From Arthrobacter sp. KBS0702 (GTDB lineage: Bacteria > Actinomycetota > Actinomycetes > Actinomycetales > Micrococcaceae): 64,000 bases of DNA. The notes beneath the pieces are model-generated. The model had not been told where the DNA came from, searched no databases, and saw only the letters and a list, made by a program, of their open reading frames with translations. Both the position numbers and the translations under genes were made by a program. Positions 1 through 64,000 of this stretch are shown here, piece after piece. The DNA is taken from positions 496,001 through 560,000 of the forward strand of contig NZ_CP042172.1 of the NCBI RefSeq assembly GCF_005937985.2, read 5' to 3'. Numbering within the stretch: the stretch's first letter is position 1; each line of letters begins with the position of its first letter.

Positions 1-2465
1 AGAAGGACGGCTGGCTGGCCAAGGCCGTCGAAGAGATCGCGGAACAGGCCGGATCCGCCGTGCTGCAGGACGTCGTCGACGGACTCGACGTCCGGCCCAT
101 CTTCACAGCCCATCCCACCGAGGCTTCCCGCCGCTCGGTGCTGGACAAGGTCCGCCGGCTCTCCGACGTGCTGGCCGAACCCACCCTCGAGGGCACCTCG
201 GCCCGCCGCCGCCAGGACCGCCAGCTGTCCGAGGTGATCGACCAGATGTGGCAGACGGATGAACTCCGCCAGGTCCGGCCCACCCCGGTGGATGAAGCCC
301 GCAACGCCATCTACTACCTCACCGGAATCCTCGGCGACGCCATGCCGGAGATGCTCTCGGACCTCTCCGAGCTGCTCGCCGACCACGGCGTGACCCTGCC
401 GGTCACCAAGGCGCCCATCCGCTTCGGTTCGTGGATCGGCGGCGACCGGGACGGCAACCCCAACGTCACGGCCGGCGTTACGCGCGAAATCCTGCAGATC
501 CAGAACCAGCACGCCATCCGGATCAGCATTGGCCTGATCGACGGGCTGATCTCCATCCTGTCCAACTCGACCGCGCTGGCCGGGGCGGACCAGGCGCTGC
601 TGGACTCGATCGACGTCGACCTGGGGCACCTGCCCGGGCTGGACCGCCGCGTCCTGGAGCTCAACGCGCAGGAGCCCTACCGGCTCAAACTCACCTGCAT
701 CAAGGCCAAACTGCTCAACACCGGCCGCCGGGTTGCCGCCGGCGGACCCCACGAGCCCGGCCGGGACTACGCCGCCACCGCGGAGCTGCTCGCCGAACTG
801 GGCCTGCTGGAGCCATCGCTGCGGAACCACCAGGCCGGTCTCGCCGCCGACGGCGCCCTGGCGCGGGTCCGCCGCGCCATCGCCTCCTTCGGCCTGCACC
901 TGGCCACCCTTGACATCCGCGAACACGCCGACCACCACCACGACGCCGTCGGGCAGCTGATGGACCGGCTCGGCGGACCCGGTGTGCGGTACGCCGAACT
1001 GAGCCGCGCCGAGCGGCTCGAGGTGCTGGGCTCCGAGCTGGCCTCCCGCCGGCCGCTGTCCGGCCACCCGATCAAGCTCGACGGCGTCGCCGACGGCACG
1101 TACGACGTGTTCCGCGAGATCCGCCGGGCCCTGCGCACCTACGGCCCCGACGTGATCGAGACTTACATCGTCTCGATGACCCGCGGCGCGGACGACGTGT
1201 TGGCGGCGGCGGTGCTGGCCCGGGAGGCCGGGCTGGTGAGCCTCTTCGGCGAGGCTCCCTACGCCAAAATCGGCTTCGCCCCGTTGCTGGAGACCGTCGA
1301 GGAGCTGCGCGCCTCGGCCGAGATTGTGGACGCGCTGCTCTCAGATTCGTCCTACCGCGAGCTGGTCCGGCTGCGCGGCGACGTGCAGGAGATCATGCTC
1401 GGCTACTCGGACTCCAACAAGGAATCCGGCGTGATGACGAGCCAGTGGGAAATCCACAAGACGCAGCGGAAGCTGCGCGACGTCGCGGCCAAGCACGGTG
1501 TGCGGGTGCGGCTCTTCCACGGCCGCGGCGGATCCGTGGGCCGCGGCGGCGGTCCGACCTACGACGCGATCATGGCCCAGCCCAACGGCGTGCTCGAAGG
1601 CGAAATCAAGTTCACCGAACAAGGCGAGGTCATCTCCGACAAGTACTCGCTGCCCGAGCTCGCCCGAGAGAACCTGGAGCTTTCCCTGGCCGCGGTGCTG
1701 CAGGGCTCGGCGCTGCACCGCGCCCCGCGCACCTCGGAGGACCAGCGCGAGCGCTACGGCCACGTCATGGAGACCATCTCCGACGCCGCGTTCGCCCGCT
1801 ACCGGAGCCTCATTGACGACCCGGACCTGCCGGCCTACTTCATGGCGTCCACGCCGGTGGAACAGCTGGGCTCGCTGAACATCGGGTCGCGGCCGTCCAA
1901 GCGCCCCGACTCGGGCGCAGGCCTCGAGGGCCTGCGTGCCATCCCGTGGGTGTTCGGCTGGACCCAGTCGCGGCAGATCGTGCCGGGCTGGTTCGGCGTG
2001 GGCTCGGGCCTCAAGGCGGCGCGCGAGGCCGGCCACTCCGCCCAGCTGGTGGAGATGATGGACGGTTGGCACTTCTTCCGCTCGGTGCTCTCGAACGTGG
2101 AAATGACGCTGGCCAAGACGGATATGGACATTGCCGGCTACTACGTCTCCACCCTGGTCCCGGAAGAACTGCACCACCTCTTCCGTGCCATCCGCGCCGA
2201 GTACGAGCTGACCGTCGCCGAGATCCAGAACCTCACGGGGGAGGACCTGCTGCTCGACGCGCAGCCGACGCTCAAGCGCTCGCTCGAGATCCGCGACCAG
2301 TACCTGGACCCGATCAGCTACCTGCAGGTGGAGCTGCTGCGCCGGGTCCGCGCCGAGGCCGCCGCCGGGGAGGGCATGCCCAACGCCGAGATCGACGAAC
2401 GCCTCCAGCGCGCCATGCTGATCACGGTCAACGGCGTCGCGGCCGGACTGCGCAACACCGGGTAG
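1..2465 (+). CDS. ppc: Phosphoenolpyruvate carboxylase, 5'-truncated by the window edge
   Basis: PEP carboxylase adds bicarbonate to phosphoenolpyruvate to make oxaloacetate, the main refilling (anaplerotic) step of the TCA cycle in the cytoplasm. The reading frame is open from base 3, so the true start lies outside the window; about 820 of the usual 900-930 residues are present. Visible signatures are the first catalytic histidine in FTAHPTEA (near base 112), the [10 protein letters not shown] block (near 1400), the glycine-rich mobile loop [14 protein letters not shown] (near 1515) and the family's conserved C-terminus RNTG. A GTG at 60 is in frame but is inside the conserved domain and is not the start. 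No clear terminator follows; the next gene on the same strand starts 50 bases later. Identification is secure. Confidence 0.97.
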
Positions 2466-2515
2466 TCCGCGAAGCGGCCGGGCGGCCCGTCGGAGGGGCC
2501 GGATAGGGTTGTTCC

Positions 2516-2821
2516 ATGCCGTCGTTCCAGACCAGACTCAAGATCACCGGACTAAAACCGGGCAACCCGCCGGAGGCCGTCATGCAGGCTGCCGTCGAGG
2601 CGCTCGGGACACGGCACCATGTGGAGTCCAACCAGCTGGAGCTCGCCGGCGGGGTCCCGCAGCTGAACCTGCGCTTCCTGGTGGACGCCACGGCCTACGC
2701 CGCCGAGAACAGCCAGGCGCTGGAGTCGGCCGCCATGATGCGCGACGCCGTCGAACGCGTGGCGGTGACCGGAAACCTGACCGTGCTGCGGCGCAACCGC
2801 GGCCGCTGGGCGCCGGTCTAG
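2516..2821 (+). CDS. Conserved small hypothetical protein (101 aa)
   Basis: Function not recognised. The 101-residue product has no signal peptide or membrane segment and reads as a compact soluble alpha/beta protein: a strand-like start (QTRLKITGL), an amphipathic helix (PEAVMQAAVEALG), two strands around LNLRFLVDATAY, and a basic end (RRNRGRW). It lies 50 bases after ppc on the same strand and could be cotranscribed with it. Its stop codon overlaps that of the convergent DedA gene in the four bases ctag at 2818-2821, so there is no room for a terminator between them. Codon use matches the surrounding high-GC core. It is likely a real gene because of its codon bias and start context, but no role can be assigned. 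Confidence 0.75.
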   Translation: MPSFQTRLKITGLKPGNPPEAVMQAAVEALGTRHHVESNQLELAGGVPQLNLRFLVDATAYAAENSQALESAAMMRDAVERVAVTGNLTVLRRNRGRWAPV

Positions 2822-3462
2822 AAGTCCAGTTCCTCGTCGGGGTCCGCGGCGGCCGACCCCGACTCGACGACGGGGGACCGGTTCCCTCGGCGGCGCGTGA
2901 CGACCAGCCCGACGGCGGCGCCGATCGCGAGGCCGAGGCCCACCCCGATCAGCGAGCTCGCCCAGAACGGCAGCCGCGTTGCCGAGCCCGTGACGTAGCC
3001 CAGCCCCACCGACCAGGCAGCCCACAGCACGCCGCCCACGGCCGCGCAGAAGCTGAAGCCGCGCGTGGACACGTTCGCGATCCCCGCCGCGGCGGTGGTG
3101 GCGAGCCGGCCGCCGGGGATGAAGCGGATCCCGATGATGGCCCCGTAGGTGGACGAGCGGCCGGCCTTGGCGATGGCCAGGTGCACCGCGCCGTGGAACT
3201 TCCGGCCCCAGCTCCAACGGTCCAGCACATGGCTGAGGCGGCGCTTAAACAGCTGGAAGACCATCAGGTCGCCGAGCCAGGAGGCCAGCGCCGCGAGGAC
3301 CCCCACGAGGAACGCGTTGGCGCGGCCGTCGGCCGACAGTGCTCCGGCTGTGATCACCACCATCTCGGAGGGTACCGGCGGGAAGATGGCGTCGCCGAGG
3401 ACAACGGGGATGATCCAGAAGTAGATCGCGGATCCCCAGGTGTCCGCATTGGCCAGGTCCAT
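2818..3462 (-). CDS. DedA family (SNARE-associated Golgi-type) membrane protein
   Basis: DedA proteins are polytopic inner-membrane proteins; several members are implicated in lipid carrier recycling (undecaprenyl phosphate or phosphatidylethanolamine flipping) and membrane homeostasis. The 214-residue product shows the family pattern: an N-terminal hydrophobic hairpin with PPVPSEMVVITAGAL (near residue 30), the diagnostic GIRFIPGGRLAT segment (near residue 115) with its conserved arginine and glycine pair, and two further hydrophobic segments before a charged cytoplasmic tail ending in acidic residues. An ATG at 3462 is preferred to a GTG at 3468, although neither has a strong ribosome binding site. 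The substrate cannot be inferred from the sequence. Confidence 0.88.
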   Translation of the reverse strand: MDLANADTWGSAIYFWIIPVVLGDAIFPPVPSEMVVITAGALSADGRANAFLVGVLAALASWLGDLMVFQLFKRRLSHVLDRWSWGRKFHGAVHLAIAKAGRSSTYGAIIGIRFIPGGRLATTAAAGIANVSTRGFSFCAAVGGVLWAAWSVGLGYVTGSATRLPFWASSLIGVGLGLAIGAAVGLVVTRRRGNRSPVVESGSAAADPDEELDF

Positions 3463-3534
3463 GGGCACAAGTTACCCCATATCCGGCCGGACGCCCGGGT
3501 GCTTGGGGTTGGGTTCCGGGTGGTGCCCCGCGGC

Positions 3535-4512
3535 CTAGCGGGCTTCGGAGAGTTCAAGCCGGCTGCGGTACTCCACCGGGCTGCCGGTGATGGGGTCCAC
3601 GAACCGGATGCCGCGGGCCAGGAGCTGGAGCGGCCTGGTGTAGTCGTCCGGCGCCTTGTCCAGCAGCTCGGGATAAAACGCGTCGTTCACAATCCCGAGT
3701 CCGAGCGAGGCCATGTGGACCCGGAGCTGGTGGGTCTTTCCTGAGTGCGGCTCCAGCCGGTACAACGCACGGCGCGGTGCGGCGGCGTCGGGCATGCCGT
3801 CGGGACCGCTTTCGGGACCGTTTTCGGCCGGCCCGGCGAAAGTGTGGAGCCGTTCAATCCGGGTCTCGGCGTTGGGCTCGCCCTCAATGACCTCGGCCAG
3901 TAGATAGCTGCGGGACTTCGTCATCCGGTTCCGCACCACGACGGGGAAGTCGACGGCGGGGTGCCCCGGCGCGGGCTCCGCCGCGGCCACGCACTCATAT
4001 TCCTTCTGGACCTGGCGCTTCTCGAAGAGCACCTGGTACTTCCCGCGGGTCTCGGGGTTCGTGGAGAGCAGCAGGATGCCGGCCGTCATGCGGTCCAGCC
4101 GGTGCATCGGGACCAGGTCCGGCAGTCCCAGCTGGTTCCGCAGGCGCACCAGGGCCGACTCCTGGATGTAGGTGCCGCCCGGGGTGGTGGGCAGGAAGTG
4201 CGGTTTATCCACCACCAGGAGGTGCTCGTTCTGGTGCAGGATGTTCAGCTCCACCGGGATGCGGGGCTCCGGCGGCAGCGAGCGGTAGTACCAAATGAAG
4301 GTGTGGTGCCGCAGCGGGGTGGTCCGGTCCAGCGGGACGCCGGCCTCGCCCACGATCTCGCCGGCGTCGAACCGGTCCTCGATGCCCTGCGGGTCGATGT
4401 GCCCCCAGCGGTGCATCATGTAGTCCATCGCGGTGTCCCAAGGCCCCTCGTCCGGCAGCCGCAGGCGGGTCGCGTTCACGCCGTCGCGCACGGGCAGGGG
4501 GGATTGCATCAC
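3535..4512 (-). CDS. RluA family RNA pseudouridine synthase
   Basis: Predicted to convert specific uridines in rRNA or tRNA to pseudouridine. The 325-residue protein carries the RluA motif as MHRLDRMTAGILLLS near residues 136-150; Asp140 is the expected nucleophile. It also has the family's HLLVVDKPHFLPTTPGG entry segment and the C-terminal block THQLRVHMASLGLGIVNDAFY with the conserved Arg-Val-His. The N-terminal ~85 residues form an S4-like or family-specific leader containing RWGHIDPQGIEDRF. The start is a GTG at 4512 or the ATG right after it; no strong Shine-Dalgarno is seen. It is divergent from the ArsR operon, with a large palindrome lying between. The target nucleotide cannot be read from the sequence. 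Confidence 0.9.
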   Translation of the reverse strand: MMQSPLPVRDGVNATRLRLPDEGPWDTAMDYMMHRWGHIDPQGIEDRFDAGEIVGEAGVPLDRTTPLRHHTFIWYYRSLPPEPRIPVELNILHQNEHLLVVDKPHFLPTTPGGTYIQESALVRLRNQLGLPDLVPMHRLDRMTAGILLLSTNPETRGKYQVLFEKRQVQKEYECVAAAEPAPGHPAVDFPVVVRNRMTKSRSYLLAEVIEGEPNAETRIERLHTFAGPAENGPESGPDGMPDAAAPRRALYRLEPHSGKTHQLRVHMASLGLGIVNDAFYPELLDKAPDDYTRPLQLLARGIRFVDPITGSPVEYRSRLELSEAR

Positions 4513-4542
4513 CGACCCATTCTACGTCGCCGCCCCCACCCG

Positions 4543-4610
4543 CCGTTTCGACGGTTCCCTGCCCACTCGACGCTTCGAAGCGTCGAACCGGCAGGGAACC
4601 GTCGAAACGG
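4543..4610. repeat. Nested intergenic palindrome, copy 1
   Basis: The two outer arms are 21-base perfect inverted repeats (4543-4563 and 4590-4610) whose core reads ccgtttcgacggttcc. Inside them is a second, independent perfect palindrome of 20 bases (4567-4586) centred on gcttcgaagc. The element lies between two divergently transcribed genes, so it is not an ordinary terminator. A second copy sharing the same 16-base core is at 6056-6123, downstream of the same operon. It resembles a REP or BIME-type element. Confidence 0.9.
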
Positions 4611-4631
4611 GCACCGACGAGAAAAAAGTTC

Positions 4632-4661
4632 TTGACAATAAAAACTGTCGGTGGCCACACT
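4632..4661 (+). promoter_or_regulatory. Promoter/operator of the ArsR-SRPBCC operon
   Basis: A consensus -35 hexamer ttgaca is at 4632-4637, in an unusually A-rich tract, about 30 bases before the chosen ArsR start. The -10 is weak. The -35 overlaps a short dyad, gaca-N8-tgtc (4634-4649), a suitable ArsR-type operator, so autorepression is plausible. An in-frame start at 4632 would overlap the -35 element and is therefore unlikely. Confidence 0.5.
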
Positions 4662-4667
4662 GGAAGC

Positions 4668-5327
4668 ATGTTGGATATCGAAGTCATTGAGGACCCGGCC
4701 GCGGCGGAGGCCTCGCTGGACCCGATCCGGACCCGCATCCTGCGGGAGCTGGCCGAGCCCGGCTCCGCCACGCAGCTCGCCGCGAAAGTGGGCCTGCCGC
4801 GGCAGAAGGTGAACTACCACCTGAAGGCCCTGGAGCGGCACGGCCTGGTCGAGCTCGTCGAGGAGCGGCGTCGCGGCAACGTCACCGAGCGCATCCTGCG
4901 CGCGACGGCGGCGTCGTACCTGATTTCCCCGTCGGCGCTGGCCTCCGTGGCCCCGGACCCGCACCGGTTTTCGGACCGCTTCTCCGCCTTCTGGCTGCTG
5001 GCGCTGGCGGCCCGCATGGTCCAGGAACTTGGCCAGCTGATTGCCGGAGCCGGCGCGGCCCGGCAGAAACTCGCCACCTTCGCGATCGACGGGGAGATCA
5101 CCTTCCGTTCGGCGGCCGACCGGGCCGCCTTCGCCGAGGAACTCGGGGCCACCGTGGCCCGGCTCGCGGACAAGTACCACGACGACGGCGGTACGGTCCC
5201 GCCGGGCGGCTCGGCCGGCGGGCACACCCGGGCTCCGGGGCGCAAGCACCGGCTCGTCGTCGCACTCCACCCGACGCTGAAGACCCAACCCAAGACCCCA
5301 CATTCCAAGGAGCAGAACCATGACTGA
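4668..5327 (+). CDS. ArsR family winged-helix transcriptional regulator
   Basis: The 219-residue regulator has an N-terminal winged helix-turn-helix at about residues 15-85, with recognition region TQLAAKVGLPRQKVNYHLKA and wing LVELVEERRRGNVTERI. A longer C-terminal half (AFWLLALAARMVQELGQLI and following helices) probably serves dimerisation or ligand sensing. No vicinal cysteine metal site is visible, so it belongs to the non-metal ArsR group. ATG 4668 is chosen because it follows a short ggaag element and clears the promoter at 4632. It overlaps the SRPBCC gene by 8 bases; ArsR-SRPBCC pairs are a common arrangement in which the regulator represses its own operon. The ligand is unknown. Confidence 0.88.
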   Translation: MLDIEVIEDPAAAEASLDPIRTRILRELAEPGSATQLAAKVGLPRQKVNYHLKALERHGLVELVEERRRGNVTERILRATAASYLISPSALASVAPDPHRFSDRFSAFWLLALAARMVQELGQLIAGAGAARQKLATFAIDGEITFRSAADRAAFAEELGATVARLADKYHDDGGTVPPGGSAGGHTRAPGRKHRLVVALHPTLKTQPKTPHSKEQNHD

Positions 5328-6012
5328 CAAGCGCGAATTCGAGATTGTTTACGACACGGAACTGCCCGGCACCCCCGAGCGCGTCTGGGAGGCGGTGACC
5401 CGCGGCACCCCGGCCTGGATGTTTCCCACGGACCAGTGGCCGGCTGTGAAGACTGTGGAGGAGCGCCCTTCCCACCTGGTCTCCCGGATGGAAGGCCCGG
5501 ACGGCTGGTTCAACCAGCTCGAGCATGTCCTCGAACCGCTCGACGGCGGCCGGGCGCGGCTGCACTACGTCCACAGCGGCATCTTCACGGACGACTGGGA
5601 CGGGCAGTACGACGGCGCCAGGAAGCACACGGCGTTCTACCTGCACACCCTGGGCCAGTACCTCAAGCACTTCGACGGCAAGCCCGTGGTCTTCACCGAC
5701 ATACAGGCACCGGCCGCGTCGCAGGTCGCGGAGGGATTCGAGCGGCTCAAGCAGGCCCTCGGAGTCGCCGGCTCGGCGCAGGGGGACACGGTGGAACTGG
5801 ACGTCGACGGCGTCGGGCAGCTGTCCGCCGAGGTGGATTTCTCCAACGAGAACTTCCTCGGGCTGCGGACCGCGGACACGCTGTACCGCTTCTTCGGGCG
5901 CAACGCCTTCGGCGCGCCGGTCGGCATGACCGTCCACGACTTCAGCGGCCGCGGGGATACGGGGGCGACGGCGAAAGCCTGGGCCGGGTTCCTCGAGAAG
6001 GTCTACGCCTAG
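5320..6012 (+). CDS. SRPBCC (AHSA1/START-like) domain protein
   Basis: The product is a 230-residue soluble protein of the SRPBCC fold, a helix-grip cavity that binds hydrophobic ligands. The first 145 residues follow the AHSA1-like pattern: a start strand EFEIVYDTELPGTPERVWEAV, then strands around HLVSRMEGPDGWFNQLEHVL and ARLHYVHSGIF, and the closing long helix AFYLHTLGQYLKHF. The last 80 residues may form a partial second copy of the fold (VELDVDGVGQLSAEVDFS). The start codon lies inside the end of the ArsR gene and is preceded by aaggag within the ArsR coding region, so translation is probably coupled. Substrate and biological role are unknown. Confidence 0.85.
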   Translation: MTDKREFEIVYDTELPGTPERVWEAVTRGTPAWMFPTDQWPAVKTVEERPSHLVSRMEGPDGWFNQLEHVLEPLDGGRARLHYVHSGIFTDDWDGQYDGARKHTAFYLHTLGQYLKHFDGKPVVFTDIQAPAASQVAEGFERLKQALGVAGSAQGDTVELDVDGVGQLSAEVDFSNENFLGLRTADTLYRFFGRNAFGAPVGMTVHDFSGRGDTGATAKAWAGFLEKVYA

Positions 6013-6017
6013 GCCCC

Positions 6018-6066
6018 GCTCCGCCTTTTCGACGCTCCGCCTTTTCGACGCTCCGCCGTTTCGACG
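6018..6066. repeat. Three tandem 16-base repeats next to palindrome copy 2
   Basis: Three consecutive 16-base units read cgctccgccttttcga, cgctccgccttttcga and cgctccgccgtttcga, starting just after the stop of the SRPBCC gene. The third unit changes one base and runs directly into the left arm of the palindrome at 6056, sharing gtttcgac with it. The arrangement looks like slippage amplification of one end of the palindromic element. Confidence 0.85.
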
Positions 6067-6123
6067 GTTCCGTGCCCGTTCGATGTGTCCGCGCGTCGAG
6101 TGGGCACGGAACCGTCGAAACGG
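6056..6123. repeat. Nested intergenic palindrome, copy 2
   Basis: Perfect 22-base inverted arms at 6056-6077 and 6102-6123 share the core ccgtttcgacggttcc with the copy at 4543-4610. The spacer is different and lacks the inner 20-base palindrome. It lies between convergent genes (SRPBCC on plus, MocR on minus), so this copy could also act as a bidirectional terminator. Confidence 0.9.
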
Positions 6124-6166
6124 GCCCGGGGGAGGCCCGGGGGGGAGGCGGGAGCCCGCGCGGGCG

Positions 6167-7696
6167 TCAGGCGATGGCTGCGGCGGGCGGGGCGGGGAGG
6201 TTGCGCCGCAGTTGGGGGGAACGCTCCAGCCGGTCCTGGGCCGCGCGCAGTGCCAGCACCGCGGACTCCAGCTTCTCCGGCGGCAGGGTGAAGGGTAGGC
6301 GCAGGTAGTGCTCGAAGGCGCCGCCGACGCCGAACCTGGGTCCCGCGGCGAGCCGGATCCCGAAGTCCGGGGCGAGCACCGCAAGGGCGGTGCTGACCGG
6401 TGCCGGCAGCCGGCACCAGACCGACAGGCCGCCGTCGGGCCGTTCCGGCTCCCAGTCCGGCAGGTGTCCGCGGATGAGGTCCAGCAGGGTCTCCCGGTTC
6501 TCCCGCAGCGCGGCGAGCCGGGCCGGGAGCGGCTCGGCCAGGTCGTTGACCAGGTGCGCCGCGGCAAGCTGCTCGACCACCGGGCCGCCCAGATCCATGG
6601 TGGTGCGGGCGGCGGCGAAGCGTTGGATCAGGGGCTCGCCGGCCCGGATCCAGCCGGTGCGCAGCCCCGCCCAGTGCGACTTGCTCAGGGAACCAAGCGA
6701 GACCACCGCCGGGCTGAACGCGGCCATGGGCGTGGAACTGAGGCCGTCGAGGTTCAGCTCCCGCAGCGTCTCGTCGGCCACCAGCACGGTGCCCGACGCC
6801 GCGGCCGCCGCGACGAGGCGGCGGCGCTGGGAGTCGGGCATCAGCCGGCCTGTGGGGTTGTGGAAGTCCGGCACCAGGTACGCCATCGCCGGCCGCTGCT
6901 GCAGCAGCGCCGCTTCCATCGCCTCCACATCCCAGCCGGCGTCCCGGGCCCCCGGGCCCGCGGGCACGGCGGAACCCGAGGGGGCTTCGGTGCGGCTCGG
7001 CGCGGGCATGGCCACGGTCACCGTCCGGCAGCCGGCGGCGCGGATCGCATCGAGGGCATTGGGGTAGCTGGGATGCTCCACGAGCACCTTCCCGGACCGG
7101 CCCCCAAGGGTGCGGAGGACGATGTTCAGGGCATGCTGCGCGCCGGAGGTGACCAGGATCTGCCCGGCGGTGGTGGGCACTCCGGCCGCCGTATAGCGGG
7201 CCGCGATCGCCTCGCGGAGCGGACCCACCCCAAGGGCGTCGTAGCCGAAGCCGGGCAGCAGCGCCGGCAGCTCCGTCAGCGCGGCGGCAAACGCCCGGTG
7301 CACCACCTCGCCGCTTGCCGGCAGCGAGGCGTAGGCCAGGTCGAGGACTCCGTCCGGAACCGCCAGTCCGGGCGCGCCGCTGAGCCGCGGGCCGCCGTCG
7401 TTCGCGGCATGGCCGGGCCTGTGGCTGGGAATGCGGCTGCGGCTCCTGCTGCCCGGGCCGCCGCTGAGGAAACCTTCGTCGCGCAGCAGCGCGTAGGCGG
7501 CGGTCACGGTGGTGCGGCTGATGCCGAGGGCCGCGGCCAGCGACCGCTCGCTCGGCAGGGCGACGTCGAGCGCGATGCGGCCGTCCAGGATGAGCAGGCG
7601 CACGACGTCGGCCAGTTCGCGGTACGCGGGGGAGGCGCCGACGTTCCACCCGCCCAGCAGACGGATCAGCGAACTCGGATTCAAGGAACCGGACAT
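6167..7696 (-). CDS. MocR/PdxR-type regulator (GntR winged helix fused to aminotransferase fold)
   Basis: MocR regulators join an N-terminal GntR DNA-binding domain to a fold-type I aminotransferase domain that binds pyridoxal phosphate. Here the winged helix spans about residues 22-90 (LPSERSLAAALGISRTTVTAAY) and the aminotransferase domain about 110-500. The expected PLP lysine is Lys339 in SLGSLSKSHWAGLRTGW; the conserved HNPTGRLMP segment is at about 279-287. At 509 residues it has the normal family length. It is divergent from a YczE-like membrane protein, and the 60-base gap holds three half-sites of a repeated operator, so it probably regulates that gene. Whether the ligand is PLP, an amino acid or another compound cannot be told. 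Confidence 0.92.
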   Translation of the reverse strand: MSGSLNPSSLIRLLGGWNVGASPAYRELADVVRLLILDGRIALDVALPSERSLAAALGISRTTVTAAYALLRDEGFLSGGPGSRSRSRIPSHRPGHAANDGGPRLSGAPGLAVPDGVLDLAYASLPASGEVVHRAFAAALTELPALLPGFGYDALGVGPLREAIAARYTAAGVPTTAGQILVTSGAQHALNIVLRTLGGRSGKVLVEHPSYPNALDAIRAAGCRTVTVAMPAPSRTEAPSGSAVPAGPGARDAGWDVEAMEAALLQQRPAMAYLVPDFHNPTGRLMPDSQRRRLVAAAAASGTVLVADETLRELNLDGLSSTPMAAFSPAVVSLGSLSKSHWAGLRTGWIRAGEPLIQRFAAARTTMDLGGPVVEQLAAAHLVNDLAEPLPARLAALRENRETLLDLIRGHLPDWEPERPDGGLSVWCRLPAPVSTALAVLAPDFGIRLAAGPRFGVGGAFEHYLRLPFTLPPEKLESAVLALRAAQDRLERSPQLRRNLPAPPAAAIA

Positions 7697-7698
7697 AA

Positions 7699-7739
7699 AG
7701 CCAGTATTTCAAACTGGCTATGGATTACAAGGCCAGTTT
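7699..7739. promoter_or_regulatory. MocR operator: three AGCCAGT-type half-sites
   Basis: The gap between the divergent genes holds agccagt (7699-7705), its inverted partner actggct (7713-7719) and a third copy, gccagttt (7732-7739), which pairs with aaactggc at 7711-7718. Thus one central half-site forms a dyad with either flank. MocR regulators usually bind repeated half-sites in just such divergent regions. Assignment to the neighbouring regulator is inference. Confidence 0.65.
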
Positions 7740-7757
7740 TCGGGGAGGATGGTGGTC

Positions 7758-8411
7758 ATGATGACCCGCAGACTCCTCCAGCTCCTGATCGGCCTTGCCC
7801 TGTACGGCGTTTCGCTGGCCATGGTCATCCGCGCCAGCCTGGGGACGGCGCCGTGGGATGTCTTCCACCAGGGGCTGGCGGGCAGGACCGGGCTGAGCCT
7901 TGGCACGGTGGTGATCATCGTCAGCTTCCTGGTGCTGCTGCTGTGGATTCCGCTCCGGCAGTGGCCCGGGGTCGGTACCGTCTGCAATGCCGTGCTGGTG
8001 GGCGTCTTTGCCGACGTCGGGCTGGCACTGATCCCGAGGTTTTCGCACCTGGGCGGCCAGGCCGCGCTCCTGGTCGGGGCAGTGCTGCTCAACGGGGTGG
8101 CCTCGGCCATGTACATTGGTGCGCGCCTCGGACCCGGCGCACGGGATGGCCTGATGACCGGGCTGGCACGGCGCACCGGGTGGCCGGTACGCGGCGCGCG
8201 GACCGGCATCGAGGTAGTGGTGCTGGGCGCCGGCTGGCTGCTGGGTGGATCCGTGGGCGTGGGGACCGTGCTCTACGCCCTGGCGATCGGCCCGCTGGTG
8301 CAACTGCTGCTGCCGCGGTTCACCGTGCCGGAACCCAGGTCCGCAGGCGAAGGCGAAGCCCGGGCAGAGGCGGAAGCAGCCGTGGCCGGGGCCTCCACTC
8401 CGGCGTCGTAG
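7758..8411 (+). CDS. YczE/YyaS/YitT family integral membrane protein
   Basis: The product, about 217 residues long, has five or so hydrophobic segments and begins RRLLQLLIGLALYGVSLAMV. The conserved pattern RASLGTAPWDVFHQGLA near the first loop and ARLGPGARDGLMTGLARRTG in the middle are hallmarks of the YczE-like family, which is often encoded next to a MocR regulator, as here. The strong gggggagg ribosome binding site (7742-7748) sits directly on an ATG at 7749 but nine bases before ATG 7758, so the later start is favoured. The tail after the last membrane segment is Ala/Glu-rich. The function is probably transport or export of a small compound controlled by the regulator; the substrate is unknown. 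Confidence 0.85.
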   Translation: MMTRRLLQLLIGLALYGVSLAMVIRASLGTAPWDVFHQGLAGRTGLSLGTVVIIVSFLVLLLWIPLRQWPGVGTVCNAVLVGVFADVGLALIPRFSHLGGQAALLVGAVLLNGVASAMYIGARLGPGARDGLMTGLARRTGWPVRGARTGIEVVVLGAGWLLGGSVGVGTVLYALAIGPLVQLLLPRFTVPEPRSAGEGEARAEAEAAVAGASTPAS

Positions 8412-8457
8412 CTTCCGCGCCCCGAGTTCCGTCACAGCGAACCTGACCGCCCCGACA

Positions 8458-9303
8458 TCAGGCCTGCGAAGCCCCCGGCAGCGGCTGGCAACGGGGGCAG
8501 TAGTAGATGTCCCGCTCCTCGGCCCCGGTGTCCTTGGCGAGGACCCCGCGCCGGATGGGCGTGCCGCATTTGAGGCAGGGCTGGTGTTCGCGCCGGTACA
8601 CCCAGTACCCGGGCCGGCCGGCCGTTCGACCCACCGGCACGCCGCGCGCGTTCAGTACCGTGACGCGGCGGCCCGGGCCCAGGTTGGCCGTCAGCAGGAC
8701 CTTCGCGTCGGTGATCATGGCGGCCAGATCCGGCACCGCGGAGACCGGCGTCGCCGGGTGCACGCCGGACAGGAAGCAGGCCTCGCAGCGGTAGATGTTG
8801 CCGATGCCGGCCAGGTTGCGCTGGTCCAGGAGGGCGACGCCGATCGGGACCTCGGGAGCCGCGAGCAGGCGCCGCTCGGCCTCCGCCATGTCCCAGTCCG
8901 GGCCCAGCAGGTCCGGACCGAGGTGGCCCACGACGCCGGCTTCCTCCGCCGTCGGAATGACTTCCAGCAGCCCGAGCGAGAACCCGACCGCGTCCGCCGT
9001 CGCCGTGCGCAGGACGCAGCGGGCGGTGAAGCCGGGCTTGCGCCAGCGGCCCCCGGAAGGATAGATCTGCCAGGTTCCTTCCATCTTCAGGTGCGAGTGG
9101 ATGGTGAGCCGGTCCTTCGGCGTCGGGCCGGCCACGCGCATCAGCAAGTGCTTGCCGCGCGGAACGACCTCCTGCACGGTCCAGCCGCCCAGCTTCAGGG
9201 TGGCGAAGCGCGGCACCCGGAAGTCGGAGGCGAGCAACTCCTTGCCCGCCAGCGCGGCGTGCAGCTGCGCGGCGGCACGGAAGACGGAGTCGCCCTCAGG
9301 CAC
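8458..9303 (-). CDS. nei2: Fpg/Nei family DNA glycosylase (endonuclease VIII, Nei2-like)
   Basis: The enzyme removes oxidised pyrimidines from DNA and cuts the abasic strand. The 281-residue product starts MPEGDS, giving the catalytic Pro2 (Schiff base) and Glu3, continues with the H2TH region around LDQRNLAGIGNIYRCEAC, and ends with a four-cysteine zinc finger (CLKCGTPIRR...YYCPRC) at about residues 243-270. MPEGDSVFRAA rather than MPELPEVE favours the Nei branch over Fpg/MutM. Its first 8 bases overlap the end of lhr, so the two are translationally coupled. The same lhr-nei arrangement is known from mycobacteria, which supports a joint role in repair. Confidence 0.92.
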   Translation of the reverse strand: MPEGDSVFRAAAQLHAALAGKELLASDFRVPRFATLKLGGWTVQEVVPRGKHLLMRVAGPTPKDRLTIHSHLKMEGTWQIYPSGGRWRKPGFTARCVLRTATADAVGFSLGLLEVIPTAEEAGVVGHLGPDLLGPDWDMAEAERRLLAAPEVPIGVALLDQRNLAGIGNIYRCEACFLSGVHPATPVSAVPDLAAMITDAKVLLTANLGPGRRVTVLNARGVPVGRTAGRPGYWVYRREHQPCLKCGTPIRRGVLAKDTGAEERDIYYCPRCQPLPGASQA

Positions 9304-12300
9304 GGATCCTCAGTCCCTTCGGGGTGGAGTAGGCGCCGGCCTGGGCCAGCGCGGCGGCGACCGGCGTGTCCAAGATGCCGTGGCCGTTGACTTTTTCCAT
9401 GATCAGCTTGTCGATGGCGCCGCGCGTCACGACGCCGACGAGGGCGGACCCGGCGGCGGCCAGGACGTCGGGGTCGGAGCTGAACGCGAGCAAAGTCTTG
9501 CCGCCGCGTTCCACGTACAGGACCAGCGCGCCGTCCACCAACACCACCAGGGCGCCCGCCTTCCGGCCGGGGCGGTGGCCGGTGCCCGCCTCCACGTCCA
9601 GGGCCGGCCACGGCAGCGCGGCGCCGTAGGGGTTGGCCGGGTCGGTTGCCGCGAGGGCCAGGGCGACGGGCTCGGCCTTGTGCACCTGGGCGTCCTCGAC
9701 GTAGGAGCGCAGCCGGTCCACCGTGGCCGGCACCGCGAACTGGGCGGCGCCGAGGTGTTCGATGAAGTAGCCGCGGCGGCACCGCCCGGCTTCCTCGAGC
9801 CGGGCCAGCACCTTGTACATCAGGCCGAAGCCGCCCAGGATGTTCTCCGCCATCACCGATCCCCGGGTGACTACGCCGTACCGGTCCAGCAGGAGTTCCG
9901 CGGTGGCCCGGGCATGGATGGTGGCGTCGAGCTCGGGGGCCGGGAGCGCGGACCAGCGTCCGGCGGCGAGCGGGGGCGTGGCGGGGGCGCCGGTGACGGA
10001 GCCGTAGCGGCCGCCGGTGAGGCCGGGCGATCCGAGCAGCCCGGTCCCGTGGGCGCGGCCCAGCCGGCTGAGCCTGGGCGCCCGGGCACGGGGCGCGCGC
10101 CCGACCTGCCGGTGCGCGGTGTGGCCGCCGGCGATGAGGGCCCGGACCGGGGCGAAGGTGTCGCCGGTGATCCGGCCGGCCCAGGCCAGGTCCCAGAGCG
10201 CGGACACGACGTCCTGGTCGCTGAGGACCGTGTCCATCCCGCCGGCGATGTCGGTCAGCTGCCGGAAGAAGTAGCCGCCGCCGTTGTTCCGCAGGTGGTC
10301 CAGCAACCGCTGCTGTGCGTCGCCGGGTACGAAGTCCGGTGCCGGGTTCAGCGTCAGTTCGGCGGAATCGGCGAGGTGCAGGCTCACCCAGCCGTCGTTG
10401 CCGGGCAGCGAGCCGGCCCCGGACCAGAGGACCTCGCCGGCGGCCATGAGTTCGTCGAGCATGGCCGGCTGGTAGTTGGAGACGCGGCTGGCCAGGACCA
10501 GCGGTTCCCAGGCGGAGGCCGGAATCGGCACGCCGGAGAGCTGGTCGACGGCGGTGATGATGCCGTCCAGCCCGCGCAAAGCCGACTGGCCCCGGCCGCC
10601 GGGTGTCCGCACGTGCTGCCACGCGGGCAGGAACCGCCCGTACGCGGCGTTGTCCACGGGCTCGACCTCGGCCCGCAGCGCCGCGAGCGACCGACGCCGC
10701 AACTTGCGGAGCACCTCGGCGTCGCACCACTCACTGACGGTTGCCGGCAGGACAGTCGGCAACGCCGCCGCCGGGGCGGCAGCCGGTGCTGCCGAATCCC
10801 CGGCCTGCGCCTCGTCCGGCGCTGCGGGGTGCGGCCGGAATTCGCCTTCGACGACGCGCCCGTCCGCGGCCAGCCTCTTGAGTGCCGTGCCGACGACGGC
10901 GACGCCGAGGCCCAGCCGGGCGGCGGCTTCGGCGGCGGTGAAGGGCCCGTGCGTGCGGGCGTAGCGTGAGACGAGGTCGCCCAACGGGTCCGCAACGGGT
11001 TCGATGAACGCTAGCGGCACGCCCATCGGCAAGGGGACACCGAGGGCATCGCGCAGCCTGGCGGCATCCTCTACCGCGGCGAACCGTTCCACGCCGCCGA
11101 TGTTGACCTTGATCGCACGGTTGGCCCGCTGCAAAGCCGCCAAATGGGCGGCCGCGTCGGCCGCGGCGGCGCCCGGGGCCTCGGCCGCGGCGGTTTCAAC
11201 CGCCCCGGGCTCCGGTTTGGCCCCGGCTTCGCCGGGCACGGCCCCTGCCTCTACTTCCGCCCCTGCCTCTACTTCCGCCTCCGCCTCCGCTGGCGCCTGC
11301 GACTCGAGCCGGGCGGCGACTTCGTCGGGGGTGAGCGGGCCCAGCAGCCGGAGCAGATCGGCCACGCCCTCCAGCCCGCGCATCCTCCGGTCCGGAGCGA
11401 GTCGCTGCAGTTCCAGTTCGGTGGCCTCGATGACCTTCGCGTCGAGCAGTTCGCGCAGCTCCACCCGGCCCAGCAGTTCGTTGAGCAGCGTCGAGTCCAG
11501 CGCCAGCGCGGCGGCGCGGCGCTCGGCCAGCGGCGAATCGCCTTCGTAGAGGAACTGCGCCACGTACCCAAAGAGCAGGGACTTGGCGAACGGCGAGGGC
11601 TGTTGTGTGGTGGTCTGCAGGATCCGCAGTTCACGCCGTTCGATCGAGGCGGCGATGTCCTTCAGGGCCGGAAGGTCGTAGACGTCCTGCAGGCACTCGC
11701 GCACGGTCTCGAGCACGATCGGGAAGGTCGGGTATTTCCGGGCGACGTCCAGCAGCTGGGCCGAGCGCTGGCGCTGCTGCCACAGCGGCTGGCGCTTTCC
11801 GGGGGTCTGCCGGGGCAGCAGCAGGGCCCGGGCGGCGCACTCCCGGAAACGGGAGGCAAACAGTGCGCTGCCGCCGACCTCCGCGGTGACAATCTGTTCG
11901 AGTTCCTCGGGCTCGAAGAGGAACAGTTCCGCGCCGGGCGGTTCGTCCTCCATCATCGGCACGCGCAGCACGATGCCGTCGTCGGCGGCCATCGCGGAGC
12001 CGTCCATGCCGTAGCGCTGCTGCAGCCGCTGGCCGACGGCGAGGGCCCAGGGCGCATGCACCGGCATGCCGAAGGGGCTGTGCAGCACCACCCGCCAGTC
12101 GCCGAGCTCATCGTGGAACCGCTCCACCACAAGGGTCGTGTCGCTGGGGACGACCTCGGTGGCGAGCTTCTGCTCGGCGAGGTACTGGATCAGGTTGTTG
12201 GCGGCGAAGTCGTCCAGGCCGGTGGCCTTGCAGCGTTCGGTGGCCGGGCCGACGTCGGACGCGGAGAGTTCGCGCATGAACGCGCCTAGGGCCCGGCCCA

Positions 12301-14353
12301 GGTCCACTGGCCGCCCGAGCGAGTCGCCCCGCCAGAACGGCAGCTTGCCCGGCTGGCCGAAGGCGGGGGAGACGAGGACGCGGTCGTGCGTGATGTCCTC
12401 GATCTTCCAGCTGGTGGCGCCGAGGGCGAAGATGTCCCCGACCCGGGATTCGTAGACCATCTCCTCGTCGAGCTCGCCCACCCGGCGGCCGCCCTTGGCC
12501 GTGGACGCCTGGCCTGCGGCCTTGCCGTCGCCGGAGCCGTCGCTGCCGGTGCCCTCCACCTCGGTGCCGATGATGTACACCCCGAACATGCCGCGGTCCG
12601 GGATGGTGCCGCCGGAGGTCACGGCCAGCCGCTGCGAGCCGGGGCGTCCCTCGATGGTGCCGGCATTGCGGTCCCAGACGATCCTGGGCCGCAGTTCGGC
12701 GAACTCGTCCGAGGGGTAGCGTCCCGCCAGCAGGTCCAGGGTGGCCTCGAACGCGGACCGCGGGAGCGAGGCGAAAGGCGCGGAGCGGCGGACGGTGGAA
12801 AACCATTCCTCGACGTCGATCGCGCCGAGTGCGGTCGCGGCGACGGTCTGCTGGGCGAGGATGTCCAGTGGGTTGGCCGGGACGTAGAGCCGCTCGATCT
12901 TGCCGTCCAGCATGCGTTCGACGGTGATGGCCGTATGGACAAGATCCGCCCGGTGCTTGGGGAAGAGCACGCCCTGGGAGACCTCGCCGACCTGGTGGCC
13001 GGCGCGGCCCACCCGCTGCAGGCCGCTCGCCACCGAGGGCGGCGACTCGACCTGCACCACGAGGTCCACGGCGCCCATGTCGATGCCGAGTTCCAGGGAG
13101 GAGGTGGCCACGACGCAGCGCAGCCGGCCGGATTTCAGGTCGTCCTCGATCAGGGCCCGCTGGTCCTTGGACACGGACCCGTGGTGTGCCCTGGCCAGGA
13201 CCGGGTCCGCGCCGGCGGTGCTGCCGGCCTGGGCCATCATGTGCGCCGGCGTCGCGGTCGACGTGGGCGTGGCGTCAACAAAGTCGGGAGCCACGCCGCC
13301 GGCCTCGTCCCAGCCCCCGCCGGCGGCCATGAGCTGGCGCTCGGCGTAGATTTCGTTGAGCCGGGCCGTGAGCCGTTCGGCCAGCCGGCGGGAGTTCGCG
13401 AACACGATGGTGGACTGGTTGGCCAGCACCAGGTCCACGATCTTTTCTTCGACATGCGGCCAGATGGAGGCGTGCGGCTGCAGCCCGGACGCCGGGCCCG
13501 AGTCGAACGCCCCGGCCGCGCCCTGAAGGTCGGACATGTCTTCTACCGGCACGGAGACGGTCAGGTCCCAGGTCTTCTTCGACGGCGGCGCGACAATTTC
13601 CACCGGTGCTGCGCCCGCGAGGAACTGCGCCACCAGCTCCTTCGGCTCCACCGTCGCGGAGAGACCGATCCGCTGGGCCGGTTTGGGCAGCAGGGCATCG
13701 AGGCGTTCCAGCGAAACAGCCAGGTGCGCGCCGCGTTTGGTGCCGGCGACGGCATGCACCTCATCCACGATGATGGTGTCCACCTCGTCCAGGGTTTCCC
13801 GCGCCTTCGAGGTGAGCATCAGGAAGAGGGATTCGGGCGTGGTGATGAGGATGTCCGGCGGGTGGCTCAGCAACGAGCGCCGGTCCGCCGCCGTCGTATC
13901 CCCGGAGCGGACGCCCACGGTGATCAGCGGCGCGGGCAGGCCGAGGCGCTTGGCGGTCTGGGTGATGCCGATCAGCGGGGCGCGGAGGTTGCGTTCGACG
14001 TCGACACCCAGGGCCTTGAGCGGGGAGATGTACAGCACCCGGGTTTTCCGCTTCGGGGCCCTGCGCCGGACGGCTTTCCCGGCCGCGGCGTCCAGGCCCG
14101 GCAGCTCTTGCGGTTCCGCCGGGGCCGAGACCAGCAGTCGGTCCAGGGCCCAGAGGAAGGCGGCGAGGGTCTTGCCGGAGCCGGTGGGGGCCACCACGAG
14201 GGCATGCGCGCCCGAGGAAATGGCGTTCCAGGCGCCATTCTGTGCCGGGGTGGGCGCGGAAAAGGCCCCCAGGAACCACTCCCGGGTCGGCCGGCTGAAC
14301 CGGTCCATGGCAACGGCTGCGAGTGTGCCGCCGGCGAGTCCCTGCCCCTTCAT
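9296..14353 (-). CDS. lhr: Lhr-type ATP-dependent DNA helicase
   Basis: Lhr is a very large superfamily 2 3'-to-5' DNA translocase and helicase linked to DNA repair. The 1685-residue product has Walker A APTGSGKT at about residues 55-62, the DEVH Walker B in IIVDEVHAVAGTKRG near 195, the helicase C domain with SSLELGIDMGAVDLV and QRVGRAGHQ, a winged-helix/beta-barrel core, and the long Lhr-specific C-terminal domain. A 50-residue Ala/Glu-rich linker (about residues 1020-1080) separates core from C-terminal domain. A start at 14308 (MDRFSRPTREWF) matches the usual Lhr N-terminus better and should be considered; ATG 14353 has ggagga only one base upstream. It is followed by nei2 with an 8-base overlap. 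Confidence 0.95.
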   Translation of the reverse strand: MKGQGLAGGTLAAVAMDRFSRPTREWFLGAFSAPTPAQNGAWNAISSGAHALVVAPTGSGKTLAAFLWALDRLLVSAPAEPQELPGLDAAAGKAVRRRAPKRKTRVLYISPLKALGVDVERNLRAPLIGITQTAKRLGLPAPLITVGVRSGDTTAADRRSLLSHPPDILITTPESLFLMLTSKARETLDEVDTIIVDEVHAVAGTKRGAHLAVSLERLDALLPKPAQRIGLSATVEPKELVAQFLAGAAPVEIVAPPSKKTWDLTVSVPVEDMSDLQGAAGAFDSGPASGLQPHASIWPHVEEKIVDLVLANQSTIVFANSRRLAERLTARLNEIYAERQLMAAGGGWDEAGGVAPDFVDATPTSTATPAHMMAQAGSTAGADPVLARAHHGSVSKDQRALIEDDLKSGRLRCVVATSSLELGIDMGAVDLVVQVESPPSVASGLQRVGRAGHQVGEVSQGVLFPKHRADLVHTAITVERMLDGKIERLYVPANPLDILAQQTVAATALGAIDVEEWFSTVRRSAPFASLPRSAFEATLDLLAGRYPSDEFAELRPRIVWDRNAGTIEGRPGSQRLAVTSGGTIPDRGMFGVYIIGTEVEGTGSDGSGDGKAAGQASTAKGGRRVGELDEEMVYESRVGDIFALGATSWKIEDITHDRVLVSPAFGQPGKLPFWRGDSLGRPVDLGRALGAFMRELSASDVGPATERCKATGLDDFAANNLIQYLAEQKLATEVVPSDTTLVVERFHDELGDWRVVLHSPFGMPVHAPWALAVGQRLQQRYGMDGSAMAADDGIVLRVPMMEDEPPGAELFLFEPEELEQIVTAEVGGSALFASRFRECAARALLLPRQTPGKRQPLWQQRQRSAQLLDVARKYPTFPIVLETVRECLQDVYDLPALKDIAASIERRELRILQTTTQQPSPFAKSLLFGYVAQFLYEGDSPLAERRAAALALDSTLLNELLGRVELRELLDAKVIEATELELQRLAPDRRMRGLEGVADLLRLLGPLTPDEVAARLESQAPAEAEAEVEAGAEVEAGAVPGEAGAKPEPGAVETAAAEAPGAAAADAAAHLAALQRANRAIKVNIGGVERFAAVEDAARLRDALGVPLPMGVPLAFIEPVADPLGDLVSRYARTHGPFTAAEAAARLGLGVAVVGTALKRLAADGRVVEGEFRPHPAAPDEAQAGDSAAPAAAPAAALPTVLPATVSEWCDAEVLRKLRRRSLAALRAEVEPVDNAAYGRFLPAWQHVRTPGGRGQSALRGLDGIITAVDQLSGVPIPASAWEPLVLASRVSNYQPAMLDELMAAGEVLWSGAGSLPGNDGWVSLHLADSAELTLNPAPDFVPGDAQQRLLDHLRNNGGGYFFRQLTDIAGGMDTVLSDQDVVSALWDLAWAGRITGDTFAPVRALIAGGHTAHRQVGRAPRARAPRLSRLGRAHGTGLLGSPGLTGGRYGSVTGAPATPPLAAGRWSALPAPELDATIHARATAELLLDRYGVVTRGSVMAENILGGFGLMYKVLARLEEAGRCRRGYFIEHLGAAQFAVPATVDRLRSYVEDAQVHKAEPVALALAATDPANPYGAALPWPALDVEAGTGHRPGRKAGALVVLVDGALVLYVERGGKTLLAFSSDPDVLAAAGSALVGVVTRGAIDKLIMEKVNGHGILDTPVAAALAQAGAYSTPKGLRIRA

Positions 14354-14365
14354 TCCTCCATCATG

Positions 14366-14402
14366 CCTTAAGGCACCGACAGCTTTTGGCGGTGCCCTAA
14401 GG
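14366..14402 (-). terminator. Hairpin between lipoprotein gene and lhr
   Basis: A 13-base stem with one mismatch (ccttaaggcaccg with cggtgccctaagg) and an 11-base loop lies 24 bases after the lipoprotein stop codon and just before lhr. On the transcribed strand no U-run follows the stem, so it could be an intrinsic terminator of the high-GC type or a structure in the lhr leader. Confidence 0.5.
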
Positions 14403-14425
14403 CGGAGTCACGATCCCCGGGGACG

Positions 14426-15061
14426 CTACTTCGCGGTGAACGCGGCGATGGTCAGGAGGTTGATGCCCGCTTCGGTGCAGGCGTCCTTGGGCGCGGCGAC
14501 GAACAGCGACGCAGTGTCCTCCGGCGGGTAGATCCGGAATCCTGCGGCGGGCGTGCGGGTGCAGTTGGGGTAGTTCCCGGCCTGTGTGTAGCGCAGGGTG
14601 GCGGTGCCGGCCTGTCCCGAGGCGAGCAGCACGTCGGCCACGGGGGTGGAATCGTCGCGCGTCGCGGCGGCACCGATCGGTTCGCCGTCGGCCCCGGCGG
14701 TGAGGGAGACGCCGGCGAAGCCCTTCAGCAGACACGTTTCCGCACCCGAGTTCGTCACGATCAGCTGCATGTAGACGCTGCCGGCCGCGCCGCCGCCCTT
14801 GGCGTCGAGGGCGGCCGTGAGGTTTGCGGCCTTGCACAGGGCGGGTCCCGCCGCTGCGGCGGACGAGGGGGCCGCGGCGGCCCCGCCGGTCGCCGGCTGG
14901 GACGGGCTGGCGGAACCGGACTGGCTGGACGTGCTGGACGGGGACGACGACGTCGGCGCGGGGGTCGTGGCGCCCTGGGACTGGTTCTGGCCACAGCCAC
15001 TGAGCAGCAATGCCGCCGCGGCAGCCGCCGTCACCGAAGTAATTACCAGTCTGTGTTTCAT
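14426..15061 (-). CDS. DUF4232-type secreted lipoprotein
   Basis: The product is a predicted cell-surface lipoprotein of 211 residues. The signal sequence MKHRLVITSVTAAAAAALLLSGC ends in a clear lipobox (LLSGC), so the cysteine would be lipidated. A Ser/Thr/Pro-rich linker of about 45 residues follows, then a domain with the DUF4232 pattern: LCKAANLTAAL at the start, QLIVTNSGAETCLLKGFAGVSL in the middle and a final cysteine in KDACTEAG. ATG 15061 is preferred to one 15 bases upstream because a gagg motif lies nine bases before it. The function of this domain is not known. It is on the same strand as the YcnI locus but separated by a hairpin. Confidence 0.82.
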   Translation of the reverse strand: MKHRLVITSVTAAAAAALLLSGCGQNQSQGATTPAPTSSSPSSTSSQSGSASPSQPATGGAAAAPSSAAAAGPALCKAANLTAALDAKGGGAAGSVYMQLIVTNSGAETCLLKGFAGVSLTAGADGEPIGAAATRDDSTPVADVLLASGQAGTATLRYTQAGNYPNCTRTPAAGFRIYPPEDTASLFVAAPKDACTEAGINLLTIAAFTAK

Positions 15062-15136
15062 CTGCTGAGGCCTCATGGCTCAACTTTTATGGTGCGCGGA
15101 CGGCACAGTCAACGACGCCACGACGGCGGACCCGGA

Positions 15137-15168
15137 TTGACGCCCGTATTGTGATTTTCGGGCGTCAA
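15137..15168 (-). terminator. Hairpin downstream of ycnI
   Basis: Perfect 10-base arms (ttgacgcccg and cgggcgtcaa) enclose a 12-base A/T-rich loop (15147-15158). The hairpin lies between the ycnI stop and the lipoprotein start, where it could terminate the copper locus on the minus strand. A related stretch, cgtcaacccgtatt, recurs upstream of pckG near 51163. Confidence 0.55.
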
Positions 15169-15190
15169 CCCGGGGTACCTTCGTGCCGGG

Positions 15191-15985
15191 CTATTCGGGC
15201 CGGGCGGGGCCGTCGGCCGGGACCCCTGCGGGTGCCGGCTTGCGGCTCCGGGCCAGCGCTAGTCCGCCCAGGCCGAGGCCGCCGACGCCGGCGACCAGGG
15301 CCGCCCAGCTGCGCAGCTGGCCGCCGCCGTCGTTCGCCGCGGCCGCCTGGGCCGCCCCGGCGACGGACCCCGCATGCTCGGCGCCGTGGGCGTCCGTTGC
15401 GGCGCCGTGCCCGTCGGCCCCGGCGACTGCCTCCGTGACCGTGACGGACGGCGCCGGGCTCTTGAGTGACTCCTCGTCCTGGCCCTCCTGGGGGATATCG
15501 GTCCACTTGGTCTGCCCCTGCTCGCAGTCCTGCAGGGTCGGGAAGTACAGGGTCTTCCCCGGGGTGTCCGGCAGTTTCACGGAGAGCACCAGGACATCGC
15601 GGAGTTCCGGGTTCAGCGGTGCCTTGGCGGTGTAGACGATCTGGCTGGTGCGCTTGGTGATGGAGGAACCGTCAGCAAGCCTCTTTGGTTCGGGCAGTTG
15701 TTCCGTGACCTTGGCAGCGGTCCAGTTCGGGTTCGCCGTGGGCTGCGCGTCGTTGAGTTCCGCGGGCAGGGTGATGGTCATCTTCGTGGTGCCCGAATGT
15801 TCGCAGCCATGCGGGATGGCGAAGCTGAGCAGGGCGTAGGAGTTGGCCGCGGTCTTGTCCGGGGTCGCTTCGACGTGGGCTGATGCTCCGCTGATGCCGG
15901 CGAGCATGAGGGCTGCGGTACCTCCGGCAGCGGCGGTGGCGGAAAGGACGCGGCGGAGGGTGGACTTGTGCTCTGAGGGATTCAA
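15191..15985 (-). CDS. ycnI: YcnI family copper-binding membrane-anchored protein (DUF1775)
   Basis: YcnI proteins bind copper outside the cell and are thought to take part in copper delivery. The 264-residue product has a Sec signal peptide ending ASGASA at about residue 36, so the mature protein would start HVEATPDK; an exposed N-terminal His and nearby Glu are the copper ligands known in this family. The DUF1775 domain (about 37-165) includes SFAIPHGCEHSGTTKMTI and LYFPTLQDCEQG. A His/Asp/Ala-rich linker precedes a C-terminal membrane anchor (about 226-245) and an arginine-lysine stop-transfer sequence. The start appears to be TTG. It is downstream of a membrane protein gene on the same strand, probably one copper locus. 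Confidence 0.9.
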   Translation of the reverse strand: MNPSEHKSTLRRVLSATAAAGGTAALMLAGISGASAHVEATPDKTAANSYALLSFAIPHGCEHSGTTKMTITLPAELNDAQPTANPNWTAAKVTEQLPEPKRLADGSSITKRTSQIVYTAKAPLNPELRDVLVLSVKLPDTPGKTLYFPTLQDCEQGQTKWTDIPQEGQDEESLKSPAPSVTVTEAVAGADGHGAATDAHGAEHAGSVAGAAQAAAANDGGGQLRSWAALVAGVGGLGLGGLALARSRKPAPAGVPADGPARPE

Positions 15986-16105
15986 AAAAGGTGCCTTTCA
16001 GGCGTGCGCGCGGCACTTCGGGCGGCGCGCGGAAACGGGGGAGGCGCGGCCGAGTGGCCCGGTGTCGGTACTTTCGGGCATGTCCGGCCGCGGCCGGGAG
16101 GAATG

Positions 16106-16738
16106 TTAGGAAAAGACGACGACGGCGGGAGGTCCCCGGCGGCAATCGCGCCGGAGGTTGCGCCAGGGCAGCGGCAGGGACGCTGCGGGCCACAGGGGCT
16201 GGGTGGGGGCTGCCGCGGGGCGCGGCAGCGACGGCGCCGGAAGCTGGACCAGCGGGCGGAGCCATGCCGCGAGCGACCACAGCGCGTCCTCGCCCCGGGC
16301 CAGGAGCAGGGCGCAGGCCAGCGTCGCCAGCGCGTGGCCGGCGAGCATGGAGAGCGCCAGGGCGGAGTCCAGTGCGTGGAGCTGGAGGTGGTCCGCCGGG
16401 ACCGGAAGCGGGATGCCGCCGGCGTGGTGGCTACCCGCTCCAGTGGTGCCGGCGCCGCTCGCGGCGCCGGCTACAGGCGCGCTGAACGCGGAGAACGCTT
16501 CATGCAGCACCACCTGCCCGGCGCCTAGCAGCCCGGTCATCGCGGGGACGTTCAACTTCAGCCGGGTGGCCGCTGTGGACACCAGCCCGGTGAAGGCCAG
16601 GAACGCGATCAGGATGGCGGGGGCGGGTAGCTGGCCGCCGGCGACGACGTGCGCGGCCGCGGCAAGGGCCATGATCGTCGTGGCGACCATGGCCGCACGG
16701 AGCGAATGAAAAGGCGTCCGGGCGTGGGATGTGCGCAC
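16106..16738 (-). CDS. Hypothetical multi-pass membrane protein of the copper locus
   Basis: The product has 210 residues. Hydrophobic segments are visible at about residues 15-35 (AAMVATTIMALAAAAHVVAG), 42-58 (ILIAFLAFTGLVSTAAT), 66-82 and 125-147 (ALALSMLAGHALATLACALLL), so four membrane helices are likely. A loop carries GSHHAGG and DHLQLHALDS, a cluster of histidines that could bind metal. The GTG start at 16738 has a strong aaggagg site. The gene is 120 bases upstream of ycnI on the same strand, and small membrane proteins of this kind commonly accompany YcnI in actinobacteria, so a role in copper handling is inferred. The C-terminal 60 residues are Pro/Arg-rich and probably cytoplasmic. 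Confidence 0.75.
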   Translation of the reverse strand: MRTSHARTPFHSLRAAMVATTIMALAAAAHVVAGGQLPAPAILIAFLAFTGLVSTAATRLKLNVPAMTGLLGAGQVVLHEAFSAFSAPVAGAASGAGTTGAGSHHAGGIPLPVPADHLQLHALDSALALSMLAGHALATLACALLLARGEDALWSLAAWLRPLVQLPAPSLPRPAAAPTQPLWPAASLPLPWRNLRRDCRRGPPAVVVFS

Positions 16739-16897
16739 GGAGTCCTCCTTCAGGCTCGATGCTGGCAGCGCTTTGGCCCAATTCTACCGGCCGTCGAAAC
16801 TCGTGCGGCTGCCAGCGAGGCGCGTGCGCAGGCGAGGCGGCACCCCGGTCCGGGGACCAGGGTGCCGCCAGTTCCTACAGGTGCCGTCCGGCCGGCA

Positions 16898-19327
16898 TCA
16901 GTTGACTGCGGCCCCGGCGGTCGCTTCGTCGCTGACTGCCGCGCCGGCCGAGGTGGCCGCACCGGCCAGGCGGATCCAGGTGTCCACCACCGTGTCGGGG
17001 TTCAGCGAAACGGAGTCGATGCCTTCCTCGACCAGCCATTCGGCGAAGTCCGGGTGGTCGCTCGGGCCCTGGCCGCAGATGCCCACGTACTTGCCGCGCG
17101 CCTTGCACGCCTTGATGGCCATGCTCAGGAGCTTCTTGACGGCAAGGTTGCGCTCGTCAAAGCTGCCGGCGACGATCGCGGAGTCGCGGTCCAGGCCCAA
17201 GGTCAGCTGGGTCATGTCGTTGGAGCCGATGGAGAAGCCGTCGAAGTAGTCCAGGAACTCGTCCGCCAGCAGGGCGTTGGACGGGATTTCACACATCATG
17301 ATCACCTCGAGGCCGTTTTCGCCGCGGCGCAGGCCGTTCTCCGCGAGCAGGTCGATGACGCCGCTGGCTTCGTCCACGGTGCGCACGAACGGGATCATCA
17401 GCTTGACGTTGGTCAGCCCCATCTCGTTGCGGACAAAGGAGAGGGCCTCGCACTCCAGGTCGAAGCAGTCCCGGAAGGACGGCTCCAGGTAGCGCGAGGC
17501 GCCGCGGAAGCCGATCATCGGGTTCTCTTCGTGCGGCTCGTATGCCGGTCCGCCAAGCAGGTTGGCGTACTCGTTGGACTTGAAGTCGGACATCCGGACA
17601 ATCACCGGCTCAGGCGCGAACGCCGCGGCGATGGTGGCCACGCCTTCGGCCAGGCGCTTGATGTAGAAGTCGCGCGGGCTGTCGTAGGCGGCGATCTGCT
17701 CCCGGATTTCGGCGATGACGTCCTCGGGCTGCTCGTCCAGGTTCAGCAGCGCCTTGGGGTGGATGCCGATCTGCCGGTTGATGATGAATTCCAGCCGGGC
17801 CAGGCCCACGCCGTGGTTGGGGAGCTGGGCGAAGGTGAAGGCCTGCTCCGGGGTGCCGACGTTCATCATGACCTTGACCGGGGCCTCGGGCAGCTGGGTG
17901 ATCTCGGTTTCCTCGACGCTGAAGTCCAGGAGTCCCTCGTAGATGACCCCGGTTTCGCCGTCGGCGCAGGAGACGGTCACCTCGAGTCCGTCGGCGAGGG
18001 CGTCGGTTGCGTCGCCGGTGCCGACGACGGCGGGAATCCCGAGTTCACGGGCGATGATGGCCGCGTGACAGGTGCGTCCGCCGCGGTTGGTCACGATCGC
18101 GGAGGCTCGCTTCATGATCGGTTCCCAGTCCGGGTCGGTCATGTCCGCGACCAGGACGTCGCCGGTCTTGAAGGATGCCATCTGGTCGATCGAGGACAGG
18201 ATGCGGACGCTGCCGGCACCGATGCGCTGGCCGATCGCGCGGCCCTCCACCAGCACGCGGCCTGTTCCGTTCAGGCGGAAGCGGCTCAGGCTGCCCGAGG
18301 CCCGGCGGGACTGCACGGTTTCCGGGCGTGCCTGCAGAATGTACAGGCCTCCGTCGATCCCGTCCTTGCCCCATTCGATGTCCATCGGGCGTCCGTAGTG
18401 CTTTTCGATGGCGACGGCGTGCCGGGCGAGCTGCTCGACGTCGTCGTCGGTGAGGCTGAAGCGGTTCCGCAGCGACGCATCCACCGGGACGAAATCGATG
18501 GTGTGGCCGATTTCGCGGTTGCTCGTGTACGTCATCTGGAGCGCCTTCTCGCCCAGCCCCCGTTTGAGGATCGCCGGCCGGCCGGCCTCGAGGGCGGGCT
18601 TGTAGACGTAGAACTCATCCGGGTTGACGGCGCCCTGGACCACGGCCTCGCCCAGGCCGTAGGAGGAGGTGACGAAGACGGCGTCCTTGAACCCGGATTC
18701 GGTGTCCATGGTGAACATCACGCCGGACGCGCCGACGTCGGAACGGACCATGCGCTGGACGCCCGCCGAGAGTGCTACTTCGGCGTGCTCGAACTTGTGG
18801 TGCACCCGGTAGGCGATGGCCCGGTCGTTGTAGAGGGACGCGAAGACGTCTTTGATGGCCACGAGGATGTTCTCGATGCCGCGGACATTCAGGAAGGTTT
18901 CCTGCTGCCCGGCGAAGGACGCGTCGGGCAGATCCTCGGCGGTCGCGCTGGAGCGGACGGCCCAGGAGAGGTCGTCGGAGCCGCCGTGCTTGTCAACGAG
19001 CTTCTGGTACGAGTCGCGGAGCTGTGCCTCGAAGTCCGGCAGGAAGGGCGTCTCGCGCATCAGGGTGCGGATTTCCTGGCCCGCAGCGGCCAGGGCCGTC
19101 ACGTCGTCGGTATCCAGGCCGACCAGCCGGTCGGCAATCTTCTGGTCCAGGCCGGAGTCGGCCAGGAAGCTGCGGTAGGCGTCCGCCGTCGTGGCGAAGC
19201 CGTCGGGAACCTGGACGCCGGCGGACGTGAGGTTTTGCACCATCTCGCCGAGGGAGGCGTTCTTGCCGCCCACCCGGTCCAGGTCCTTGAGGCCGAGTTC
19301 TGAGAACCACAGGATGTCCGTCGTCAT
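16898..19327 (-). CDS. ppsA: Phosphoenolpyruvate synthase (pyruvate, water dikinase)
   Basis: PEP synthase makes PEP, AMP and phosphate from pyruvate and ATP, the entry step of gluconeogenesis from C3 compounds. The 809-residue product has the N-terminal ATP-grasp domain ([15 protein letters not shown] at about 12-26; [21 protein letters not shown] near 120), the phosphohistidine swivel domain with [15 protein letters not shown] near 415, and the C-terminal PEP-binding barrel with [16 protein letters not shown] and the cysteine-containing [20 protein letters not shown] 19327 is chosen because aaaggagc lies eight bases upstream; the open frame extends further without coding character. The DUF299 regulator is 150 bases upstream on the same strand. 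Confidence 0.96.
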
Positions 19328-19404
19328 GGTTGCTGCTCCTTTGCAGATGGTGGCATACGGTAACGCCGCCCCTCGCGGGCGGCCGCCGGTTGATGGGCGC
19401 AAGT

Positions 19405-19457
19405 CCTGTCCACAGTGACAGGTCGGCGTGGGTGTTTCCACACGATGTGGCCCACGC
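19405..19457 (-). promoter_or_regulatory. Dyad symmetries in the ppsA upstream region
   Basis: Two dyads occupy the gap before ppsA. The first is cctgtc-N6-gacagg (19405-19422). The second is a 12-base stem in which gcgtggg plus ccaca, separated by a five-base bulge, pair with tgtggcccacgc (19426-19457). Either could be an operator or a structured leader of ppsA. No known regulator consensus fits well enough to name one. Confidence 0.4.
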
Positions 19458-19477
19458 AACACTTGTGAAGCGTGGCC

Positions 19478-20296
19478 TCAGTGCTTGAGGTTCATCTTCT
19501 GGAGGATGGTGGCCGCCATTTCCTCGACGGAGACGCTGGCCGAATTGAGGTACGGGATCCCGTGGGAGACGTAGAGCCGTTCGGCACTGCGCAGTTCGAA
19601 GCCGCACTGCCGCAGTGACGCGTAGGGCGATCCGCGGCGGCGTTCGGTGCGGACCTGGCTCAGGCGCAGGGGATTGGTGGTGAGGCCGAAACACTTGGAA
19701 ACAAACGGCCGCAGCGGCTTGGGGAGTCCTTCGCGCTCAAAGTCCTCGTCCACCAGCGGAAAGTTCGCGGCGAAGATGCCGTGCTGCAGGGCCAGGTACA
19801 TGGTGGTGGGCGTCTTGCCGCAGCGGGACGGTGCCACCAGGATGACCTGCGCCTTTTCGAGCGCCCGGAGGCTCTGGCCGTCGTCGTGCTCCATGGCGTA
19901 TTCGACGGCGGCCATCCGCGACTGGTAGCGGGCGGCGTTGCCCAGCCCGTGGGCCCGGCCCGGTTCGCCGCTGGCGGCGGACCCGAGCGCCTGCTCCAGC
20001 TGGCCGACGTGGCTGCCGATGAGGTCCACGATGATCCCCTGGCAGGTGCCCAGCGTCTGCCGGATGTCGCTGCCGACGGCGGTGGAGAACACGATGGGCT
20101 GCAGCCCGGTGGCGGCCCGGTTGTCGATCACCCTGACGACGGCGCGTGCTTGGTCCACGGTGGTGATGAAGGGGACCGTGATGCGGTCAAAATCGTTCTC
20201 CGGGAACTGCGTGAGCAGGGTGTTGCCGAGCGTTTCCGCGGTGATGCCCGTACTGTCCGACAGGAAGTAAACCGGGCGGGGAGCGTCATTGGTCAT
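19478..20296 (-). CDS. ppsR: PEP synthase regulatory kinase/pyrophosphorylase (DUF299, PpsR)
   Basis: DUF299 proteins switch PEP synthase or PPDK off and on by phosphorylating a threonine next to the catalytic histidine with ADP and removing it with phosphate. The 272-residue product begins PRPVYFLSDSTGITAETLGNTLL, the family N-terminus, and has the P-loop variant VAPSRCGKTPTTMYLA near residue 155 followed by FPLVDEDF and the conserved ERLYVSHGIPYLNSASVSVEE end. The in-frame GTG at 20311 is an alternative start; neither candidate has a clear ribosome binding site. Its position directly upstream of ppsA names its target. A histidine-adjacent threonine is present in the PpsA motif GGRTCHAA, as this chemistry requires. 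Confidence 0.92.
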   Translation of the reverse strand: MTNDAPRPVYFLSDSTGITAETLGNTLLTQFPENDFDRITVPFITTVDQARAVVRVIDNRAATGLQPIVFSTAVGSDIRQTLGTCQGIIVDLIGSHVGQLEQALGSAASGEPGRAHGLGNAARYQSRMAAVEYAMEHDDGQSLRALEKAQVILVAPSRCGKTPTTMYLALQHGIFAANFPLVDEDFEREGLPKPLRPFVSKCFGLTTNPLRLSQVRTERRRGSPYASLRQCGFELRSAERLYVSHGIPYLNSASVSVEEMAATILQKMNLKH

Positions 20297-20412
20297 GAAC
20301 GCATTGTGCACCAGCGGAGGCGGCGCGATCTTCTATGACGTAGCCGTCGAGCGCCCGGAGCCTGCCGGAGGCGGGGGAGTAGGCTGTGACCCACATCGCC
20401 AAAGGAGGCCGA

Positions 20413-20616
20413 ATGAGCTACAAATATCGGACTGTCAGGGTCCGCGGCACGGAGCTGGTCGGCACGATTGCCCGGAGACACGGGGGTGCGCCCGAAATCT
20501 ATGAGACCTCGACGGACCCGAGTACTTCCGTGGTTCCCGTGTTCTTCCCGGACACCGGCGAGATCCGCTTCTTCGACCGGAAGGTGCTGGAGGACGTGGT
20601 GAGCCCGGCGGGCTAG
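20413..20616 (+). CDS. Small hypothetical protein (67 aa)
   Basis: Function not recognised. The 67-residue product starts MSYKYRTVRVRGTELVG and ends FFPDTGEIRFFDRKVLEDVV, a mostly beta pattern with several aromatic residues and no cysteine, signal or membrane segment. The ATG at 20413 is well supported by aaaggagg five bases upstream, whereas the nine-residue in-frame extension to 20386 would cover that site. It is divergent from the PEP synthase regulator and convergent with the PsiD-like decarboxylase gene. The strong start signal and normal codon use make it a probable gene. Confidence 0.7.
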   Translation: MSYKYRTVRVRGTELVGTIARRHGGAPEIYETSTDPSTSVVPVFFPDTGEIRFFDRKVLEDVVSPAG

Positions 20617-20653
20617 GCGGCGTTCCGTACGTTCGGAGGGTGCACCGCCGTCC

Positions 20654-21913
20654 TCAGGACCTGGCGGTTGCCAGCTTTGACCGGACCCGCACGAGGGGCG
20701 CTTTCGGATCGTGCGGCTGGGGGATAGCGGCCAGGGCGAACTGGTCGATGGCACCCGGCCGGAAGACGAGGCACTCCGTCGAGCCGCCAAACTGGAAGTA
20801 CCCCAGCTCGTCGCCTTTATTCACATGGTGGCCCGGGACGATTTCCGGACCGATGACACAGGACGAGACCTCGATCATGCCCACGGGGATCACCGCCATG
20901 AGACCGATCACCGGGTCGTCGGCCTGGATCAGGATGATCGCCCGGGCCGCGACATGGGCCAAGTATGACTGCGAGACCGTCGGGTCGACGGCGTCGGCCC
21001 CCTCGGACTCCGCCTCCGAGAAGTACGTGCCGTCCTTGAGGTATGCCCGCACGATGGTTCCGGCGACGGGCGCGTGCCACCGGTGATAGTTCAAGGCGCT
21101 CAAGAACGCCTGGTACACCGTTCCGCCGACAAAGTGATCCACCGACTCGTCCCGGGCGAGCAGGTCATCGAGTGAGTAGGGCTGGTTCTTGACCCAGAAC
21201 CGGCTCTGGCGTTGAACGTCGGAGCTGATCTTGTAGGGCGTCGACTCGCACGCGCTGACAATGACCTTGTCGTCGTCGGGTGCTGCGACGGGCCGGGAGG
21301 TCGCGGTGAGCCGGCGGGCGAAGAAATCGTTCCACGACGTGAAGCCCCAGTGCTCGGCGAGGGGGTCGTGCTGGTAGTCGTCCATCCCGACGACCTGCCG
21401 CGCCTTCTCCGACATCCACCCGGACGGCGAGGTGTTCAATACGTACAGCGAGTCCTCGCTGGTCAAGAACACGCACCAAGCATCCAGGATCTTGCGGAAC
21501 ATGGCAACGATGCGCGGATCGCGATGGGCCGCGATCCCGGCCTCGGTTCCCATGGTCCAGTCGAGGATTGCGGTCAGCGGAGTGGTGACCATGCCGCCTT
21601 CGCTGAACTCGGGGGCCATCGTCAGGACCTCGTTGATCAGCCGGAGCATCTGGTCAACGCTCGTGAGGTGCCGCTTGCGGTACGGCTTCGACTTCGGAAC
21701 CTGCTCGATCATCTCGGTCATGTAGAGACGGACAACGGGATCGCTGGCAATCAGTTCCTGGAACTCGACGATCACGGGGTGCAGGGGAACGTCTTCTCCC
21801 CGCGCCTCTACCCGTTCCCGGTGGCCGGCAATCCAGTCTTCGAGTTCATCCTGTTGCTCGGGCAGCCAGCCGCCCGGTCGTTGGACACGGTCGGGAGCAG
21901 AGTCAATGGTCAT
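20654..21913 (-). CDS. Phosphatidylserine decarboxylase-family protein, PsiD-like (pyruvoyl-dependent decarboxylase)
   Basis: The 419-residue product belongs to the branch of the phosphatidylserine decarboxylase family that has an extra N-terminal domain; this branch includes fungal PsiD, an L-tryptophan decarboxylase. The N-terminal domain (about residues 40-170) contains FQELIASDPVVRLYM and a WCVFLTSEDS block. The decarboxylase domain contains GFTSWNDFFARRL, VSACESTPYKI, NYHRWHAPVAGTIV and, near residue 387, FQFGGSTECLVF; self-cleavage before the serine of GGST would generate the pyruvoyl cofactor. The start is an ATG preceded by a gagtaggctcgacacc stretch without a strong ribosome binding site. 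No membrane segment is seen. The substrate (a phospholipid or an aromatic amino acid) cannot be told from sequence; the overall match to PsiD is recalled from memory, not computed. Confidence 0.85.
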   Translation of the reverse strand: MTIDSAPDRVQRPGGWLPEQQDELEDWIAGHRERVEARGEDVPLHPVIVEFQELIASDPVVRLYMTEMIEQVPKSKPYRKRHLTSVDQMLRLINEVLTMAPEFSEGGMVTTPLTAILDWTMGTEAGIAAHRDPRIVAMFRKILDAWCVFLTSEDSLYVLNTSPSGWMSEKARQVVGMDDYQHDPLAEHWGFTSWNDFFARRLTATSRPVAAPDDDKVIVSACESTPYKISSDVQRQSRFWVKNQPYSLDDLLARDESVDHFVGGTVYQAFLSALNYHRWHAPVAGTIVRAYLKDGTYFSEAESEGADAVDPTVSQSYLAHVAARAIILIQADDPVIGLMAVIPVGMIEVSSCVIGPEIVPGHHVNKGDELGYFQFGGSTECLVFRPGAIDQFALAAIPQPHDPKAPLVRVRSKLATARS

Positions 21914-21958
21914 GGTGTCGAGCCTACTCGCCTGCTGAATCCGACAGGCGGCACTGGG

Positions 21959-22399
21959 TCAGCTAATCCGCTCGGCCAGCGCCACGATAATGCCCTCCGG
22001 GCCGCGCACATAGGCCATCCGCCAGGCATCCTCATACCGGCCGATGCCGCCGACCAGTCCGTACCCCTCCGCGGCCAGCCGGTCGACGTGGGCCTCGACG
22101 TCGTCGACCTCGAAGGCCAGGCTGCGCAGTCCAAGTTCGTTGGCCATGGCGGCGGGCGATCCGGGGAGGGGGTCCGGCCGGACGAAGCTGGAAAGCTCCA
22201 CTCCCGTGCCGCCGTCGGGCGTTCGCAGCATGACGATTTCGGTGCGGGAGCCCGGGATGGCTATGACCGTGTCGATGAAGTCACCCTCGACGAAGGTCCG
22301 GCCCTCGACCTCGAGCCCGAGCCCGACGAAGAACGCCGTCACCCGGTCAAGGTCCTGGACGGTGACGCCAACGTGGTCGAAGCGCATGACGCGTGGCAT
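21959..22399 (-). CDS. VOC (glyoxalase/bleomycin resistance) family protein
   Basis: The 146-residue product has the two beta-alpha-beta-beta-beta modules of the vicinal oxygen chelate fold. The first begins MRFDHVGVTVQDLDRVTAFFVGLGLEVEG, with the usual metal-ligand histidine, and the second LRSLAFEVDDVEAHVDRLAAEGYGL, ending with YVRGPEGIIVALAERI whose glutamate is the other common ligand. ATG 22399 is chosen because ggagg lies seven bases upstream; an upstream TTG and a downstream ATG (22387) are less likely. It may be a lyase, dioxygenase or binding protein; the substrate is unknown. The gene follows the end of the core-like region, after which GC content falls. Confidence 0.85.
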   Translation of the reverse strand: MPRVMRFDHVGVTVQDLDRVTAFFVGLGLEVEGRTFVEGDFIDTVIAIPGSRTEIVMLRTPDGGTGVELSSFVRPDPLPGSPAAMANELGLRSLAFEVDDVEAHVDRLAAEGYGLVGGIGRYEDAWRMAYVRGPEGIIVALAERIS

Positions 22400-22591
22400 G
22401 GGCGGTGCCTCCAAATGATCGTTTCCGTGTGGTCCCGGGCGGACCTACGCGAACTTTACGGCTGATCAGGAAGGTGCGGAAGGCCGCCAATTCGGGACCA
22501 GTCGGCTGTTCCCTTGCCTTGGGCCGCTGGAGGTACGAAGATGAGCGCAGAATGAGCTTTTCCATCCGCAAACAATTCAAGGGAGATTCAC

Positions 22592-22738
22592 ATGTTGCTT
22601 TGGATAGCCATCATTATCGCCGTCCTCTGGCTTCTCGGCCTGATCGGCAACATCGGAGGCGGCTTCATTCACCTGCTGCTGGTTATCGCCGTGGTTGTGC
22701 TGATTTTCCACTTCGTCCGCGGCAGGTCCCGCACGTAG
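22592..22738 (+). CDS. Small membrane protein, lmo0937-like (48 aa)
   Basis: The 48-residue peptide is almost wholly hydrophobic: MLLWIAIIIAVLWLLGLIG, a short turn with GGG, then FIHLLLVIAVVVLIFHFVRG and a basic end RSRT. This two-helix hairpin matches the small lmo0937 family of membrane proteins, which is widespread in Firmicutes and Actinobacteria and often stress-induced. A gggaga ribosome binding site lies about six bases upstream. The surrounding DNA is visibly lower in GC than the flanking core genes. The role is unknown. Confidence 0.75.
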   Translation: MLLWIAIIIAVLWLLGLIGNIGGGFIHLLLVIAVVVLIFHFVRGRSRT

Positions 22739-22763
22739 AGGCGGATTAGGCGGCCGGGGGCGC

Positions 22764-23327
22764 ATGAATACGACCGAACACCGGTCCCGGGGGATTTCAT
22801 CGTTCAGGACTTCCCCGATGCAGCTCTTTTTTCTGGTTGGTGACCTATTTACCGCGGCGGCCACCCCGTCGCTGGTGCAGCTCGTAGCGTCTGGCGTGGT
22901 GCTTGCCCTGGTGGGTCTCGCCATGACCATTACCACTCTCAGGAAAGGACCGGCGCCTCCCGAGGTGTTTCTAGAGGAGGAGCATTTCGAGGGAGGCGGG
23001 ACCGTGCCCTTCCGAGCGGGGAGCGTGTGGGCGCGTTTTTCGGTTCATCCGATGTTCCGGATGTTGGTCCTCAGCCCCACTTCGGACGTCCTCCGATTCA
23101 GTCTGGCCTATGGCTTTGGAAGGTTCATTGGGCCTTGGGCGTTACCGCGAACGGACGTCGCCCGGATCGAGCGTGTCCGGACGTGGTTCATCCCTCACGA
23201 CGCCGTCAGAATTATCCCGGCCACCGGTTCGCCGTGGTATTTCTTGTCCTGCGAACCCGGCACCGTGCTGGCCTGCTTGAAGGACCTGGGCTATCCCGTG
23301 TCAGCTGACGTAGGTACATGGCCCTGA
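22764..23327 (+). CDS. Hypothetical protein with one or two membrane segments
   Basis: Function not recognised. In the 187-residue product, residues about 35-58 (SLVQLVASGVVLALVGLAMTI) form a clear membrane helix and the preceding FFLVGDLFTAAATP may form part of a second. The remaining 125 residues are soluble and begin with an acidic segment (PPEVFLEEEHFEGGG). They include WARFSVHPMFRMLVLS and GSPWYFLSCEPG, a pattern reminiscent of small PH-like domains (strands ending in a helix ACLKDLGY). It follows the small membrane protein by 25 bases on the same strand. Base composition is lower in GC than core genes. Confidence 0.55.
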   Translation: MNTTEHRSRGISSFRTSPMQLFFLVGDLFTAAATPSLVQLVASGVVLALVGLAMTITTLRKGPAPPEVFLEEEHFEGGGTVPFRAGSVWARFSVHPMFRMLVLSPTSDVLRFSLAYGFGRFIGPWALPRTDVARIERVRTWFIPHDAVRIIPATGSPWYFLSCEPGTVLACLKDLGYPVSADVGTWP

Positions 23328-23443
23328 TCGCTATTTCTTGCCGGCTTTGAGGGGCGCGTCGGTGTTTCACCGTCCAAAATCGTTGCGGCACTCACTATCG
23401 AAAAGGCGACGCCCGGGCCGATCCATGCCCGTAAGTCGGTCCT

Positions 23444-23923
23444 TCATTGGGACAAGATATAGCGTCGTTCCGGTCGTCCCGCCGAGTTGCGAATTTTGAT
23501 CTCTGACGTCGAAATCCAGCCAGCCCTTTCGTATAAGTCAATGGCTCTGTCGTTGTCCGCGATCACCCAGAGTTCCAAAGGCGTCTTTGCCTCCACGGAG
23601 TGGTTTCGCAGGTAGTCAAGGAGTTGGCGAGCGAGTCCCGTTCCCCAAGCTTCTGGAGCAACTGCCAGATATAGCACTTCCAGGACGTCCCCATGGGGAA
23701 CGACGATCGAGAACGCCATCGCGCGGTCACTGATACGCATCACCAGCAGTATTGCGCCGTCCAAGGCCAGCGTTGATTGAATAGCGGGTAGCTTGTCCTC
23801 GAGCGATGGAATCACAGGGAGGTGATCCCGCCGCGCCGTGGCGCGAGCCCAAAGTTGGGCCGCATCGCGCGCAGATGCACTTCCCTGCTCCGCACGGATG
23901 GCTGGAAGCGGTGATGAATTCAT
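23444..23923 (-). CDS. GNAT family N-acetyltransferase
   Basis: The 159-residue product has the GNAT core: strand LYLAVAPEAWGTGLARQLLDYL at about 88-109, whose Q/R-x-x-G-x-G/A equivalent is APEAWGTGLA and binds acetyl-CoA, followed by PLELWVIADNDRAIDLYERAGW, the usual motif B. An N-terminal helix (DAAQLWARATARRDHLPVIPS) probably forms the acceptor side. The substrate is unknown. The gene stands alone in the lower-GC accessory stretch. Downstream at 23331-23355 a short minus-strand tail reading DAPLKAGKK-stop has no open frame above it and may be a remnant of a lost gene. Confidence 0.82.
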   Translation of the reverse strand: MNSSPLPAIRAEQGSASARDAAQLWARATARRDHLPVIPSLEDKLPAIQSTLALDGAILLVMRISDRAMAFSIVVPHGDVLEVLYLAVAPEAWGTGLARQLLDYLRNHSVEAKTPLELWVIADNDRAIDLYERAGWISTSEIKIRNSAGRPERRYILSQ

Positions 23924-24020
23924 CCGTTGATCGTGTCACGGACAAGGACGGAGCCGGTGAAGAATCCCTGCGGTCACCAAGGCGCCCGTCGAACCAGTCC
24001 GGCTCAGTAGAGTGGCACGC

Positions 24021-24389
24021 ATGAGTCTTGAATGGGAACAAGTAATTGTCGATTCGGCACGACCGGCTGAGCTTGGACTTTGGTGGGCCACAGCTTTGGG
24101 TTGGGTCGTGACTTTGGAAGCTGACGATGAGTTCGAAATTCGTTCTACACCGGACCGGTTGCCGGGGTTGGTCTTCGTGCCGGTGGCCGATTCGAAGGTA
24201 ACGAAGAATCGTCTTCACCTGGATTTCCGGCCGGACGATCCAGCGGCCGAGGTCGAGCGGATGATCGCTCTGGGTGCCCGCAGGGTCGATGTTGGTCAAG
24301 GCGAGCGGCCGTGGACTGTACTTGAGGATCCAGAAGGCAACGAGTTCTGCGTTCTGGGCCCCCGAAAGAAGGCCAGTACCGACAGTTGA
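24021..24389 (+). CDS. VOC-like domain protein (122 aa)
   Basis: The product is a short single-module protein of the glyoxalase-like type: MSLEWEQVIVDSARPAELGLWWATALGW at the start, the central LVFVPVADSKVTKNRLHLDFRP, and WTVLEDPEGNEFCVLGP at the end. This pattern is common in actinobacterial 'VOC family' proteins whose function is unknown. ATG 24021 is preferred over one nine bases upstream. The region after its stop, up to the MerR gene at 24662, contains no convincing gene; a short minus-strand tail ending RQQSTLREALVQAMDRRRA at 24427 may be a remnant. Confidence 0.8.
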   Translation: MSLEWEQVIVDSARPAELGLWWATALGWVVTLEADDEFEIRSTPDRLPGLVFVPVADSKVTKNRLHLDFRPDDPAAEVERMIALGARRVDVGQGERPWTVLEDPEGNEFCVLGPRKKASTDS

Positions 24390-24624
24390 GCATTGGGCCA
24401 CGCCAACGAACACCGCCGTCGAACCCCTAGGCGCGCCGCCGATCCATCGCCTGCACCAGAGCCTCACGGAGCGTCGACTGCTGCCTCATCTGTGGCTCGT
24501 TCTCATCCGTGCGGTGATTCTCGTACGACAAAGGTAAGGGGCATGAAGTCCCGGTACGGGACCGGCTTTCGGGGGCGCGGCCAGCAAGTAGGAATTTGCG
24601 GTGTAGTCCGGAGAGTATTCGGGC

Positions 24625-24655
24625 TTGACCCTCGACTAGGTCGAGACGGGAGAGT
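24625..24655 (+). promoter_or_regulatory. MerR-type promoter and operator
   Basis: A ttgacc -35 hexamer (24625-24630) is followed at once by the dyad ctcgac-tag-gtcgag (24631-24645), placed where MerR-family regulators bind, between -35 and -10. With the long spacer typical of this class, the -10 would fall near 24650 and the transcript would start almost at the ATG at 24662. It implies that the regulator controls its own promoter. Confidence 0.65.
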
Positions 24656-24661
24656 GCAGAC

Positions 24662-25702
24662 ATGGAGAACGAACTGCTCGGCATCGGCCGGCTGGCATCA
24701 CTTAGTGGACTGCCCGTAAGTGCGCTGCGCTTTTACGACGGTGCCGGTGTGTTGCCGCCGTCGGTCGTCGACCCGTCCTCTGGGTATCGGTTCTATCATC
24801 CGAGCCGGGTGGTTCACGCTCGGCTGGCGGCGCACCTGCGGCGGGTTGGCCTTCCGTTGGAAGACATCCGGACGATCCTGGCGGAACCGTCCCAGGCTCG
24901 GTCGATCGTGGCAACTCATCTCGCGCGGCTGGAAGCGGGTCTGGCCGACGCCCTCAGGGAGATCTCCATCGTTCATCAACTACTAGAACACCAGGAGATC
25001 ACCATGACCCGATGCACGTTGTCTGCCGCCGAACTCATTCGAGCACTCGGAGAAGTTCGGTATGCGATCAGTGACGACCCGGATCAGCCGCGCCTGAACG
25101 GGGTTTTCCTCGACAGCGAGCCTGGCCGGTTGCGTGTGGTTGCGACGGACCGGTACCGACTCGCCGCCAGCACGGTAACCATGTTGCAGGAGGCCGAACT
25201 GCATGTGCTGCTGCCCGTGGCAGCGGTTGACGAATTGCTCGCCAGTAACCACACAGGGTCCCTGGAGGTCGTCGTGACCGGCGACACGATCGCCCTGACT
25301 GGCGATGACGGCACCATCCACACGGAGGTCGTTGACGTCGACTTCCCGTCGTATCGCAGCTGGCTCGACCTCGGCCATCGTGAAGTCCCCGTCGACGCCG
25401 CGGCGTTGAGGGCCGCACTCCATGCAGCTACGACCGAGACCTTCACCCGAGACAACGACGGCGTGGCCTACGACGTCAGCCGGCTTAGCATCACCTCAAG
25501 CGGGGTGGAGGTCGGCGCATCCGAAGACCCTGACGCGCTCGTCATCGGGGTGAACCGCGCGTTCCTCCTGGAGGCGCTTGGGACCGGCGACCAGCTCACC
25601 CTCGGTCTGGATGATCCAATCGCGCCATTGGCCATCCGCAACCCAGACCGAGACGGCACACTGTCGATCCTCATGCCCGTCCGCCTCGAACAGCCGGTCT
25701 AG
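24662..25702 (+). CDS. MerR regulator fused to a partial DNA polymerase III beta-clamp (DnaN-like) domain
   Basis: The 346-residue product joins two unrelated modules. Residues 1-75 are a MerR winged helix (GIGRLASLSGLPVSALRFYDGAGVLPP...SGYRFYHPSRV), followed by the family's dimer helix to about 115. Residues about 117-346 match the second and third domains of the sliding clamp: LIRALGEVRYAISDD, LNGVFLDSEPGRLRVVATDRYRLA, the VDFPSYRSWL strand, NRAFLLEALGTGDQLTLGLDDPIAPLAIRN and the clamp's C-terminal signature ILMPVRL. Domain 1 of the clamp is absent. Self-regulation is suggested by the MerR-type operator in its promoter, and a strong terminator follows. Whether it binds the replication machinery or senses another ligand through the clamp fold is unknown. 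Confidence 0.85.
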   Translation: MENELLGIGRLASLSGLPVSALRFYDGAGVLPPSVVDPSSGYRFYHPSRVVHARLAAHLRRVGLPLEDIRTILAEPSQARSIVATHLARLEAGLADALREISIVHQLLEHQEITMTRCTLSAAELIRALGEVRYAISDDPDQPRLNGVFLDSEPGRLRVVATDRYRLAASTVTMLQEAELHVLLPVAAVDELLASNHTGSLEVVVTGDTIALTGDDGTIHTEVVDVDFPSYRSWLDLGHREVPVDAAALRAALHAATTETFTRDNDGVAYDVSRLSITSSGVEVGASEDPDALVIGVNRAFLLEALGTGDQLTLGLDDPIAPLAIRNPDRDGTLSILMPVRLEQPV

Positions 25703-25956
25703 ATCAAGCATCTCCCTCTGTCCCACCATGGGACGCGCCGAATTATCGTCGGCGCGTCCCATTTGCGGAGCGCCTGCCGACCCGTGGAGTGCACGGACGA
25801 GGAGGCGGCACGCTGAGCGGCGCCCCCGAGGATTAACAAAGGTGGCCGATGGATGATGCATAAGTGGTGGAAATAGATCCACAACATAATGACCGTAATG
25901 GTGTGGGCGTCGAAGTTCGTTACGGTTCGGCGCCCGATTAGACGATCATCTAGCAT
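25699..25956 (-). CDS. Doubtful small ORF with a strong ribosome binding site (85 aa)
   Basis: A minus-strand frame begins at ATG 25956 with an ideal ggaggagg eight bases upstream. The product starts MLDDRLIGRRTVTNFDAHTI and continues with a hydrophobic stretch TVIMLWIYFHHLCIIH, then becomes basic and runs across the terminator of the MerR gene to a stop overlapping that gene's stop. The second half has no coding character. No family is recognised. It may be a short membrane peptide with a run-on tail, a decayed gene or chance. Confidence 0.25.
   Translation of the reverse strand: MLDDRLIGRRTVTNFDAHTITVIMLWIYFHHLCIIHRPPLLILGGAAQRAASSSVHSTGRQALRKWDAPTIIRRVPWWDRGRCLI
25729..25761 (+). terminator. 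Rho-independent terminator after the MerR-clamp gene
   Basis: A perfect 13-base stem (tgggacgcgccga with tcggcgcgtccca) encloses a seven-base loop and is followed by ttt, 26 bases after the stop codon. Confidence 0.85.
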
Positions 25957-26558
25957 CGTTGATGCCTCCTCCGGCCGCAGGGCAGTGAAGACCTGGAATC
26001 TTCAGCCATTGCCGCTCTCTCACGGCGTGGCGGATTCGAGCGGAAGGATGTCCTGTACCGACAGCCAGGAGCTCTGCAACCGCAGTCGCCTCTGACGGCA
26101 AGAGCAGTGGGGCACTGCCTGGTTCTCAGTACTCGTGAACTGCTTTAGCCATGGCTACTGACCGCGCCGTGAGGAAGACAACTTCATTCGGCTCGTTCCG
26201 AGCGGGTACCTCGACGCCCATTTCGCGTCCGGCGCGGCAGCAGCTGACGGGTGCCGGCTAAGCCACAGCGGGGGCCGGGCCATCTTCACCGCCCTCGGGC
26301 TCTGATCGGGTCGGCGGCCACCCCCTGCAAGCTGGCTCCATCGTTTTGAGACCATGGAGCCAGCCTCTTGCAGGGAGCATGATCTCTCCGCGGTACCCAA
26401 ACCCAGCATGGTTCTCCGCGGACGCTCCCACGGACAGGCTAGGGGTGAGGCGCGGGTGGGGGCAATAGCCGGGGATGTGGCTCCACTCGCAATGGCCCCA
26501 GCTGCTCGGAGCCGCACCAGTGACCGGCAACGGACCGAGCACTGCCCCCGGGGTGGCC
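25957..26558. other. Accessory intergenic region without a convincing gene
   Basis: About 600 bases in which every open frame is short, lacks a ribosome binding site or lies opposite the TPR-like gene. One structured element is present, the inverted repeat at 26323-26375. Base composition is uneven. The region may hold a decayed gene or a long leader; nothing further can be supported. Confidence 0.5.
26323..26375. repeat. Long imperfect inverted repeat in accessory intergenic DNA
   Basis: The left arm ccctgcaagctggctccat (26323-26341) pairs with the right arm at 26354-26375, the only difference being a three-base bulge; the loop is 12 bases. There is no U-run on either side, so it is not a typical terminator. 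It lies about 180 bases after the end of the TPR-like gene on the minus strand. Confidence 0.7.
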
Positions 26559-27062
26559 TCACCGTGTTGTGAAGGCGTTCGCTTGGGGGCTGGCCAGTTC
26601 CCGTGATCTGTCGAGAGCCTGTTGGCAAGCGCGCACGATATGCTCGCGTTGGCCGACGCTGCGGTAGAGGTCTCGCGCCCATTCGAACTCGGCTGCCGCC
26701 TCGCCGTAGCGGGCCTCGTCGAAGAGCCGGTGTCCGATTTGGCGGCGGACCAGTGCTTCCCGAGCCCGGGTGCCTGACAAGCACAAAGCTTCCTCCTGGA
26801 GCCGGGCTGCCTGGTGCCACTCATATTCTCGCTGATAGGCCCGGGCAAGAACCAGAAGGGGCCGAAGCCGGTCCCTGGAGCGTGCGAGGAGCCGATGTCC
26901 TTCGGCGATCGCTTCGCTGGTCCGGTCGAGGAGGGACAGAATCCAGACCTGCTCTAGTTCAGTGCACTCGGCCAGACGCGCTTCCAAGGCCGAGCGGTCG
27001 AGGACGACCTCCCGCAACGTCGATGGGTCCGTTCGCCAGACTTCCCGGGGAGGCTGCTTCAT
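26559..27062 (-). CDS. Hypothetical TPR-like helical protein (167 aa)
   Basis: The product is all-helical and rich in Ala, Arg, Glu and Leu, with no cysteine motif, signal or membrane segment. Successive helix pairs resemble tetratricopeptide repeats: LEQVWILSLLDRTSEAIAEGHRLLARS, RPLLVLARAYQREYEWHQAARLQEEAL, RRQIGHRLFDEARYGEAAAEFEWARDLYR and EHIVRACQQALDRSREL. Such proteins usually mediate protein contacts. Its ATG overlaps the stop of the upstream PH-like gene in the four bases atga, so the two are translationally coupled and likely act together. Function unknown. Confidence 0.65.
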   Translation of the reverse strand: MKQPPREVWRTDPSTLREVVLDRSALEARLAECTELEQVWILSLLDRTSEAIAEGHRLLARSRDRLRPLLVLARAYQREYEWHQAARLQEEALCLSGTRAREALVRRQIGHRLFDEARYGEAAAEFEWARDLYRSVGQREHIVRACQQALDRSRELASPQANAFTTR

Positions 27063-27784
27063 GGCGCAGTCTCGTTGGGCAAGGGTTCAGACGGGATCAG
27101 TGGGAGGGTGCGGGCGAGCTCTTGGGCGCGCAGTCTAAACGTGCTGGCGATGCCATGGCCTTCGCCGTGGCCTAGGTTGGAAATAACTATGGCACCCGGC
27201 GGGATGCCGATGCGGAGGGTCTCGCCGTCGCTCTTCTTGCCCAGTCTCATTGCTGCGATGGAGTCTAAAGGGGCATCTACCAGCGGTGTCGCCTCCGGGT
27301 GATCCCCGAAGAGCAGGAGGCGGCGGTCTGTCAGGAGCATCAGGCAGGGATTCTCTCCGAGCTTTCCCCGGGCGACGGCAATAGCCCGTTCGTCGTCCTG
27401 GAGATGTGCGGCCACCGCCCGGAAGGTTCGCCGTCCCTCAAACGCCAGACCCGCGGCGGCGGACACTTCCGCCATGCCGTGATAGTCGATTCTCCCGTCC
27501 GGAAGCTCCGCTTCGAGCCCCAAAAGGTGCTCATAGCTGCGGCTCGTATTCGGGTCGCAACGCCAAACAATCTCCGTTCGGGGCCCCGAGGGCCGTGTGG
27601 CGCCTACGATCGTGGCGGCGGGCCTGCGCTTGCGAAGGGACCATGGAATTTCTACGACAAATCCGGATGCGTTGGAGCGGGACTTGAAACCCTTTTTGCG
27701 GGCGGCGGCATCCACCAACTCCGTTGCTTCGGCTGCATCGCCGAGAAATATCCAGCGCACCTCGTCGGGTACTGCAAAGTTCAT
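27059..27784 (-). CDS. Hypothetical protein with a PH-like (YokE-type) C-terminal domain
   Basis: The 241-residue product has two parts. The N-terminal 70 residues look like a regulator-of-RNase-E-B type (RraB-like) alpha/beta fold: DEVRWIFLGDAAEATELVDAAARKKGFKS then FVVEIPWSLRK. The C-terminal 110 residues follow the bacterial PH-like pattern, with HLQDDERAIAVARGKLGENPCLMLLTDRRLLLFGD, then PLDSIAAMRLGKK and a closing helix. This arrangement is seen in small YokE-like PH domains. The gene forms a two-gene unit with the TPR-like protein. No enzyme motif is visible. The domain names are tentative. Confidence 0.6.
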   Translation of the reverse strand: MNFAVPDEVRWIFLGDAAEATELVDAAARKKGFKSRSNASGFVVEIPWSLRKRRPAATIVGATRPSGPRTEIVWRCDPNTSRSYEHLLGLEAELPDGRIDYHGMAEVSAAAGLAFEGRRTFRAVAAHLQDDERAIAVARGKLGENPCLMLLTDRRLLLFGDHPEATPLVDAPLDSIAAMRLGKKSDGETLRIGIPPGAIVISNLGHGEGHGIASTFRLRAQELARTLPLIPSEPLPNETAP

Positions 27785-27828
27785 TGGAGCCTCGTTCTTC
27801 CTTTCTGCTTCGCCGTGGAACGCGTGTC

Positions 27829-29029
27829 TATTTGAATCGGCCCGTGGCGGGCCAGGTTTCTGCGCGCCAGCTCTCCCACTCGGTTTTGTCCATGGTTGGT
27901 CGGCCCAGGAGATAGCCCTGTGCGGCGGTCATGCCTAGTTGTGTGATGGCTGCCAGTTCCGATTCGGTTCCACGCCCTCGGCGACGATGGTGGCGCCGAT
28001 TTGGTTCGCAAACACCGTCATTGCGGCGCCGAGGGCCCGGAGTCCGTCGTCGTGGTCGATGCCGGCTATGAGGCTCCGGTCGAGTTTGATGATGTCGGGG
28101 CGCAGCCGCAGGACGTGCCGCATTGAGGAGAAGCCGGCCCCGGTATCGTCGATTGCTATTCGCAGCCCGCGTCGGCGCAGAGGTTCCAACGCCGAGATTA
28201 GGGGCGAATACCTCTCCACTTCCAGCCTCTCCGTAAGCTCGAGTACGAGTCGCTCCAACGGCAGGTCGGATGATTCGAGGACACCTAACAACCTGGGATC
28301 AAGACATGTTGCGGGTGAAACGTTCAGAGCCACGTAGAGGCACGGGGGAAGGTGCTGCGCCGCTTCCAGGGCGACGCCCAGCGCTGCTAGTTCAAGGTCT
28401 GCTGAGCGTCCCAACGCTGCGGCTTCTGCGAACCAGCGCTCCGGATTGGTCCCTGCGGCACCGTCGAACCTTGCAAGGGCTTCGGCGCCAACGAGGTGAC
28501 CCCCGGAAAGATCGTGGATCGGTTGAAACGCCGCCCGCAACCGCGTGCCCTCGATGGTCTCACTGAGCGTCTTGTGCCGGATTGGCATGGACGCCGGATC
28601 CAGTGTTGCTGACCGATAGCGCCGGCTGGTTCCCTCCAGGCCCGGAATCCGACCTCGTCGGGCCGGGCGGTTCAGAACGGAAGAGTCGATCCAAACCGTC
28701 TTGCCATCGCGGTGCCTGCAGCGCACCAAGCCCTCAGCGCTGCCGGGCGTTCCCGGTGAACTGATGAGATCCGCGATGCTTTCCGGCAGATGATCCTCGT
28801 CAACGACGATGCTGAAATGCTCACCCATGAGCTCAGCCGGTCGGTAACCAAGCAGGTTTTTACTCGCTTCGCTGGAAAACCTAAAGCGACCCTCATCATC
28901 CAAAGCCCATAGCCACTCGCGGCTGGTGGCGAGAACCGTGTGCATTAGCTGACGACAGCTAGCCGCCTGGCCCTCCTGGTGCGGAAGCCCCCTGGCCCAT
29001 CCGAAAAGCCATTCCCGCCAAGGACTCAT
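27829..29029 (-). pseudogene. PAS-EAL cyclic-di-GMP phosphodiesterase with a frameshift near its 3' end
   Basis: The N-terminal PAS domain (about residues 30-130) contains SREWLWALDDEGRFRFSSEASKNLLGYRPAELMG. The EAL domain (about 155-360) keeps its catalytic residues: AEALAR, ALNVSP, LELTER, IDDTGAGFSS, IKLDR and AEGVE. The intact frame then reads PNRNWQPSHN and stops at 27935. In the -1 frame the correct EAL ending follows at once: TESELAAITQLGMTAAQGYLLGRP and a further 24 residues to a stop at 27829. One A appears to be missing at about 27967/27968 in gtggaa(a)ccgaa. Either this is a real one-base deletion, or a sequencing error in an A-run. No GGDEF domain is present. Confidence 0.85.
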
Positions 29030-29548
29030 GCCCGGCTGCCGCTACCTCGACGCGATTCGAGCACCTCTACATCGTCCGCGGCCCCAGCGCCCGATAGATT
29101 GCCGTTTGGGGACAGGACCCGCGGGCGGGCGAGGGCAGGGGGAACACAAGCGATTGTGCCGGACATCGTCATGACCTTTGCAATATGGAGTGGGACAGCC
29201 GGAGTCCACTATGGAGCCGAGCGTGTGCTGACATCCTGTGCAGACCGAAATGGAGCGGTCAAACGGCACGCGGGGGTCTGATCTAAAAATGTGCAAAAAC
29301 TGCGGAGCCCGGCCAGGTCACTTAATCCCGTCGGTTCTGTTAGGTAAGGACCGCCCCGACCTGCTGTCGTGCCGCGCCGGTCAACACGTTTACTGGGTAT
29401 GAACACCCGCCGGCAGCGTCCGTACAGTCACCGACCCCCGAAACCTCCACGGCGTGCGGTCCACCGCCCTTAGCAGGTGACGCGAAGCCCTTGGCTGTTG
29501 TGGACCCCTCGGAGATCATTAGTGCAACGGACAGAGAGGGGCGATCCA
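29030..29548. other. Intergenic stretch with only very short ORFs
   Basis: No gene longer than 40 codons is convincing here. A 37-codon frame at 29289-29402 encodes MCKNCGARPGH... with a CxxC pair and a later cysteine and histidine; its stop overlaps the start of a 24-codon basic frame ending at 29473. Neither has a good ribosome binding site. The short frames may be leader peptides or noise. Confidence 0.4.
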
Positions 29549-29707
29549 ATGTCTGCCGCACATGAGGAAACCCGAGCGTCAAGGGAAGAAACCGTCCTGC
29601 GTATACGGAGGGGAATCCGGGCGGCCCAACTTCGTGTCACCCTGGACGAGGTCCAGGGACGTCCGACGCCGGAGGCGATGGTACGACTTGCACAGCTAAC
29701 GCCGTGA
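29549..29707 (+). CDS. Small hypothetical protein (52 aa)
   Basis: The product reads as one basic amphipathic helix followed by a short tail: EETRASREETVLRIRRGIRAAQLRVTLDEVQGR, then TPEAMVRLAQL. The second segment looks like a conserved small actinobacterial protein with the pattern 'IRRAIRAAQLRVTLD...TP..V..LA', recalled but not verified. Start ATG 29549 follows gagagggg at nine bases. It lies between the EAL gene and the tRNA-Ser, where accessory genes are often found. Function unknown. Confidence 0.5.
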   Translation: MSAAHEETRASREETVLRIRRGIRAAQLRVTLDEVQGRPTPEAMVRLAQLTP

Positions 29708-29868
29708 CGAGGCTGGCCAAGATGGAGCTTCCGTCTCTGAGATGAAGGATGTTGGCGCTGCCGTCGGGACAGTTGCCACGGATCCTGTGCGTGCATTGGC
29801 ATCCCGTGGCGGCCGCAATTCCTCGAAACATGCACCAAAAATGCACCACGAAGCTCCTGAGAATGCAG

Positions 29869-29894
29869 AAAACCCCCGGTTTCCCGGGGGTTTT
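29869..29894 (-). terminator. Terminator of tRNA-Ser(CGA)
   Basis: A perfect 11-base stem (aaaacccccgg with ccgggggtttt) with a tttc loop ends in a T-run on the minus strand, three bases beyond the CCA end of the tRNA. Confidence 0.9.
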
Positions 29895-29897
29895 CAT

Positions 29898-29987
29898 TGG
29901 CGGTGACGGTGGGATTTGAACCCACGTTGGCTTTGACACCAAACAACATTTCGAGTGTTGCACCTTCGGCCGCTCGGACACGTCACC
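29898..29987 (-). tRNA. tRNA-Ser, anticodon CGA, CCA encoded
   Basis: Read on the minus strand, the 7-base acceptor stem ggtgacg/cgtcacc is perfect. The anticodon stem caaca/tgttg holds the loop ctcgaaa, giving anticodon CGA for codon UCG. A long variable arm (ttggtgtcaaagccaa) is typical of serine tRNAs, and the T loop ttcaaat is normal. The discriminator is G and the CCA end is encoded, unlike the other two tRNAs here. The gene borders the lower-GC accessory stretch. Confidence 0.96.
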
Positions 29988-30113
29988 AACCTGACTAGGG
30001 TACCGGAGCAAGGCGCCCAACCCCAAAACGGCCGCCGAACGCGCCCCGCCGCGCCCCGTCCGCGGCACCCAAGCTTCCCCCGGCCCGCCCCCGGCACTAG
30101 ATTCGTAAGCAAG

Positions 30114-31157
30114 ATGAGCACCTCTAACAACACCAGCCCCGCGCCCCCGGACCCCGCTACCGCAACCGCCTACTGGACCGTCGGCCCGGAACAGGGCGAA
30201 CTCCGGAGCGGGGAACTGCCCGCCCCCGGCCCAGGCGAGGCCCTCGTCCGCTCGCTCTACTCCGGCATCAGCAAAGGCACCGAAATGGTGGTGCACCACG
30301 CCCGCGTGCCCGAGTGCATCGCCGAGGAAATGGCTGCACCCCACCAGGAAGGCCACTTCCCGTCGCCGGTGAAGTTCGGCTACCTCTCCGTCGGCGTCGT
30401 CGAGGACGGCCCGGCGGACTGGGTGGGCAAGACCGTCTTCTGCCTGCACCCGCACCAGGACCGCTACGTCGTCCCGGTCGAGTCCCTCACGGCAGTCCCG
30501 GAGAACGTCCCGGCCCGCCGTGCCGTGCTCACCGGCACCGTGGAAACCGCGGTCAACGCCCTCTGGGAGGCCGGCCCGCGCCTCGGCGACCGGGTGGCCG
30601 TCATTGGCGCGGGGCTCGTCGGCGGCATGGTTGCCAAGCTCCTCGGGTCCTTCCCGCTGGGCAGGCTCCAGCTCATCGACGTCGACCCCGCCAAGCGCGC
30701 CTTCGCCGATACCCTCGGCGTCGACTTCAGCCACCCCGACGACGCACTGCCCGACTGCGACATCGTGATCCACTGCTCCGCCTCGCAGGCCGGTCTCGAA
30801 CGCGCCCTGCAACTGGTGGGCGACGAGGGCGAGATCATCGAGATGTCCTGGTACGCGGACCGCCGCATCACCCTGCCGCTGGGGGAGGACTTCCACGCCC
30901 GGCGGCTCTCCATCCGCGCCAGCCAGGTCGGCGTCGTGGCCCGCGCCCGGCGGCACCGCCGCACCACCGCGGACCGGCTCGAACTCGCGGTCGCGCTGCT
31001 CGCTGACCCGGTCTTCGACACCTTCCTCACCGGCACGTCCGCCTTCAGCGAGCTGCCCGACGTCGTCCGGCGCCTTTCCGACGGCAGCCTCGACGCGCTC
31101 TGCCACGTCATCGAATACCCCGCCGCCGATGCCCCCACAACAGAAACCACGAGGTAA
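30114..31157 (+). CDS. Medium-chain dehydrogenase/reductase, BchC-like, zinc site absent
   Basis: The 347-residue product has the alcohol dehydrogenase-like fold. The catalytic region reads LVRSLYSGISKGTEMVV near residue 50, the YSGIS-x-GTE pattern of BchC-like proteins in which the usual catalytic zinc cysteine is replaced by serine. The structural zinc cysteines are also missing. The NAD(P) site is VAVIGAGLVGGMVAKLL near 160, followed by LQLIDVDPAKR. It is therefore a zinc-free reductase or dehydrogenase. ATG 30114 follows a weak site after an untranslated stretch downstream of the tRNA. Its stop is three bases before the pterin-synthase-like gene, so the three-gene operon is transcribed as one. 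Confidence 0.85.
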   Translation: MSTSNNTSPAPPDPATATAYWTVGPEQGELRSGELPAPGPGEALVRSLYSGISKGTEMVVHHARVPECIAEEMAAPHQEGHFPSPVKFGYLSVGVVEDGPADWVGKTVFCLHPHQDRYVVPVESLTAVPENVPARRAVLTGTVETAVNALWEAGPRLGDRVAVIGAGLVGGMVAKLLGSFPLGRLQLIDVDPAKRAFADTLGVDFSHPDDALPDCDIVIHCSASQAGLERALQLVGDEGEIIEMSWYADRRITLPLGEDFHARRLSIRASQVGVVARARRHRRTTADRLELAVALLADPVFDTFLTGTSAFSELPDVVRRLSDGSLDALCHVIEYPAADAPTTETTR

Positions 31158-31160
31158 ACC

Positions 31161-31559
31161 GTGTTCAGCCTGACCGTCCGCCGTAATTTCATGATCGCCC
31201 ACAGCCTGCCGCGCCCCGCCTTCGGCCCGGCCCAGGGACTGCACGGGGCCACCTTCGTCACGGAGGTGACTTTCCGCCGTCGGACGCTGAACGAGGACTC
31301 GATCGTGCTGGACATCGGCGAGGCCGGCGAGGTGCTGGATGCCATCCTGGCGGACCTGAACTACCAGAACCTGGACGAGCACCCGGACTTCGCCGGCAAA
31401 CTCAGCACCACTGAGGCCCTGGCCGAGTACATCGCCGACGCCGTCGCCGCCAAGATCCGCGTCGGCACCGACGGGCAGGCGCTCGCCGGCATCGACGTCA
31501 CCCTGCGCGAAACCCCTGACGCCTGGGCCAGCTACTCGCTCGAGTTCGACGCCGGCTAG
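31161..31559 (+). CDS. 6-pyruvoyl-tetrahydropterin synthase/QueD-fold protein lacking catalytic residues
   Basis: The 132-residue product has the length and strand order of the PTPS/QueD family and keeps the pterin-anchoring glutamate in DVTLRETPDAWASY. Several canonical residues are changed. Where QueD has Cys-x-x-Leu-His-Gly-His, this protein reads AQGLHGATF: the catalytic cysteine is alanine and one zinc-binding histidine is lost. The catalytic Asp-His of LDHxxLN is replaced by LNYQNLDE. One zinc histidine (FMIAHSL) and the LHG histidine remain. It may bind a pterin or purine-derived compound without the normal lyase chemistry, or use a different one. It lies between a dehydrogenase (3-base gap) and a glycosyltransferase (6-base gap). 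Confidence 0.85.
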   Translation: MFSLTVRRNFMIAHSLPRPAFGPAQGLHGATFVTEVTFRRRTLNEDSIVLDIGEAGEVLDAILADLNYQNLDEHPDFAGKLSTTEALAEYIADAVAAKIRVGTDGQALAGIDVTLRETPDAWASYSLEFDAG

Positions 31560-31565
31560 CAGACC

Positions 31566-32657
31566 GTGCACCCAGCCGGCCTGCGCCTGGTCCTGCCGGG
31601 CAACGTGCGCCACAACTCGGGTGGCAACGCCTACAACGCCGCGCTGCTGCGCGCCGTCGCAGACCTGGGCATGGCGGCGGAGGCCTGCGAGGTCGAGGGC
31701 GACTGGCCGGTCGGCAGCCCGGAGGACCGGTTGCGGTTCGGGCGGCAGCTTGCCGACGCCGACGGCGCCCGGGTGACACTCGTGGACGGCCTGGTGGCCT
31801 GCGGGGCGCCGGATGAGCTGGAAGCGGCGGCCGACGCCGGGTTGCCCGCCTGGATCCTGCTCCACATGCCTCTCGGCACGCACCCGGCGCTGGAACGCCG
31901 TGCCCTGCAGGCAGCGGCCGGGGTGGTCTGCACCAGCGGCTCGGCTGCGGCGGACCTGCGTGAGCGGCACGGAATCGATGGGATCACAGTTGCGCTACCG
32001 GGAACGGCGTCGGCCCCGCCAGCCGTCGGCTCCGAGCCGCCACATCTGCTCGCGGTGGCCGCGCTGCTGCCCAACAAGGACCAGCTGTTGCTGCTGCGCG
32101 CCCTGTCCGGGCTCACGGACCTGCCCTGGACGGCGTCCTTGGCGGGCTCGGACACGGCCGACCCTGCCTACGCCGCGCTGCTCCGGCGGGAAGCCGAACG
32201 CCTCGGCCTGGCTGGGCGCGTCCGCATCCAGGGGGAGCTGCGCGGAGCCGCGCTGGACGCCGAATGGGCCGCCGCCGACCTCAGCTTGCTGATATCGCGC
32301 GCCGAAACCTACGGGCTGGTGGTCACCGAATCCCTGGCCCGGGCCATTCCCGTCATCGTGCGGCAGGGCACGGGCGCCGTGGAGGCGCTCGCCGCAGGAA
32401 CCCCCGCGGCCGCCGCGGGCAGCCAAGGCGCCCCGGACGCGGCAGGTCTGCCGGGCGCCGCCGTCGCACTCGCCGAGGACCCGGCGCCGCTGGCCGCCGT
32501 CATCCGCCGCTGGCTCACCGAACCCGCGCTCCGCGCCGAATGGCGGGCCGCAGCCCAGGCCGCGCGGAAGCGCCTTCCGGGCTGGGACGCCACGGCGCGG
32601 GCTGTCCTGGCGATCCTCGGAATTGAGCCGCCGTCGCACCCAGCCGGCCCGCGGTAG
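31566..32657 (+). CDS. Glycosyltransferase family 4-like (GT-B) protein
   Basis: The 363-residue product has a GT-B fold. The N-terminal half begins LRLVLPGNVRHNSGGNAYNAALLRAV, where the GGNAYN turn corresponds to the donor loop of GT4 enzymes. The C-terminal Rossmann half includes LLAVAALLPNKDQLLLLRAL and the EX7E element SRAETYGLVVTESLARAIPVIV. A Gly/Ala-rich insertion of about 25 residues follows the second glutamate. The start is a GTG six bases after the pterin-like gene. Together with its neighbours it suggests that a pterin-like or other small molecule is glycosylated; donor and acceptor are unknown. Confidence 0.85.
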   Translation: MHPAGLRLVLPGNVRHNSGGNAYNAALLRAVADLGMAAEACEVEGDWPVGSPEDRLRFGRQLADADGARVTLVDGLVACGAPDELEAAADAGLPAWILLHMPLGTHPALERRALQAAAGVVCTSGSAAADLRERHGIDGITVALPGTASAPPAVGSEPPHLLAVAALLPNKDQLLLLRALSGLTDLPWTASLAGSDTADPAYAALLRREAERLGLAGRVRIQGELRGAALDAEWAAADLSLLISRAETYGLVVTESLARAIPVIVRQGTGAVEALAAGTPAAAAGSQGAPDAAGLPGAAVALAEDPAPLAAVIRRWLTEPALRAEWRAAAQAARKRLPGWDATARAVLAILGIEPPSHPAGPR

Positions 32658-32706
32658 TTGTCGATGCCACGGCTCAAAACAGCGACTACGGGTGGAGAAT
32701 GACCCC

Positions 32707-33948
32707 ATGACCACCGAGCCGATGACCGTTCAGTTGCCACCCGTCGAGAGCCTCACCACCGGGCGGCTCCGTGCCTGGTCGTGGCACCGGCAGGGCCTGG
32801 ACGGCTCGCTGGCGGGGTGCACGGCGGAACAAATTCTTGCCCGGGCAGGCTGGGCGCGGTCCGTGGGCGGGGCCAACCCGTACCTCACGCTCTTCGCCCG
32901 GGCGGGCATCCGGCGCGCACAGGTGGACGCCGACGTGCAGTCCCACCGGATCCTGGAACTCCCGACGGCGCGCGGCTGCACGTATGTGCTCGGCAGGGAG
33001 GACTTTGCGTGGGCGCTGCGGCTGGGACGGGATCCGGCCGAAGCAAGCTTCAAAGTCGTCGGCAGGCTTGGCGTGGACCGCGGCGAGATCGCGCTGCTCG
33101 AGGAGCAGGTGCTGCACACCCTCGCGGAAGCCGGAGTCCCGCTGGACCCGCGGCAGCTCAAGGACGAACTCGGGGAATCGGTGCGCAACCTTGGCGAGGA
33201 GGGCAAGAAGAAGGGTGCCGCCACCACGCTGCCCACTGCTCTTGGCATCCTGCAGGCGGACGGCCGGATCCGTCGCGTCCCGGCGACCGGCCGGCTCGAC
33301 CAGCAGCGCTACGCCTACGAACCCTGGAACCTGGCGCCAAGCACCCTCAGCGACGAGGAGGTCCGTGCCGAGCTGATCCGGCGCTACCTGGGCTGGACCG
33401 GAGGGGCCACCTTCAAGCAGTCGCAGTGGTTCACCGGCTTTACGGTCGCGCAGAGCAAGGCCGCGCTCGCCGCCGTCGGCGCCGTCGAAGTCCCCACGGC
33501 CGCCGGCGGGGACCCGCTCTGGATGCTGCCCGACGACGTCGCCGGGCTCGCCGCGTTCGAAGAACCTGCCGAAGAACAAATCCAATTGCTTGCCGGAACC
33601 GATTCGCTGGTGCTGCTGCGCCGGAACGCGGCGGAACTGCTGGCCGGGGAGGACCAGGACAAACCTGCGCTGGGCCGGCTCGCGCTGCAGGCCGACCTGC
33701 CGGACCATCCGATCCTCGACCGCGGCCGGATCATCGGCCTGTGGCAGTACGACCCCGCCGAGGGGCGGATCGCAGCTTGGGTCTTTGGTGAGGCTACGCC
33801 CGCCGTGGACCGGAGGATCGCCGAGGTGGAGACCTGGATCAGGGAGGACCTGGGCGATTTCCGGGCCTTCAGCCTGGACTCGCCGGCGTCCCGGCAGAAA
33901 CGGATCGACGCGTTGCGGGCGTCCACGACCGCCACCGCGGAGCGGTAG
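32707..33948 (+). CDS. Winged-helix DNA-binding protein of the AlkZ/YcaQ (HTH_42) family
   Basis: The 413-residue product is built of tandem winged helices, as in AlkZ-like DNA glycosylases that remove bulky or crosslinked bases. Recognisable parts are RAGWARSVGGANPYLTLFAR near the start, TFKQSQWFTGFTVAQSKAAL in the middle and the C-terminal RIAAWVFGEATPAVDRRIAEVETWI. The catalytic motif of AlkZ is Q-x-Q or similar; the QSQ in TFKQSQW is a candidate but the alignment is not certain. ATG 32707 follows ggtggag at seven bases. The gene is 49 bases after the glycosyltransferase. It could be a DNA repair enzyme or a regulator. Confidence 0.8.
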   Translation: MTTEPMTVQLPPVESLTTGRLRAWSWHRQGLDGSLAGCTAEQILARAGWARSVGGANPYLTLFARAGIRRAQVDADVQSHRILELPTARGCTYVLGREDFAWALRLGRDPAEASFKVVGRLGVDRGEIALLEEQVLHTLAEAGVPLDPRQLKDELGESVRNLGEEGKKKGAATTLPTALGILQADGRIRRVPATGRLDQQRYAYEPWNLAPSTLSDEEVRAELIRRYLGWTGGATFKQSQWFTGFTVAQSKAALAAVGAVEVPTAAGGDPLWMLPDDVAGLAAFEEPAEEQIQLLAGTDSLVLLRRNAAELLAGEDQDKPALGRLALQADLPDHPILDRGRIIGLWQYDPAEGRIAAWVFGEATPAVDRRIAEVETWIREDLGDFRAFSLDSPASRQKRIDALRASTTATAER

Positions 33949-33971
33949 CTTAGGCACCGCGAACGGCGGCC

Positions 33972-34475
33972 TCAGGCGCCGCGGTGTGCCGCGAAGAAGT
34001 CCCGCAGCAGCGCCCCGCACTCCTGCTCCCGGACGCCGCCATACACCTCCACCCAATGGTTGAGCCGCCGTTCGCGGAGAATGTCGAACACGGAACCGGC
34101 GGCCCCGGCCTTCTCATCCCAGGCGCCGAAGACCACCCGCGGAATCCGGGCCAGCACCACGGCGCCGGCGCACATGGCGCATGGCTCCAGCGTCACCACC
34201 AGGGTGCAGTCCTCAAGCCGCCAGCCGTCGTCGTTCAGGCCTTCCAGCGCGCGGCGGGCGCGCAGCCGGGACGCTGCCTCCCGGATGGCCACCATTTCGG
34301 CGTGCGCGGTCGGGTCCCCGAGCGCCTCCCGCTCGTTGCGTCCCGCGCCGAGCACCGAACCGTCAGGTCCGATCACGACCGCGCCGATCGGCACGTCCGC
34401 GGTGGCCAGCGCCCGGCGTGCCTCGGTGAGGGCCAGACCCATCCATTCCGCATGCCGGGGCTCGGGGGTAGTCAT
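33972..34475 (-). CDS. tadA: tRNA-specific adenosine deaminase
   Basis: TadA deaminates A34 to inosine in the wobble position of tRNA-Arg(ACG), here itself encoded at 50896-50969. The 167-residue product has the cytidine deaminase fold: zinc ligand and proton shuttle in DPTAHAEMVAI near residue 58, and the two cysteines in TLEPCAMCAGAVV near 97-104. The C-terminal half (RVVFGAWDEKAGAAGSVFDILRERRLNHWVEVYGG) is the TadA signature. The gene is transcribed towards the AlkZ-like gene, with 23 bases between stops, so there is little space for a terminator. It is an essential function in most bacteria. Confidence 0.95.
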   Translation of the reverse strand: MTTPEPRHAEWMGLALTEARRALATADVPIGAVVIGPDGSVLGAGRNEREALGDPTAHAEMVAIREAASRLRARRALEGLNDDGWRLEDCTLVVTLEPCAMCAGAVVLARIPRVVFGAWDEKAGAAGSVFDILRERRLNHWVEVYGGVREQECGALLRDFFAAHRGA

Positions 34476-34546
34476 GGGTCAATGGTAGTTTCGATCCTAA
34501 GCAGGCTGTGCACCTTCGCGGTGTACCGGAAAGTCGGGAGACGGCA

Positions 34547-35335
34547 GTGAGCACCAGGACTGAGAGCTGGCTGATGCGGCGCTGGGGCAAGTGGGTGGTG
34601 CCGTACGCCGCGCTGTGGATCACGATGCTGATCGGCGGCGTGGTGGTCGTGGCCCTGGCCCTGACCAGCGCGGAGGTCTATGACAACGTCGTGGACGACG
34701 CCGGCCTGGCCAACCTGGACAAGCCGATGCTCTCCTACATGGAGCAGCTGCGCAGTCCGGGCCTGGACTCCTTTGTTACCGGGTTCACGAACATCGGCGG
34801 CGGCATCGGCATGCCGATCCTAGGCAGCATCCTGACGGCGTTGCTGATCTGGGTCTCCCGAACCTGGCGGCCGCTGATCCTGATCGGAGGTGCCGCCGCG
34901 GTTTCGGTGACTGCCACGTCACTGGGCAAGAAGCTGATCGGCCGGACCCGGCCCGACCACGCCGACGCCGTGCCGCCCTACGAGAGCTCACCGTCGTTCC
35001 CCAGCGGCCACACACTGAACACCACGGTGGTGATCGGGCTGGTGGTCTACCTTGCCTGCCTGCAGGTCAAGCGCACGATCGCCCGGGTCGGCTTCATCAC
35101 AGCCGGTGTGATCTTCATCTTCGCCATGGGCATGAGCCGGGTCTACCTCGGCCACCACTGGATGACCGATGTGATCTTCGGCTGGGTCATCGGGCTGGGC
35201 TGGGTGGGGATCGTGATCCTGGCGCACAGGCTCTTCCACGTGCTGCGGCGCCGGGAACACACCGGCCCCGCTCCGACGTTCGACAACGAGGCCCACCTGC
35301 GCGACGGGGCCCCCGGGAACAGCCGCAACGGCTGA
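34547..35335 (+). CDS. PAP2 family membrane phosphatase
   Basis: The product is a 262-residue integral membrane phosphatase. The three PAP2 motifs are present: KKLIGRTRPDHADA (near residue 130), FPSGHTLNTTVV (near 153) and SRVYLGHHWMTDVIFG (near 200), with six hydrophobic segments. The GTG start at 34547 follows gggagacg at a good distance; the 13-residue in-frame extension to 34508 is less likely. Typical substrates are undecaprenyl pyrophosphate, phosphatidate or phosphatidylglycerol phosphate; the sequence does not distinguish. An N-terminal loop and a short charged C-tail are cytoplasmic. It is followed by upp after 66 bases. Confidence 0.9.
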   Translation: MSTRTESWLMRRWGKWVVPYAALWITMLIGGVVVVALALTSAEVYDNVVDDAGLANLDKPMLSYMEQLRSPGLDSFVTGFTNIGGGIGMPILGSILTALLIWVSRTWRPLILIGGAAAVSVTATSLGKKLIGRTRPDHADAVPPYESSPSFPSGHTLNTTVVIGLVVYLACLQVKRTIARVGFITAGVIFIFAMGMSRVYLGHHWMTDVIFGWVIGLGWVGIVILAHRLFHVLRRREHTGPAPTFDNEAHLRDGAPGNSRNG

Positions 35336-35401
35336 ACGGACGACGCCGATACCCCCGGCCCGGCGGGACGGTCCCCGGCGTCCGGGTGATAGTTTTGACC
35401 C

Positions 35402-36037
35402 ATGCGCACTCTCGTTGTGGACCACCCGCTGGTCGCCCATAAGCTCACCGTTCTGCGGGACAAGAACACCCCGTCCCCGGTCTTCCGCCAGCTCACCGAG
35501 GAGCTCGTCACGCTCCTGGCCTACGAGGCAACCCGCGACGTCCGCACCGAACCCGTGACCATCGAGACTCCGGTCAGCACCACCATCGGCACGGCGTTCA
35601 CCAAGCCCACCCCGCTTGTGGTCCCCATCCTGCGCGCCGGACTCGGCATGCTCGAAGGCATGACCAAGCTGGTCCCCACGGCCGAGGTCGGCTTCCTGGG
35701 CATGGCCCGCGACGAAGAGACCTTGGACATCATCACCTACGCCGAGCGCCTCCCCGAGGACCTGACGGACCGCCAGATCTTCGTCCTGGACCCCATGCTG
35801 GCGACAGGCGGCACCCTGCGCGAAGCCATCAAGTTCCTGTTCAAACGCGGCGCCTCGGACGTCACGTGCATCTGCCTGCTCGCCGCGCCGGAGGGCCTGG
35901 CCAAGCTGGAGGAAGAGCTTTCGGAAGCCAACGTGACGATCGTGCTGGCCTCGATCGACGAGAAGCTCAACGAGAAGTCCTACATCGTCCCCGGCCTGGG
36001 CGACGCCGGCGACCGCCTGTACGGCATCGCGGGCTAG
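35402..36037 (+). CDS. upp: Uracil phosphoribosyltransferase
   Basis: This salvage enzyme makes UMP from uracil and PRPP. The 211-residue product has the standard length. The PRPP-binding loop is [16 protein letters not shown] (near residue 125-140), the uracil-binding C-terminus [19 protein letters not shown] is present, and the N-terminal [23 protein letters not shown] and [16 protein letters not shown] are nearly invariant in the family. There is no neighbouring uracil transporter. It is 49 bases upstream of a VOC protein on the same strand. Identification is secure. Confidence 0.97.
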
Positions 36038-36086
36038 GCGCCACCCCGGGGTTCCGGCGGCCGGCGTCCGGGACTAGCCTGTGCCC

Positions 36087-36464
36087 ATGGACTGGAAACT
36101 CGAACTCGTATTTGTCCCGGTGTCCGATGTGGACCGCGCCAAGGATTTTTACGTCAACAAGGTGGGCTTCAACGCCGACTACGACGAACGGCCCACGGAA
36201 GGCATCCGGTTCGTCCAGCTGACACCGCCGGGTTCCGGGTGCTCGATTGCGATCGGCGAGGGCCTCAACGATGCCCCGCCCGGCACCGCCCCGGGCCTGC
36301 AGCTGGTGGTCAACGACATTGAGGCCGCCCACAAGCAGCTTAAGGACAACGGCGTGGACGTCAGCGACATCGACGTCCACGACTGGGGCCACTTCGTCCA
36401 CTTCTCCGACCCTGACGGCAACAAGTGGGCGGTGCAATACATCCCGGGCCGTCCGAACGGCTAG
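36087..36464 (+). CDS. VOC family protein (glyoxalase-like)
   Basis: The 125-residue product is a single glyoxalase-type module pair in the small-VOC group. It starts MDWKLELVFVPVSDVDRAKDFYVNKVGFNADYD, continues with IRFVQLTPPGSGCSIAIGEG and LQLVVNDIEAAHKQLKDNGVDVSD, and ends HFVHFSDPDGNKWAVQYIP, where the aspartate and glutamate-equivalent positions are conserved in this subgroup. ATG 36087 is chosen over the GTG at 36081. The next element is a terminator, so upp and this gene form the end of a unit. The substrate is unknown. Confidence 0.85.
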   Translation: MDWKLELVFVPVSDVDRAKDFYVNKVGFNADYDERPTEGIRFVQLTPPGSGCSIAIGEGLNDAPPGTAPGLQLVVNDIEAAHKQLKDNGVDVSDIDVHDWGHFVHFSDPDGNKWAVQYIPGRPNG

Positions 36465-36517
36465 CCGCCCGGGGCGGGCGAACCCGGGCGGCCGGACCGC
36501 CGGGTTTCCGGCGCACG

Positions 36518-36550
36518 TGAGGCCCCGGATTCAGTGAATCCAGGGCCTCA
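36518..36550. terminator. Bidirectional hairpin between VOC gene and transglycosylase gene
   Basis: A 16-base stem with one mismatch (tgaggccccggattca with tgaatccagggcctca) and almost no loop lies between two convergent genes, where it can stop transcription from both sides. Confidence 0.75.
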
Positions 36551-36584
36551 CAATTCGCCGGGCAGGGGCCCGTGTGGCGGCTGT

Positions 36585-37313
36585 TTAGTACCAGTTGTTC
36601 GCGTAGTGGAAGTTCAGCGCGCCGCAGGGCGAGCCGTACCGGTCCTGCACGTACTTCAGGCCCCAGTTGATCTGGGTCCGGTAGTTGGTCCGGTAGTCCG
36701 CGCCGGCGCTTGCCATCTTCTCGGCCGGCAGGGCCTGGACCACGCCGTAGGCGCCGCTGCTGGGGTTCGTGGCGGTGGTCTTCCAGTCGGACTCCCTGGT
36801 CCACAGCTTCTGCAGGCACTGCATCTCGCTGGGAGCCCAGCCATGGACGGGCAACTGTGCGGCGGCATAGGCCTGCGCGCCGGCCGGATCGTCGACGGCG
36901 ACCGGCTGCACCGGGGCGGGGGCGGCGGCTGGGGCGACCGGCGCAGGCGGTGCCGGCGGTGCCGGGGCTTCGGCGGGCTTGACTTCCGCCGCCTTGGCTT
37001 CGACGGTGCCGGTGGAGGGGGACGCGGGGGCGTTGCTGCCGACCTGTTCGAACTCCAACTTCTGCAGCGACGATTCCTTGGACGCGTCTGCCGTGTGGGC
37101 CGTCGTGCTGGAGGCCTGGCCCGCGGCGCCTGCGCCCAGCAGTACCGCGAGGGCAGTTGCCACGACGGCGGCGCGCTTGCCCTTGGAGCCCGCACGGGCG
37201 CCAACCCGGGACAGTGTCGTGCGCTTCGCCGGCTCGGCGCGGTGGCGCGCGATCGCGGCTTCGGATGCCTGTTTAGCGCCTTCTGGGCGCATGGGTACCT
37301 TGAAATCAGTCAT
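36585..37313 (-). CDS. Secreted lytic transglycosylase-like protein under c-di-AMP riboswitch control
   Basis: The 242-residue product has an N-terminal basic region and a hydrophobic segment (residues about 48-66, KRAAVVATALAVLLGAGAAG) that exports or anchors it. A Pro/Ala-rich linker of about 75 residues follows, then a C-terminal domain with the lysozyme-like pattern of actinobacterial transglycosylases: MQCLQKLWTRESDWKTTATNPSSGAYGVVQALPAEKM and NWGLKYVQDRYGSPCGALNFHYANNWY. The glutamate in TRESDW is the expected catalytic acid. Cell-wall hydrolases with this domain are a common target of ydaO-type riboswitches in actinobacteria, and one lies directly upstream here. It probably remodels peptidoglycan outside the cell. 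Confidence 0.88.
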   Translation of the reverse strand: MTDFKVPMRPEGAKQASEAAIARHRAEPAKRTTLSRVGARAGSKGKRAAVVATALAVLLGAGAAGQASSTTAHTADASKESSLQKLEFEQVGSNAPASPSTGTVEAKAAEVKPAEAPAPPAPPAPVAPAAAPAPVQPVAVDDPAGAQAYAAAQLPVHGWAPSEMQCLQKLWTRESDWKTTATNPSSGAYGVVQALPAEKMASAGADYRTNYRTQINWGLKYVQDRYGSPCGALNFHYANNWY

Positions 37314-37319
37314 GTTTGC

Positions 37320-37497
37320 CTCTCAACGCCTACGGAGTTAGCTGTCGGGTTCGGATGCAAAAATCCGGCCGCACGGAATCTCGACGTGGCGGCTTAACCC
37401 CAAGGGTGCATGGATGCAGATGCCCGGGAACTCTGGGTCCCCCGTCTCTGCCTAATCCATCGGAATCCGGGAAGCGGCAGAGTTTGGCGTCAATCCG
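37320..37497 (-). ncRNA. Cyclic di-AMP (ydaO-yuaA) riboswitch
   Basis: On the minus strand the leader of the transglycosylase gene shows the conserved blocks of the actinobacterial ydaO class in order: gacgccaaactctgccgc at the 5' side (near 37490-37474), the purine-rich gggggacccagag block, the ccttggggttaagccgc segment, and the 3' signature gacagctaactccgtaggcg (near 37347-37328) followed by a purine-rich gagaggc just before the ATG. The leader is about 180 bases. In this class c-di-AMP binding usually turns off expression of cell-wall hydrolases. Boundaries are approximate. Confidence 0.88.
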
Positions 37498-37607
37498 GAT
37501 ATGCGGCCAGATCGATGGCCGCACCCTAAAAACGGTACCGGACTTTCCTTTGGATGTCACATTTAGGTAACGGAGGACTCGTTCAACCGCGTGGCGGCTT
37601 GCCTCTC

Positions 37608-39215
37608 CTAGGCCGCCGGAGCCGCCTCGGGGAGGCGGACGGCGAACTGCGTGCGGCCGGGCCTGGACGTGACGTAGACGGTGCCGCCATGGGCCTCGAC
37701 AATCGCCTGCACAATCGACAGCCCCAGACCGCTGGTGCCTTCCGCCGTCGCCGCCGGAACAGGGGAGGTGGAGGTGGCGGGGGAGCCCGCGCGCGCCTGC
37801 GCCATGGCGGGCGGCGGTGCCTGGGATCCCGCCCGGGATGGCACTGCGGCCGGCGCCGCGGTTCCGACGGGGTTCCGGCGGGACGCGTCTGCCCGGGCAA
37901 AGCGGCGGAACACCCGGTCCACGAATTCGGGGGCAATTCCGGTGCCGTTGTCCGTCACCGTGACGATGGCGGTGCCGTCATTGGTGCGTTTCACCGCTGT
38001 AGTCACGGTCGTTCCCGGTTCGGTGTGCTTGCGGGCGTTGGAAAGCAGGTTCGCCAGCACCTGGTGCAACTGGGCAGCGTCGCCCCGCACCACTACGGGC
38101 TCCTCGGCGAGTTCCAGTTTCCAGAGGCGGTCCGGGGCCATGACCTTCTCGTCGCTGACCGTCTCGATTGCGAGCTGGGAGAGATCCACGTCGCTGAACT
38201 TCAGCGGCTGGCCCTCGTCGAGGCGGGCCAGCAGGAGCAGGTCCTCCACGAGGGTCGTCATCCGTTCCGACTGGCTCTGCACCCGGGCGAGGGATTTCTC
38301 GCCGTCCGGGGTGAAATGCTCTGTCATGCGCATCAGTTCCGTGTAGCCGCGGATGGCCGTCAGCGGGGTCCGCAGCTCATGCGAGGCGTCGGCAACGAAC
38401 TGGCGCACCTTCATCTCGCTCTGCTGGCGCGACTCAAGCGCGCTGGAGACGTTATCCAGCATCTGGTTCAAGGCGTAGCCCACGCTGCCCACCTCGGTGC
38501 CGGGATTGGCGGCCGACGGCGGCACGCGCACCGCGAGGGCGACCTCGCCGGCGTCGAGCGGGAGGCGGGAGACTTTGGTGGCCACCTCTGAAAGGTGCTC
38601 CAGCGGTTTCATGGTCCGCCGGATCAGTGCCGTCCCGGCCAATCCGATCACGACCAGACCGCCGGCGGAGACCAGCACCATGGTCCACACCAGCGAGGCC
38701 AGGGTGTCTTGCTTCTCCTTCAGGGGCAGGCCCGTGACGATCACGTCGCCATACGGGGTCTGCGCGGCGACGAGACGGTAGGCGCCGCTGGACAGGGTCC
38801 GGTCAACTGCCGGTTCGTCGGGAGTGAGCGCGAGCAGGACGTCGGCGTCGTCGGCGGAGAGGGCTTTCCGGCTGGCATCCTCGGCCAGGAAGCCGGCACT
38901 GGTGACGTCGTCGTTGTGGATCCGGGCGTTGAGGGTGCCCACGGCCTGGCCGCGCGCTTCAAGCGGGTCCCGGCGCCCGTCCCCGCTGCCGGGCCGGCCG
39001 AACTCCCGCGCCCGCTCGGAGGCCTGGTCCAGCTGGGAGTCCAGTTGCTTCGTCAGGAAGAGATTCATCGAGGCGTAGCTGACCAGGCCGACGGCGCCGC
39101 AGATCGCGACGAGCAGAGCCATGGCGAGCAGGACCAGGCGCGTGCGCAGGTGCCAGGTTGAGGGGCTGCGCCAGTCCCGGCCGGGGGCGGAGGGGTCACG
39201 CTCGGGGGCTGCCAC
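37608..39215 (-). CDS. Two-component sensor histidine kinase
   Basis: The 535-residue kinase has two membrane helices: about residues 25-45 (RLVLLAMALLVAICGAVGLVSYA) and 175-200 (LVWTMVLVSAGGLVVIGLAG), enclosing a sensor domain outside the membrane. HAMP follows to about 265, then the dimerisation domain with the phospho-acceptor His in DASHELRTPLTAIRGYTELM (near 285). ATP-binding boxes are NLLSNARKHTEPG (N), VTDNGTGIAPE (G1), FRRFARADASR (F) and TSGLGLSIVQAIVEAHGG (G2). A run of about 45 Pro/Ala/Ser-rich residues is inserted between the F and G2 boxes, in the ATP lid. The start is GTG 39215, three bases after the response regulator; the pair is one operon. Confidence 0.92.
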   Translation of the reverse strand: MAAPERDPSAPGRDWRSPSTWHLRTRLVLLAMALLVAICGAVGLVSYASMNLFLTKQLDSQLDQASERAREFGRPGSGDGRRDPLEARGQAVGTLNARIHNDDVTSAGFLAEDASRKALSADDADVLLALTPDEPAVDRTLSSGAYRLVAAQTPYGDVIVTGLPLKEKQDTLASLVWTMVLVSAGGLVVIGLAGTALIRRTMKPLEHLSEVATKVSRLPLDAGEVALAVRVPPSAANPGTEVGSVGYALNQMLDNVSSALESRQQSEMKVRQFVADASHELRTPLTAIRGYTELMRMTEHFTPDGEKSLARVQSQSERMTTLVEDLLLLARLDEGQPLKFSDVDLSQLAIETVSDEKVMAPDRLWKLELAEEPVVVRGDAAQLHQVLANLLSNARKHTEPGTTVTTAVKRTNDGTAIVTVTDNGTGIAPEFVDRVFRRFARADASRRNPVGTAAPAAVPSRAGSQAPPPAMAQARAGSPATSTSPVPAATAEGTSGLGLSIVQAIVEAHGGTVYVTSRPGRTQFAVRLPEAAPAA

Positions 39216-39218
39216 GGA

Positions 39219-39959
39219 CTAGTCCGCCGGTTTCAGGACGTACCCGGCCCCGCGCACGGTATGGATCATCGGCGGGTGGACCGCGTCGACCTTCTTGCGG
39301 AGGTAGGAGATGTAGAGCTCCACGATGTTGGCCTGGCCGCCGAAATCGTAGTCCCAGACGCGGTCCAGGATCTGCGCCTTGCTGACCACGCGTTTCGGGT
39401 TTTCCATCAGGTAGCGCAGCAGCTCGAACTGGGTCGCGGTGAGGTGGAGTTCTTCGCCGGCACGGGTCACTTCCCGGGTGTCCACGTTGAGGACGAGGTC
39501 CCCAACCACAAGCTCGGCGGTGTCCATGGCCGCGACGCCGGAGCGCTGGACCAGCCGGTGCAGCCGCAACAGGACCTCTTCCATGCTGAACGGCTTGGTC
39601 ACGTAGTCGTCGCCGCCCGCTGCCAGGCCGGTGATCCGGTCCTGGATGGCGTCCTTGGCGGTCAGGAACAAGGCGGGAACCTCCGGCGCGAAGGCCCGGA
39701 TCCGGCCCAGCAATTCGACGCCGTCGAAGCCGGGGAGCATAACGTCCAGAACCAGCACGTCCGGCCGGAACTCCTTGGCGACTTTCAGCGCTGCCGGGCC
39801 GTCCGCCGCCACCGCCACGGACCAGCCGGCCATCCGCAGCCCCATGCTCATGAGTTCCGAGAGGCTCGGTTCGTCGTCCACCACCAAAGCGCGGATGGGA
39901 GACCCGTCCGGGTGCGTAAGGGTGGGCAGGTTGTTGGTCATGGAGTGCGAGGTGGCCAT
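39219..39959 (-). CDS. OmpR/PhoB family response regulator
   Basis: The 246-residue regulator has a receiver domain (about residues 23-135) with acidic pocket VVDDEPS, phospho-acceptor Asp in VLVLDVMLPGFDGVELL, the conserved Thr in LFLTAKDA and Lys in DDYVTKPFS. The C-terminal winged helix is of OmpR type, with LHLTATQFELLRYLMENPKRVVSKAQILDRVWDYDFGG and IHTVRGAGYVLK. ATG 39959 is chosen because ggagag lies eight bases upstream; the longer frame to 40025 has no such site, and an ATG 18 bases further in is an alternative. It is 3 bases before its kinase. The target genes are not known from the sequence, but the divergent orphan regulator at 40565 is a candidate. Confidence 0.94.
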   Translation of the reverse strand: MATSHSMTNNLPTLTHPDGSPIRALVVDDEPSLSELMSMGLRMAGWSVAVAADGPAALKVAKEFRPDVLVLDVMLPGFDGVELLGRIRAFAPEVPALFLTAKDAIQDRITGLAAGGDDYVTKPFSMEEVLLRLHRLVQRSGVAAMDTAELVVGDLVLNVDTREVTRAGEELHLTATQFELLRYLMENPKRVVSKAQILDRVWDYDFGGQANIVELYISYLRKKVDAVHPPMIHTVRGAGYVLKPAD

Positions 39960-40564
39960 GGGACAACTCTCCAATCCGGCAGTAGGGGATGGCTTTGGGG
40001 ATCCTGTGCGCCAGCTGTGAATCACAGCTTAGCGAGCTGGATCAACTCGCCGGCCGGGTTCTGCGGGTGTCCGCCCGCTGGGACGGCGGCGGCGGCGGAC
40101 TCCGGGCCCCGTGATTTTGCCGCGCGGGCTTACCGTGAACGATTTCCGGCCGACGGAGGGGCTCGGCGAACAATATTCGACAACTTCCCTTGGCTGACCA
40201 CTCGGGGGACAAAAACGAAGCATGCTTCGTTGACTGGCCAGAATTGTGACTTGCGCTACAATCGCCCTTTTTGTCTCACAATGCGGACTTTGAGGTCCAT
40301 TGTTACTTGCTAGTTCTCATTGTTACGTTGCACACTTCAAATGTGAACAAGAACTCAACAGCACCTGCAGCCGCAGCTTCCTGGATCAGCGCACCAGCTG
40401 GTACCGAGATGCGTTGTTGTCGAATGCACGCCTAACTTCTACACCCCAGAACGTTTCTAGGCATTCGCCCCCAGCCCAGCGTCGGGCGCCCCTCCCCAGT
40501 TCTCATTGCGGGGATCTAGCATTCGAGCCGCGATGACGGCCATTCACATTGAGGTAAGCATTCC
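39960..40564. other. Long AT-rich divergent promoter region
   Basis: A stretch of about 600 bases has no gene between the response regulator and the winged-helix regulator. The part from 40190 to 40470 is visibly AT-rich against its surroundings. It contains two exact copies of cattgttac (40298-40306 and 40318-40326), 20 bases apart, close to two helical turns, and a dyad caca-cttcaaa-tgtg at 40331-40345. OmpR-type regulators bind such direct repeats. No small ORF is convincing. Confidence 0.55.
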
Positions 40565-41437
40565 ATGTCAGTTGCATCCGGATACGTCCACATCTCCGTC
40601 CGTAACGCCAACAAGGCCGGCCAGGCATCCGGCCTCCGCCAGGGCTTTGGCGGCCGTCCGAGTTACGGCCCCGCGGGAGGCGGCAGCAGCTTCCCCGCCC
40701 CCGGTTACGCCGCCCAGGGCTTCAACCCCAACTCCTACGGCCAGTTGCGCGCCGTCCCCGCCGCCGAGTCCTCGCCGGCCACCGCGCCGACTCCGGTGAT
40801 CGCCCCGGGCAACGGCAGCCCGGTCCGCCCCGTGCCCAACGACAACGTGGCCCGCGGCTTTGTGCTCTACATGGGCATCGATGAGGAAACCGCGGCCGCC
40901 GCCGGCACCTCCATTGCCAAGCTGGCCCAGGAAATCCGTGCCTACGCCCAGTCGCTCGTCGCCGGAGCCGAAAGCTACGCCGCCGTCGCCGTCGCCCCGG
41001 CGTCTGCCCCGGGTTCCGCGCTCGACGTCGTCCGGTCAACCTTCGGCGACCCGACCGCCGGCGCCCGCCAGCGGGCCGACAACGCGCGGCTGCAGCAGCC
41101 GCAGGACCCCCGTCCGTCCGGTGTGCTGATCGACCTCGCGCGCCGTGAAGTGGCGCTCGACGGCGAGTCCCTGAACCTGACGTTCAAGGAATTCGAGCTC
41201 CTCAACTACCTCGTCGAGAACGGCACGCGCACCGTGGGCCGCGACGAACTGCTCGAGGGCCTGTGGCGCAATGCCGAAGAGGTTCCCAATGAGCGCACCA
41301 TCGACGTCCACATCCGCCGGCTGCGCTCCAAGCTCGGCCGCCTCGCCAACACCGTGCGGACCGTGCGCGGCCAGGGCTACCGGTTCTACGAGCACCCCGA
41401 GGTCGTTGTCTGGGCCGCTCCGGAGTACTCCATCTAG
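40565..41437 (+). CDS. Orphan winged-helix transcriptional regulator (OmpR-type DNA-binding domain without receiver)
   Basis: The 290-residue product ends in an OmpR-type DNA-binding domain (about residues 190-280): LNLTFKEFELLNYLVENGTRTVGRDELLEGLW, then PNERTIDVHIRRLRSKLGRLANTVRTVRGQGYRFYEHP. The N-terminal 190 residues have no receiver signature. They start with a low-complexity Gly/Pro/Ser-rich region (residues 15-95) and continue with a domain NDNVARGFVLYMGIDEETAAAAGTSIAKLAQEIRAYAQSL of unknown type. It has a long AT-rich promoter region and a gaggtaag ribosome binding site. Regulators of this shape are common in Arthrobacter relatives. The signal and target genes are unknown. Confidence 0.85.
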   Translation: MSVASGYVHISVRNANKAGQASGLRQGFGGRPSYGPAGGGSSFPAPGYAAQGFNPNSYGQLRAVPAAESSPATAPTPVIAPGNGSPVRPVPNDNVARGFVLYMGIDEETAAAAGTSIAKLAQEIRAYAQSLVAGAESYAAVAVAPASAPGSALDVVRSTFGDPTAGARQRADNARLQQPQDPRPSGVLIDLARREVALDGESLNLTFKEFELLNYLVENGTRTVGRDELLEGLWRNAEEVPNERTIDVHIRRLRSKLGRLANTVRTVRGQGYRFYEHPEVVVWAAPEYSI

Positions 41438-41451
41438 CCTTAGCTTTCCGC

Positions 41452-41486
41452 AAAGCGCCTGTCCCTTGTTTGGGGGCGGGCGCTTT
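41452..41486 (+). terminator. Terminator after the winged-helix regulator
   Basis: The stem aaagcgcc with ggcgcttt, extended inward by gtccc with ggggc, lies 14 bases after the stop codon and ends in ttt. Confidence 0.75.
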
Positions 41487-41621
41487 CGCTTTCGCGGCAA
41501 GATCCCTCGGCGCCTGCGCTCGTTCCTCGCGCAACAACGGCGCTCTCGGGATGTGCCGCTGCGCTGTAGCGCCCCTGCCGCCGGAACGCTACTACGCGGG
41601 GCTCCGCGGCTGAGGCGGCGA

Positions 41622-41684
41622 GGCCGGATTTTGGGGCCGCGGCGTGGCGGGCACCGCGAAGCGGGCACGGCCCCAAATCCGGCG
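41622..41684. repeat. Inverted repeat with arms ggccggattttggggccg
   Basis: The left arm (41622-41639) and the right arm cggccccaaatccggc (41668-41683) differ by only one base of the A/T run and enclose a 28-base GC-rich centre. The element occupies most of a 340-base gene-free stretch before dodecin and is followed by a separate terminator hairpin. Confidence 0.75.
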
Positions 41685-41713
41685 AAGCCGCCGCTGGTGA
41701 GGCGGCGGCTTTT
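41685..41713 (+). terminator. Second hairpin terminator in the gap before dodecin
   Basis: A perfect 10-base stem (aagccgccgc with gcggcggctt) has a seven-base loop and is followed by tt. It lies about 65 bases upstream of the dodecin ribosome binding site. Its presence before rather than after a gene suggests that it insulates dodecin from upstream transcription. Confidence 0.65.
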
Positions 41714-41780
41714 GGACTCTGTTGCGTTTGGGGGCTTCGGCGTAGTCTCGGTCCCGTCGAGCCGACTATTGGGAGGAAAC

Positions 41781-41984
41781 ATGTCTGTTGCACGTATTAC
41801 TACCCTGAGCTCCAACTCCAAAACCTCGTTTGATGCCGCCATCAAGGAGGGCGTCGAGCGGGCCAACAAGACCCTGCGCAACGTCACCGGGGCCTGGGTG
41901 AAGGAGCAGAAGGTCGAAATCAGCGACGGCGCCGTCGTGGCCTGGCACGTGGTGCTTGAGGTGACCTTCGTCCTGGACGACTGA
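41781..41984 (+). CDS. Dodecin (flavin/CoA-binding small protein)
   Basis: Dodecin is a 12-subunit hollow sphere that binds riboflavin, FMN or lumichrome and protects cells from free flavin. The 67-residue product has the complete family pattern: MSVARITTLSSNSKTSFDAAIKEGVERANKTLRNVTGAWVKEQ, with the flavin-stacking tryptophan in GAWVKE, then WHVVLEVTFVLDD. The start ATG has a strong gggagg site five bases upstream; a long in-frame extension upstream is not supported. Two hairpins separate it from the previous gene. The identity is close to certain. Confidence 0.95.
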   Translation: MSVARITTLSSNSKTSFDAAIKEGVERANKTLRNVTGAWVKEQKVEISDGAVVAWHVVLEVTFVLDD

Positions 41985-42037
41985 GGCACCCTCGTGATGC
42001 GCGCCCGTGGCGAAACCAGCCGCACTAGGATTGAGCC

Positions 42038-42565
42038 ATGAGCGCGCATCACATCAAACGGCTGGTGCTCATGCGGCACGCCAAGGCGGACTGGCCGGGC
42101 GGCGTCGCCGACCATGAACGGCCGCTCGAAGAGCGAGGACACCGCGAGGCGCCGCTGGCGGGGAAATGGCTCCTTAAACACGGCGTGGTTCCCGACTTCA
42201 TCCTGTGCTCCAGCGCCCTGCGGACCAGGCAGACCTGCACCTGGGTGTGCAGTGAACTGGGAGACAAAGCCCCGACGCCGAAACTCGAGGACGGCCTCTA
42301 CGGAGCCTCCGCCCTGCGCATGCTCGCGGTCATCAACCATGTCCCGGACACGGTCACGACACTGATGGTGATCTCCCATATGCCCGGCGTGCAGGATCTT
42401 GCCATGCACCTGGCCTCCCGGGACTCCAACCATGACGCCTACATGGACGCAGCCACGCGTTACCCCACCAGCGGCCTGACCGTCTTCGAGACGGAGAAGT
42501 CGTGGGCCGAGCTCGACGGCCAGGACGCCCGGCTGACGCACTTCAAGGTGCCGCGGGCGAAGTAG
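42038..42565 (+). CDS. SixA-like histidine phosphatase
   Basis: The 175-residue product belongs to the histidine phosphatase (phosphoglycerate mutase-like) superfamily in the SixA group. The phosphate-binding RHG motif appears as LVLMRHAKADWPGG near residue 12, the second catalytic His is in LMVISHMPGVQDLA near 110, and CSSALRTRQTC is the conserved arginine block. SixA enzymes remove phosphate from histidine phosphotransfer proteins; this one has no HPt partner nearby, so the substrate is unknown. The gene follows dodecin after 53 bases on the same strand. Confidence 0.9.
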   Translation: MSAHHIKRLVLMRHAKADWPGGVADHERPLEERGHREAPLAGKWLLKHGVVPDFILCSSALRTRQTCTWVCSELGDKAPTPKLEDGLYGASALRMLAVINHVPDTVTTLMVISHMPGVQDLAMHLASRDSNHDAYMDAATRYPTSGLTVFETEKSWAELDGQDARLTHFKVPRAK

Positions 42566-42680
42566 CAGGCCAGCGCGGCGCCGGATTGATGGTCAGCACG
42601 CTGATTGTGTTGTTTACTGATGCTGTTATTGCTTTTACTGCCGGTGTTTTCTTAGTGACCGAGGGAAAAGGTGGATCACC

Positions 42681-43205
42681 GTGGATTCAGGACAGCTCGT
42701 AGGGATCATCGTCGGCATCGTGGTGGTACTCGCGATCGTCGCAGTGGCAATCTACTTCGGCCGCAAGCGCAAGACTGACGCGGACCGGAACCGGGCCGCT
42801 GAAATGCGCGAGAGGGCGGAAGCCGACCAACTGGCCGCCCGCGAGCACGAGGCGAAGGCGGCGCGGGCGGAAGCCGACGCGAAGGCCGCCGAAGTCGAGG
42901 CCGAACGTCTCCGCATGCAGGCGCGCGGCACGCAGCAGGAGGCGGAAACCGTCCGCGCCGGCGCCGAGGAGCAGCTCCGCCGGGCCGACGACGTCGACCC
43001 GGACGTCGTCACGACCGAACGCAGCGACGCGCCCCACCAGGACACCCAGCACCAGGGCACCCAGCACCAGGAGGAACTGCGCCGGGACCGGGGCGACCGC
43101 GAGCGTCCGGCAGAAGCGGGGGATGCCGCCGGGTTCCGCGAGGACACGGCAGCGGAGCGGCGCGACACCGAGGGCCCGCACGGCGAACGGCCGCGCAATC
43201 TCTGA
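42681..43205 (+). CDS. Membrane-anchored coiled-coil protein of unknown function
   Basis: Residues about 5-28 (QLVGIIVGIVVVLAIVAVAIYFG) form one membrane helix. Residues about 32-110 are rich in Ala, Glu and Arg with a clear coiled-coil pattern (RAEADQLAAREHEAKAARAEAD). A hydrophilic tail with Gln/His repeats (HQDTQHQGTQHQEE) and many charged residues follows. This pattern resembles small proteins that stabilise cell-envelope complexes or scaffolds. The GTG start at 42681 follows gggaaaagg. No named family is recognised. It is 30 bases upstream of the EamA transporter. Confidence 0.7.
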   Translation: MDSGQLVGIIVGIVVVLAIVAVAIYFGRKRKTDADRNRAAEMRERAEADQLAAREHEAKAARAEADAKAAEVEAERLRMQARGTQQEAETVRAGAEEQLRRADDVDPDVVTTERSDAPHQDTQHQGTQHQEELRRDRGDRERPAEAGDAAGFREDTAAERRDTEGPHGERPRNL

Positions 43206-43235
43206 CGCGCCGGAACGGCGGAGGCCGCTCGCGCA

Positions 43236-44480
43236 ATGACCCCTCGTCATTCCGGGCTGGCCCTGCTGGTCGCCATCCTGTGGGGCATCAACTTCGTTGC
43301 CATTGACCTTGGCCTGCACCCCGGGGGCGGCGCCCAGATGCCGCCGCTCCTGTTCGTGGCCATGCGCTTCACCCTTGTGGTGTTTCCTTGTGTGTTCTTC
43401 ATCCGCAAGCCGGACGTCAGCTGGAAAGCGATCATCGGCGTCGGCCTGCTGATGAGCGCGGGCCAGTTCGGGCTGCTCTATCTGGCGATGGCGCTGGGCA
43501 TGCCCGCCGGCCTGGCCTCGCTCGTGCTGCAGGCGCAGGTGCTCCTGACGGTGCTGCTTGCGGCCGGAATCCTTGCCGAGCGGCCCACCCGGCGGCAGCT
43601 GGCCGGCGTCGTGCTGGGGATAGCCGGGCTCGCAGTGGTGGCTGTCGGCCGCAGCCTCGTGGCCCCCGTACTGCCCCTGCTCATTGTGCTCGGAGCGGCG
43701 CTGTCCTGGGCCGCGGGCAACGTCGTGGCCCGCAAGGCGAAGGCAGCGTCCGGCCTGGGACTCGTGGTGTGGTCCGGCGCCGTGGTGCCGCTGCCGCTGG
43801 CCGGGCTCTCCCTGCTGGTCGACGGGCCGGCCGCGGTGTCGGGGGCGCTGATGGACCTGCAGCCGGTGACAATCGCCAGTGCGATCTACACCGCCGCCTT
43901 CGGTTCCCTCGTGGGATACGGCATCTGGAACCGCCTGCTGGGGCTCTATCCGTCCTCCGCCGTGGTGCCCTTCACGCTGCTGGTCCCCGTGGTCGGCATG
44001 ACGACGGCGTGGCTGGTCCTGGCCGAGGTGCCCTCGCCGGCCGAAGTGGCGGGCGGGCTGCTGCTCCTCGCCGGGGTAGCCGTCGCGGTGCTCCGGGCTC
44101 CCGGGCCGCGGAGGGGCGGTCAGCGCCGGTTGGAAGGTTTGGGCGCCGGTTTGGGCGCCGGTTTGGGCGGCACCTTTGCGGCCGGCTTGGTCGCCGACGA
44201 CGGACGCTTGGCTGCCGGCGCGGGCGTCCGTGCAGCCGAGGAACGCGGTGCGGAAGCCCGCGGCGTGGACGCGCGAGGGGCGGCGGACCGGGGCGTGGAC
44301 GTGCGCGGGGCGGCGGACTGCGGGGCGGCGGAGCGGGGTGCGGAGGTTCGCGGCGCCGACGGCCGGGGTGTGGAAGCACGCGGTCGTGCGGTGCCGGAGA
44401 CTGCCGCTCGGGGCGCGGACGTGCGCGGCACGGACGGCCGGGCGGCCGGCCTGCGCGGCGCCGGACGCCGGGACGGGTAG
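43236..44480 (+). CDS. EamA family (DMT superfamily) transporter with an antisense-overlapping tail
   Basis: The first 290 residues form ten membrane helices in two EamA repeats: LALLVAILWGINFVAIDLGL at the start, and IASAIYTAAFGSLVGYGIWNRLLGLYPSSAVVPFTLLVPVVGM in the second repeat. This is the normal length of an O-acetylserine/cysteine-type or amino-acid exporter. The remaining 124 residues are a low-complexity run (AEERGAEARGVDARGAADRG) without any membrane helix. They lie exactly opposite the Pro/Ala/Ser/Arg-rich tail of the minus-strand gene at 44120-44899. The tail may be a lost stop codon that exposes antisense DNA, or a real extension. Substrate unknown. Confidence 0.85.
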   Translation: MTPRHSGLALLVAILWGINFVAIDLGLHPGGGAQMPPLLFVAMRFTLVVFPCVFFIRKPDVSWKAIIGVGLLMSAGQFGLLYLAMALGMPAGLASLVLQAQVLLTVLLAAGILAERPTRRQLAGVVLGIAGLAVVAVGRSLVAPVLPLLIVLGAALSWAAGNVVARKAKAASGLGLVVWSGAVVPLPLAGLSLLVDGPAAVSGALMDLQPVTIASAIYTAAFGSLVGYGIWNRLLGLYPSSAVVPFTLLVPVVGMTTAWLVLAEVPSPAEVAGGLLLLAGVAVAVLRAPGPRRGGQRRLEGLGAGLGAGLGGTFAAGLVADDGRLAAGAGVRAAEERGAEARGVDARGAADRGVDVRGAADCGAAERGAEVRGADGRGVEARGRAVPETAARGADVRGTDGRAAGLRGAGRRDG

Positions 44481-44899
44481 CCGGAGCGCCGGGCCGGGCC
44501 GCGACCCGGCAGGACCGTACCGGCGAGCAACAGCAGCAGCGTCGCCGCGCCGGCGGCCGCCGAAAGATAGAAATACAGATCCGGGTGTTCGGCATCCACG
44601 CGGGTGGACAGTGCCTCCGGGTCGGGATTGAAGGCCAGTCCCCACTGCCGCAGGAACGCGATGCCGAAGGCGATGAACAGGATGCTGCCGACCCCGCTTG
44701 CCAGCAGTGTCTTGTGCCGCCGCCGGATCACAACCTCGGCCACACACGCCACGTAGGCCAGGGCGCAGGCGGCCAGGAACCACAGCCCCACCGTTTCGTT
44801 CAGGGTGGCGCCGGTCAGCACCAGCAGGGCCAGGGCGGCAAGGGATGCTCCGATGGCAGTCCTGCCGCTTTTACCCATGTGGCGCATGTGACCAATCAT
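44120..44899 (-). CDS. Membrane protein with a long Pro/Ala/Ser/Arg-rich C-terminal tail
   Basis: The 259-residue product has three or four membrane helices in its first 150 residues (TAIGASLAALALLVLTGATL, VGLWFLAACALAYVACVAEVVI, TLLASGVGSILFIAFGIAFL, LYFYLSAAAGAATLLLLLAG). The last 105 residues are a repeating tail of the type APRASTPRSAAPRTSAPRS, ending KPAPKPAPKPSNRR. Such tails may bind nucleic acid or cell wall. The last 361 bases overlap the 3' part of the EamA gene on the other strand. The start ATG is 13 bases before the TetR gene's end, so these two genes are adjacent on the same strand. Function unknown. Confidence 0.75.
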   Translation of the reverse strand: MIGHMRHMGKSGRTAIGASLAALALLVLTGATLNETVGLWFLAACALAYVACVAEVVIRRRHKTLLASGVGSILFIAFGIAFLRQWGLAFNPDPEALSTRVDAEHPDLYFYLSAAAGAATLLLLLAGTVLPGRGPARRSGYPSRRPAPRRPAARPSVPRTSAPRAAVSGTARPRASTPRPSAPRTSAPRSAAPQSAAPRTSTPRSAAPRASTPRASAPRSSAARTPAPAAKRPSSATKPAAKVPPKPAPKPAPKPSNRR

Positions 44900-44911
44900 C
44901 CCTGAGCGCAG

Positions 44912-45577
44912 CTATTTCACGACGTAGCCACGCATGGTCGCCATGATTGCGGCGACACTTTGCGCCCGGGTGCGCTCCGGATTGTAGGTCTGGCGGTCCA
45001 GCCCCACCACAAAGCACGCCCCGAAAATCGCCGTCTCCAGGCTGCCGCGCGACACCCCGGTGTCCACAGAGTACTTCGCGGCCACAGCCTCGATGGCGGC
45101 GCCGATCACGCCGAGCAGTCGGCCGCGGAGCTCGGCGAAGGTGTCCTGCCACTCGCTGGGCGTCCGCCAGTTCTCGCTGACCCACAACCGGGCAAAGGAG
45201 GGGTATTCGGCCATAAAATCCATGGCCTGGCCGATCATCTCGTCCATTGCCGCCAGCGGGTCCACCGACTCGTCCTTGACGCTCAGCAGCCGTGCCATCA
45301 GGATGTCCACTCCGTGCCGCAGCAGTTGCGCGATCAGATCCGACTTGCTGCCGAAGTTGTAGTACACCGTGCCCTTGGACACCCCGGCCGCCGCGGCGAT
45401 CTCGTCGACCGTCACACCCGCGGCCCCGCGCTCGCCAATCAGCTCCATCGACGCGTCGAACAACTTCTGCTTGGTTGCGTTGGTGCGCCCGGGCCGGAGC
45501 TTCTTCCCGCCGTCGGCCCCGGATGCCCCGGATGCCCCGGTTGCGCTGGGAGGGCTTGTCGCGCTGGTGGTGCTCAT
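44912..45577 (-). CDS. TetR family transcriptional regulator
   Basis: The 221-residue regulator has a low-complexity N-terminal 30 residues, then a TetR HTH (about 33-80) with NATKQKLFDASMELIGERGAAGVTVDEIAAAAGVSKGTVYYNFGSKSDLI. The C-terminal ligand domain starts QLLRHGVDILMARLLSV. The ATG overlaps the stop of the YhgE gene in atga, so it is the third gene of a coupled ABC-YhgE-TetR operon. The 16-base palindrome aactgaccggtcagtt at 48344-48359 upstream of the operon is a likely operator, making this an autorepressed export system. The inducer is unknown. Confidence 0.9.
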   Translation of the reverse strand: MSTTSATSPPSATGASGASGADGGKKLRPGRTNATKQKLFDASMELIGERGAAGVTVDEIAAAAGVSKGTVYYNFGSKSDLIAQLLRHGVDILMARLLSVKDESVDPLAAMDEMIGQAMDFMAEYPSFARLWVSENWRTPSEWQDTFAELRGRLLGVIGAAIEAVAAKYSVDTGVSRGSLETAIFGACFVVGLDRQTYNPERTRAQSVAAIMATMRGYVVK

Positions 45578-47619
45578 AGGGCGATCTCCGGCTTCAGGGT
45601 CTTGAGGGTCCAGAACTTGTGCTTCCGGACGGCGACGGCGGACATCGCCAGTCCCAGCAAAGTGTAGCCAACGAGGCCCAGCATGGTGGGCAGGATGCTG
45701 GCCAGATCGGCACCGTAGATCAGGTGCCGCATGCCGCTGACCACGTAACCCATCGGCAGGAGCTGGTGGACCACGTGCAGCGGTTCCGGCGTGGTCTGCC
45801 AGGGGAAGGTGCCGCCGGAGGAGACCAGCTGCAGGACCAGCAGGATCAACACCACGAGCTTGCCGGGGGAGCCGAGCAGCGCCACGACGCCCTGGATGAT
45901 CGCGCTGAAGGCCATGGCGGCGGCCAGCATCAGGACCCACATCAGCACGGGGTGGGCGGGATCCAGGCCCAGCCCCACATCCACCACGAGGGTCAGCAGG
46001 CTGGCCTGGGCGCCGGCGACGGCCAGGAACGGCAGCCAGCCGCCGACGGCGATTTTCCACGCGGGCGCGTTGGAGGCGAGGGCGCGTTGGGTGACCGGGC
46101 GCATCGCCTGGATCAGCATAAACACACCGATCCACAGCGCGAGGGTAAGGAAGAAGGGCGCCAGGCCGGCCCCGTAGGATCCGGCTTTGGCCTGCGAGAC
46201 ATTGCTGACGGCGACCGGATCCGCCATGACCTTGGCGAGGCTGTCCTTTTGCGCGTCGTCCGGGTTGGGGATCTTGCCGGCGCCCTTGGCGAGCTCGGCG
46301 GCGAGAGTTTTCCCGCCGTCGGCCGCCTTGGCGGAGCCGCTGTCCAGCTGTGCCGCGCCGTCGTCGAGCTGTGCCGCGCCGTCGGAGAGCTTGTCTGCCC
46401 CGGCGGCTGCGTTCTGCTCCCCGCTGGCCAAGGCCGCGGAGCCGCTGGCGAGCTGGTCGGCGCCGGCGGAGGCCTTGCCGACGGCGTCGGTGAGGGCCGG
46501 CGTCGCTCCGGCCAGCCGTGAGGCACCCGCGCTGACGGCTGCCGAGCCGTCCGCGAGCTGCTGGATCTGCCCGGCGGCGCCCTTCAGCGCAGCGGCCGCG
46601 CCGGAGGGGGCCGGGGTGTTGTGGGCGTCGTAGTCGGCCATCAGTGCGTCGGCCTGGGGCTGGAGCATCAGCCCGGAGGCCACCATGCGAGCGGTCGACT
46701 CCGCCACCTTGGCGCGCTGGGCCTGCGCGGCGGCCTGATCCGCCGCGGCCATTTGCCCGGCCAGGCCCTGGAACTTGGCGTTGAGCGCGGCGTTCCCGGC
46801 GGCCACCTGGGCCGCGCCGTCGGCCAGTTGCCGCGAATCCTGGGGCAGGGTGGCGGTCTTGTCCTTGAGCTGGCCCAGCCCGGAGGAGAGCTGCCCGGCG
46901 CCGCTGGTGAGGGCGTTGGCGCCGTCGAGCAGTTTGTGCTGCCCGGCGGCCAGCTCGCCGGCGCCGCTCCGGAGCGAGCCCGTGCCTTCGTGCAGGGATG
47001 CCGCGCCGGTGTGCAACGAGGAGACGCCGTCGGCGAGGTTCTGGGCGCCGTCGGAGGCCTTGAGCATCTGGGTGTGGATGGTGCCGAATCCGGTCAGGAG
47101 CTGGTTGGCGGTTCCTTCGCCCACCTCTTTCGCGACGGTGGCATGGACCGCGGTGGTGAGCTTGTCCACGATCGTGCTGAGCAGGTAGTTGTTGGCGTCG
47201 TTGGTGGTGACGTTCAGCATGGCCTGGTTGGCGGCGTCGAAGCTCCCCGGCGAGACCAGGTTGGCGGAGAAGTCACGGGGGATCTTCAGCGCGAACGCGT
47301 ATTTGCCGCTGCTCACGCCCTCGTCCGCGGCCTCCGCGCTGGAGACGGTCTGCCAGTTGAAGACATGGCCCTCCACGAGGCTGTCGGCGACCTTCCGGCC
47401 GGCCTCCAGCCGGGAGCCGTCGGAGGTGCCGGCGCCGGAGTCCTCCACTACGAGGGCCGCGTCGATCTGGTTCAGTTTGCCGTAGGGATCCCAGTTCGCG
47501 TACAGGTACACCGCGCCGTAGAGCAGCGGCACCAGGGTCAGCGCCAGGATGGTCAGCTTCGGCAGCAGGCCGCCGGTCATGCGCTTTAGTTCGGAACGGG
47601 CCAGCCTCAGCACGGTCAT
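45574..47619 (-). CDS. YhgE/Pip domain membrane protein (ABC-2-type export component)
   Basis: The 681-residue product begins with one membrane helix (LPKLTILALTLVPLLYGAVYLYANWDPYGKL), the classic YhgE/Pip start. A large extracytoplasmic region of about 450 residues follows, mainly an alanine- and glycine-rich coiled coil with repeated LASGSAALASGE- and GAAQLDDGAAQLDSG-type units. The C-terminal domain has five or six helices (LTLALWIGVFMLIQAMRP, LMWVLMLAAAMAFSAIIQGVVALLG, LVGYTLLGLAMSAVAVR). These proteins resemble ABC-2 transporters and phage infection (Pip) proteins. The gene is coupled by atga overlaps on both sides to the ATPase-like and TetR genes. It probably exports a hydrophobic compound or peptide; none is identified. 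Confidence 0.88.
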   Translation of the reverse strand: MTVLRLARSELKRMTGGLLPKLTILALTLVPLLYGAVYLYANWDPYGKLNQIDAALVVEDSGAGTSDGSRLEAGRKVADSLVEGHVFNWQTVSSAEAADEGVSSGKYAFALKIPRDFSANLVSPGSFDAANQAMLNVTTNDANNYLLSTIVDKLTTAVHATVAKEVGEGTANQLLTGFGTIHTQMLKASDGAQNLADGVSSLHTGAASLHEGTGSLRSGAGELAAGQHKLLDGANALTSGAGQLSSGLGQLKDKTATLPQDSRQLADGAAQVAAGNAALNAKFQGLAGQMAAADQAAAQAQRAKVAESTARMVASGLMLQPQADALMADYDAHNTPAPSGAAAALKGAAGQIQQLADGSAAVSAGASRLAGATPALTDAVGKASAGADQLASGSAALASGEQNAAAGADKLSDGAAQLDDGAAQLDSGSAKAADGGKTLAAELAKGAGKIPNPDDAQKDSLAKVMADPVAVSNVSQAKAGSYGAGLAPFFLTLALWIGVFMLIQAMRPVTQRALASNAPAWKIAVGGWLPFLAVAGAQASLLTLVVDVGLGLDPAHPVLMWVLMLAAAMAFSAIIQGVVALLGSPGKLVVLILLVLQLVSSGGTFPWQTTPEPLHVVHQLLPMGYVVSGMRHLIYGADLASILPTMLGLVGYTLLGLAMSAVAVRKHKFWTLKTLKPEIAL

Positions 47620-48302
47620 CGGGGATCCTCGGTTTCGGAGTTAGGGGCGGCTGCGGACTCGGGGGCCGGGACGGCGTTGCCGATCTCCGTGACTGGACCG
47701 GTCCAGCCCGGCGGGACGCTGCCGACGGTTGCGACGACGGCGAGGGGCCGCCCGCCGTCGTACGCAAGCTCCTGGAGCCGCGGCAGCCAGTCGACCGGGT
47801 CGCCGCTGTGGCGGTCGGGGGAGTCGACCACCAGCAGGTCGGTGTGCGGATTGGCCAGTGCCAGTGCCGTGAGCAGCTCCAGGCGCCGGTCCGCGGGCAG
47901 CTCCTCGGCCCAGAGCCCGGCGATGTCCTCGAAGCGGTTGACCTTGAGCCAGGGCGTGCTGAGCAGCGCGCCCCGGTAGCGGCGGGGGATGAGGGCGAGG
48001 TCCTCGGTGACCAGGTCCCGGACGCTCAGGTGCGGCTCCGGTTCGTTCACGCCCGGGGCGTCCACCACGGCGCTGGCCTGCCGCAGCTGCTTGATCCTGG
48101 TCTTGGACCCGGTGCCGCGGTCCCATTCCAGGGTGCCGGCCGTGGGCTTCATCCGGCCGCTGAGCGTCAGCGCCAGGGCGGTGCGCTGGTCCTGGCGCTT
48201 GCCGGTGACGAGAAGTAGTTCGCCCCGGTTGGCCTGCAGCGAGGTGGGCGGGAGCAGATAGTCGCGCCGGCCCTTCACGTGGAGCTGTTGAACGCAGAGC
48301 AA
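47616..48302 (-). CDS. Degenerate ABC transporter ATPase-like protein
   Basis: The 228-residue product has the overall order of an ABC ATP-binding protein: LQANRGELLLVTGKRQDQRTALALTLSGRMKPTAGTLEWD at the Walker A position, a TDLLVVDSPDRHSGD Walker B equivalent, and a helical domain between. The Walker A has lost its pattern (GKRQDQRTA instead of GxxxxGKS/T), and the LSGGQ signature is replaced by LPADRRLELL. It probably cannot hydrolyse ATP normally and may be a regulatory or structural subunit. The start is ATG 48302. It is coupled to YhgE by an atga overlap and is the first gene of the operon. Confidence 0.75.
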   Translation of the reverse strand: MLCVQQLHVKGRRDYLLPPTSLQANRGELLLVTGKRQDQRTALALTLSGRMKPTAGTLEWDRGTGSKTRIKQLRQASAVVDAPGVNEPEPHLSVRDLVTEDLALIPRRYRGALLSTPWLKVNRFEDIAGLWAEELPADRRLELLTALALANPHTDLLVVDSPDRHSGDPVDWLPRLQELAYDGGRPLAVVATVGSVPPGWTGPVTEIGNAVPAPESAAAPNSETEDPR

Positions 48303-48343
48303 GGGAAGCCTTTCGCAGAAATGATCTGCTCCAAGGCTAACTA

Positions 48344-48359
48344 AACTGACCGGTCAGTT
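48344..48359. promoter_or_regulatory. TetR-type operator upstream of the ABC-YhgE-TetR operon
   Basis: A perfect 16-base palindrome, aactgaccggtcagtt, lies about 42 bases before the first gene of the operon, at the place of its promoter. Palindromes built on tgacc-ggtca are common operators of TetR regulators. Its pairing with the operon's own TetR is inferred. Confidence 0.75.
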
Positions 48360-48366
48360 CAAATAG

Positions 48367-48468
48367 ATGTGAGCGAACGGACACTTGACGCCCCTCGGAT
48401 GTGAGCGAACGGACACTTAGAGCCCCGGGCAACAGCTGATTCCGGGCCCCAAGTGTCCGTTCGCGCTC
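48367..48468. repeat. Second family of intergenic repeats (gagcgaacggacactt)
   Basis: The 20-base sequence atgtgagcgaacggacactt occurs twice in direct orientation (48367-48386 and 48399-48418). A third, inverted copy, aagtgtccgttcgcgctc (48451-48468), shares the core cgaacggacactt and can pair with either. The stem is extended by gccccggg/ccgggcccc around 48422-48450. The element ends at the stop codon of the minus-strand oxidoreductase and could serve as its terminator. Confidence 0.85.
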
Positions 48469-49924
48469 AGAGGCCGTACTTTTCGAGCAGCCGCAGCCAC
48501 ACCTCGCTGATGGTGGGGTAGGCCGGGACGGCGTGCCAGAGCCGGTCCAGCGGGACCTCGCCGACGACGGCGATCGTCGCCGCGTGCAGCAGCTCGGCCA
48601 CATCGGGGCCGGCGAACGTCGCACCCAGCAGCACCCGCCGGTCCTCGTCGACCACGAGCTGGGCCCAGCCCTTGTAGTGCTCGGAGTGCAGTGAGGATCC
48701 CGCCACCTGGATCGGGAGTTCCACGGAAGTGGCCCGGTAGCCGTCCTTGAGGGCCTGTTCCAGACTGCGGCCCACATTTGCCAGCTCGGGGTCGGTGAAG
48801 ACGACGTTGGGCACGGCGTGTTCGTCGGCCGTGCGGGCGAAGGGGCTCCAGGGGGCGGGCTCGCCGGCGAGCGTGCCCCGGGCGCGGGCGGCAATCGCGT
48901 CGCCTGTGGCACGGGCCTCGTATTTGCCCTGATGGGTCAGCAGGACCTTGCCTGCGGCATCGCCGACGGCGTACAGCCACGGGGCGTCCTCGTTGCCGTC
49001 GGCTCCGACGACGAGTCCGCTCGCGTCGATCCGAAGGCGCGTCGGCGTCCCGTCCTCGCCGGCCAAGCCCACACTCTCCAGCCCGATCCCCTCCAGCGCG
49101 GGGTGCCTGCCGGTTGCGACCAGAAGCTTGTCCACCGTGACGCGACCGCCGCCGTCGAGCGCCAAGGTCAGGGAGCCGTCGTCGTTCTCATGGACGCTCT
49201 GCGTGCCGGTGCGGAGGCGGAGTTCGACGCCGTCGGCGCGCAGCCCGGCGTGGACCAGCTCCGCCGCAGGGGCCGGGAACGCTCCCAACAGCCCGCCCCT
49301 GGCCACCACGGTCACGGACGCCCCGAGCCGGGCGAACGCCTGGGCGAGTTCGGTGCCGGCCACGCCGCCGCCGAGCACGCCGAGCCGCGGCGGGATCTCC
49401 TGGGCGGACGTCGCCTCCCGCGTGGTCCAGAAGTCGACGTCGGCGAGGCCTTCCACGGGCGGGATGCTCGGGCGAGACCCGGTCGCCACTACGACGGCGT
49501 GGCGTGCCTTGAGCGCGTAGCTGTTGCCGTCGAGCCCGGCCACCTCCGCTCGGCGGGGGCCGGTGATCCAGCCGTGGCCGCGGATCAGCTCGATGCCGGT
49601 GTCCTCCGCCCACTTGACCTGGCTGTCGTCCTGCCAGTTGGAGGTGAAGTAGTCGCGTCGCTTCAGGACGGCGGCGGCGTCGAGCACGCGGGTGACGGCC
49701 TCTTCGGCGCCGGGCACGGTCTGAGCGCCGTGCAGCGCGGCGCCGGGCCGCAGCAGGGCCTTCGATGGCATACACGCCCAGTAGGAGCACTCGCCGCCCA
49801 CCAGTTCGGCCTCGACCAGGACCGCGGTCAGGCCGCCCTTGACTACGCGCTCGGCCACGTTCTCGCCCACCGCGCCGGCCCCGATCACGATGACATCGAA
49901 TTCCCGCTCAATATGTGCCGTCAT
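48467..49924 (-). CDS. Pyridine nucleotide-disulfide oxidoreductase family protein
   Basis: The 485-residue flavoprotein has FAD site VIVIGAGAVGENVAERV at about 12-28, redox-active pair GGECSYWACMPSKAL (Cys-x4-Cys at about 46-51), NAD(P) site LGVLGGGVAGTELAQAF near 188 and second FAD site LYAVGDAAGKVLLTHQGKYEARA near 320. It resembles lipoamide dehydrogenase and mercuric reductase, but the catalytic C-terminal motif is PAYPTISEVW, with tyrosine where lipoamide dehydrogenases have the active-site histidine (HAHPTLSE). It is therefore unlikely to act on lipoamide. The likely substrate is another disulfide or quinone. The start is ATG 49924. Confidence 0.88.
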   Translation of the reverse strand: MTAHIEREFDVIVIGAGAVGENVAERVVKGGLTAVLVEAELVGGECSYWACMPSKALLRPGAALHGAQTVPGAEEAVTRVLDAAAVLKRRDYFTSNWQDDSQVKWAEDTGIELIRGHGWITGPRRAEVAGLDGNSYALKARHAVVVATGSRPSIPPVEGLADVDFWTTREATSAQEIPPRLGVLGGGVAGTELAQAFARLGASVTVVARGGLLGAFPAPAAELVHAGLRADGVELRLRTGTQSVHENDDGSLTLALDGGGRVTVDKLLVATGRHPALEGIGLESVGLAGEDGTPTRLRIDASGLVVGADGNEDAPWLYAVGDAAGKVLLTHQGKYEARATGDAIAARARGTLAGEPAPWSPFARTADEHAVPNVVFTDPELANVGRSLEQALKDGYRATSVELPIQVAGSSLHSEHYKGWAQLVVDEDRRVLLGATFAGPDVAELLHAATIAVVGEVPLDRLWHAVPAYPTISEVWLRLLEKYGL

Positions 49925-50023
49925 GGCAACAGCCTAGCCCCGTCGGGGAGGCCGGTTCCGGACCCTTTGCAGGACATGGGACGTCCGCTACGCTGAGGAC
50001 CACCTTGGGGGAGGAGGTCGCCA

Positions 50024-50767
50024 GTGAACGCAGCAACTTTGAGTGCGGGCGGGGCCGTGCCGCCGAACCGGCTCGGCGCGCAGGCCAGGCTGCGCGCCCT
50101 GCAGGCCGAGATCATCGATCTGATCCTCGAACGGGAACTGGAGCCCGGCGAGGCCCTGCCCACCGAAACCGAGCTGGCCGCCCTGCTGGGAATCGGTCGG
50201 AATACGCTGCGGGAGGCGCTCAAGGTGCTCCAGGCCCTGGGCGTGATCGAGATCCGCCACGGCTTCGGCATGTTCGTGGCCCCGAGCAGCTTCGGGGCGC
50301 TGACGGACGGACTGACCTTCCGGGCTCGGTTATCGCTGCGCCACCACGGGCACGAGGCGCTGGAACTGATTGAGCTCCGGCGGGTGCTCGAATCCGCGCT
50401 GATCGGCGGCTCCATGGCGCTCATGACGCCGGACCGGCTCGCGGGACTCGAGGCTACCGTGCGCCGGATGGAAGCGCTGGCCGGATCCGGAGAGCACTTC
50501 CCCGAAGCCGACGCCGAATTCCACCGCCTGCTGTTCGAGCCGCTGGACAACGGGCTGCTGCGCGACCTGCTCGGGGCGTTCCAGGCCGTCTACCGCGGAA
50601 TCCAGCAGGAACTCGGAGGCGACGACGTCGATCCGACAGCGGCGGCCGCGCTGCACCGGAGCATCTACGAGGCCGTGGCGGCGGGCGGTGCGGCGCTCGC
50701 GGCCGAGCGGCTGGGCCGCCACTTTGACGGACTGCGCCGCCGGATCGCGGGGGTCGCGGGGGAGTAG
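50024..50767 (+). CDS. GntR/FadR family transcriptional regulator
   Basis: The 247-residue regulator starts with a GntR winged helix (about 20-85): IIDLILERELEPGEALPTETELAALLGIGRNTLREALKVLQALGVIEIRHGFGMFV. The C-terminal part is the helical FCD ligand domain (about 110-240), with the metal-binding residues typical of FadR-like regulators in ELIELRRVLESALIG, FHRLLF and ALHRSIYEAVAAG. GTG 50024 has a long purine-rich site (gggggaggagg) upstream. No metabolic gene is linked, so the regulated pathway is unknown. It is followed by a strong terminator. Confidence 0.9.
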   Translation: MNAATLSAGGAVPPNRLGAQARLRALQAEIIDLILERELEPGEALPTETELAALLGIGRNTLREALKVLQALGVIEIRHGFGMFVAPSSFGALTDGLTFRARLSLRHHGHEALELIELRRVLESALIGGSMALMTPDRLAGLEATVRRMEALAGSGEHFPEADAEFHRLLFEPLDNGLLRDLLGAFQAVYRGIQQELGGDDVDPTAAAALHRSIYEAVAAGGAALAAERLGRHFDGLRRRIAGVAGE

Positions 50768-50840
50768 GGGTGTAGCGGGCGGTCCGCGCTGGTCTCAAAC
50801 CGCAGCGCTTTTCCGGCGGCGCCGCACACCAGGGAAAACA

Positions 50841-50874
50841 AAAGATCCGCACCGGCGGACCGGTGCGGATCTTT
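50841..50874. terminator. Bidirectional terminator between GntR gene and tRNA-Arg
   Basis: A perfect 15-base stem (aaagatccgcaccgg with ccggtgcggatcttt) has loop cgga and T-runs on both strands. It can end both the plus-strand regulator gene and the minus-strand tRNA. Confidence 0.92.
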
Positions 50875-50895
50875 TTCTCTGTGTCTCTATCTCTG

Positions 50896-50969
<74 letters not shown>

Positions 50970-51070
50970 ATTCTCGGCTCTTCGGGAGTTTCTCGCTCCC
51001 CCGAACCTCGAATTACTTTACGCGAGATGGGCCCAGAGTTCCAAATCGGAAACCCTGTAATCTGCCCGAC

Positions 51071-51098
51071 TAGACCGGTCTATGTGACCTTGATCACA
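51071..51098 (+). promoter_or_regulatory. CRP/GlxR-like operator and adjacent palindrome upstream of pckG
   Basis: The sequence tgtgaccttgatcaca (51083-51098) is an exact tgtga-N6-tcaca site for a CRP-family regulator, centred about 160 bases before pckG. It overlaps, at its left edge, a perfect 12-base palindrome, tagaccggtcta (51071-51082). Together they suggest that pckG is under carbon-source control by a CRP/GlxR protein and a second repressor. Confidence 0.75.
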
Positions 51099-51248
51099 AA
51101 ATGTCCGGCGTGTGGAGTTATTAAACCTTGAATTTCCGCGGTTTTTGGATCGGGGTCCCGCCGTCAACCCGTATTTGGGCCCGAAAATGAATCCTCCGCG
51201 ACACCTAGCATTTAGGACACACCACTGAACCCGAGGAAGGGAACCGTA

Positions 51249-53081
51249 ATGGGCGATCTGGCGCGACTGCCGCTGCTTGAGAAAGCACCCACCACTCATG
51301 CTGGACTGCTGGCATGGGTTGAAGAGGTTGCTGAACTGACCCAGCCGGACCGGATCCACTGGGTTGATGGTTCGGAAGAGGAGAACACCCGGCTCACGGA
51401 CGAGCTCGTCGCCGCCGGCACCCTGACCCGGTTGAACGAGAAACTGTTCCCGAAGTCCTTCGCGGCGTTCTCGGATCCCGCCGACGTCGCCCGGGTCGAA
51501 GAGCAGACCTTCATCTGCTCCGAGAACCAACGCGATGCAGGCTTCACCAACAACTGGATGGCCCCGGCTGAGATGAAGGAGAAGCTGCGCGGCCTGTTCA
51601 GCGGCTCCATGCGCGGCCGCACGATGTACGTCATCCCGTTCGTTATGGGCCACCTCGACGCCGAGGACCCCAAGTTTGGCGTGGAGATCACGGACAGCGC
51701 CTACGTTGTTGCCTCCATGCGCATCATGGCCACGATCGGCACTGCCGTCCTGGACAAGATCACCGCCACCAACGCCTTCTTCGTCCCCGCCCTGCATTCC
51801 CTGGGAGCGCCCTTGGCCCCCGGCGAAGCCGACGTTGCGTGGCCGTGCAACCCCGAGAAGTGGATCGTGCACTTCCCGGAGGAGCGCTCCATCTGGTCAT
51901 ACGGATCCGGCTACGGCGGCAACGCCCTGCTGGGCAAGAAGTGCTACGCGCTGCGCATCGCGTCCGTGATGGCCCGCGACGAGGGCTGGCTCGCCGAGCA
52001 CATGCTCATCCTCAAGCTGACGTCGCCGGAGAAGAAGAACTACTACGTCTCCGCGGCCTTCCCCTCCGCCTGCGGCAAGACCAACCTCGCCCTGCTGGAC
52101 CCCACGATTGACGGCTGGGAAGTCGAAACCCTCGGTGACGACATCACCTGGATGCGGATCGGCAAGGAAGGCGAACTGCGCGCCACCAACCCGGAGGCCG
52201 GCCTGTTCGGCGTCGCCCCGGGCACCGGCTGGGGCACCAACCCCAACGCCATGCGCGCCATCGCCAAGGGACACAGCATCTTCACCAACGTCGCGCTCAC
52301 CGACGACGGCGGCGTGTGGTGGGAAGGCATGACGGACGAAGTCCCGGCGCACCTGACCGACTGGCAGGGCAATGACTGGACCCCGGCGTCGGACAAGCCT
52401 GCCGCGCACCCGAACTCCCGCTTCTGCACCCCGATCTCGCAGGTCGACATGCTGGCCGAGGAGTACTACAGCCCCGAGGGCGTCGAGGTCTCCGCCATCC
52501 TCTTCGGCGGGCGGCGCAAGACCACCGTCCCCCTGGTGACCCAGGCCCGCAACTGGACGAATGGCATCTTCATGGGCTCGACCCTCTCCTCGGAGACCAC
52601 GGCCGCCGCCGCCGGGCAGGTCGGCGTACTCCGCCGCGACCCGATGGCCATGCTGCCGTTCATCGGCTACGACGCCGGCGACTACCTGAAGCACTGGATC
52701 AGCGTCTCCGGCAAGGCCAACCCCGAGCGGCTGCCGCACATCTTCCTGGTGAACTGGTTCCGCCGCACGGCCGACGGCGGCTTCGCCTGGCCCGGCTTCG
52801 GCGACAACGCCCGTGTCCTCAAGTGGGCCATCGAGCGCATCGAGGGCAAGGCCGACGCCGTCGAGACCCCGATCGGCTTCGTCCCGACCGGCACCGCGCT
52901 GGACCTCACCGGCCTGGACCTGACCCACGCCCACGTCGAGGACGCCGTCCGCGTCGACCGCGAGGAATGGGACGCCGAGCTGGCCTCCATCGAAGAGTGG
53001 TACGCCAAGTTCGGCGACTCCCTGCCGGATGCGCTGCGCTCCGAGCTCGAGGCGCTGAAGGAACGGATGTCCGCGCACTAA
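51249..53081 (+). CDS. pckG: Phosphoenolpyruvate carboxykinase (GTP)
   Basis: PckG converts oxaloacetate and GTP to PEP, CO2 and GDP, the committed step of gluconeogenesis from TCA intermediates. The 610-residue product is full length. The P-loop is [14 protein letters not shown] near residue 280, with the hyper-reactive cysteine of GTP-type enzymes, followed by the metal site [10 protein letters not shown] near 297. Also present are [18 protein letters not shown], the EGMTDE block and [28 protein letters not shown] 51249 follows gaaggga. The promoter region holds a CRP-like site. A perfect 24-base terminator follows. Together with ppc and ppsA it sets PEP levels in this genome. Confidence 0.97.
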
Positions 53082-53093
53082 CCCGTGCCCGGA

Positions 53094-53145
53094 CCAACGA
53101 CGGCGGCCCCGCACCTTGGATAAGGTGCGGGGCCGCCGTCGTTGG
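53094..53145. terminator. Perfect 24-base-pair bidirectional terminator between pckG and hmp
   Basis: Arms at 53094-53117 and 53122-53145 are exact inverted repeats of 24 bases with the loop ggat. They lie between the convergent genes pckG and hmp and fill almost the entire gap. There is no long U-run, as is common in high-GC actinobacteria. Confidence 0.92.
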
Positions 53146-53148
53146 GAC

Positions 53149-54309
53149 TTAGTTGGCGAGCCAGATGTCCGGGCCGAAGACCTCGTAGTGGATCTTGGTG
53201 GCGGGGATGCCGGCGTTGATGGCCTCGTTGCGGATGTTCTTCATGAACGGCAGCGGGCCGCAGAGGTACAGCGAGGCATTGGCCGGCAGGTCCACGTCGC
53301 GCAGCGACATGAAGCCTTCCCTGGCACCGGCCTCGGGACGCTCGAGCCAGAGCTGCAGCTCGGCGCCCTCGAGGCGTTCGACGTCGTCCGTCATCTGGGA
53401 GCGCAGGGCCCAGCTGTCGAGGGTGCTTTCCGCGTGCAGGACCAACACCTGGCGGTCCGAGCCGGTTGCCGCGAGGGAGCGCAGGATCGACGCCGACGGC
53501 GTGCAGCCGATGCCGGCGGAGGCCAGCACCACGGGGCCCTCGTCCTCCTTGAGCGTGATTTCGCCGTAGGGGTTGGAGATCTCCAGGACGTCGCCGACCT
53601 CAACGTTGTTGTGCAGCACCGGTGAGACCTCGCCGCCGTCGTCGAGCTTGGTGGTGAAGCTGCGGCTCGTGCCGGCGTCGCCGGAGAGTGAGTACTGGCG
53701 GACCTGGCGCAGGCCGTCAGGGAGGGTGACCTTGACACTGACGTACTGGCCGGGCAGCGCCGGGGTGATCGGGGTGTCGTCGGCCGGTTCCAGTACGAAG
53801 GTCATGGAGCCGGTGCCGGCGGGCGTCTTGGCCGCGACACGCCACGGGCTCCACATCTTGCCGTTGGCCTGGGCGGCGTAGAGGCCCTTTTCAAGCTTGA
53901 TCAGCGCATCGGCCATGAGCCAGTACACCTCGGTCCATGCCTCGGCGATTTCCGGGGTGATGACCTCGGCCAGGTCCTCGGCGATGGCTGCGAAGAGGTG
54001 CTCGTAGACCACCTGGTACTGCGGTTCGGTGATGCCGAGCGAGGCGTGCCGGTGGGCGATGCGGGCCAGGACGGTCTCGGGCAGGGTTCCCGGGTGGCTC
54101 ACCAGGTGGCTGGCGAAAGCGGCGATGCTTCCGGCCAGGGCCTGCTGCTGGTCGCCGGAGCGCTGGTTGGAGCGGCTGAACAGCCCGTCCAGCAGCTCGG
54201 GGTGCGCGCCGAAGAGCCGGGCGTAGAACTTGGGGGTGATTTCGCCGATCCGGGAACCGACCAGCGGCAGGGTGGCCTCGATGACGGGGAAGGACTTGTC
54301 CGAGAGCAT
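53149..54309 (-). CDS. hmp: Flavohemoglobin (nitric oxide dioxygenase)
   Basis: Hmp uses O2 and NAD(P)H to turn nitric oxide into nitrate. The 386-residue product has an N-terminal globin domain (about 1-138) with tyrosine in ITPKFYARLF and heme-binding histidine in LARIAHRHASLGI. It has the FAD domain with VRQYSLSGD and the NAD domain with VLASAGIGCTPSASIL and YLCGPLPFMKNI. The open frame extends 20 residues further upstream, but ATG 54309 with aggag eight bases ahead is the start. An NsrR-like operator lies at the promoter and a Rrf2 regulator gene is upstream on the same strand. It protects against nitrosative stress. Confidence 0.96.
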   Translation of the reverse strand: MLSDKSFPVIEATLPLVGSRIGEITPKFYARLFGAHPELLDGLFSRSNQRSGDQQQALAGSIAAFASHLVSHPGTLPETVLARIAHRHASLGITEPQYQVVYEHLFAAIAEDLAEVITPEIAEAWTEVYWLMADALIKLEKGLYAAQANGKMWSPWRVAAKTPAGTGSMTFVLEPADDTPITPALPGQYVSVKVTLPDGLRQVRQYSLSGDAGTSRSFTTKLDDGGEVSPVLHNNVEVGDVLEISNPYGEITLKEDEGPVVLASAGIGCTPSASILRSLAATGSDRQVLVLHAESTLDSWALRSQMTDDVERLEGAELQLWLERPEAGAREGFMSLRDVDLPANASLYLCGPLPFMKNIRNEAINAGIPATKIHYEVFGPDIWLAN

Positions 54310-54357
54310 TGCTGACTCCTGAGGTAGTGGCCCGGCGTCTTCAACCGGACCGAACTG

Positions 54358-54386
54358 AAATACATGCATTTGAAATACGAGTATTT
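54358..54386 (-). promoter_or_regulatory. NsrR-like operator of hmp
   Basis: Two adjacent 14-base dyads, aaatacatgcattt (54358-54371) and aaatacgagtattt (54373-54386), one base apart, lie about 50 bases before hmp. The pattern atgcattt-N-aaat matches the 11-1-11 inverted repeat recognised by NsrR. The site lies between nsrR and hmp, the expected place for NO-induced repression relief. Confidence 0.8.
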
Positions 54387-54459
54387 ATGCCTCAGTTCTA
54401 CACGTCGTAGAAAATGGTTGCAAATTGCGCGGGGAATACCGAAGAGGGCCGCAGGCGGG

Positions 54460-54909
54460 CTAGAGGCCCGGACGCAGGCCGATCGCCTGAAAGACGGGGT
54501 TCATCTGCCGCGTGGTGGGCAATGAGGCGACGACAATGTCGTCAAGCTCACGGTAGAAGGCCTCCCTGGCCCGGCCGAGCGCGCCGCGGAGCCGGCACTC
54601 GGTGATCAGGGGGCAGGTGCCGGCGGCTGCGACGCAGTCGGCCGGGTCGGTCCGGGTATCCAGGGCGCGCAGCAGCTGTCCGACGGTGGCGGCGCGGCCC
54701 GCCGCGTTGAGCCGGGACCCGCCGTTGCGGCCGCGTTCGACGTCGATCAGGCCCAGTGCCCGCAGCTTCGCCATCGCCTTGCTGACGTGGTTGTAGGGCG
54801 TGCCGACGGCATCGGCGATGCTCTGGGTGGTGAGCGGCTCACCGTCGGCCGCGGCCGCGAGCACCATCATCGCGCGCAGGCTCACGTCCGCGAAGGCGTT
54901 GATCTTCAT
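54460..54909 (-). CDS. nsrR: Rrf2 family nitric oxide-sensing repressor NsrR
   Basis: The 149-residue repressor has an N-terminal winged helix (FADVSLRAMMVLAAAADGEPLTTQSIADAVGTPYNHVSKAMAKLRALGLI) and the three cysteines that hold a [4Fe-4S] or [2Fe-2S] cluster in the C-terminal half: DCVAAAGTCPLITEC at about residues 93-107, spacing six and five. NO disrupts the cluster and releases DNA. It is 150 bases upstream of hmp on the same strand, with the NsrR operator between them. The start is ATG 54909. The pairing with hmp is the usual one. Confidence 0.92.
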   Translation of the reverse strand: MKINAFADVSLRAMMVLAAAADGEPLTTQSIADAVGTPYNHVSKAMAKLRALGLIDVERGRNGGSRLNAAGRAATVGQLLRALDTRTDPADCVAAAGTCPLITECRLRGALGRAREAFYRELDDIVVASLPTTRQMNPVFQAIGLRPGL

Positions 54910-54923
54910 GGCACGGGCCTGGT

Positions 54924-55433
54924 CTAGTCCACCCAGACGGCGGGTTCGTTGGAGTCGGCGGAAAGCTCGCCAAATTCCAGCTCGTTCGTCTCCGGGTTGG
55001 CGCCGTAGGGCAGCACTGCGGCGAAGACGGAGCCGTCCTGGTGTTCGGCGGCCACGTGGATCGCGTCCGAGTCTTCTTCCAGCAGGGTGATATCGCAGAC
55101 GATGGCGGCGGCGCGGAACTCGTCCCGGTGTTGCCGGAGCAGTTCGGTGAGGTCGCTGATCATGCCGTCGGCGTCGAAGTCGGCGTCGCCGTCCCCGGCC
55201 GCGTCGGCCGGTGTCACGGCGACGAGGCGGACCTCGCCGTCGTTTTCCACCACCAGGGCGAACGGCAGGAAGCCGCCGTTGCGCTCCAGCTGCTCCTGGG
55301 CGGCCCCGACCCCGGTGCCCAGCAGGTTCTCCAGGTCGGTGGCGCTGGCGTCCGGCACCGAGCCGCGCCAGGAGTCCGCTGCCGGGTCCGCGGGCTGCAG
55401 GATGGTGCTCTGGGCCTCGGAGGAATCGGTCAT
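54924..55433 (-). CDS. Conserved hypothetical acidic protein (169 aa)
   Basis: Function not recognised. The 169-residue product is acidic, without signal, membrane helix or cysteine motif. A disordered N-terminus of about 30 residues (SSEAQSTILQPADPAAD) leads to an alpha/beta domain containing LLGTGVGAAQEQLERNGGFLPFALVVENDGEVRLVAVTP, a helix with LTELLRQHRDEFRAAAIVCDITL, and strands SDAIHVAAEHQDGSVFAAVLPY. It lies 5 bases downstream of the phosphomannomutase gene on the same strand and so is probably translated from the same transcript. No enzymatic motif is seen. Confidence 0.75.
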   Translation of the reverse strand: MTDSSEAQSTILQPADPAADSWRGSVPDASATDLENLLGTGVGAAQEQLERNGGFLPFALVVENDGEVRLVAVTPADAAGDGDADFDADGMISDLTELLRQHRDEFRAAAIVCDITLLEEDSDAIHVAAEHQDGSVFAAVLPYGANPETNELEFGELSADSNEPAVWVD

Positions 55434-55438
55434 GGCGG

Positions 55439-56857
55439 TCAGCCCCGGACCACGGCCAGGACCCGGTCGCGGATGCGTTCCATGGTCGCCTGGTCCGTGG
55501 CCTCGACGTTCAGGCGCAGGAAGGGCTCGGTGTTGGACGGGCGCAGGTTGAACCAGTAGCTTCCGTCCGCCGCGATGAAGGTGCTGCCGTCGAGGTAGTC
55601 CACCTCGACGTCCTCGTCGTGGAAGTCCAGGCGGACGCGCTCCACGGCGCCCGCCTTGTCTTCGATTTCCGAGTTGATTTCGCCGGAGGACCGGTAGGGC
55701 TCGTATTCGCGGCCGAGCTCAGAGAGCGGGCCGTCCTGCTCGCCGAGGGCAGCCAGCACGTGCATGGCGGCCAGCATGCCGGTGTCCGCGTTCCAGAAGT
55801 CGCGGAAGTAGAAGTGCGCGGAGTGCTCGCCGCCGAAGATCGCACCCTCCGCAGCCATCACGGCCTTGATGAAGGAGTGGCCCACCCGGGTCCGGACCGC
55901 GCGGCCGCCGTCGTTGGCCACCAGTTCGGGCACCGCCCGCGAGGTCAGCAGGTTGTGGATGATCGTGGGGTTGTCTTCGCCATTGGACTTGGCGCGGGCA
56001 ATCTCGCGGCGGGCCACCATGCCGGTCACGGCCGACGGCGAGACCGGCTCGCCCTTTTCGTCGATCACGAAGCAGCGGTCGGCGTCGCCGTCGAACGCCA
56101 GCCCGATGTCCGCGCCGTGCTCGACGACGGCGGCCTGCAGGTCGCGGAGGTTTTCCGGCTCCAGCGGGTTGGCCGGGTGGTTCGGGAAGGATCCGTCGAG
56201 CTCGAAGTAGAGCGGAATGATCTCAAGCGGCAGCTTCGGCAGCAGCGTGTCCCCCAGCACCGCCGGGGTGGTCATCCCTGCCATGCCGTTGCCGGCGTCG
56301 ACCACGACCTTGAGCGGACGGGACCCGCGGAGGTCAACGAGGCTGCGCAGGTATTCGGAGTAGTCCTTGAGCACGTCGCGCACGCTGATCAGGCCGCGGG
56401 TGCCGTTCGCGGGGATCGCCCCGGCGTTGAGGTAGTCCTCCGCGAGGGCCTGGATTTCCTTCAAGCCGGTTTCCGAGGAGATCGGAACGGCGCCGGCCTT
56501 GGCCATCTTGATGCCGTTGTATTCGGCCGGGTTGTGGCTTGCGGTGAAGGTGGCTCCGGCGGCGTTCAGGGCGCCGCACGCGTAGTACAGCTCATCGGTG
56601 GAGATCAGGTCCAGCAGCTGGACGTTGGCGCCGCGGGTGGCTGCGCCGTTGGCAAAGGCGCGGCTGAACTCGGGGGAGGAGGGGCGCATATCGCCGCCGA
56701 CCAGCACGGTCTGTCCGGCCAGGCCCAGGACATCCACGAAGGCAGCCCCCACGGCCTCGACAATTTCGGCCGTGATGGAGTCGCCCACGATTCCGCGCAC
56801 GTCGTAGGCCTTGAAGGAAGCCGAGAGGTCAAAAGTCTTCGTCTGGTCGCTAGTCAC
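55439..56857 (-). CDS. manB: Phosphomannomutase/phosphoglucomutase
   Basis: The 472-residue product belongs to the alpha-D-phosphohexomutase family and interconverts hexose 1- and 6-phosphates, supplying GDP-mannose or UDP-glucose for cell wall and glycans. The four domain signatures are visible: FTASHNPAEYNGIKMAKAGAVP with the phosphoserine (near residue 105), LAFDGDADRCFVIDEKG for metal binding (near 245), GGEHSAHFYFRD for sugar specificity (near 325) and RPSNTEPFLRLNVEA for phosphate binding (near 440). GEHS favours phosphomannomutase-type dual specificity. The gene is first in an apparent two-gene unit with the acidic hypothetical. Confidence 0.94.
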   Translation of the reverse strand: MTSDQTKTFDLSASFKAYDVRGIVGDSITAEIVEAVGAAFVDVLGLAGQTVLVGGDMRPSSPEFSRAFANGAATRGANVQLLDLISTDELYYACGALNAAGATFTASHNPAEYNGIKMAKAGAVPISSETGLKEIQALAEDYLNAGAIPANGTRGLISVRDVLKDYSEYLRSLVDLRGSRPLKVVVDAGNGMAGMTTPAVLGDTLLPKLPLEIIPLYFELDGSFPNHPANPLEPENLRDLQAAVVEHGADIGLAFDGDADRCFVIDEKGEPVSPSAVTGMVARREIARAKSNGEDNPTIIHNLLTSRAVPELVANDGGRAVRTRVGHSFIKAVMAAEGAIFGGEHSAHFYFRDFWNADTGMLAAMHVLAALGEQDGPLSELGREYEPYRSSGEINSEIEDKAGAVERVRLDFHDEDVEVDYLDGSTFIAADGSYWFNLRPSNTEPFLRLNVEATDQATMERIRDRVLAVVRG

Positions 56858-56900
56858 GGCTCCATCTTACGTGGAAGCCGCTGTTGGCCGCCGGGAGCAT

Positions 56901-56937
56901 GCCGCGTATGTGGACAACGCCTGTCCACATACGCGGC
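56901..56937. promoter_or_regulatory. Perfect 16-bp palindrome with DnaA-box-like arms upstream of recQ
   Basis: The arms at 56901-56916 and 56922-56937 are exact inverted repeats of 16 bases with a five-base loop. Each contains a nine-base word close to the high-GC DnaA box ttgtccaca: tgtggacaa (exact complement) on the left and ctgtccaca (one mismatch) on the right, facing each other. It sits between the divergent manB and recQ genes. Regulation by DnaA, or a plain hairpin, are both possible. Confidence 0.65.
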
Positions 56938-56980
56938 CGCCCGCTTCGTGGCTGTCGGAGGAGGCTGGGATACTGAAGCA

Positions 56981-59179
56981 ATGGCCAATAACCAGAACGC
57001 TGCAATCCTGACCGCCCCCGATTCCGCCGCCGCTAGCGCCGCTGCGGGGTCCGGAACGCGTGAGCAGGCCCAGGCGGTGCTGCGTGAGCTTGTGGGGCAC
57101 GCCGGCGCAGAGTTCCATGACGGCCAGTTCGAGGCGATCGAGGCCCTCGTCGACGGCGGCCGGCGTGCCCTCGTTGTGCAGCGCACCGGCTGGGGGAAGT
57201 CGGCCGTGTACTTCGTCGCGTCCCTGCTGCTGCGCCGCCGCGGCGCAGGCCCCACCCTGATCGTGTCCCCGCTGCTGGCCCTGATGCGTGATCAGGTGGC
57301 GGCCGCGGCGCGGGCAGGGGTCCGGGCGGTGGCCATCAATTCGGCCAACCAGCTCGAATGGGACACCGTCCGTGAACAGCTCGCAGCGGACGAGGTGGAC
57401 GTGCTCCTGGTGTCTCCCGAGCGGCTCACCAACCCGTCGTTCCGCGAAAACCAGCTCCCCGAACTGGTCCGCCGGACCGGGCTGCTGGTGATCGATGAAG
57501 CGCATTGCATCTCCGACTGGGGCCACGACTTCCGCCCCGACTACCGGCGGATCGCGGACCTGATCACCCAGCTGCCGGACAGCGTGCCGGTCCTGGCCAC
57601 CACAGCCACCGCGAACTCCCGGGTGGTGCACGACATCGAGGAACAGCTCGGCGAGGGTGTGCTGACCATCCGCGGCGCCCTGGGCCGGGAGTCCCTGCGC
57701 CTGGGCGTGCTGCGGCTGCCGGACTCGCGGGAACGGCTGGGCTGGCTGCTCACCCACCTGTCCGACCTGCCCGGCAGCGGCATCATCTATACCCTTACCG
57801 TCTCCGCCGCCGAGGACACCGCCCGCCTGCTGGCCGAAGCCGGCCACGAGGTGCTTGCCTACACCGGCCGGACCGACCCCGCGGACCGCGAACGCGCTGA
57901 ACAGCTGCTTAAGGACAACCAGGTCAAGGCGCTCGTGGCCACCTCCGCGCTTGGCATGGGCTTCGACAAGCCGGACCTTGGCTTTGTGGTGCACCTGGGC
58001 GCGCCTTCCTCCCCGGTGGCGTACTACCAGCAGGTCGGCCGTGCCGGCCGCGGCGCCGCCAACGCCGACGTGCTGCTCCTGCCCGGTTCCGAGGACCGGG
58101 ATATCTGGCAGTACTTCGCCACCGCGTCCATGCCCTCGGAAGAAAAGGCCGCCGCTGTGCTGACCGCCCTCGCCGAGGCGGGGACGGCCGTGTCCACCGT
58201 GGCGCTGGAGGCTCGGGTGGACCTGCGTCGGACCCCGCTGGAACTCCTGCTCAAAGTGCTGGCCGTCGACGGCGCCGTCGAACGCGTGGGCGGCGGGTGG
58301 CGCTCCACCGGGCGGCCGTGGACCTACGACGCCGAACGGTACAGCCGGATCGCCGAGGCCCGGGTTGACGAGCAGGATTCCATGGTGATCTACCAGGACA
58401 CTGCGGGCTGCCGGATGGAGTACATCACCTCGGTCCTCGACGACGAGACGGCCCGGGCCTGCGGCCGCTGCGATAATTGCGCCGGCCGGTGGTTCCCGGC
58501 CGACATCGCCGCGGACGCCACGGAGGCGGCGGGCGCGACCCTCAGCCGTGCCGGAATGGTGCTGGAACCGCGGCTGCAGTGGCCCAGCGGCATGGACCGC
58601 CTGGGCGTGAACGTGAAGGGCAAGATCAAGCCGGAGGAGGCCCTGGCCAACGGCCGGGTGCTGGCCCGGCTGACAGACCTGGGCTGGGGCGGGGCGCTGC
58701 GCGAAACGTTCGCCGCCGGCGCCCCCGACCGGGCCGTCGACCCGGGAATGCTGCGTGCCTGTGTTCAGGTCCTGCGCGAATGGGGCAGCGGCGACGCGCG
58801 CACCCCCGGCTGGAGCGGCGCGGGTCGCCCGGCGGCGATCATCAGCGTTCCGTCCCGCGGCAAGCCGGAACTGGTGGAGTCGCTGGCGCGCGGCATCTCC
58901 GAGATTGGTCGCATCCCCTACTTGGGCCAGCTGCAGCTCGCCCACGGCGGTCCGACCGGTGGCCGCGGCGGAAACAGCGCCTACCGGCTTGCGGGCGTGT
59001 GGGACCGGCTCGTCGTGGGACCCGAGCTGGCCGCCGCGCTGGAGGGCATCCGGGGCCAGAGTGTCATGCTGGTGGACGACCTCGTGGACAGCCGCTGGAC
59101 CGTGACCGTGGCCGGGCGGGCCCTCCGGCTCGCCGGCGCCGGCGCCGTGCTGCCGCTCGTGCTCGGCCAGGCCGGCTAG
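56981..59179 (+). CDS. recQ: RecQ-type DNA helicase fused to a phosphoribosyltransferase-like domain
   Basis: The 732-residue product has the RecQ helicase core: motif I in QRTGWGKSAVYF (near residue 70), DEAH box in LLVIDEAHCISDWGHDFRPDY (near 170), motif VI in YYQQVGRAGRG (near 350) and the RQC zinc site CR...ACGRCDNC (near 470-500). No HRDC domain follows. Instead residues about 600-732 end in a type I phosphoribosyltransferase-like segment with the PRPP-loop pattern SVMLVDDLVDSRWTVTVAG and AVLPLVLGQ. ATG 56981 is chosen because an upstream in-frame extension through manB has no coding pattern. The combination suggests repair coupled to a nucleotide or purine ligand; function beyond helicase is unknown. 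Confidence 0.9.
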   Translation: MANNQNAAILTAPDSAAASAAAGSGTREQAQAVLRELVGHAGAEFHDGQFEAIEALVDGGRRALVVQRTGWGKSAVYFVASLLLRRRGAGPTLIVSPLLALMRDQVAAAARAGVRAVAINSANQLEWDTVREQLAADEVDVLLVSPERLTNPSFRENQLPELVRRTGLLVIDEAHCISDWGHDFRPDYRRIADLITQLPDSVPVLATTATANSRVVHDIEEQLGEGVLTIRGALGRESLRLGVLRLPDSRERLGWLLTHLSDLPGSGIIYTLTVSAAEDTARLLAEAGHEVLAYTGRTDPADRERAEQLLKDNQVKALVATSALGMGFDKPDLGFVVHLGAPSSPVAYYQQVGRAGRGAANADVLLLPGSEDRDIWQYFATASMPSEEKAAAVLTALAEAGTAVSTVALEARVDLRRTPLELLLKVLAVDGAVERVGGGWRSTGRPWTYDAERYSRIAEARVDEQDSMVIYQDTAGCRMEYITSVLDDETARACGRCDNCAGRWFPADIAADATEAAGATLSRAGMVLEPRLQWPSGMDRLGVNVKGKIKPEEALANGRVLARLTDLGWGGALRETFAAGAPDRAVDPGMLRACVQVLREWGSGDARTPGWSGAGRPAAIISVPSRGKPELVESLARGISEIGRIPYLGQLQLAHGGPTGGRGGNSAYRLAGVWDRLVVGPELAAALEGIRGQSVMLVDDLVDSRWTVTVAGRALRLAGAGAVLPLVLGQAG

Positions 59180-59216
59180 GCCGGCACGCGTGGCGTGCGG
59201 GCCTGGACCCGCCGCC

Positions 59217-60905
59217 TCACTCCCCGGGCGGCTGTTCCGCTTCCAGCACGGCCATGGCCGCGTTGTGGCCGCCGATTGCGCTGACGGCGCCGCCGCGGCG
59301 TGCACCCGAGCCGCACAACAGGAGCTGCGGATCGTCGGTGGCGACACCCCAGCGCTGCGCCGGGGTGTCCAGGGGCGCGCCGTCCTCCACAAAGGGCCAA
59401 TCGAGGCCGCCGTGGAAAATATTTCCCCGGGGCATCCCGACGGCGCGTTCGATGTCCAGCGTGGTCTTGGTTTCGATGCATGGCCGGCCGTTCGAGTCCG
59501 TTAGCAGCAGCTCCTCGACCGGCTCGGCGAGCACGCTGTTGAGGGACCGCAGCACGGCCGCCTGCAGCTCGGCGCGCCGGTCCTCATTGTTCTGGGCGTT
59601 GATCAGCCGGTCAGGGACATGCAGGCCGAACACCGTGAGGGTCTGCGCGCCGGCGGCCTGCAGTTCAGGTGACAGGATGCTGGGATCCGTCAGCGAGTGG
59701 CAGTAGATTTCGCACGGCAGGGGTTCCGGGACGTTCCCGGCCGCGGCGCGAAGGTACGCGCCATCCAGCTGGGACCACGTCTCATTGATGTGGAACGTGC
59801 CGCCGAAGGCAGCTTCCGGGCTCACGGACCCGTCCAGCAACCGGGGCAGACGTTTGAGCAGCAGGTTCACCTTGACCTGGGCGCCCTCGCGGAGGTGGTT
59901 CGGGTTCACTGTGGCGCGCGGGGGCATGGCGGGTGACGGCGCGGAGCCCGCACCAGACCCGCCCGCCCCCGCACCAGACCCGTCCGCACCAGACCCGTCC
60001 GCCGCGGCGTTGCGCAGCCGGTCCAGCACCACGGGTGCCACGTTGGAGAGAACCCACGGGGCGGCGGCGGTGTGGTCTGCGCCGTCGTGCCGGTAGCCCA
60101 CGACGCCGCCCGGCTGCACCGAGGTGACCTCGGCGGACACCAGGAGGGTCGCCCCGGCTTCGCGGGCGGACCGTTCCAGTTCCCCGGACACCGCTCCCAT
60201 TCCGCCCACGGGTACGTCCCAGTCGCCCGTCCCGCCGCCGATCAGGTGGTACAGGAAGCAGATGTTTTGCTGGAGGTCGGCGTCGTCGGCGCGGGCGAAG
60301 GTGCCGATCAGTGCGTCTGTCAGCACGACTCCGCGGACCAGGTCGTGCCGCAGCGCCCGGGTGATGGCGTGCCCGATCGGCTGCTCAATCATGGCTTCCC
60401 ATGCTTCCCCGGCGCCGGCCGCCAGGGCCAGCTGCCGTGCCGCTGACCGGGTGGGCAGCGGGGAGGTCATTGTGGGCCAGAGGGCCTGGGTGAGCTTTCC
60501 GCAGCCGGCGTAAAAGTCGTTGAACGCACCGAACTCGTCCTCGGAGGCCCCGACAGCCGCGAAGGAGGCAGCTGTGGTCGCGGCGTCCTCGTTGTCGACC
60601 AGCAGTGCCCGGCCGGGGTCGGCGGGGTCCGGGGTGTACGAGGAGTACCGCCGCCGCGCCAGGGTGATGCGCAGGCCGAGGTCGTCGATGATCTGCTGGG
60701 GCAGCAGGCTCACGAGGTAGGAATAGCGCGAGAGCCGGGCCCCGACGCCGTCGAACGCCTGCGCGGACACCGCGGCGCCTCCGGAGTGGCCGAGCTTTTC
60801 CAACAGCAGGACCTTCCGGCCCGCCCTGGACAGGTACGCTGCCGCGGCCAGGCCGTTGTGGCCGCCGCCGACAATGATCGCGTCATACGTGTGGTTGGTC
60901 GACAT
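59217..60905 (-). CDS. Phytoene desaturase-like NAD(P)/FAD-dependent oxidoreductase
   Basis: The 562-residue product has a dinucleotide-binding start AIIVGGGHNGLAAAAYLSRAGRKVLLLEK (residues about 10-38) and the C-terminal FAD segment NIFHGGLDWPFVEDG followed by LLCGSGARRGGAVSAIGGHNAAMAVL. This is the pattern of the CrtI-like 'phytoene dehydrogenase' superfamily that also includes retinol saturase-like enzymes; no carotenoid genes lie nearby, so the substrate is open. A Gly/Ser/Ala-rich insertion (AADGSGADGSGAGAGGSG) interrupts the middle. ATG 60905 is preferred; upstream in-frame sequence crosses the tRNA gene and is not coding. Confidence 0.88.
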   Translation of the reverse strand: MSTNHTYDAIIVGGGHNGLAAAAYLSRAGRKVLLLEKLGHSGGAAVSAQAFDGVGARLSRYSYLVSLLPQQIIDDLGLRITLARRRYSSYTPDPADPGRALLVDNEDAATTAASFAAVGASEDEFGAFNDFYAGCGKLTQALWPTMTSPLPTRSAARQLALAAGAGEAWEAMIEQPIGHAITRALRHDLVRGVVLTDALIGTFARADDADLQQNICFLYHLIGGGTGDWDVPVGGMGAVSGELERSAREAGATLLVSAEVTSVQPGGVVGYRHDGADHTAAAPWVLSNVAPVVLDRLRNAAADGSGADGSGAGAGGSGAGSAPSPAMPPRATVNPNHLREGAQVKVNLLLKRLPRLLDGSVSPEAAFGGTFHINETWSQLDGAYLRAAAGNVPEPLPCEIYCHSLTDPSILSPELQAAGAQTLTVFGLHVPDRLINAQNNEDRRAELQAAVLRSLNSVLAEPVEELLLTDSNGRPCIETKTTLDIERAVGMPRGNIFHGGLDWPFVEDGAPLDTPAQRWGVATDDPQLLLCGSGARRGGAVSAIGGHNAAMAVLEAEQPPGE

Positions 60906-61065
60906 GCGCCTATCCTGCCACCCGAACGCCCCGGACCGGCCAAGGCCGGACACGCCACCGCTCCGGGCCGCCCGGACGCTGGAAGGGTTGTTCGAGTTCC
61001 GCCGGAGGGGGTGGTCGGGGGAGTTTCCGCCGGAGGTGAGGGCGCGTTGGGGCGGGAACGCAAAA

Positions 61066-61088
61066 GGCCCCGGTCCAGGACCGGGGCC
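61066..61088 (-). terminator. Terminator of tRNA-Ser(GCT)
   Basis: An 11-base perfect stem (ggccccggtcc with ggaccggggcc) is followed on the minus strand by tttt. It lies 5 bases beyond the tRNA 3' end. Confidence 0.88.
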
Positions 61089-61093
61089 AAACG

Positions 61094-61181
61094 CGGAGAC
61101 GGGGGGATTTGAACCCCCGGTGGAGTTGTGCCCCACACTTCATTAGCAGTGAAGCCCATTCGGCCGCTCTGGCACGTCTCC
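61094..61181 (-). tRNA. tRNA-Ser, anticodon GCT
   Basis: Read on the minus strand, the acceptor stem ggagacg/cgtctcc is perfect. The anticodon stem cttca/tgaag holds loop ctgctaa, anticodon GCT, reading AGC and AGU. A long variable arm (tgtggggcacaactcca) is typical of serine; T loop ttcaaat; discriminator G; CCA is not encoded. Length 88. Confidence 0.97.
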
Positions 61182-61240
61182 AATTGCTATTACTAGCCAA
61201 CCAAGGATACGCAGAAGGGGCCATGCAGTGCAAAACGGTC

Positions 61241-61301
61241 AACGCGGGGTCACCTCCGGCCGGTCCCGGCGCCCGGAATGGGCCGGAAGTGACCCCGCGT
61301 T
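61241..61301. repeat. Third family of intergenic palindrome (aacgcggggtcac)
   Basis: The arms 61241-61261 and 61281-61301 are 21 bases with a single mismatch. The outer 13 bases, aacgcggggtcac/gtgaccccgcgtt, are perfect, and a 19-base GC-rich loop separates them. The element lies between the tRNA-Ser 5' side and the 3' end of the prolyl oligopeptidase gene on the same strand and may be that gene's terminator. Confidence 0.85.
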
Positions 61302-61321
61302 GCGGTGCGGCAAGGCCGGTC

Positions 61322-63583
61322 TCAGTCCGCCCGGCCCGCCAACGCGCGCCAGAGGAAGTGCTGGCTGCGGCTCTGCAGCGCCGCGGCCTGCCGGTTGTCC
61401 GAAGCCCCCGCGTGGCCGCCCTCGAGCGCCTCGTGGAACCAGACGTTGGGGATGCCCATGGCCTGCATGCGGGCGGCCATCTTGCGCGCCTGCACCGGAC
61501 CCACCCGGTCATCGGAGGTTGCGGTCCAGATGAAGGTTTCCGGGTACTCCACCCCGTCGCGGAGCAGGTGGTAGGGCGAGAAGGTCCGGATGAACTCCCA
61601 CTGCCCGGGCACGTCGGGGTCGCCGTATTCGGCAATCCAGGAATACCCTGCGGAGAGCTTGGTGTACCGGCGCATGTCCAGCAGCGGGACCCCGCAGGAG
61701 ACGGCCCCGAACAGGTCCGGGTACTGGGTGAGCATGTTCCCCACCAGTAGGCCGCCGTTCGAGCCGCCCACGCAGCCCAGCCGCTGGCGGGATGTCACGC
61801 CGCGCGAGATGAGGTCCTGCGCGACGGCGGCGAAGTCCTCGTAGGCGCGGTGGCGCTTGTCCTGCAGCGCGGCGCGGTGCCACGCCGGACCATACTCGCC
61901 GCCACCGCGGATGTTCGCCACGACATAGACCCCGCCGCGGCTGTGCGGCGCCTCGCCGTCCGCGCCCGCGGATTCGTCGGTTCGCCGTTCCAGCCAGGCC
62001 CGGCCGACGGCGCCGCTGTAGGCGGGGGTGCGGGAAATCTCGAATCCGCCGTAGCCGGAGAGCTGGGTGGGGTTCTGCCCGTCCAGCACCAGGTCCCGCG
62101 AGGCGACCTGGAAGTAGGGCACCCGGGTGCCGTCCTTGGACACCGCAAAGTGCTGCTGGACCTCATAGGCGTCCTCGTCGAAGAACGACGGCGCGGTCCG
62201 GACCACCTCGTGCGTGCTGACGACGCCGTCCGCGCCAGCGCGCTTCAAGGTGCCGCGGGTCAGGGTGGTCGGCGTCGCAAACCCGGTGGCGACCAGCCAG
62301 AAATCATTCCCGGCAGCGTTGTCGCACCCGGCGCCCTCGGCTCCGTCCTCGTCCCCGTCTTCGTCCCCGTCGTCGTCGCTGACGCTGTACGCGTTGACGT
62401 CGTGCAGCGGCGGGCAGGCGTCCAGCACGCTGGCGGCCCACGCGACGTCCGTGCCGGGCCGCGCCGGGTCCAGCACCCGGATTTCGGAGGACACGTCCCG
62501 GAGCAGGTTCAGCAGCAGGAAGTCCCGGGTCCAGCTCCAGGACTGCAGGGAGGTGTGCTCATCGGGGGTGAACAGCACGGACAGTTCCCGGCTGCCGGCC
62601 AGGAATTCCTCAAATCCCGCCGCCAGCAGGGACCCTGCCGGGTAGCTCGTGCCGTTGACCGTCCAGTCGCCCTGCGGCCGGAAGAGCAGCCACTCCCGGT
62701 GCGAGCTCAGGTTCACGTCGTCCGGCACGTCGATCTCCACCCACACGCCGTCGCGCAGGACCGAGGTGCGCCTTTCGAAGAAGCTGATCCAATCCACGGC
62801 GAACGTCCGCTCGAAGCCGGGGGTGGAATCGTGCGCCAGGATCGCCATCATGTGGTCTTCCGGGATTTCGAAGATCCGCTCGGCGGCGGCGAGGGATTCG
62901 CCGCGGCCCAGCACCACGCCGGTCCGGGCGTAGGAGGAACTGGTCCGGGGCAGGCCGGCGGCCGTGCTCGTGACCAGCAGCGTGTCGGCGTCCAACCAGG
63001 ACACGTTGCCCTTCGCCGTCGGCAGGTCAAAGCCGCCGTCTGCGGGGTCTACAAAGCTGCGGGTCTCGACGTCGAACTCGCGGTAGCGGTTCGCGTCGCC
63101 GCCGTCGGGGGAGAGCGCCAGCAGGGCCAGCCGGTGCGGCTGCCCGGCGGCGGGGCGCAGGAAGTTGGCGCCGTGGAAGACCCATTCCTCGCCTTCGGCG
63201 GCGGCGAGGGCGTCAATGTCGAGCAGGACTTCCCACTCGGGTGAACCCGCCCGGTAGCTCTCCCAGGTGGTGCGCCGCCACAGGCCCTTGGGGTTGTCGC
63301 GGTCCTTCCAGAAGTTGTAGTACCAGCCGCCGTGCTTGCCCACCATGGCGATCCGGTCGGTGGAGTCCAGCACCTCGAGGACCCGGGCTTCGAGTTCCGC
63401 GTATTCGGCGTCCTGGAGCAGTTCCTCGGTGCGGGCATTCTGTTCGCGGACCCAGGCCAGCGGGGCCTCGCCGTAGATGTCCTCCAGCCAGATGTTCTCG
63501 TCGACGGGCTCGGGGGCGGTGCCGGAAGTCTCTCCAGTGGGGCCGCCGGGCGCGGTGGGTTGCTCAGCTGCAGTGGTGGTCAT
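61322..63583 (-). CDS. Prolyl oligopeptidase family serine peptidase (S9)
   Basis: The 753-residue product has an N-terminal beta-propeller-like part and a C-terminal alpha/beta-hydrolase part. The N-terminus contains DENIWLEDIYGEAPLAWVREQN, diagnostic for S9A oligopeptidases. The nucleophile is Ser in CVGGSNGGLLVGNMLTQYPDLF (near residue 585), the aspartate in ATSDDRVGPVQARKMAARM, and the histidine in LEGGHAGASDNRQ near the end. An acidic insertion (DDDGDEDGDEDGAEG) lies in the propeller part. ATG 63583 is chosen; the 12-residue extension is unlikely. The enzyme would cleave proline-containing oligopeptides in the cytoplasm. No signal peptide is present. Confidence 0.92.
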   Translation of the reverse strand: MTTTAAEQPTAPGGPTGETSGTAPEPVDENIWLEDIYGEAPLAWVREQNARTEELLQDAEYAELEARVLEVLDSTDRIAMVGKHGGWYYNFWKDRDNPKGLWRRTTWESYRAGSPEWEVLLDIDALAAAEGEEWVFHGANFLRPAAGQPHRLALLALSPDGGDANRYREFDVETRSFVDPADGGFDLPTAKGNVSWLDADTLLVTSTAAGLPRTSSSYARTGVVLGRGESLAAAERIFEIPEDHMMAILAHDSTPGFERTFAVDWISFFERRTSVLRDGVWVEIDVPDDVNLSSHREWLLFRPQGDWTVNGTSYPAGSLLAAGFEEFLAGSRELSVLFTPDEHTSLQSWSWTRDFLLLNLLRDVSSEIRVLDPARPGTDVAWAASVLDACPPLHDVNAYSVSDDDGDEDGDEDGAEGAGCDNAAGNDFWLVATGFATPTTLTRGTLKRAGADGVVSTHEVVRTAPSFFDEDAYEVQQHFAVSKDGTRVPYFQVASRDLVLDGQNPTQLSGYGGFEISRTPAYSGAVGRAWLERRTDESAGADGEAPHSRGGVYVVANIRGGGEYGPAWHRAALQDKRHRAYEDFAAVAQDLISRGVTSRQRLGCVGGSNGGLLVGNMLTQYPDLFGAVSCGVPLLDMRRYTKLSAGYSWIAEYGDPDVPGQWEFIRTFSPYHLLRDGVEYPETFIWTATSDDRVGPVQARKMAARMQAMGIPNVWFHEALEGGHAGASDNRQAAALQSRSQHFLWRALAGRAD

Positions 63584-63657
63584 GGCCCCATCCAAGCAAC
63601 TGCGACGCCGGGCAGGCAAGTCAAGCCGCCGGCCCGGATGCGGATACGCTGGATGCC

Positions 63658-64000
63658 GTGGTCATATCGCAGAGCATCCGGACGGCCCTGGTCGGCGCCG
63701 GGCCCAGGGGCACCAGTGTGCTGGAGCGGCTGCTCGCCAACTGGACCCCCTCCGCACCCGGGGCCACCCTGCATATCCACGTCATCGACCCCTATCCCGC
63801 GGGTCCCGGCCATGTCTGGCAGCCCGGCCAGTCGCGGCTATATCTGATGAACACGCAGTCCTTCTATCCCACGGTGATTCCGGAGGATCCGGAGCTGGCG
63901 CGGCCGCTGGCCGGGTGCACCTTCGACCAGTGGCGCGAGGCGCAGCGGCGGGACCCGCACACGGCGCTGTCCGCCGAGGAGCGTGCCGAGTTGGCCGGCC
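63658..64000 (+). CDS. FAD/NAD(P)-binding protein, 3'-truncated by the window edge
   Basis: The open frame begins GTG 63658 and runs to the window end (114 codons) without a stop. The start VVISQSIRTALVGAGPRG, followed by TSVLERLLANW, has the glycine-rich FAD motif GAGPRGTSVLERL typical of the NAD(P)-binding family with an N-terminal lyase-like flavin fold. It continues with HIHVIDPYPAGPGHVWQPGQ and LYLMNTQSFYP, which also match that family. No strong ribosome binding site is seen; a nearby upstream start remains possible. It is divergent from the prolyl oligopeptidase gene, 74 bases apart. Function unknown, possibly a flavin monooxygenase-like enzyme. Confidence 0.85.
   Translation, partial: MVISQSIRTALVGAGPRGTSVLERLLANWTPSAPGATLHIHVIDPYPAGPGHVWQPGQSRLYLMNTQSFYPTVIPEDPELARPLAGCTFDQWREAQRRDPHTALSAEERAELAG

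Follow-up and report, generated by a model that had tools for sequence, protein, structure and literature searches.

A gene in the 64,000-nucleotide stretch of Arthrobacter sp. KBS0702 DNA analysed here (the window) could encode an autoregulated MerR switch that works in the manner of TipA and senses through a part borrowed from the sliding clamp, a reading that we consider evenly poised. Read from the sequence, the gene combines a MerR head, clamp domains II and III, a conserved pocket, a lost ring interface, a MerR-type promoter and a conserved second start. The anatomy of the fusion is well supported; for its ligand we infer that a clamp-targeting antibiotic of the griselimycin or mycoplanecin type is the most likely candidate. 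No MerR-clamp fusion is described in the titles and abstracts of the open-access papers that our searches covered, and database entries for members of the family are named either 'DNA polymerase III subunit beta family protein' or 'MerR family transcriptional regulator'. New here are the leaderless-type geometry of the MerR promoter, the second start, the pattern of a kept pocket and a lost ring, and the sites found in relatives before dnaN and before genes for MFS, TPR-like and YunG proteins.

Anatomy of the fusion and its two clamp surfaces

The original prediction was of a MerR head joined to the second and third clamp domains, with the first missing and with the clamp-type ending LMPVRL, and it is borne out in each of these points. 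The N-terminal helix-turn-helix matches PF13411 (E 2.9e-12) and PF00376 (E 3.5e-8), both exceeding the cut-offs, and is followed in the predicted monomer model by a long helix of the dimerisation type. The C-terminal part is a clamp module in which domains II and III are found and domain I, present in the three-domain DnaN, is absent. Against the DnaN equivalog TIGR00663 the fusion scores 72.3 bits, below the cut-off of 137.65. Its parts are the following:

24662..25702, + strand: whole long product, the MerR-clamp fusion, 346 aa
24683..24883, + strand: MerR helix-turn-helix domain, residues 8-74
24887..24988, + strand: presumed dimerisation helix (long), residues 76-109, from the secondary structure of the model
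25007..25348, + strand: clamp domain II, residues about 116-229
25142..25162, + strand: pocket motif ATDRYRL, covering the positions of E. coli Thr172-Leu177
25382..25687, + strand: clamp domain III, residues about 241-342, without the dimer-contact stretch around E. coli E298-E304
25673..25687, + strand: C-terminal pocket motif MPVRL, equivalent to E. coli Met362-Leu366

A small gene on the same strand (window 24012-24389), VOC-like by eye, ends about 270 bp upstream of the fusion gene.

For comparison of the clamp surfaces, 80 fusions were aligned with 12 DnaN proteins, namely that of E. coli, the window's own and ten from the family of genome G196; one locus, L021, was omitted as a 205-residue, apparently frameshifted reading frame. 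We compared the 18 pocket residues defined on the E. coli clamp, as described in PMC11139829, and the dimer-interface residues I272, L273 and E298-E304 (E. coli numbering), as given in the literature. At 13 of the 18 pocket positions the fusions have the same consensus residue as actinobacterial DnaN, as against 53 of 212 other positions and none of seven at the dimer interface, and entropy is 0.76 in the pocket versus 1.59 across scored positions. The window's protein has the same ATDRYRL in its pocket as its own DnaN, together with Asn at 320, MPVRL and a Phe that replaces Tyr323; at its interface Thr and Glu stand in the positions of Ile272 and Leu273, and the Glu298-Glu304 stretch is gapped. 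Glu at 298 is retained in 14 of the 80 fusions. Counting against pocket conservation, the equivalent of Arg365 is absent from 10 of the 80, and the pocket positions R246, V247 and V344 drift. To judge from this alignment, the partner-binding pocket is kept, and the residues of the ring interface have been substituted or lost. The earlier suggestion that the clamp part either senses peptides or is a fold reused as a ligand sensor is partly supported: it named the right pair of ideas, and the pocket, whose conservation had been proposed as a check, is conserved, while the ring interface is not.

Own promoter and internal start

The MerR-type dyad previously noticed in the gene's own promoter is present and sits between the two promoter elements:

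24625..24630, + strand: -35 element TTGACC (TTGACC in 73 of the 80 loci having the site)
24631..24645, + strand: MerR-type dyad CTCGAC-TAG-GTCGAG, within the 19-bp spacer
24650..24655, + strand: -10 element GAGAGT, with the ATG 6 nt downstream

Of 81 loci examined, one (L020, at a contig end) is without upstream DNA. All 80 others have upstream of the gene a MerR-type site of 31 bp that scores 20 or more out of 28 against the consensus, with a 19-bp spacer and a -10 whose second base is A and last base T. Spacers of 19-20 bp are the geometry of MerR-activated promoters as described in PMC8113463. The dyad arms match at six of six positions in 44 loci, at five in 23, at four in 12 and at three in one. 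When the in-frame start nearest to offset 38 is chosen, the start codon lies 37, 38 or 39 nt past the first -35 base in 8, 57 and 15 of the 80 loci, respectively. Because the -10 of this MerR-type promoter ends 6-8 nt before the start codon in all 80 loci, the gene is probably autoregulated and its mRNA probably leaderless. A literature search for a leaderless TipA gave none. Within the window's genome, the promoter site has a single exact match, the fusion's own promoter; other targets there were sought with up to three mismatches and rejected, the 22 matches (one exact) comparing with 17 for a reversed-pattern control.

A second start lies at the boundary between helix and clamp:

24993..24997, + strand: internal Shine-Dalgarno (SD) sequence AGGAG, with the internal ATG 6 nt downstream
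25004..25702, + strand: predicted short product from Met115, clamp domains II-III alone, 232 aa

A start codon stands at this position (Met115, 25004-25006) in 78 of 81 genes, as ATG in 66 and as GTG in 12, in an alignment in which one sequence (L062) was shifted by one codon by hand. Where the position holds a Val codon it is only ever GTG, though GTG makes up 1282 of the 2943 Val codons across these genes, and the GTG-type starts are spread over several genera (Blastococcus, Pseudonocardia, Kitasatospora, Micromonospora and others). An SD-like word is found at -18 to -4 in 78 of 81 genes, where 300 synonymous recodings average 44 and never exceed 54, and the mean anti-SD energy is -7.5 versus -5.4 (sd 0.24) kcal/mol, a test that overstates significance because related sequences are not independent. 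The genes without an internal start codon (L060, L072 and L077) are also without a clear SD. Ranked by SD energy, the Met115 site falls in the top 5% of its gene's in-frame positions in 58 of 81 cases. Alignment columns 95 and 96 are nearly equal to it in SD-like energy but have no start codon, and other positions with a conserved Met or Val (Met338 in 80 of 80, column 30 in 80%) have no strong SD; it is therefore the combination of start codon and SD that stands out. Three database proteins of 232 aa each (P0085, P0092 and P0095) start exactly at the equivalent of Met115, although two of them come from contigs shorter than 1 kb, where the gene caller perhaps had little choice. The nine proteins of the diverged clade B (L085-L093) have no start codon with an SD at a shared boundary position, and an in-frame GTG lies nearby in four of the nine. 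The lack of a shared internal start in clade B argues that the one in clade A, to which the window's protein belongs, is not a structural need.

The internal start should yield a pair of predicted products, long and short, resembling TipAL and TipAS. As described in PMC6078987, TipA of Streptomyces lividans regulates itself, and from a single gene come the long TipAL and the short, binder-only TipAS, and for AlbA of Klebsiella oxytoca (AlbAL and AlbAS) the authors assumed the same two-form arrangement. The fusion is like both in its MerR head, its C-terminal binder and its long and, here predicted, binder-only short form; it differs in that the binder is a clamp module rather than a TipAS-like helical domain, and in that the putative drug's target is the source of its sensor. 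With DnaN the fusion shares the fold of domains II-III, the pocket residues and the LMPVRL end, whereas it is without domain I and the ring interface and has a MerR head, its own promoter and the second start.

Spread of the family and sites in relatives

Protein searches gave at least 1261 and at least 1856 matches (E up to 0.001) among the scored 8000 candidates sharing most words, and scanning GTDB genome contigs yielded 451 confirmed stretches. The best 80 of the 451 were used (L005-L084), so nearer relatives are favoured in the locus set; among these best 80 are Nocardioides, Knoellia, Phycicoccus, Blastococcus, Pseudonocardia, Kitasatospora, Streptomyces, Micromonospora, Asanoa and other genera. 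Near-full-length matches (E below 1e-80) occur in nine of 197 genomes of the window's class, and nine further genomes have weaker matches (E 1e-37 to 1e-48), which are the clade B proteins; the family is therefore patchy. The genus of G196 is taken to be Micromonospora, as the site has the same coordinates in its genome G274 as in G197, the genome of L015, Micromonospora matsumotoense. Of the 51 genomes of this genus, 50 match the fusion at E up to 1e-30, two of the matches being split or partial and that of G253 weak only (partial, E 2e-46), and G280 is the sole genome without a match. A tree of domains II-III with 41 tips, which took 20 of 55 aligned fusion rows after a narrow motif had excluded 25 of the 80 fusions, groups the fusions apart from DnaN (support 94) and divides them into clade A, with the window's protein (support 99), and clade B (support 100). 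Clade B (for example L087:1984-3063) is a diverged MerR-clamp with a TTGACCTTC-type promoter, an ATDRYRL/M pocket motif and a weaker subsite II. A conserved operon was rejected as a feature of the family: a serS-like gene (by eye) lies downstream in 18 loci, and no shared operon is seen because the neighbours are genus-specific.

The evidence on a regulon is from Micromonospora and its family and not from the window's genome, which, as do G206-G209 (Nocardioides, Pedococcus, Knoellia), has the self site only. With a strict pattern the 51 Micromonospora genomes gave 92 matches versus none in a reversed control, of which 45 fall on the promoter of the fusion itself, 31 lie 600-800 bp upstream of dnaN and 16 are elsewhere. 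A looser score (at least 20 of 28) applied to 1300 bp upstream of dnaN places a site at -688 to -714 in 46 of the 51 genomes, a score of 20 being reached by 0.2% of 1020 mononucleotide shuffles. These sites retain the promoter geometry, with a 19-bp spacer and a -10, and are partly degenerate (that of G247, for example, is without a -35). The genomes without the site are G095, G251, G277 (indel variant at -690), G280 and G253; that both the fusion-less G280 and the weakly matching G253 are among these five has a chance of about 0.008 by a hand calculation that ignores kinship. The site lies between dnaA and dnaN, upstream of DnaA-box-like repeats, so that it may act on the origin and not on dnaN. 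Among sampled genomes from the family of G196, the fusion is present in 11 (G196 and G095 being Micromonospora) and the dnaN site occurs in G196 only. As a family-wide trait it was rejected (1 of 11 with the fusion versus 0 of 18 without, Fisher p 0.38, the upstream region of G236, among the 18, being cut off), and the dnaN link is therefore a feature of the genus.

Eleven of the 16 other strict matches lie before MFS transporters, whose start is 38-39 nt past the first site base, and nine of these 11 sites share a contig with dnaN, at a distance of 40-54 kb; the one MFS protein checked matches PF07690 (E 9.1e-26) and is below the cut-off of TIGR00900. Three others precede small TPR-like proteins (L289 judged by matching DNA only), and two are unassigned, one of them before a protein that resembles YunG, by resemblance only (L292 from 110). 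G219, of the same family and another genus, has the site upstream of an MFS transporter (64% identity) and of a TPR-like protein. The site also precedes TPR-like proteins in G238 and G233, and a YunG protein (PF24585, E 6e-37; L300 from 1501) in the Asanoa genome G204. Extra sites with one mismatch are present in G196 (two) and in G133 (one, inside an apparent coding region).

In L090 (1335-2957) a clade B MerR-clamp reading frame continues into a part that by eye resembles small TPR-like proteins. This resemblance to the site-bearing proteins of L291, L304 and L307 is a hint that the TPR-like protein may belong to the system. Second dnaN copies were considered as targets and rejected, as none of seven examined carries the site (best score 18 of 28). 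In three genomes (L244, L246 and L247) second dnaN copies lie within about 6 kb of genes that share an IEWT.R.GT.G start, presumably encoding a phage Gp37/Gp68-type protein, as if the two were carried together on a mobile element.

What the pocket may bind

Tentatively, and short of an even chance, we propose that the drug's own target has been made into a resistance switch, in which domains II-III would be the sensor in the long form and a mass-produced decoy in the short form for antibiotics that bind the clamp pocket. On the main, evenly poised reading, a dimer of the long form would sit on the dyad of its own promoter and, with ligand in the clamp pocket, would activate that promoter. From the one mRNA would come both the long form and a short form made of domains II-III, and the latter would bind the ligand and so shield the real clamp from it. 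Micromonospora would in addition use this switch to raise expression of dnaN, which encodes the drug target, and, in some of its species, of an MFS pump.

Griselimycin and mycoplanecin occupy this pocket on DnaN, as described in PMC10817943 and PMC5694481; mycobacteria resist griselimycin via amplification of the dnaN region, according to PMC5694481, and GriR and MypR are DnaN-encoding self-resistance genes in the griselimycin and mycoplanecin biosynthetic clusters, according to PMC10817943. A switch that makes a pocket decoy and, in Micromonospora, has sites upstream of dnaN and of an efflux-type pump would fit this chemistry, the producers of which carry a second DnaN. Like GriR and MypR, the fusion is a DnaN-derived protein tied, in its case putatively, to a DnaN-targeting drug; GriR and MypR are second whole DnaN genes, whereas the fusion is a regulator with a MerR head and without domain I. 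BlaR1 and MecR1 are resistance sensors with a domain resembling the target of the drug that signal through a membrane protease; they differ in not being MerR proteins, and their domains are unrelated to those of the fusion. Against the antibiotic reading, the dnaN and MFS sites are found only in Micromonospora and, for MFS, also in G219. Conservation of the pocket would be equally expected with clamp-binding motifs of the cell itself as its ligands.

That last idea can be stated in full as a clamp homeostat, which we consider unlikely: the pocket would sense free proteins with clamp-binding motifs, such as polymerases and repair factors, and when these outnumber DnaN it would switch on its own gene and, in Micromonospora, dnaN. 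A pocket conserved as in DnaN, the dnaN site in 46 of 51 Micromonospora genomes and the nearly core status of the fusion there (50 of 51) all favour it, but the family is patchy elsewhere (the nine strong matches among 197 genomes), the window's genome and G206-G209 have the self site only, and an MFS transporter and a YunG protein do not fit as targets. The position of the dnaN site, about 690 bp before the gene with the DnaA-box-like repeats in between, would suit a Micromonospora fusion that, at its site between dnaA and dnaN, displays clamp pockets at the origin and recruits or titrates replication factors without acting on dnaN expression. We think this improbable, as the site is absent from the window's genome and the other sampled genera and the retained spacer and -10 are features that recruitment alone does not need. 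There is similarly little to be said for an anti-phage or anti-toxin decoy, in which the short form would soak up a phage or toxin protein directed at the pocket of the host clamp: such clamp inhibitors exist (SocB, as described in PMC5694481, and the Gp168-clamp complex 7evp) and the patchy distribution would agree with it, but the neighbours are genus-specific (in a comparison of the neighbours with one another) and an MFS transporter as target speaks for a small molecule. Finally, the clamp fold could be a mere scaffold for an unrelated small-molecule ligand, given that MerR regulators answer signals from metals to drug-like compounds (as described in PMC8113463) and that R246, V247 and V344 drift, yet this is hardly probable with the clamp-partner positions being on average the conserved ones.

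Whatever the ligand, the fusion gene is a clear candidate for a leaderless, self-controlled gene with a second product encoded at a domain boundary. If the resistance switch is what the family uses, one actinobacterial family would detect clamp-targeting antibiotics by means of a copy of the target's own pocket, and the system could serve as a reporter for discovering new clamp inhibitors. A transcription factor would then be linked to dnaN and the replication origin, decoy and target overexpression would be a route to tolerance in soil bacteria, and actinomycetes would commonly meet natural products directed at the clamp.
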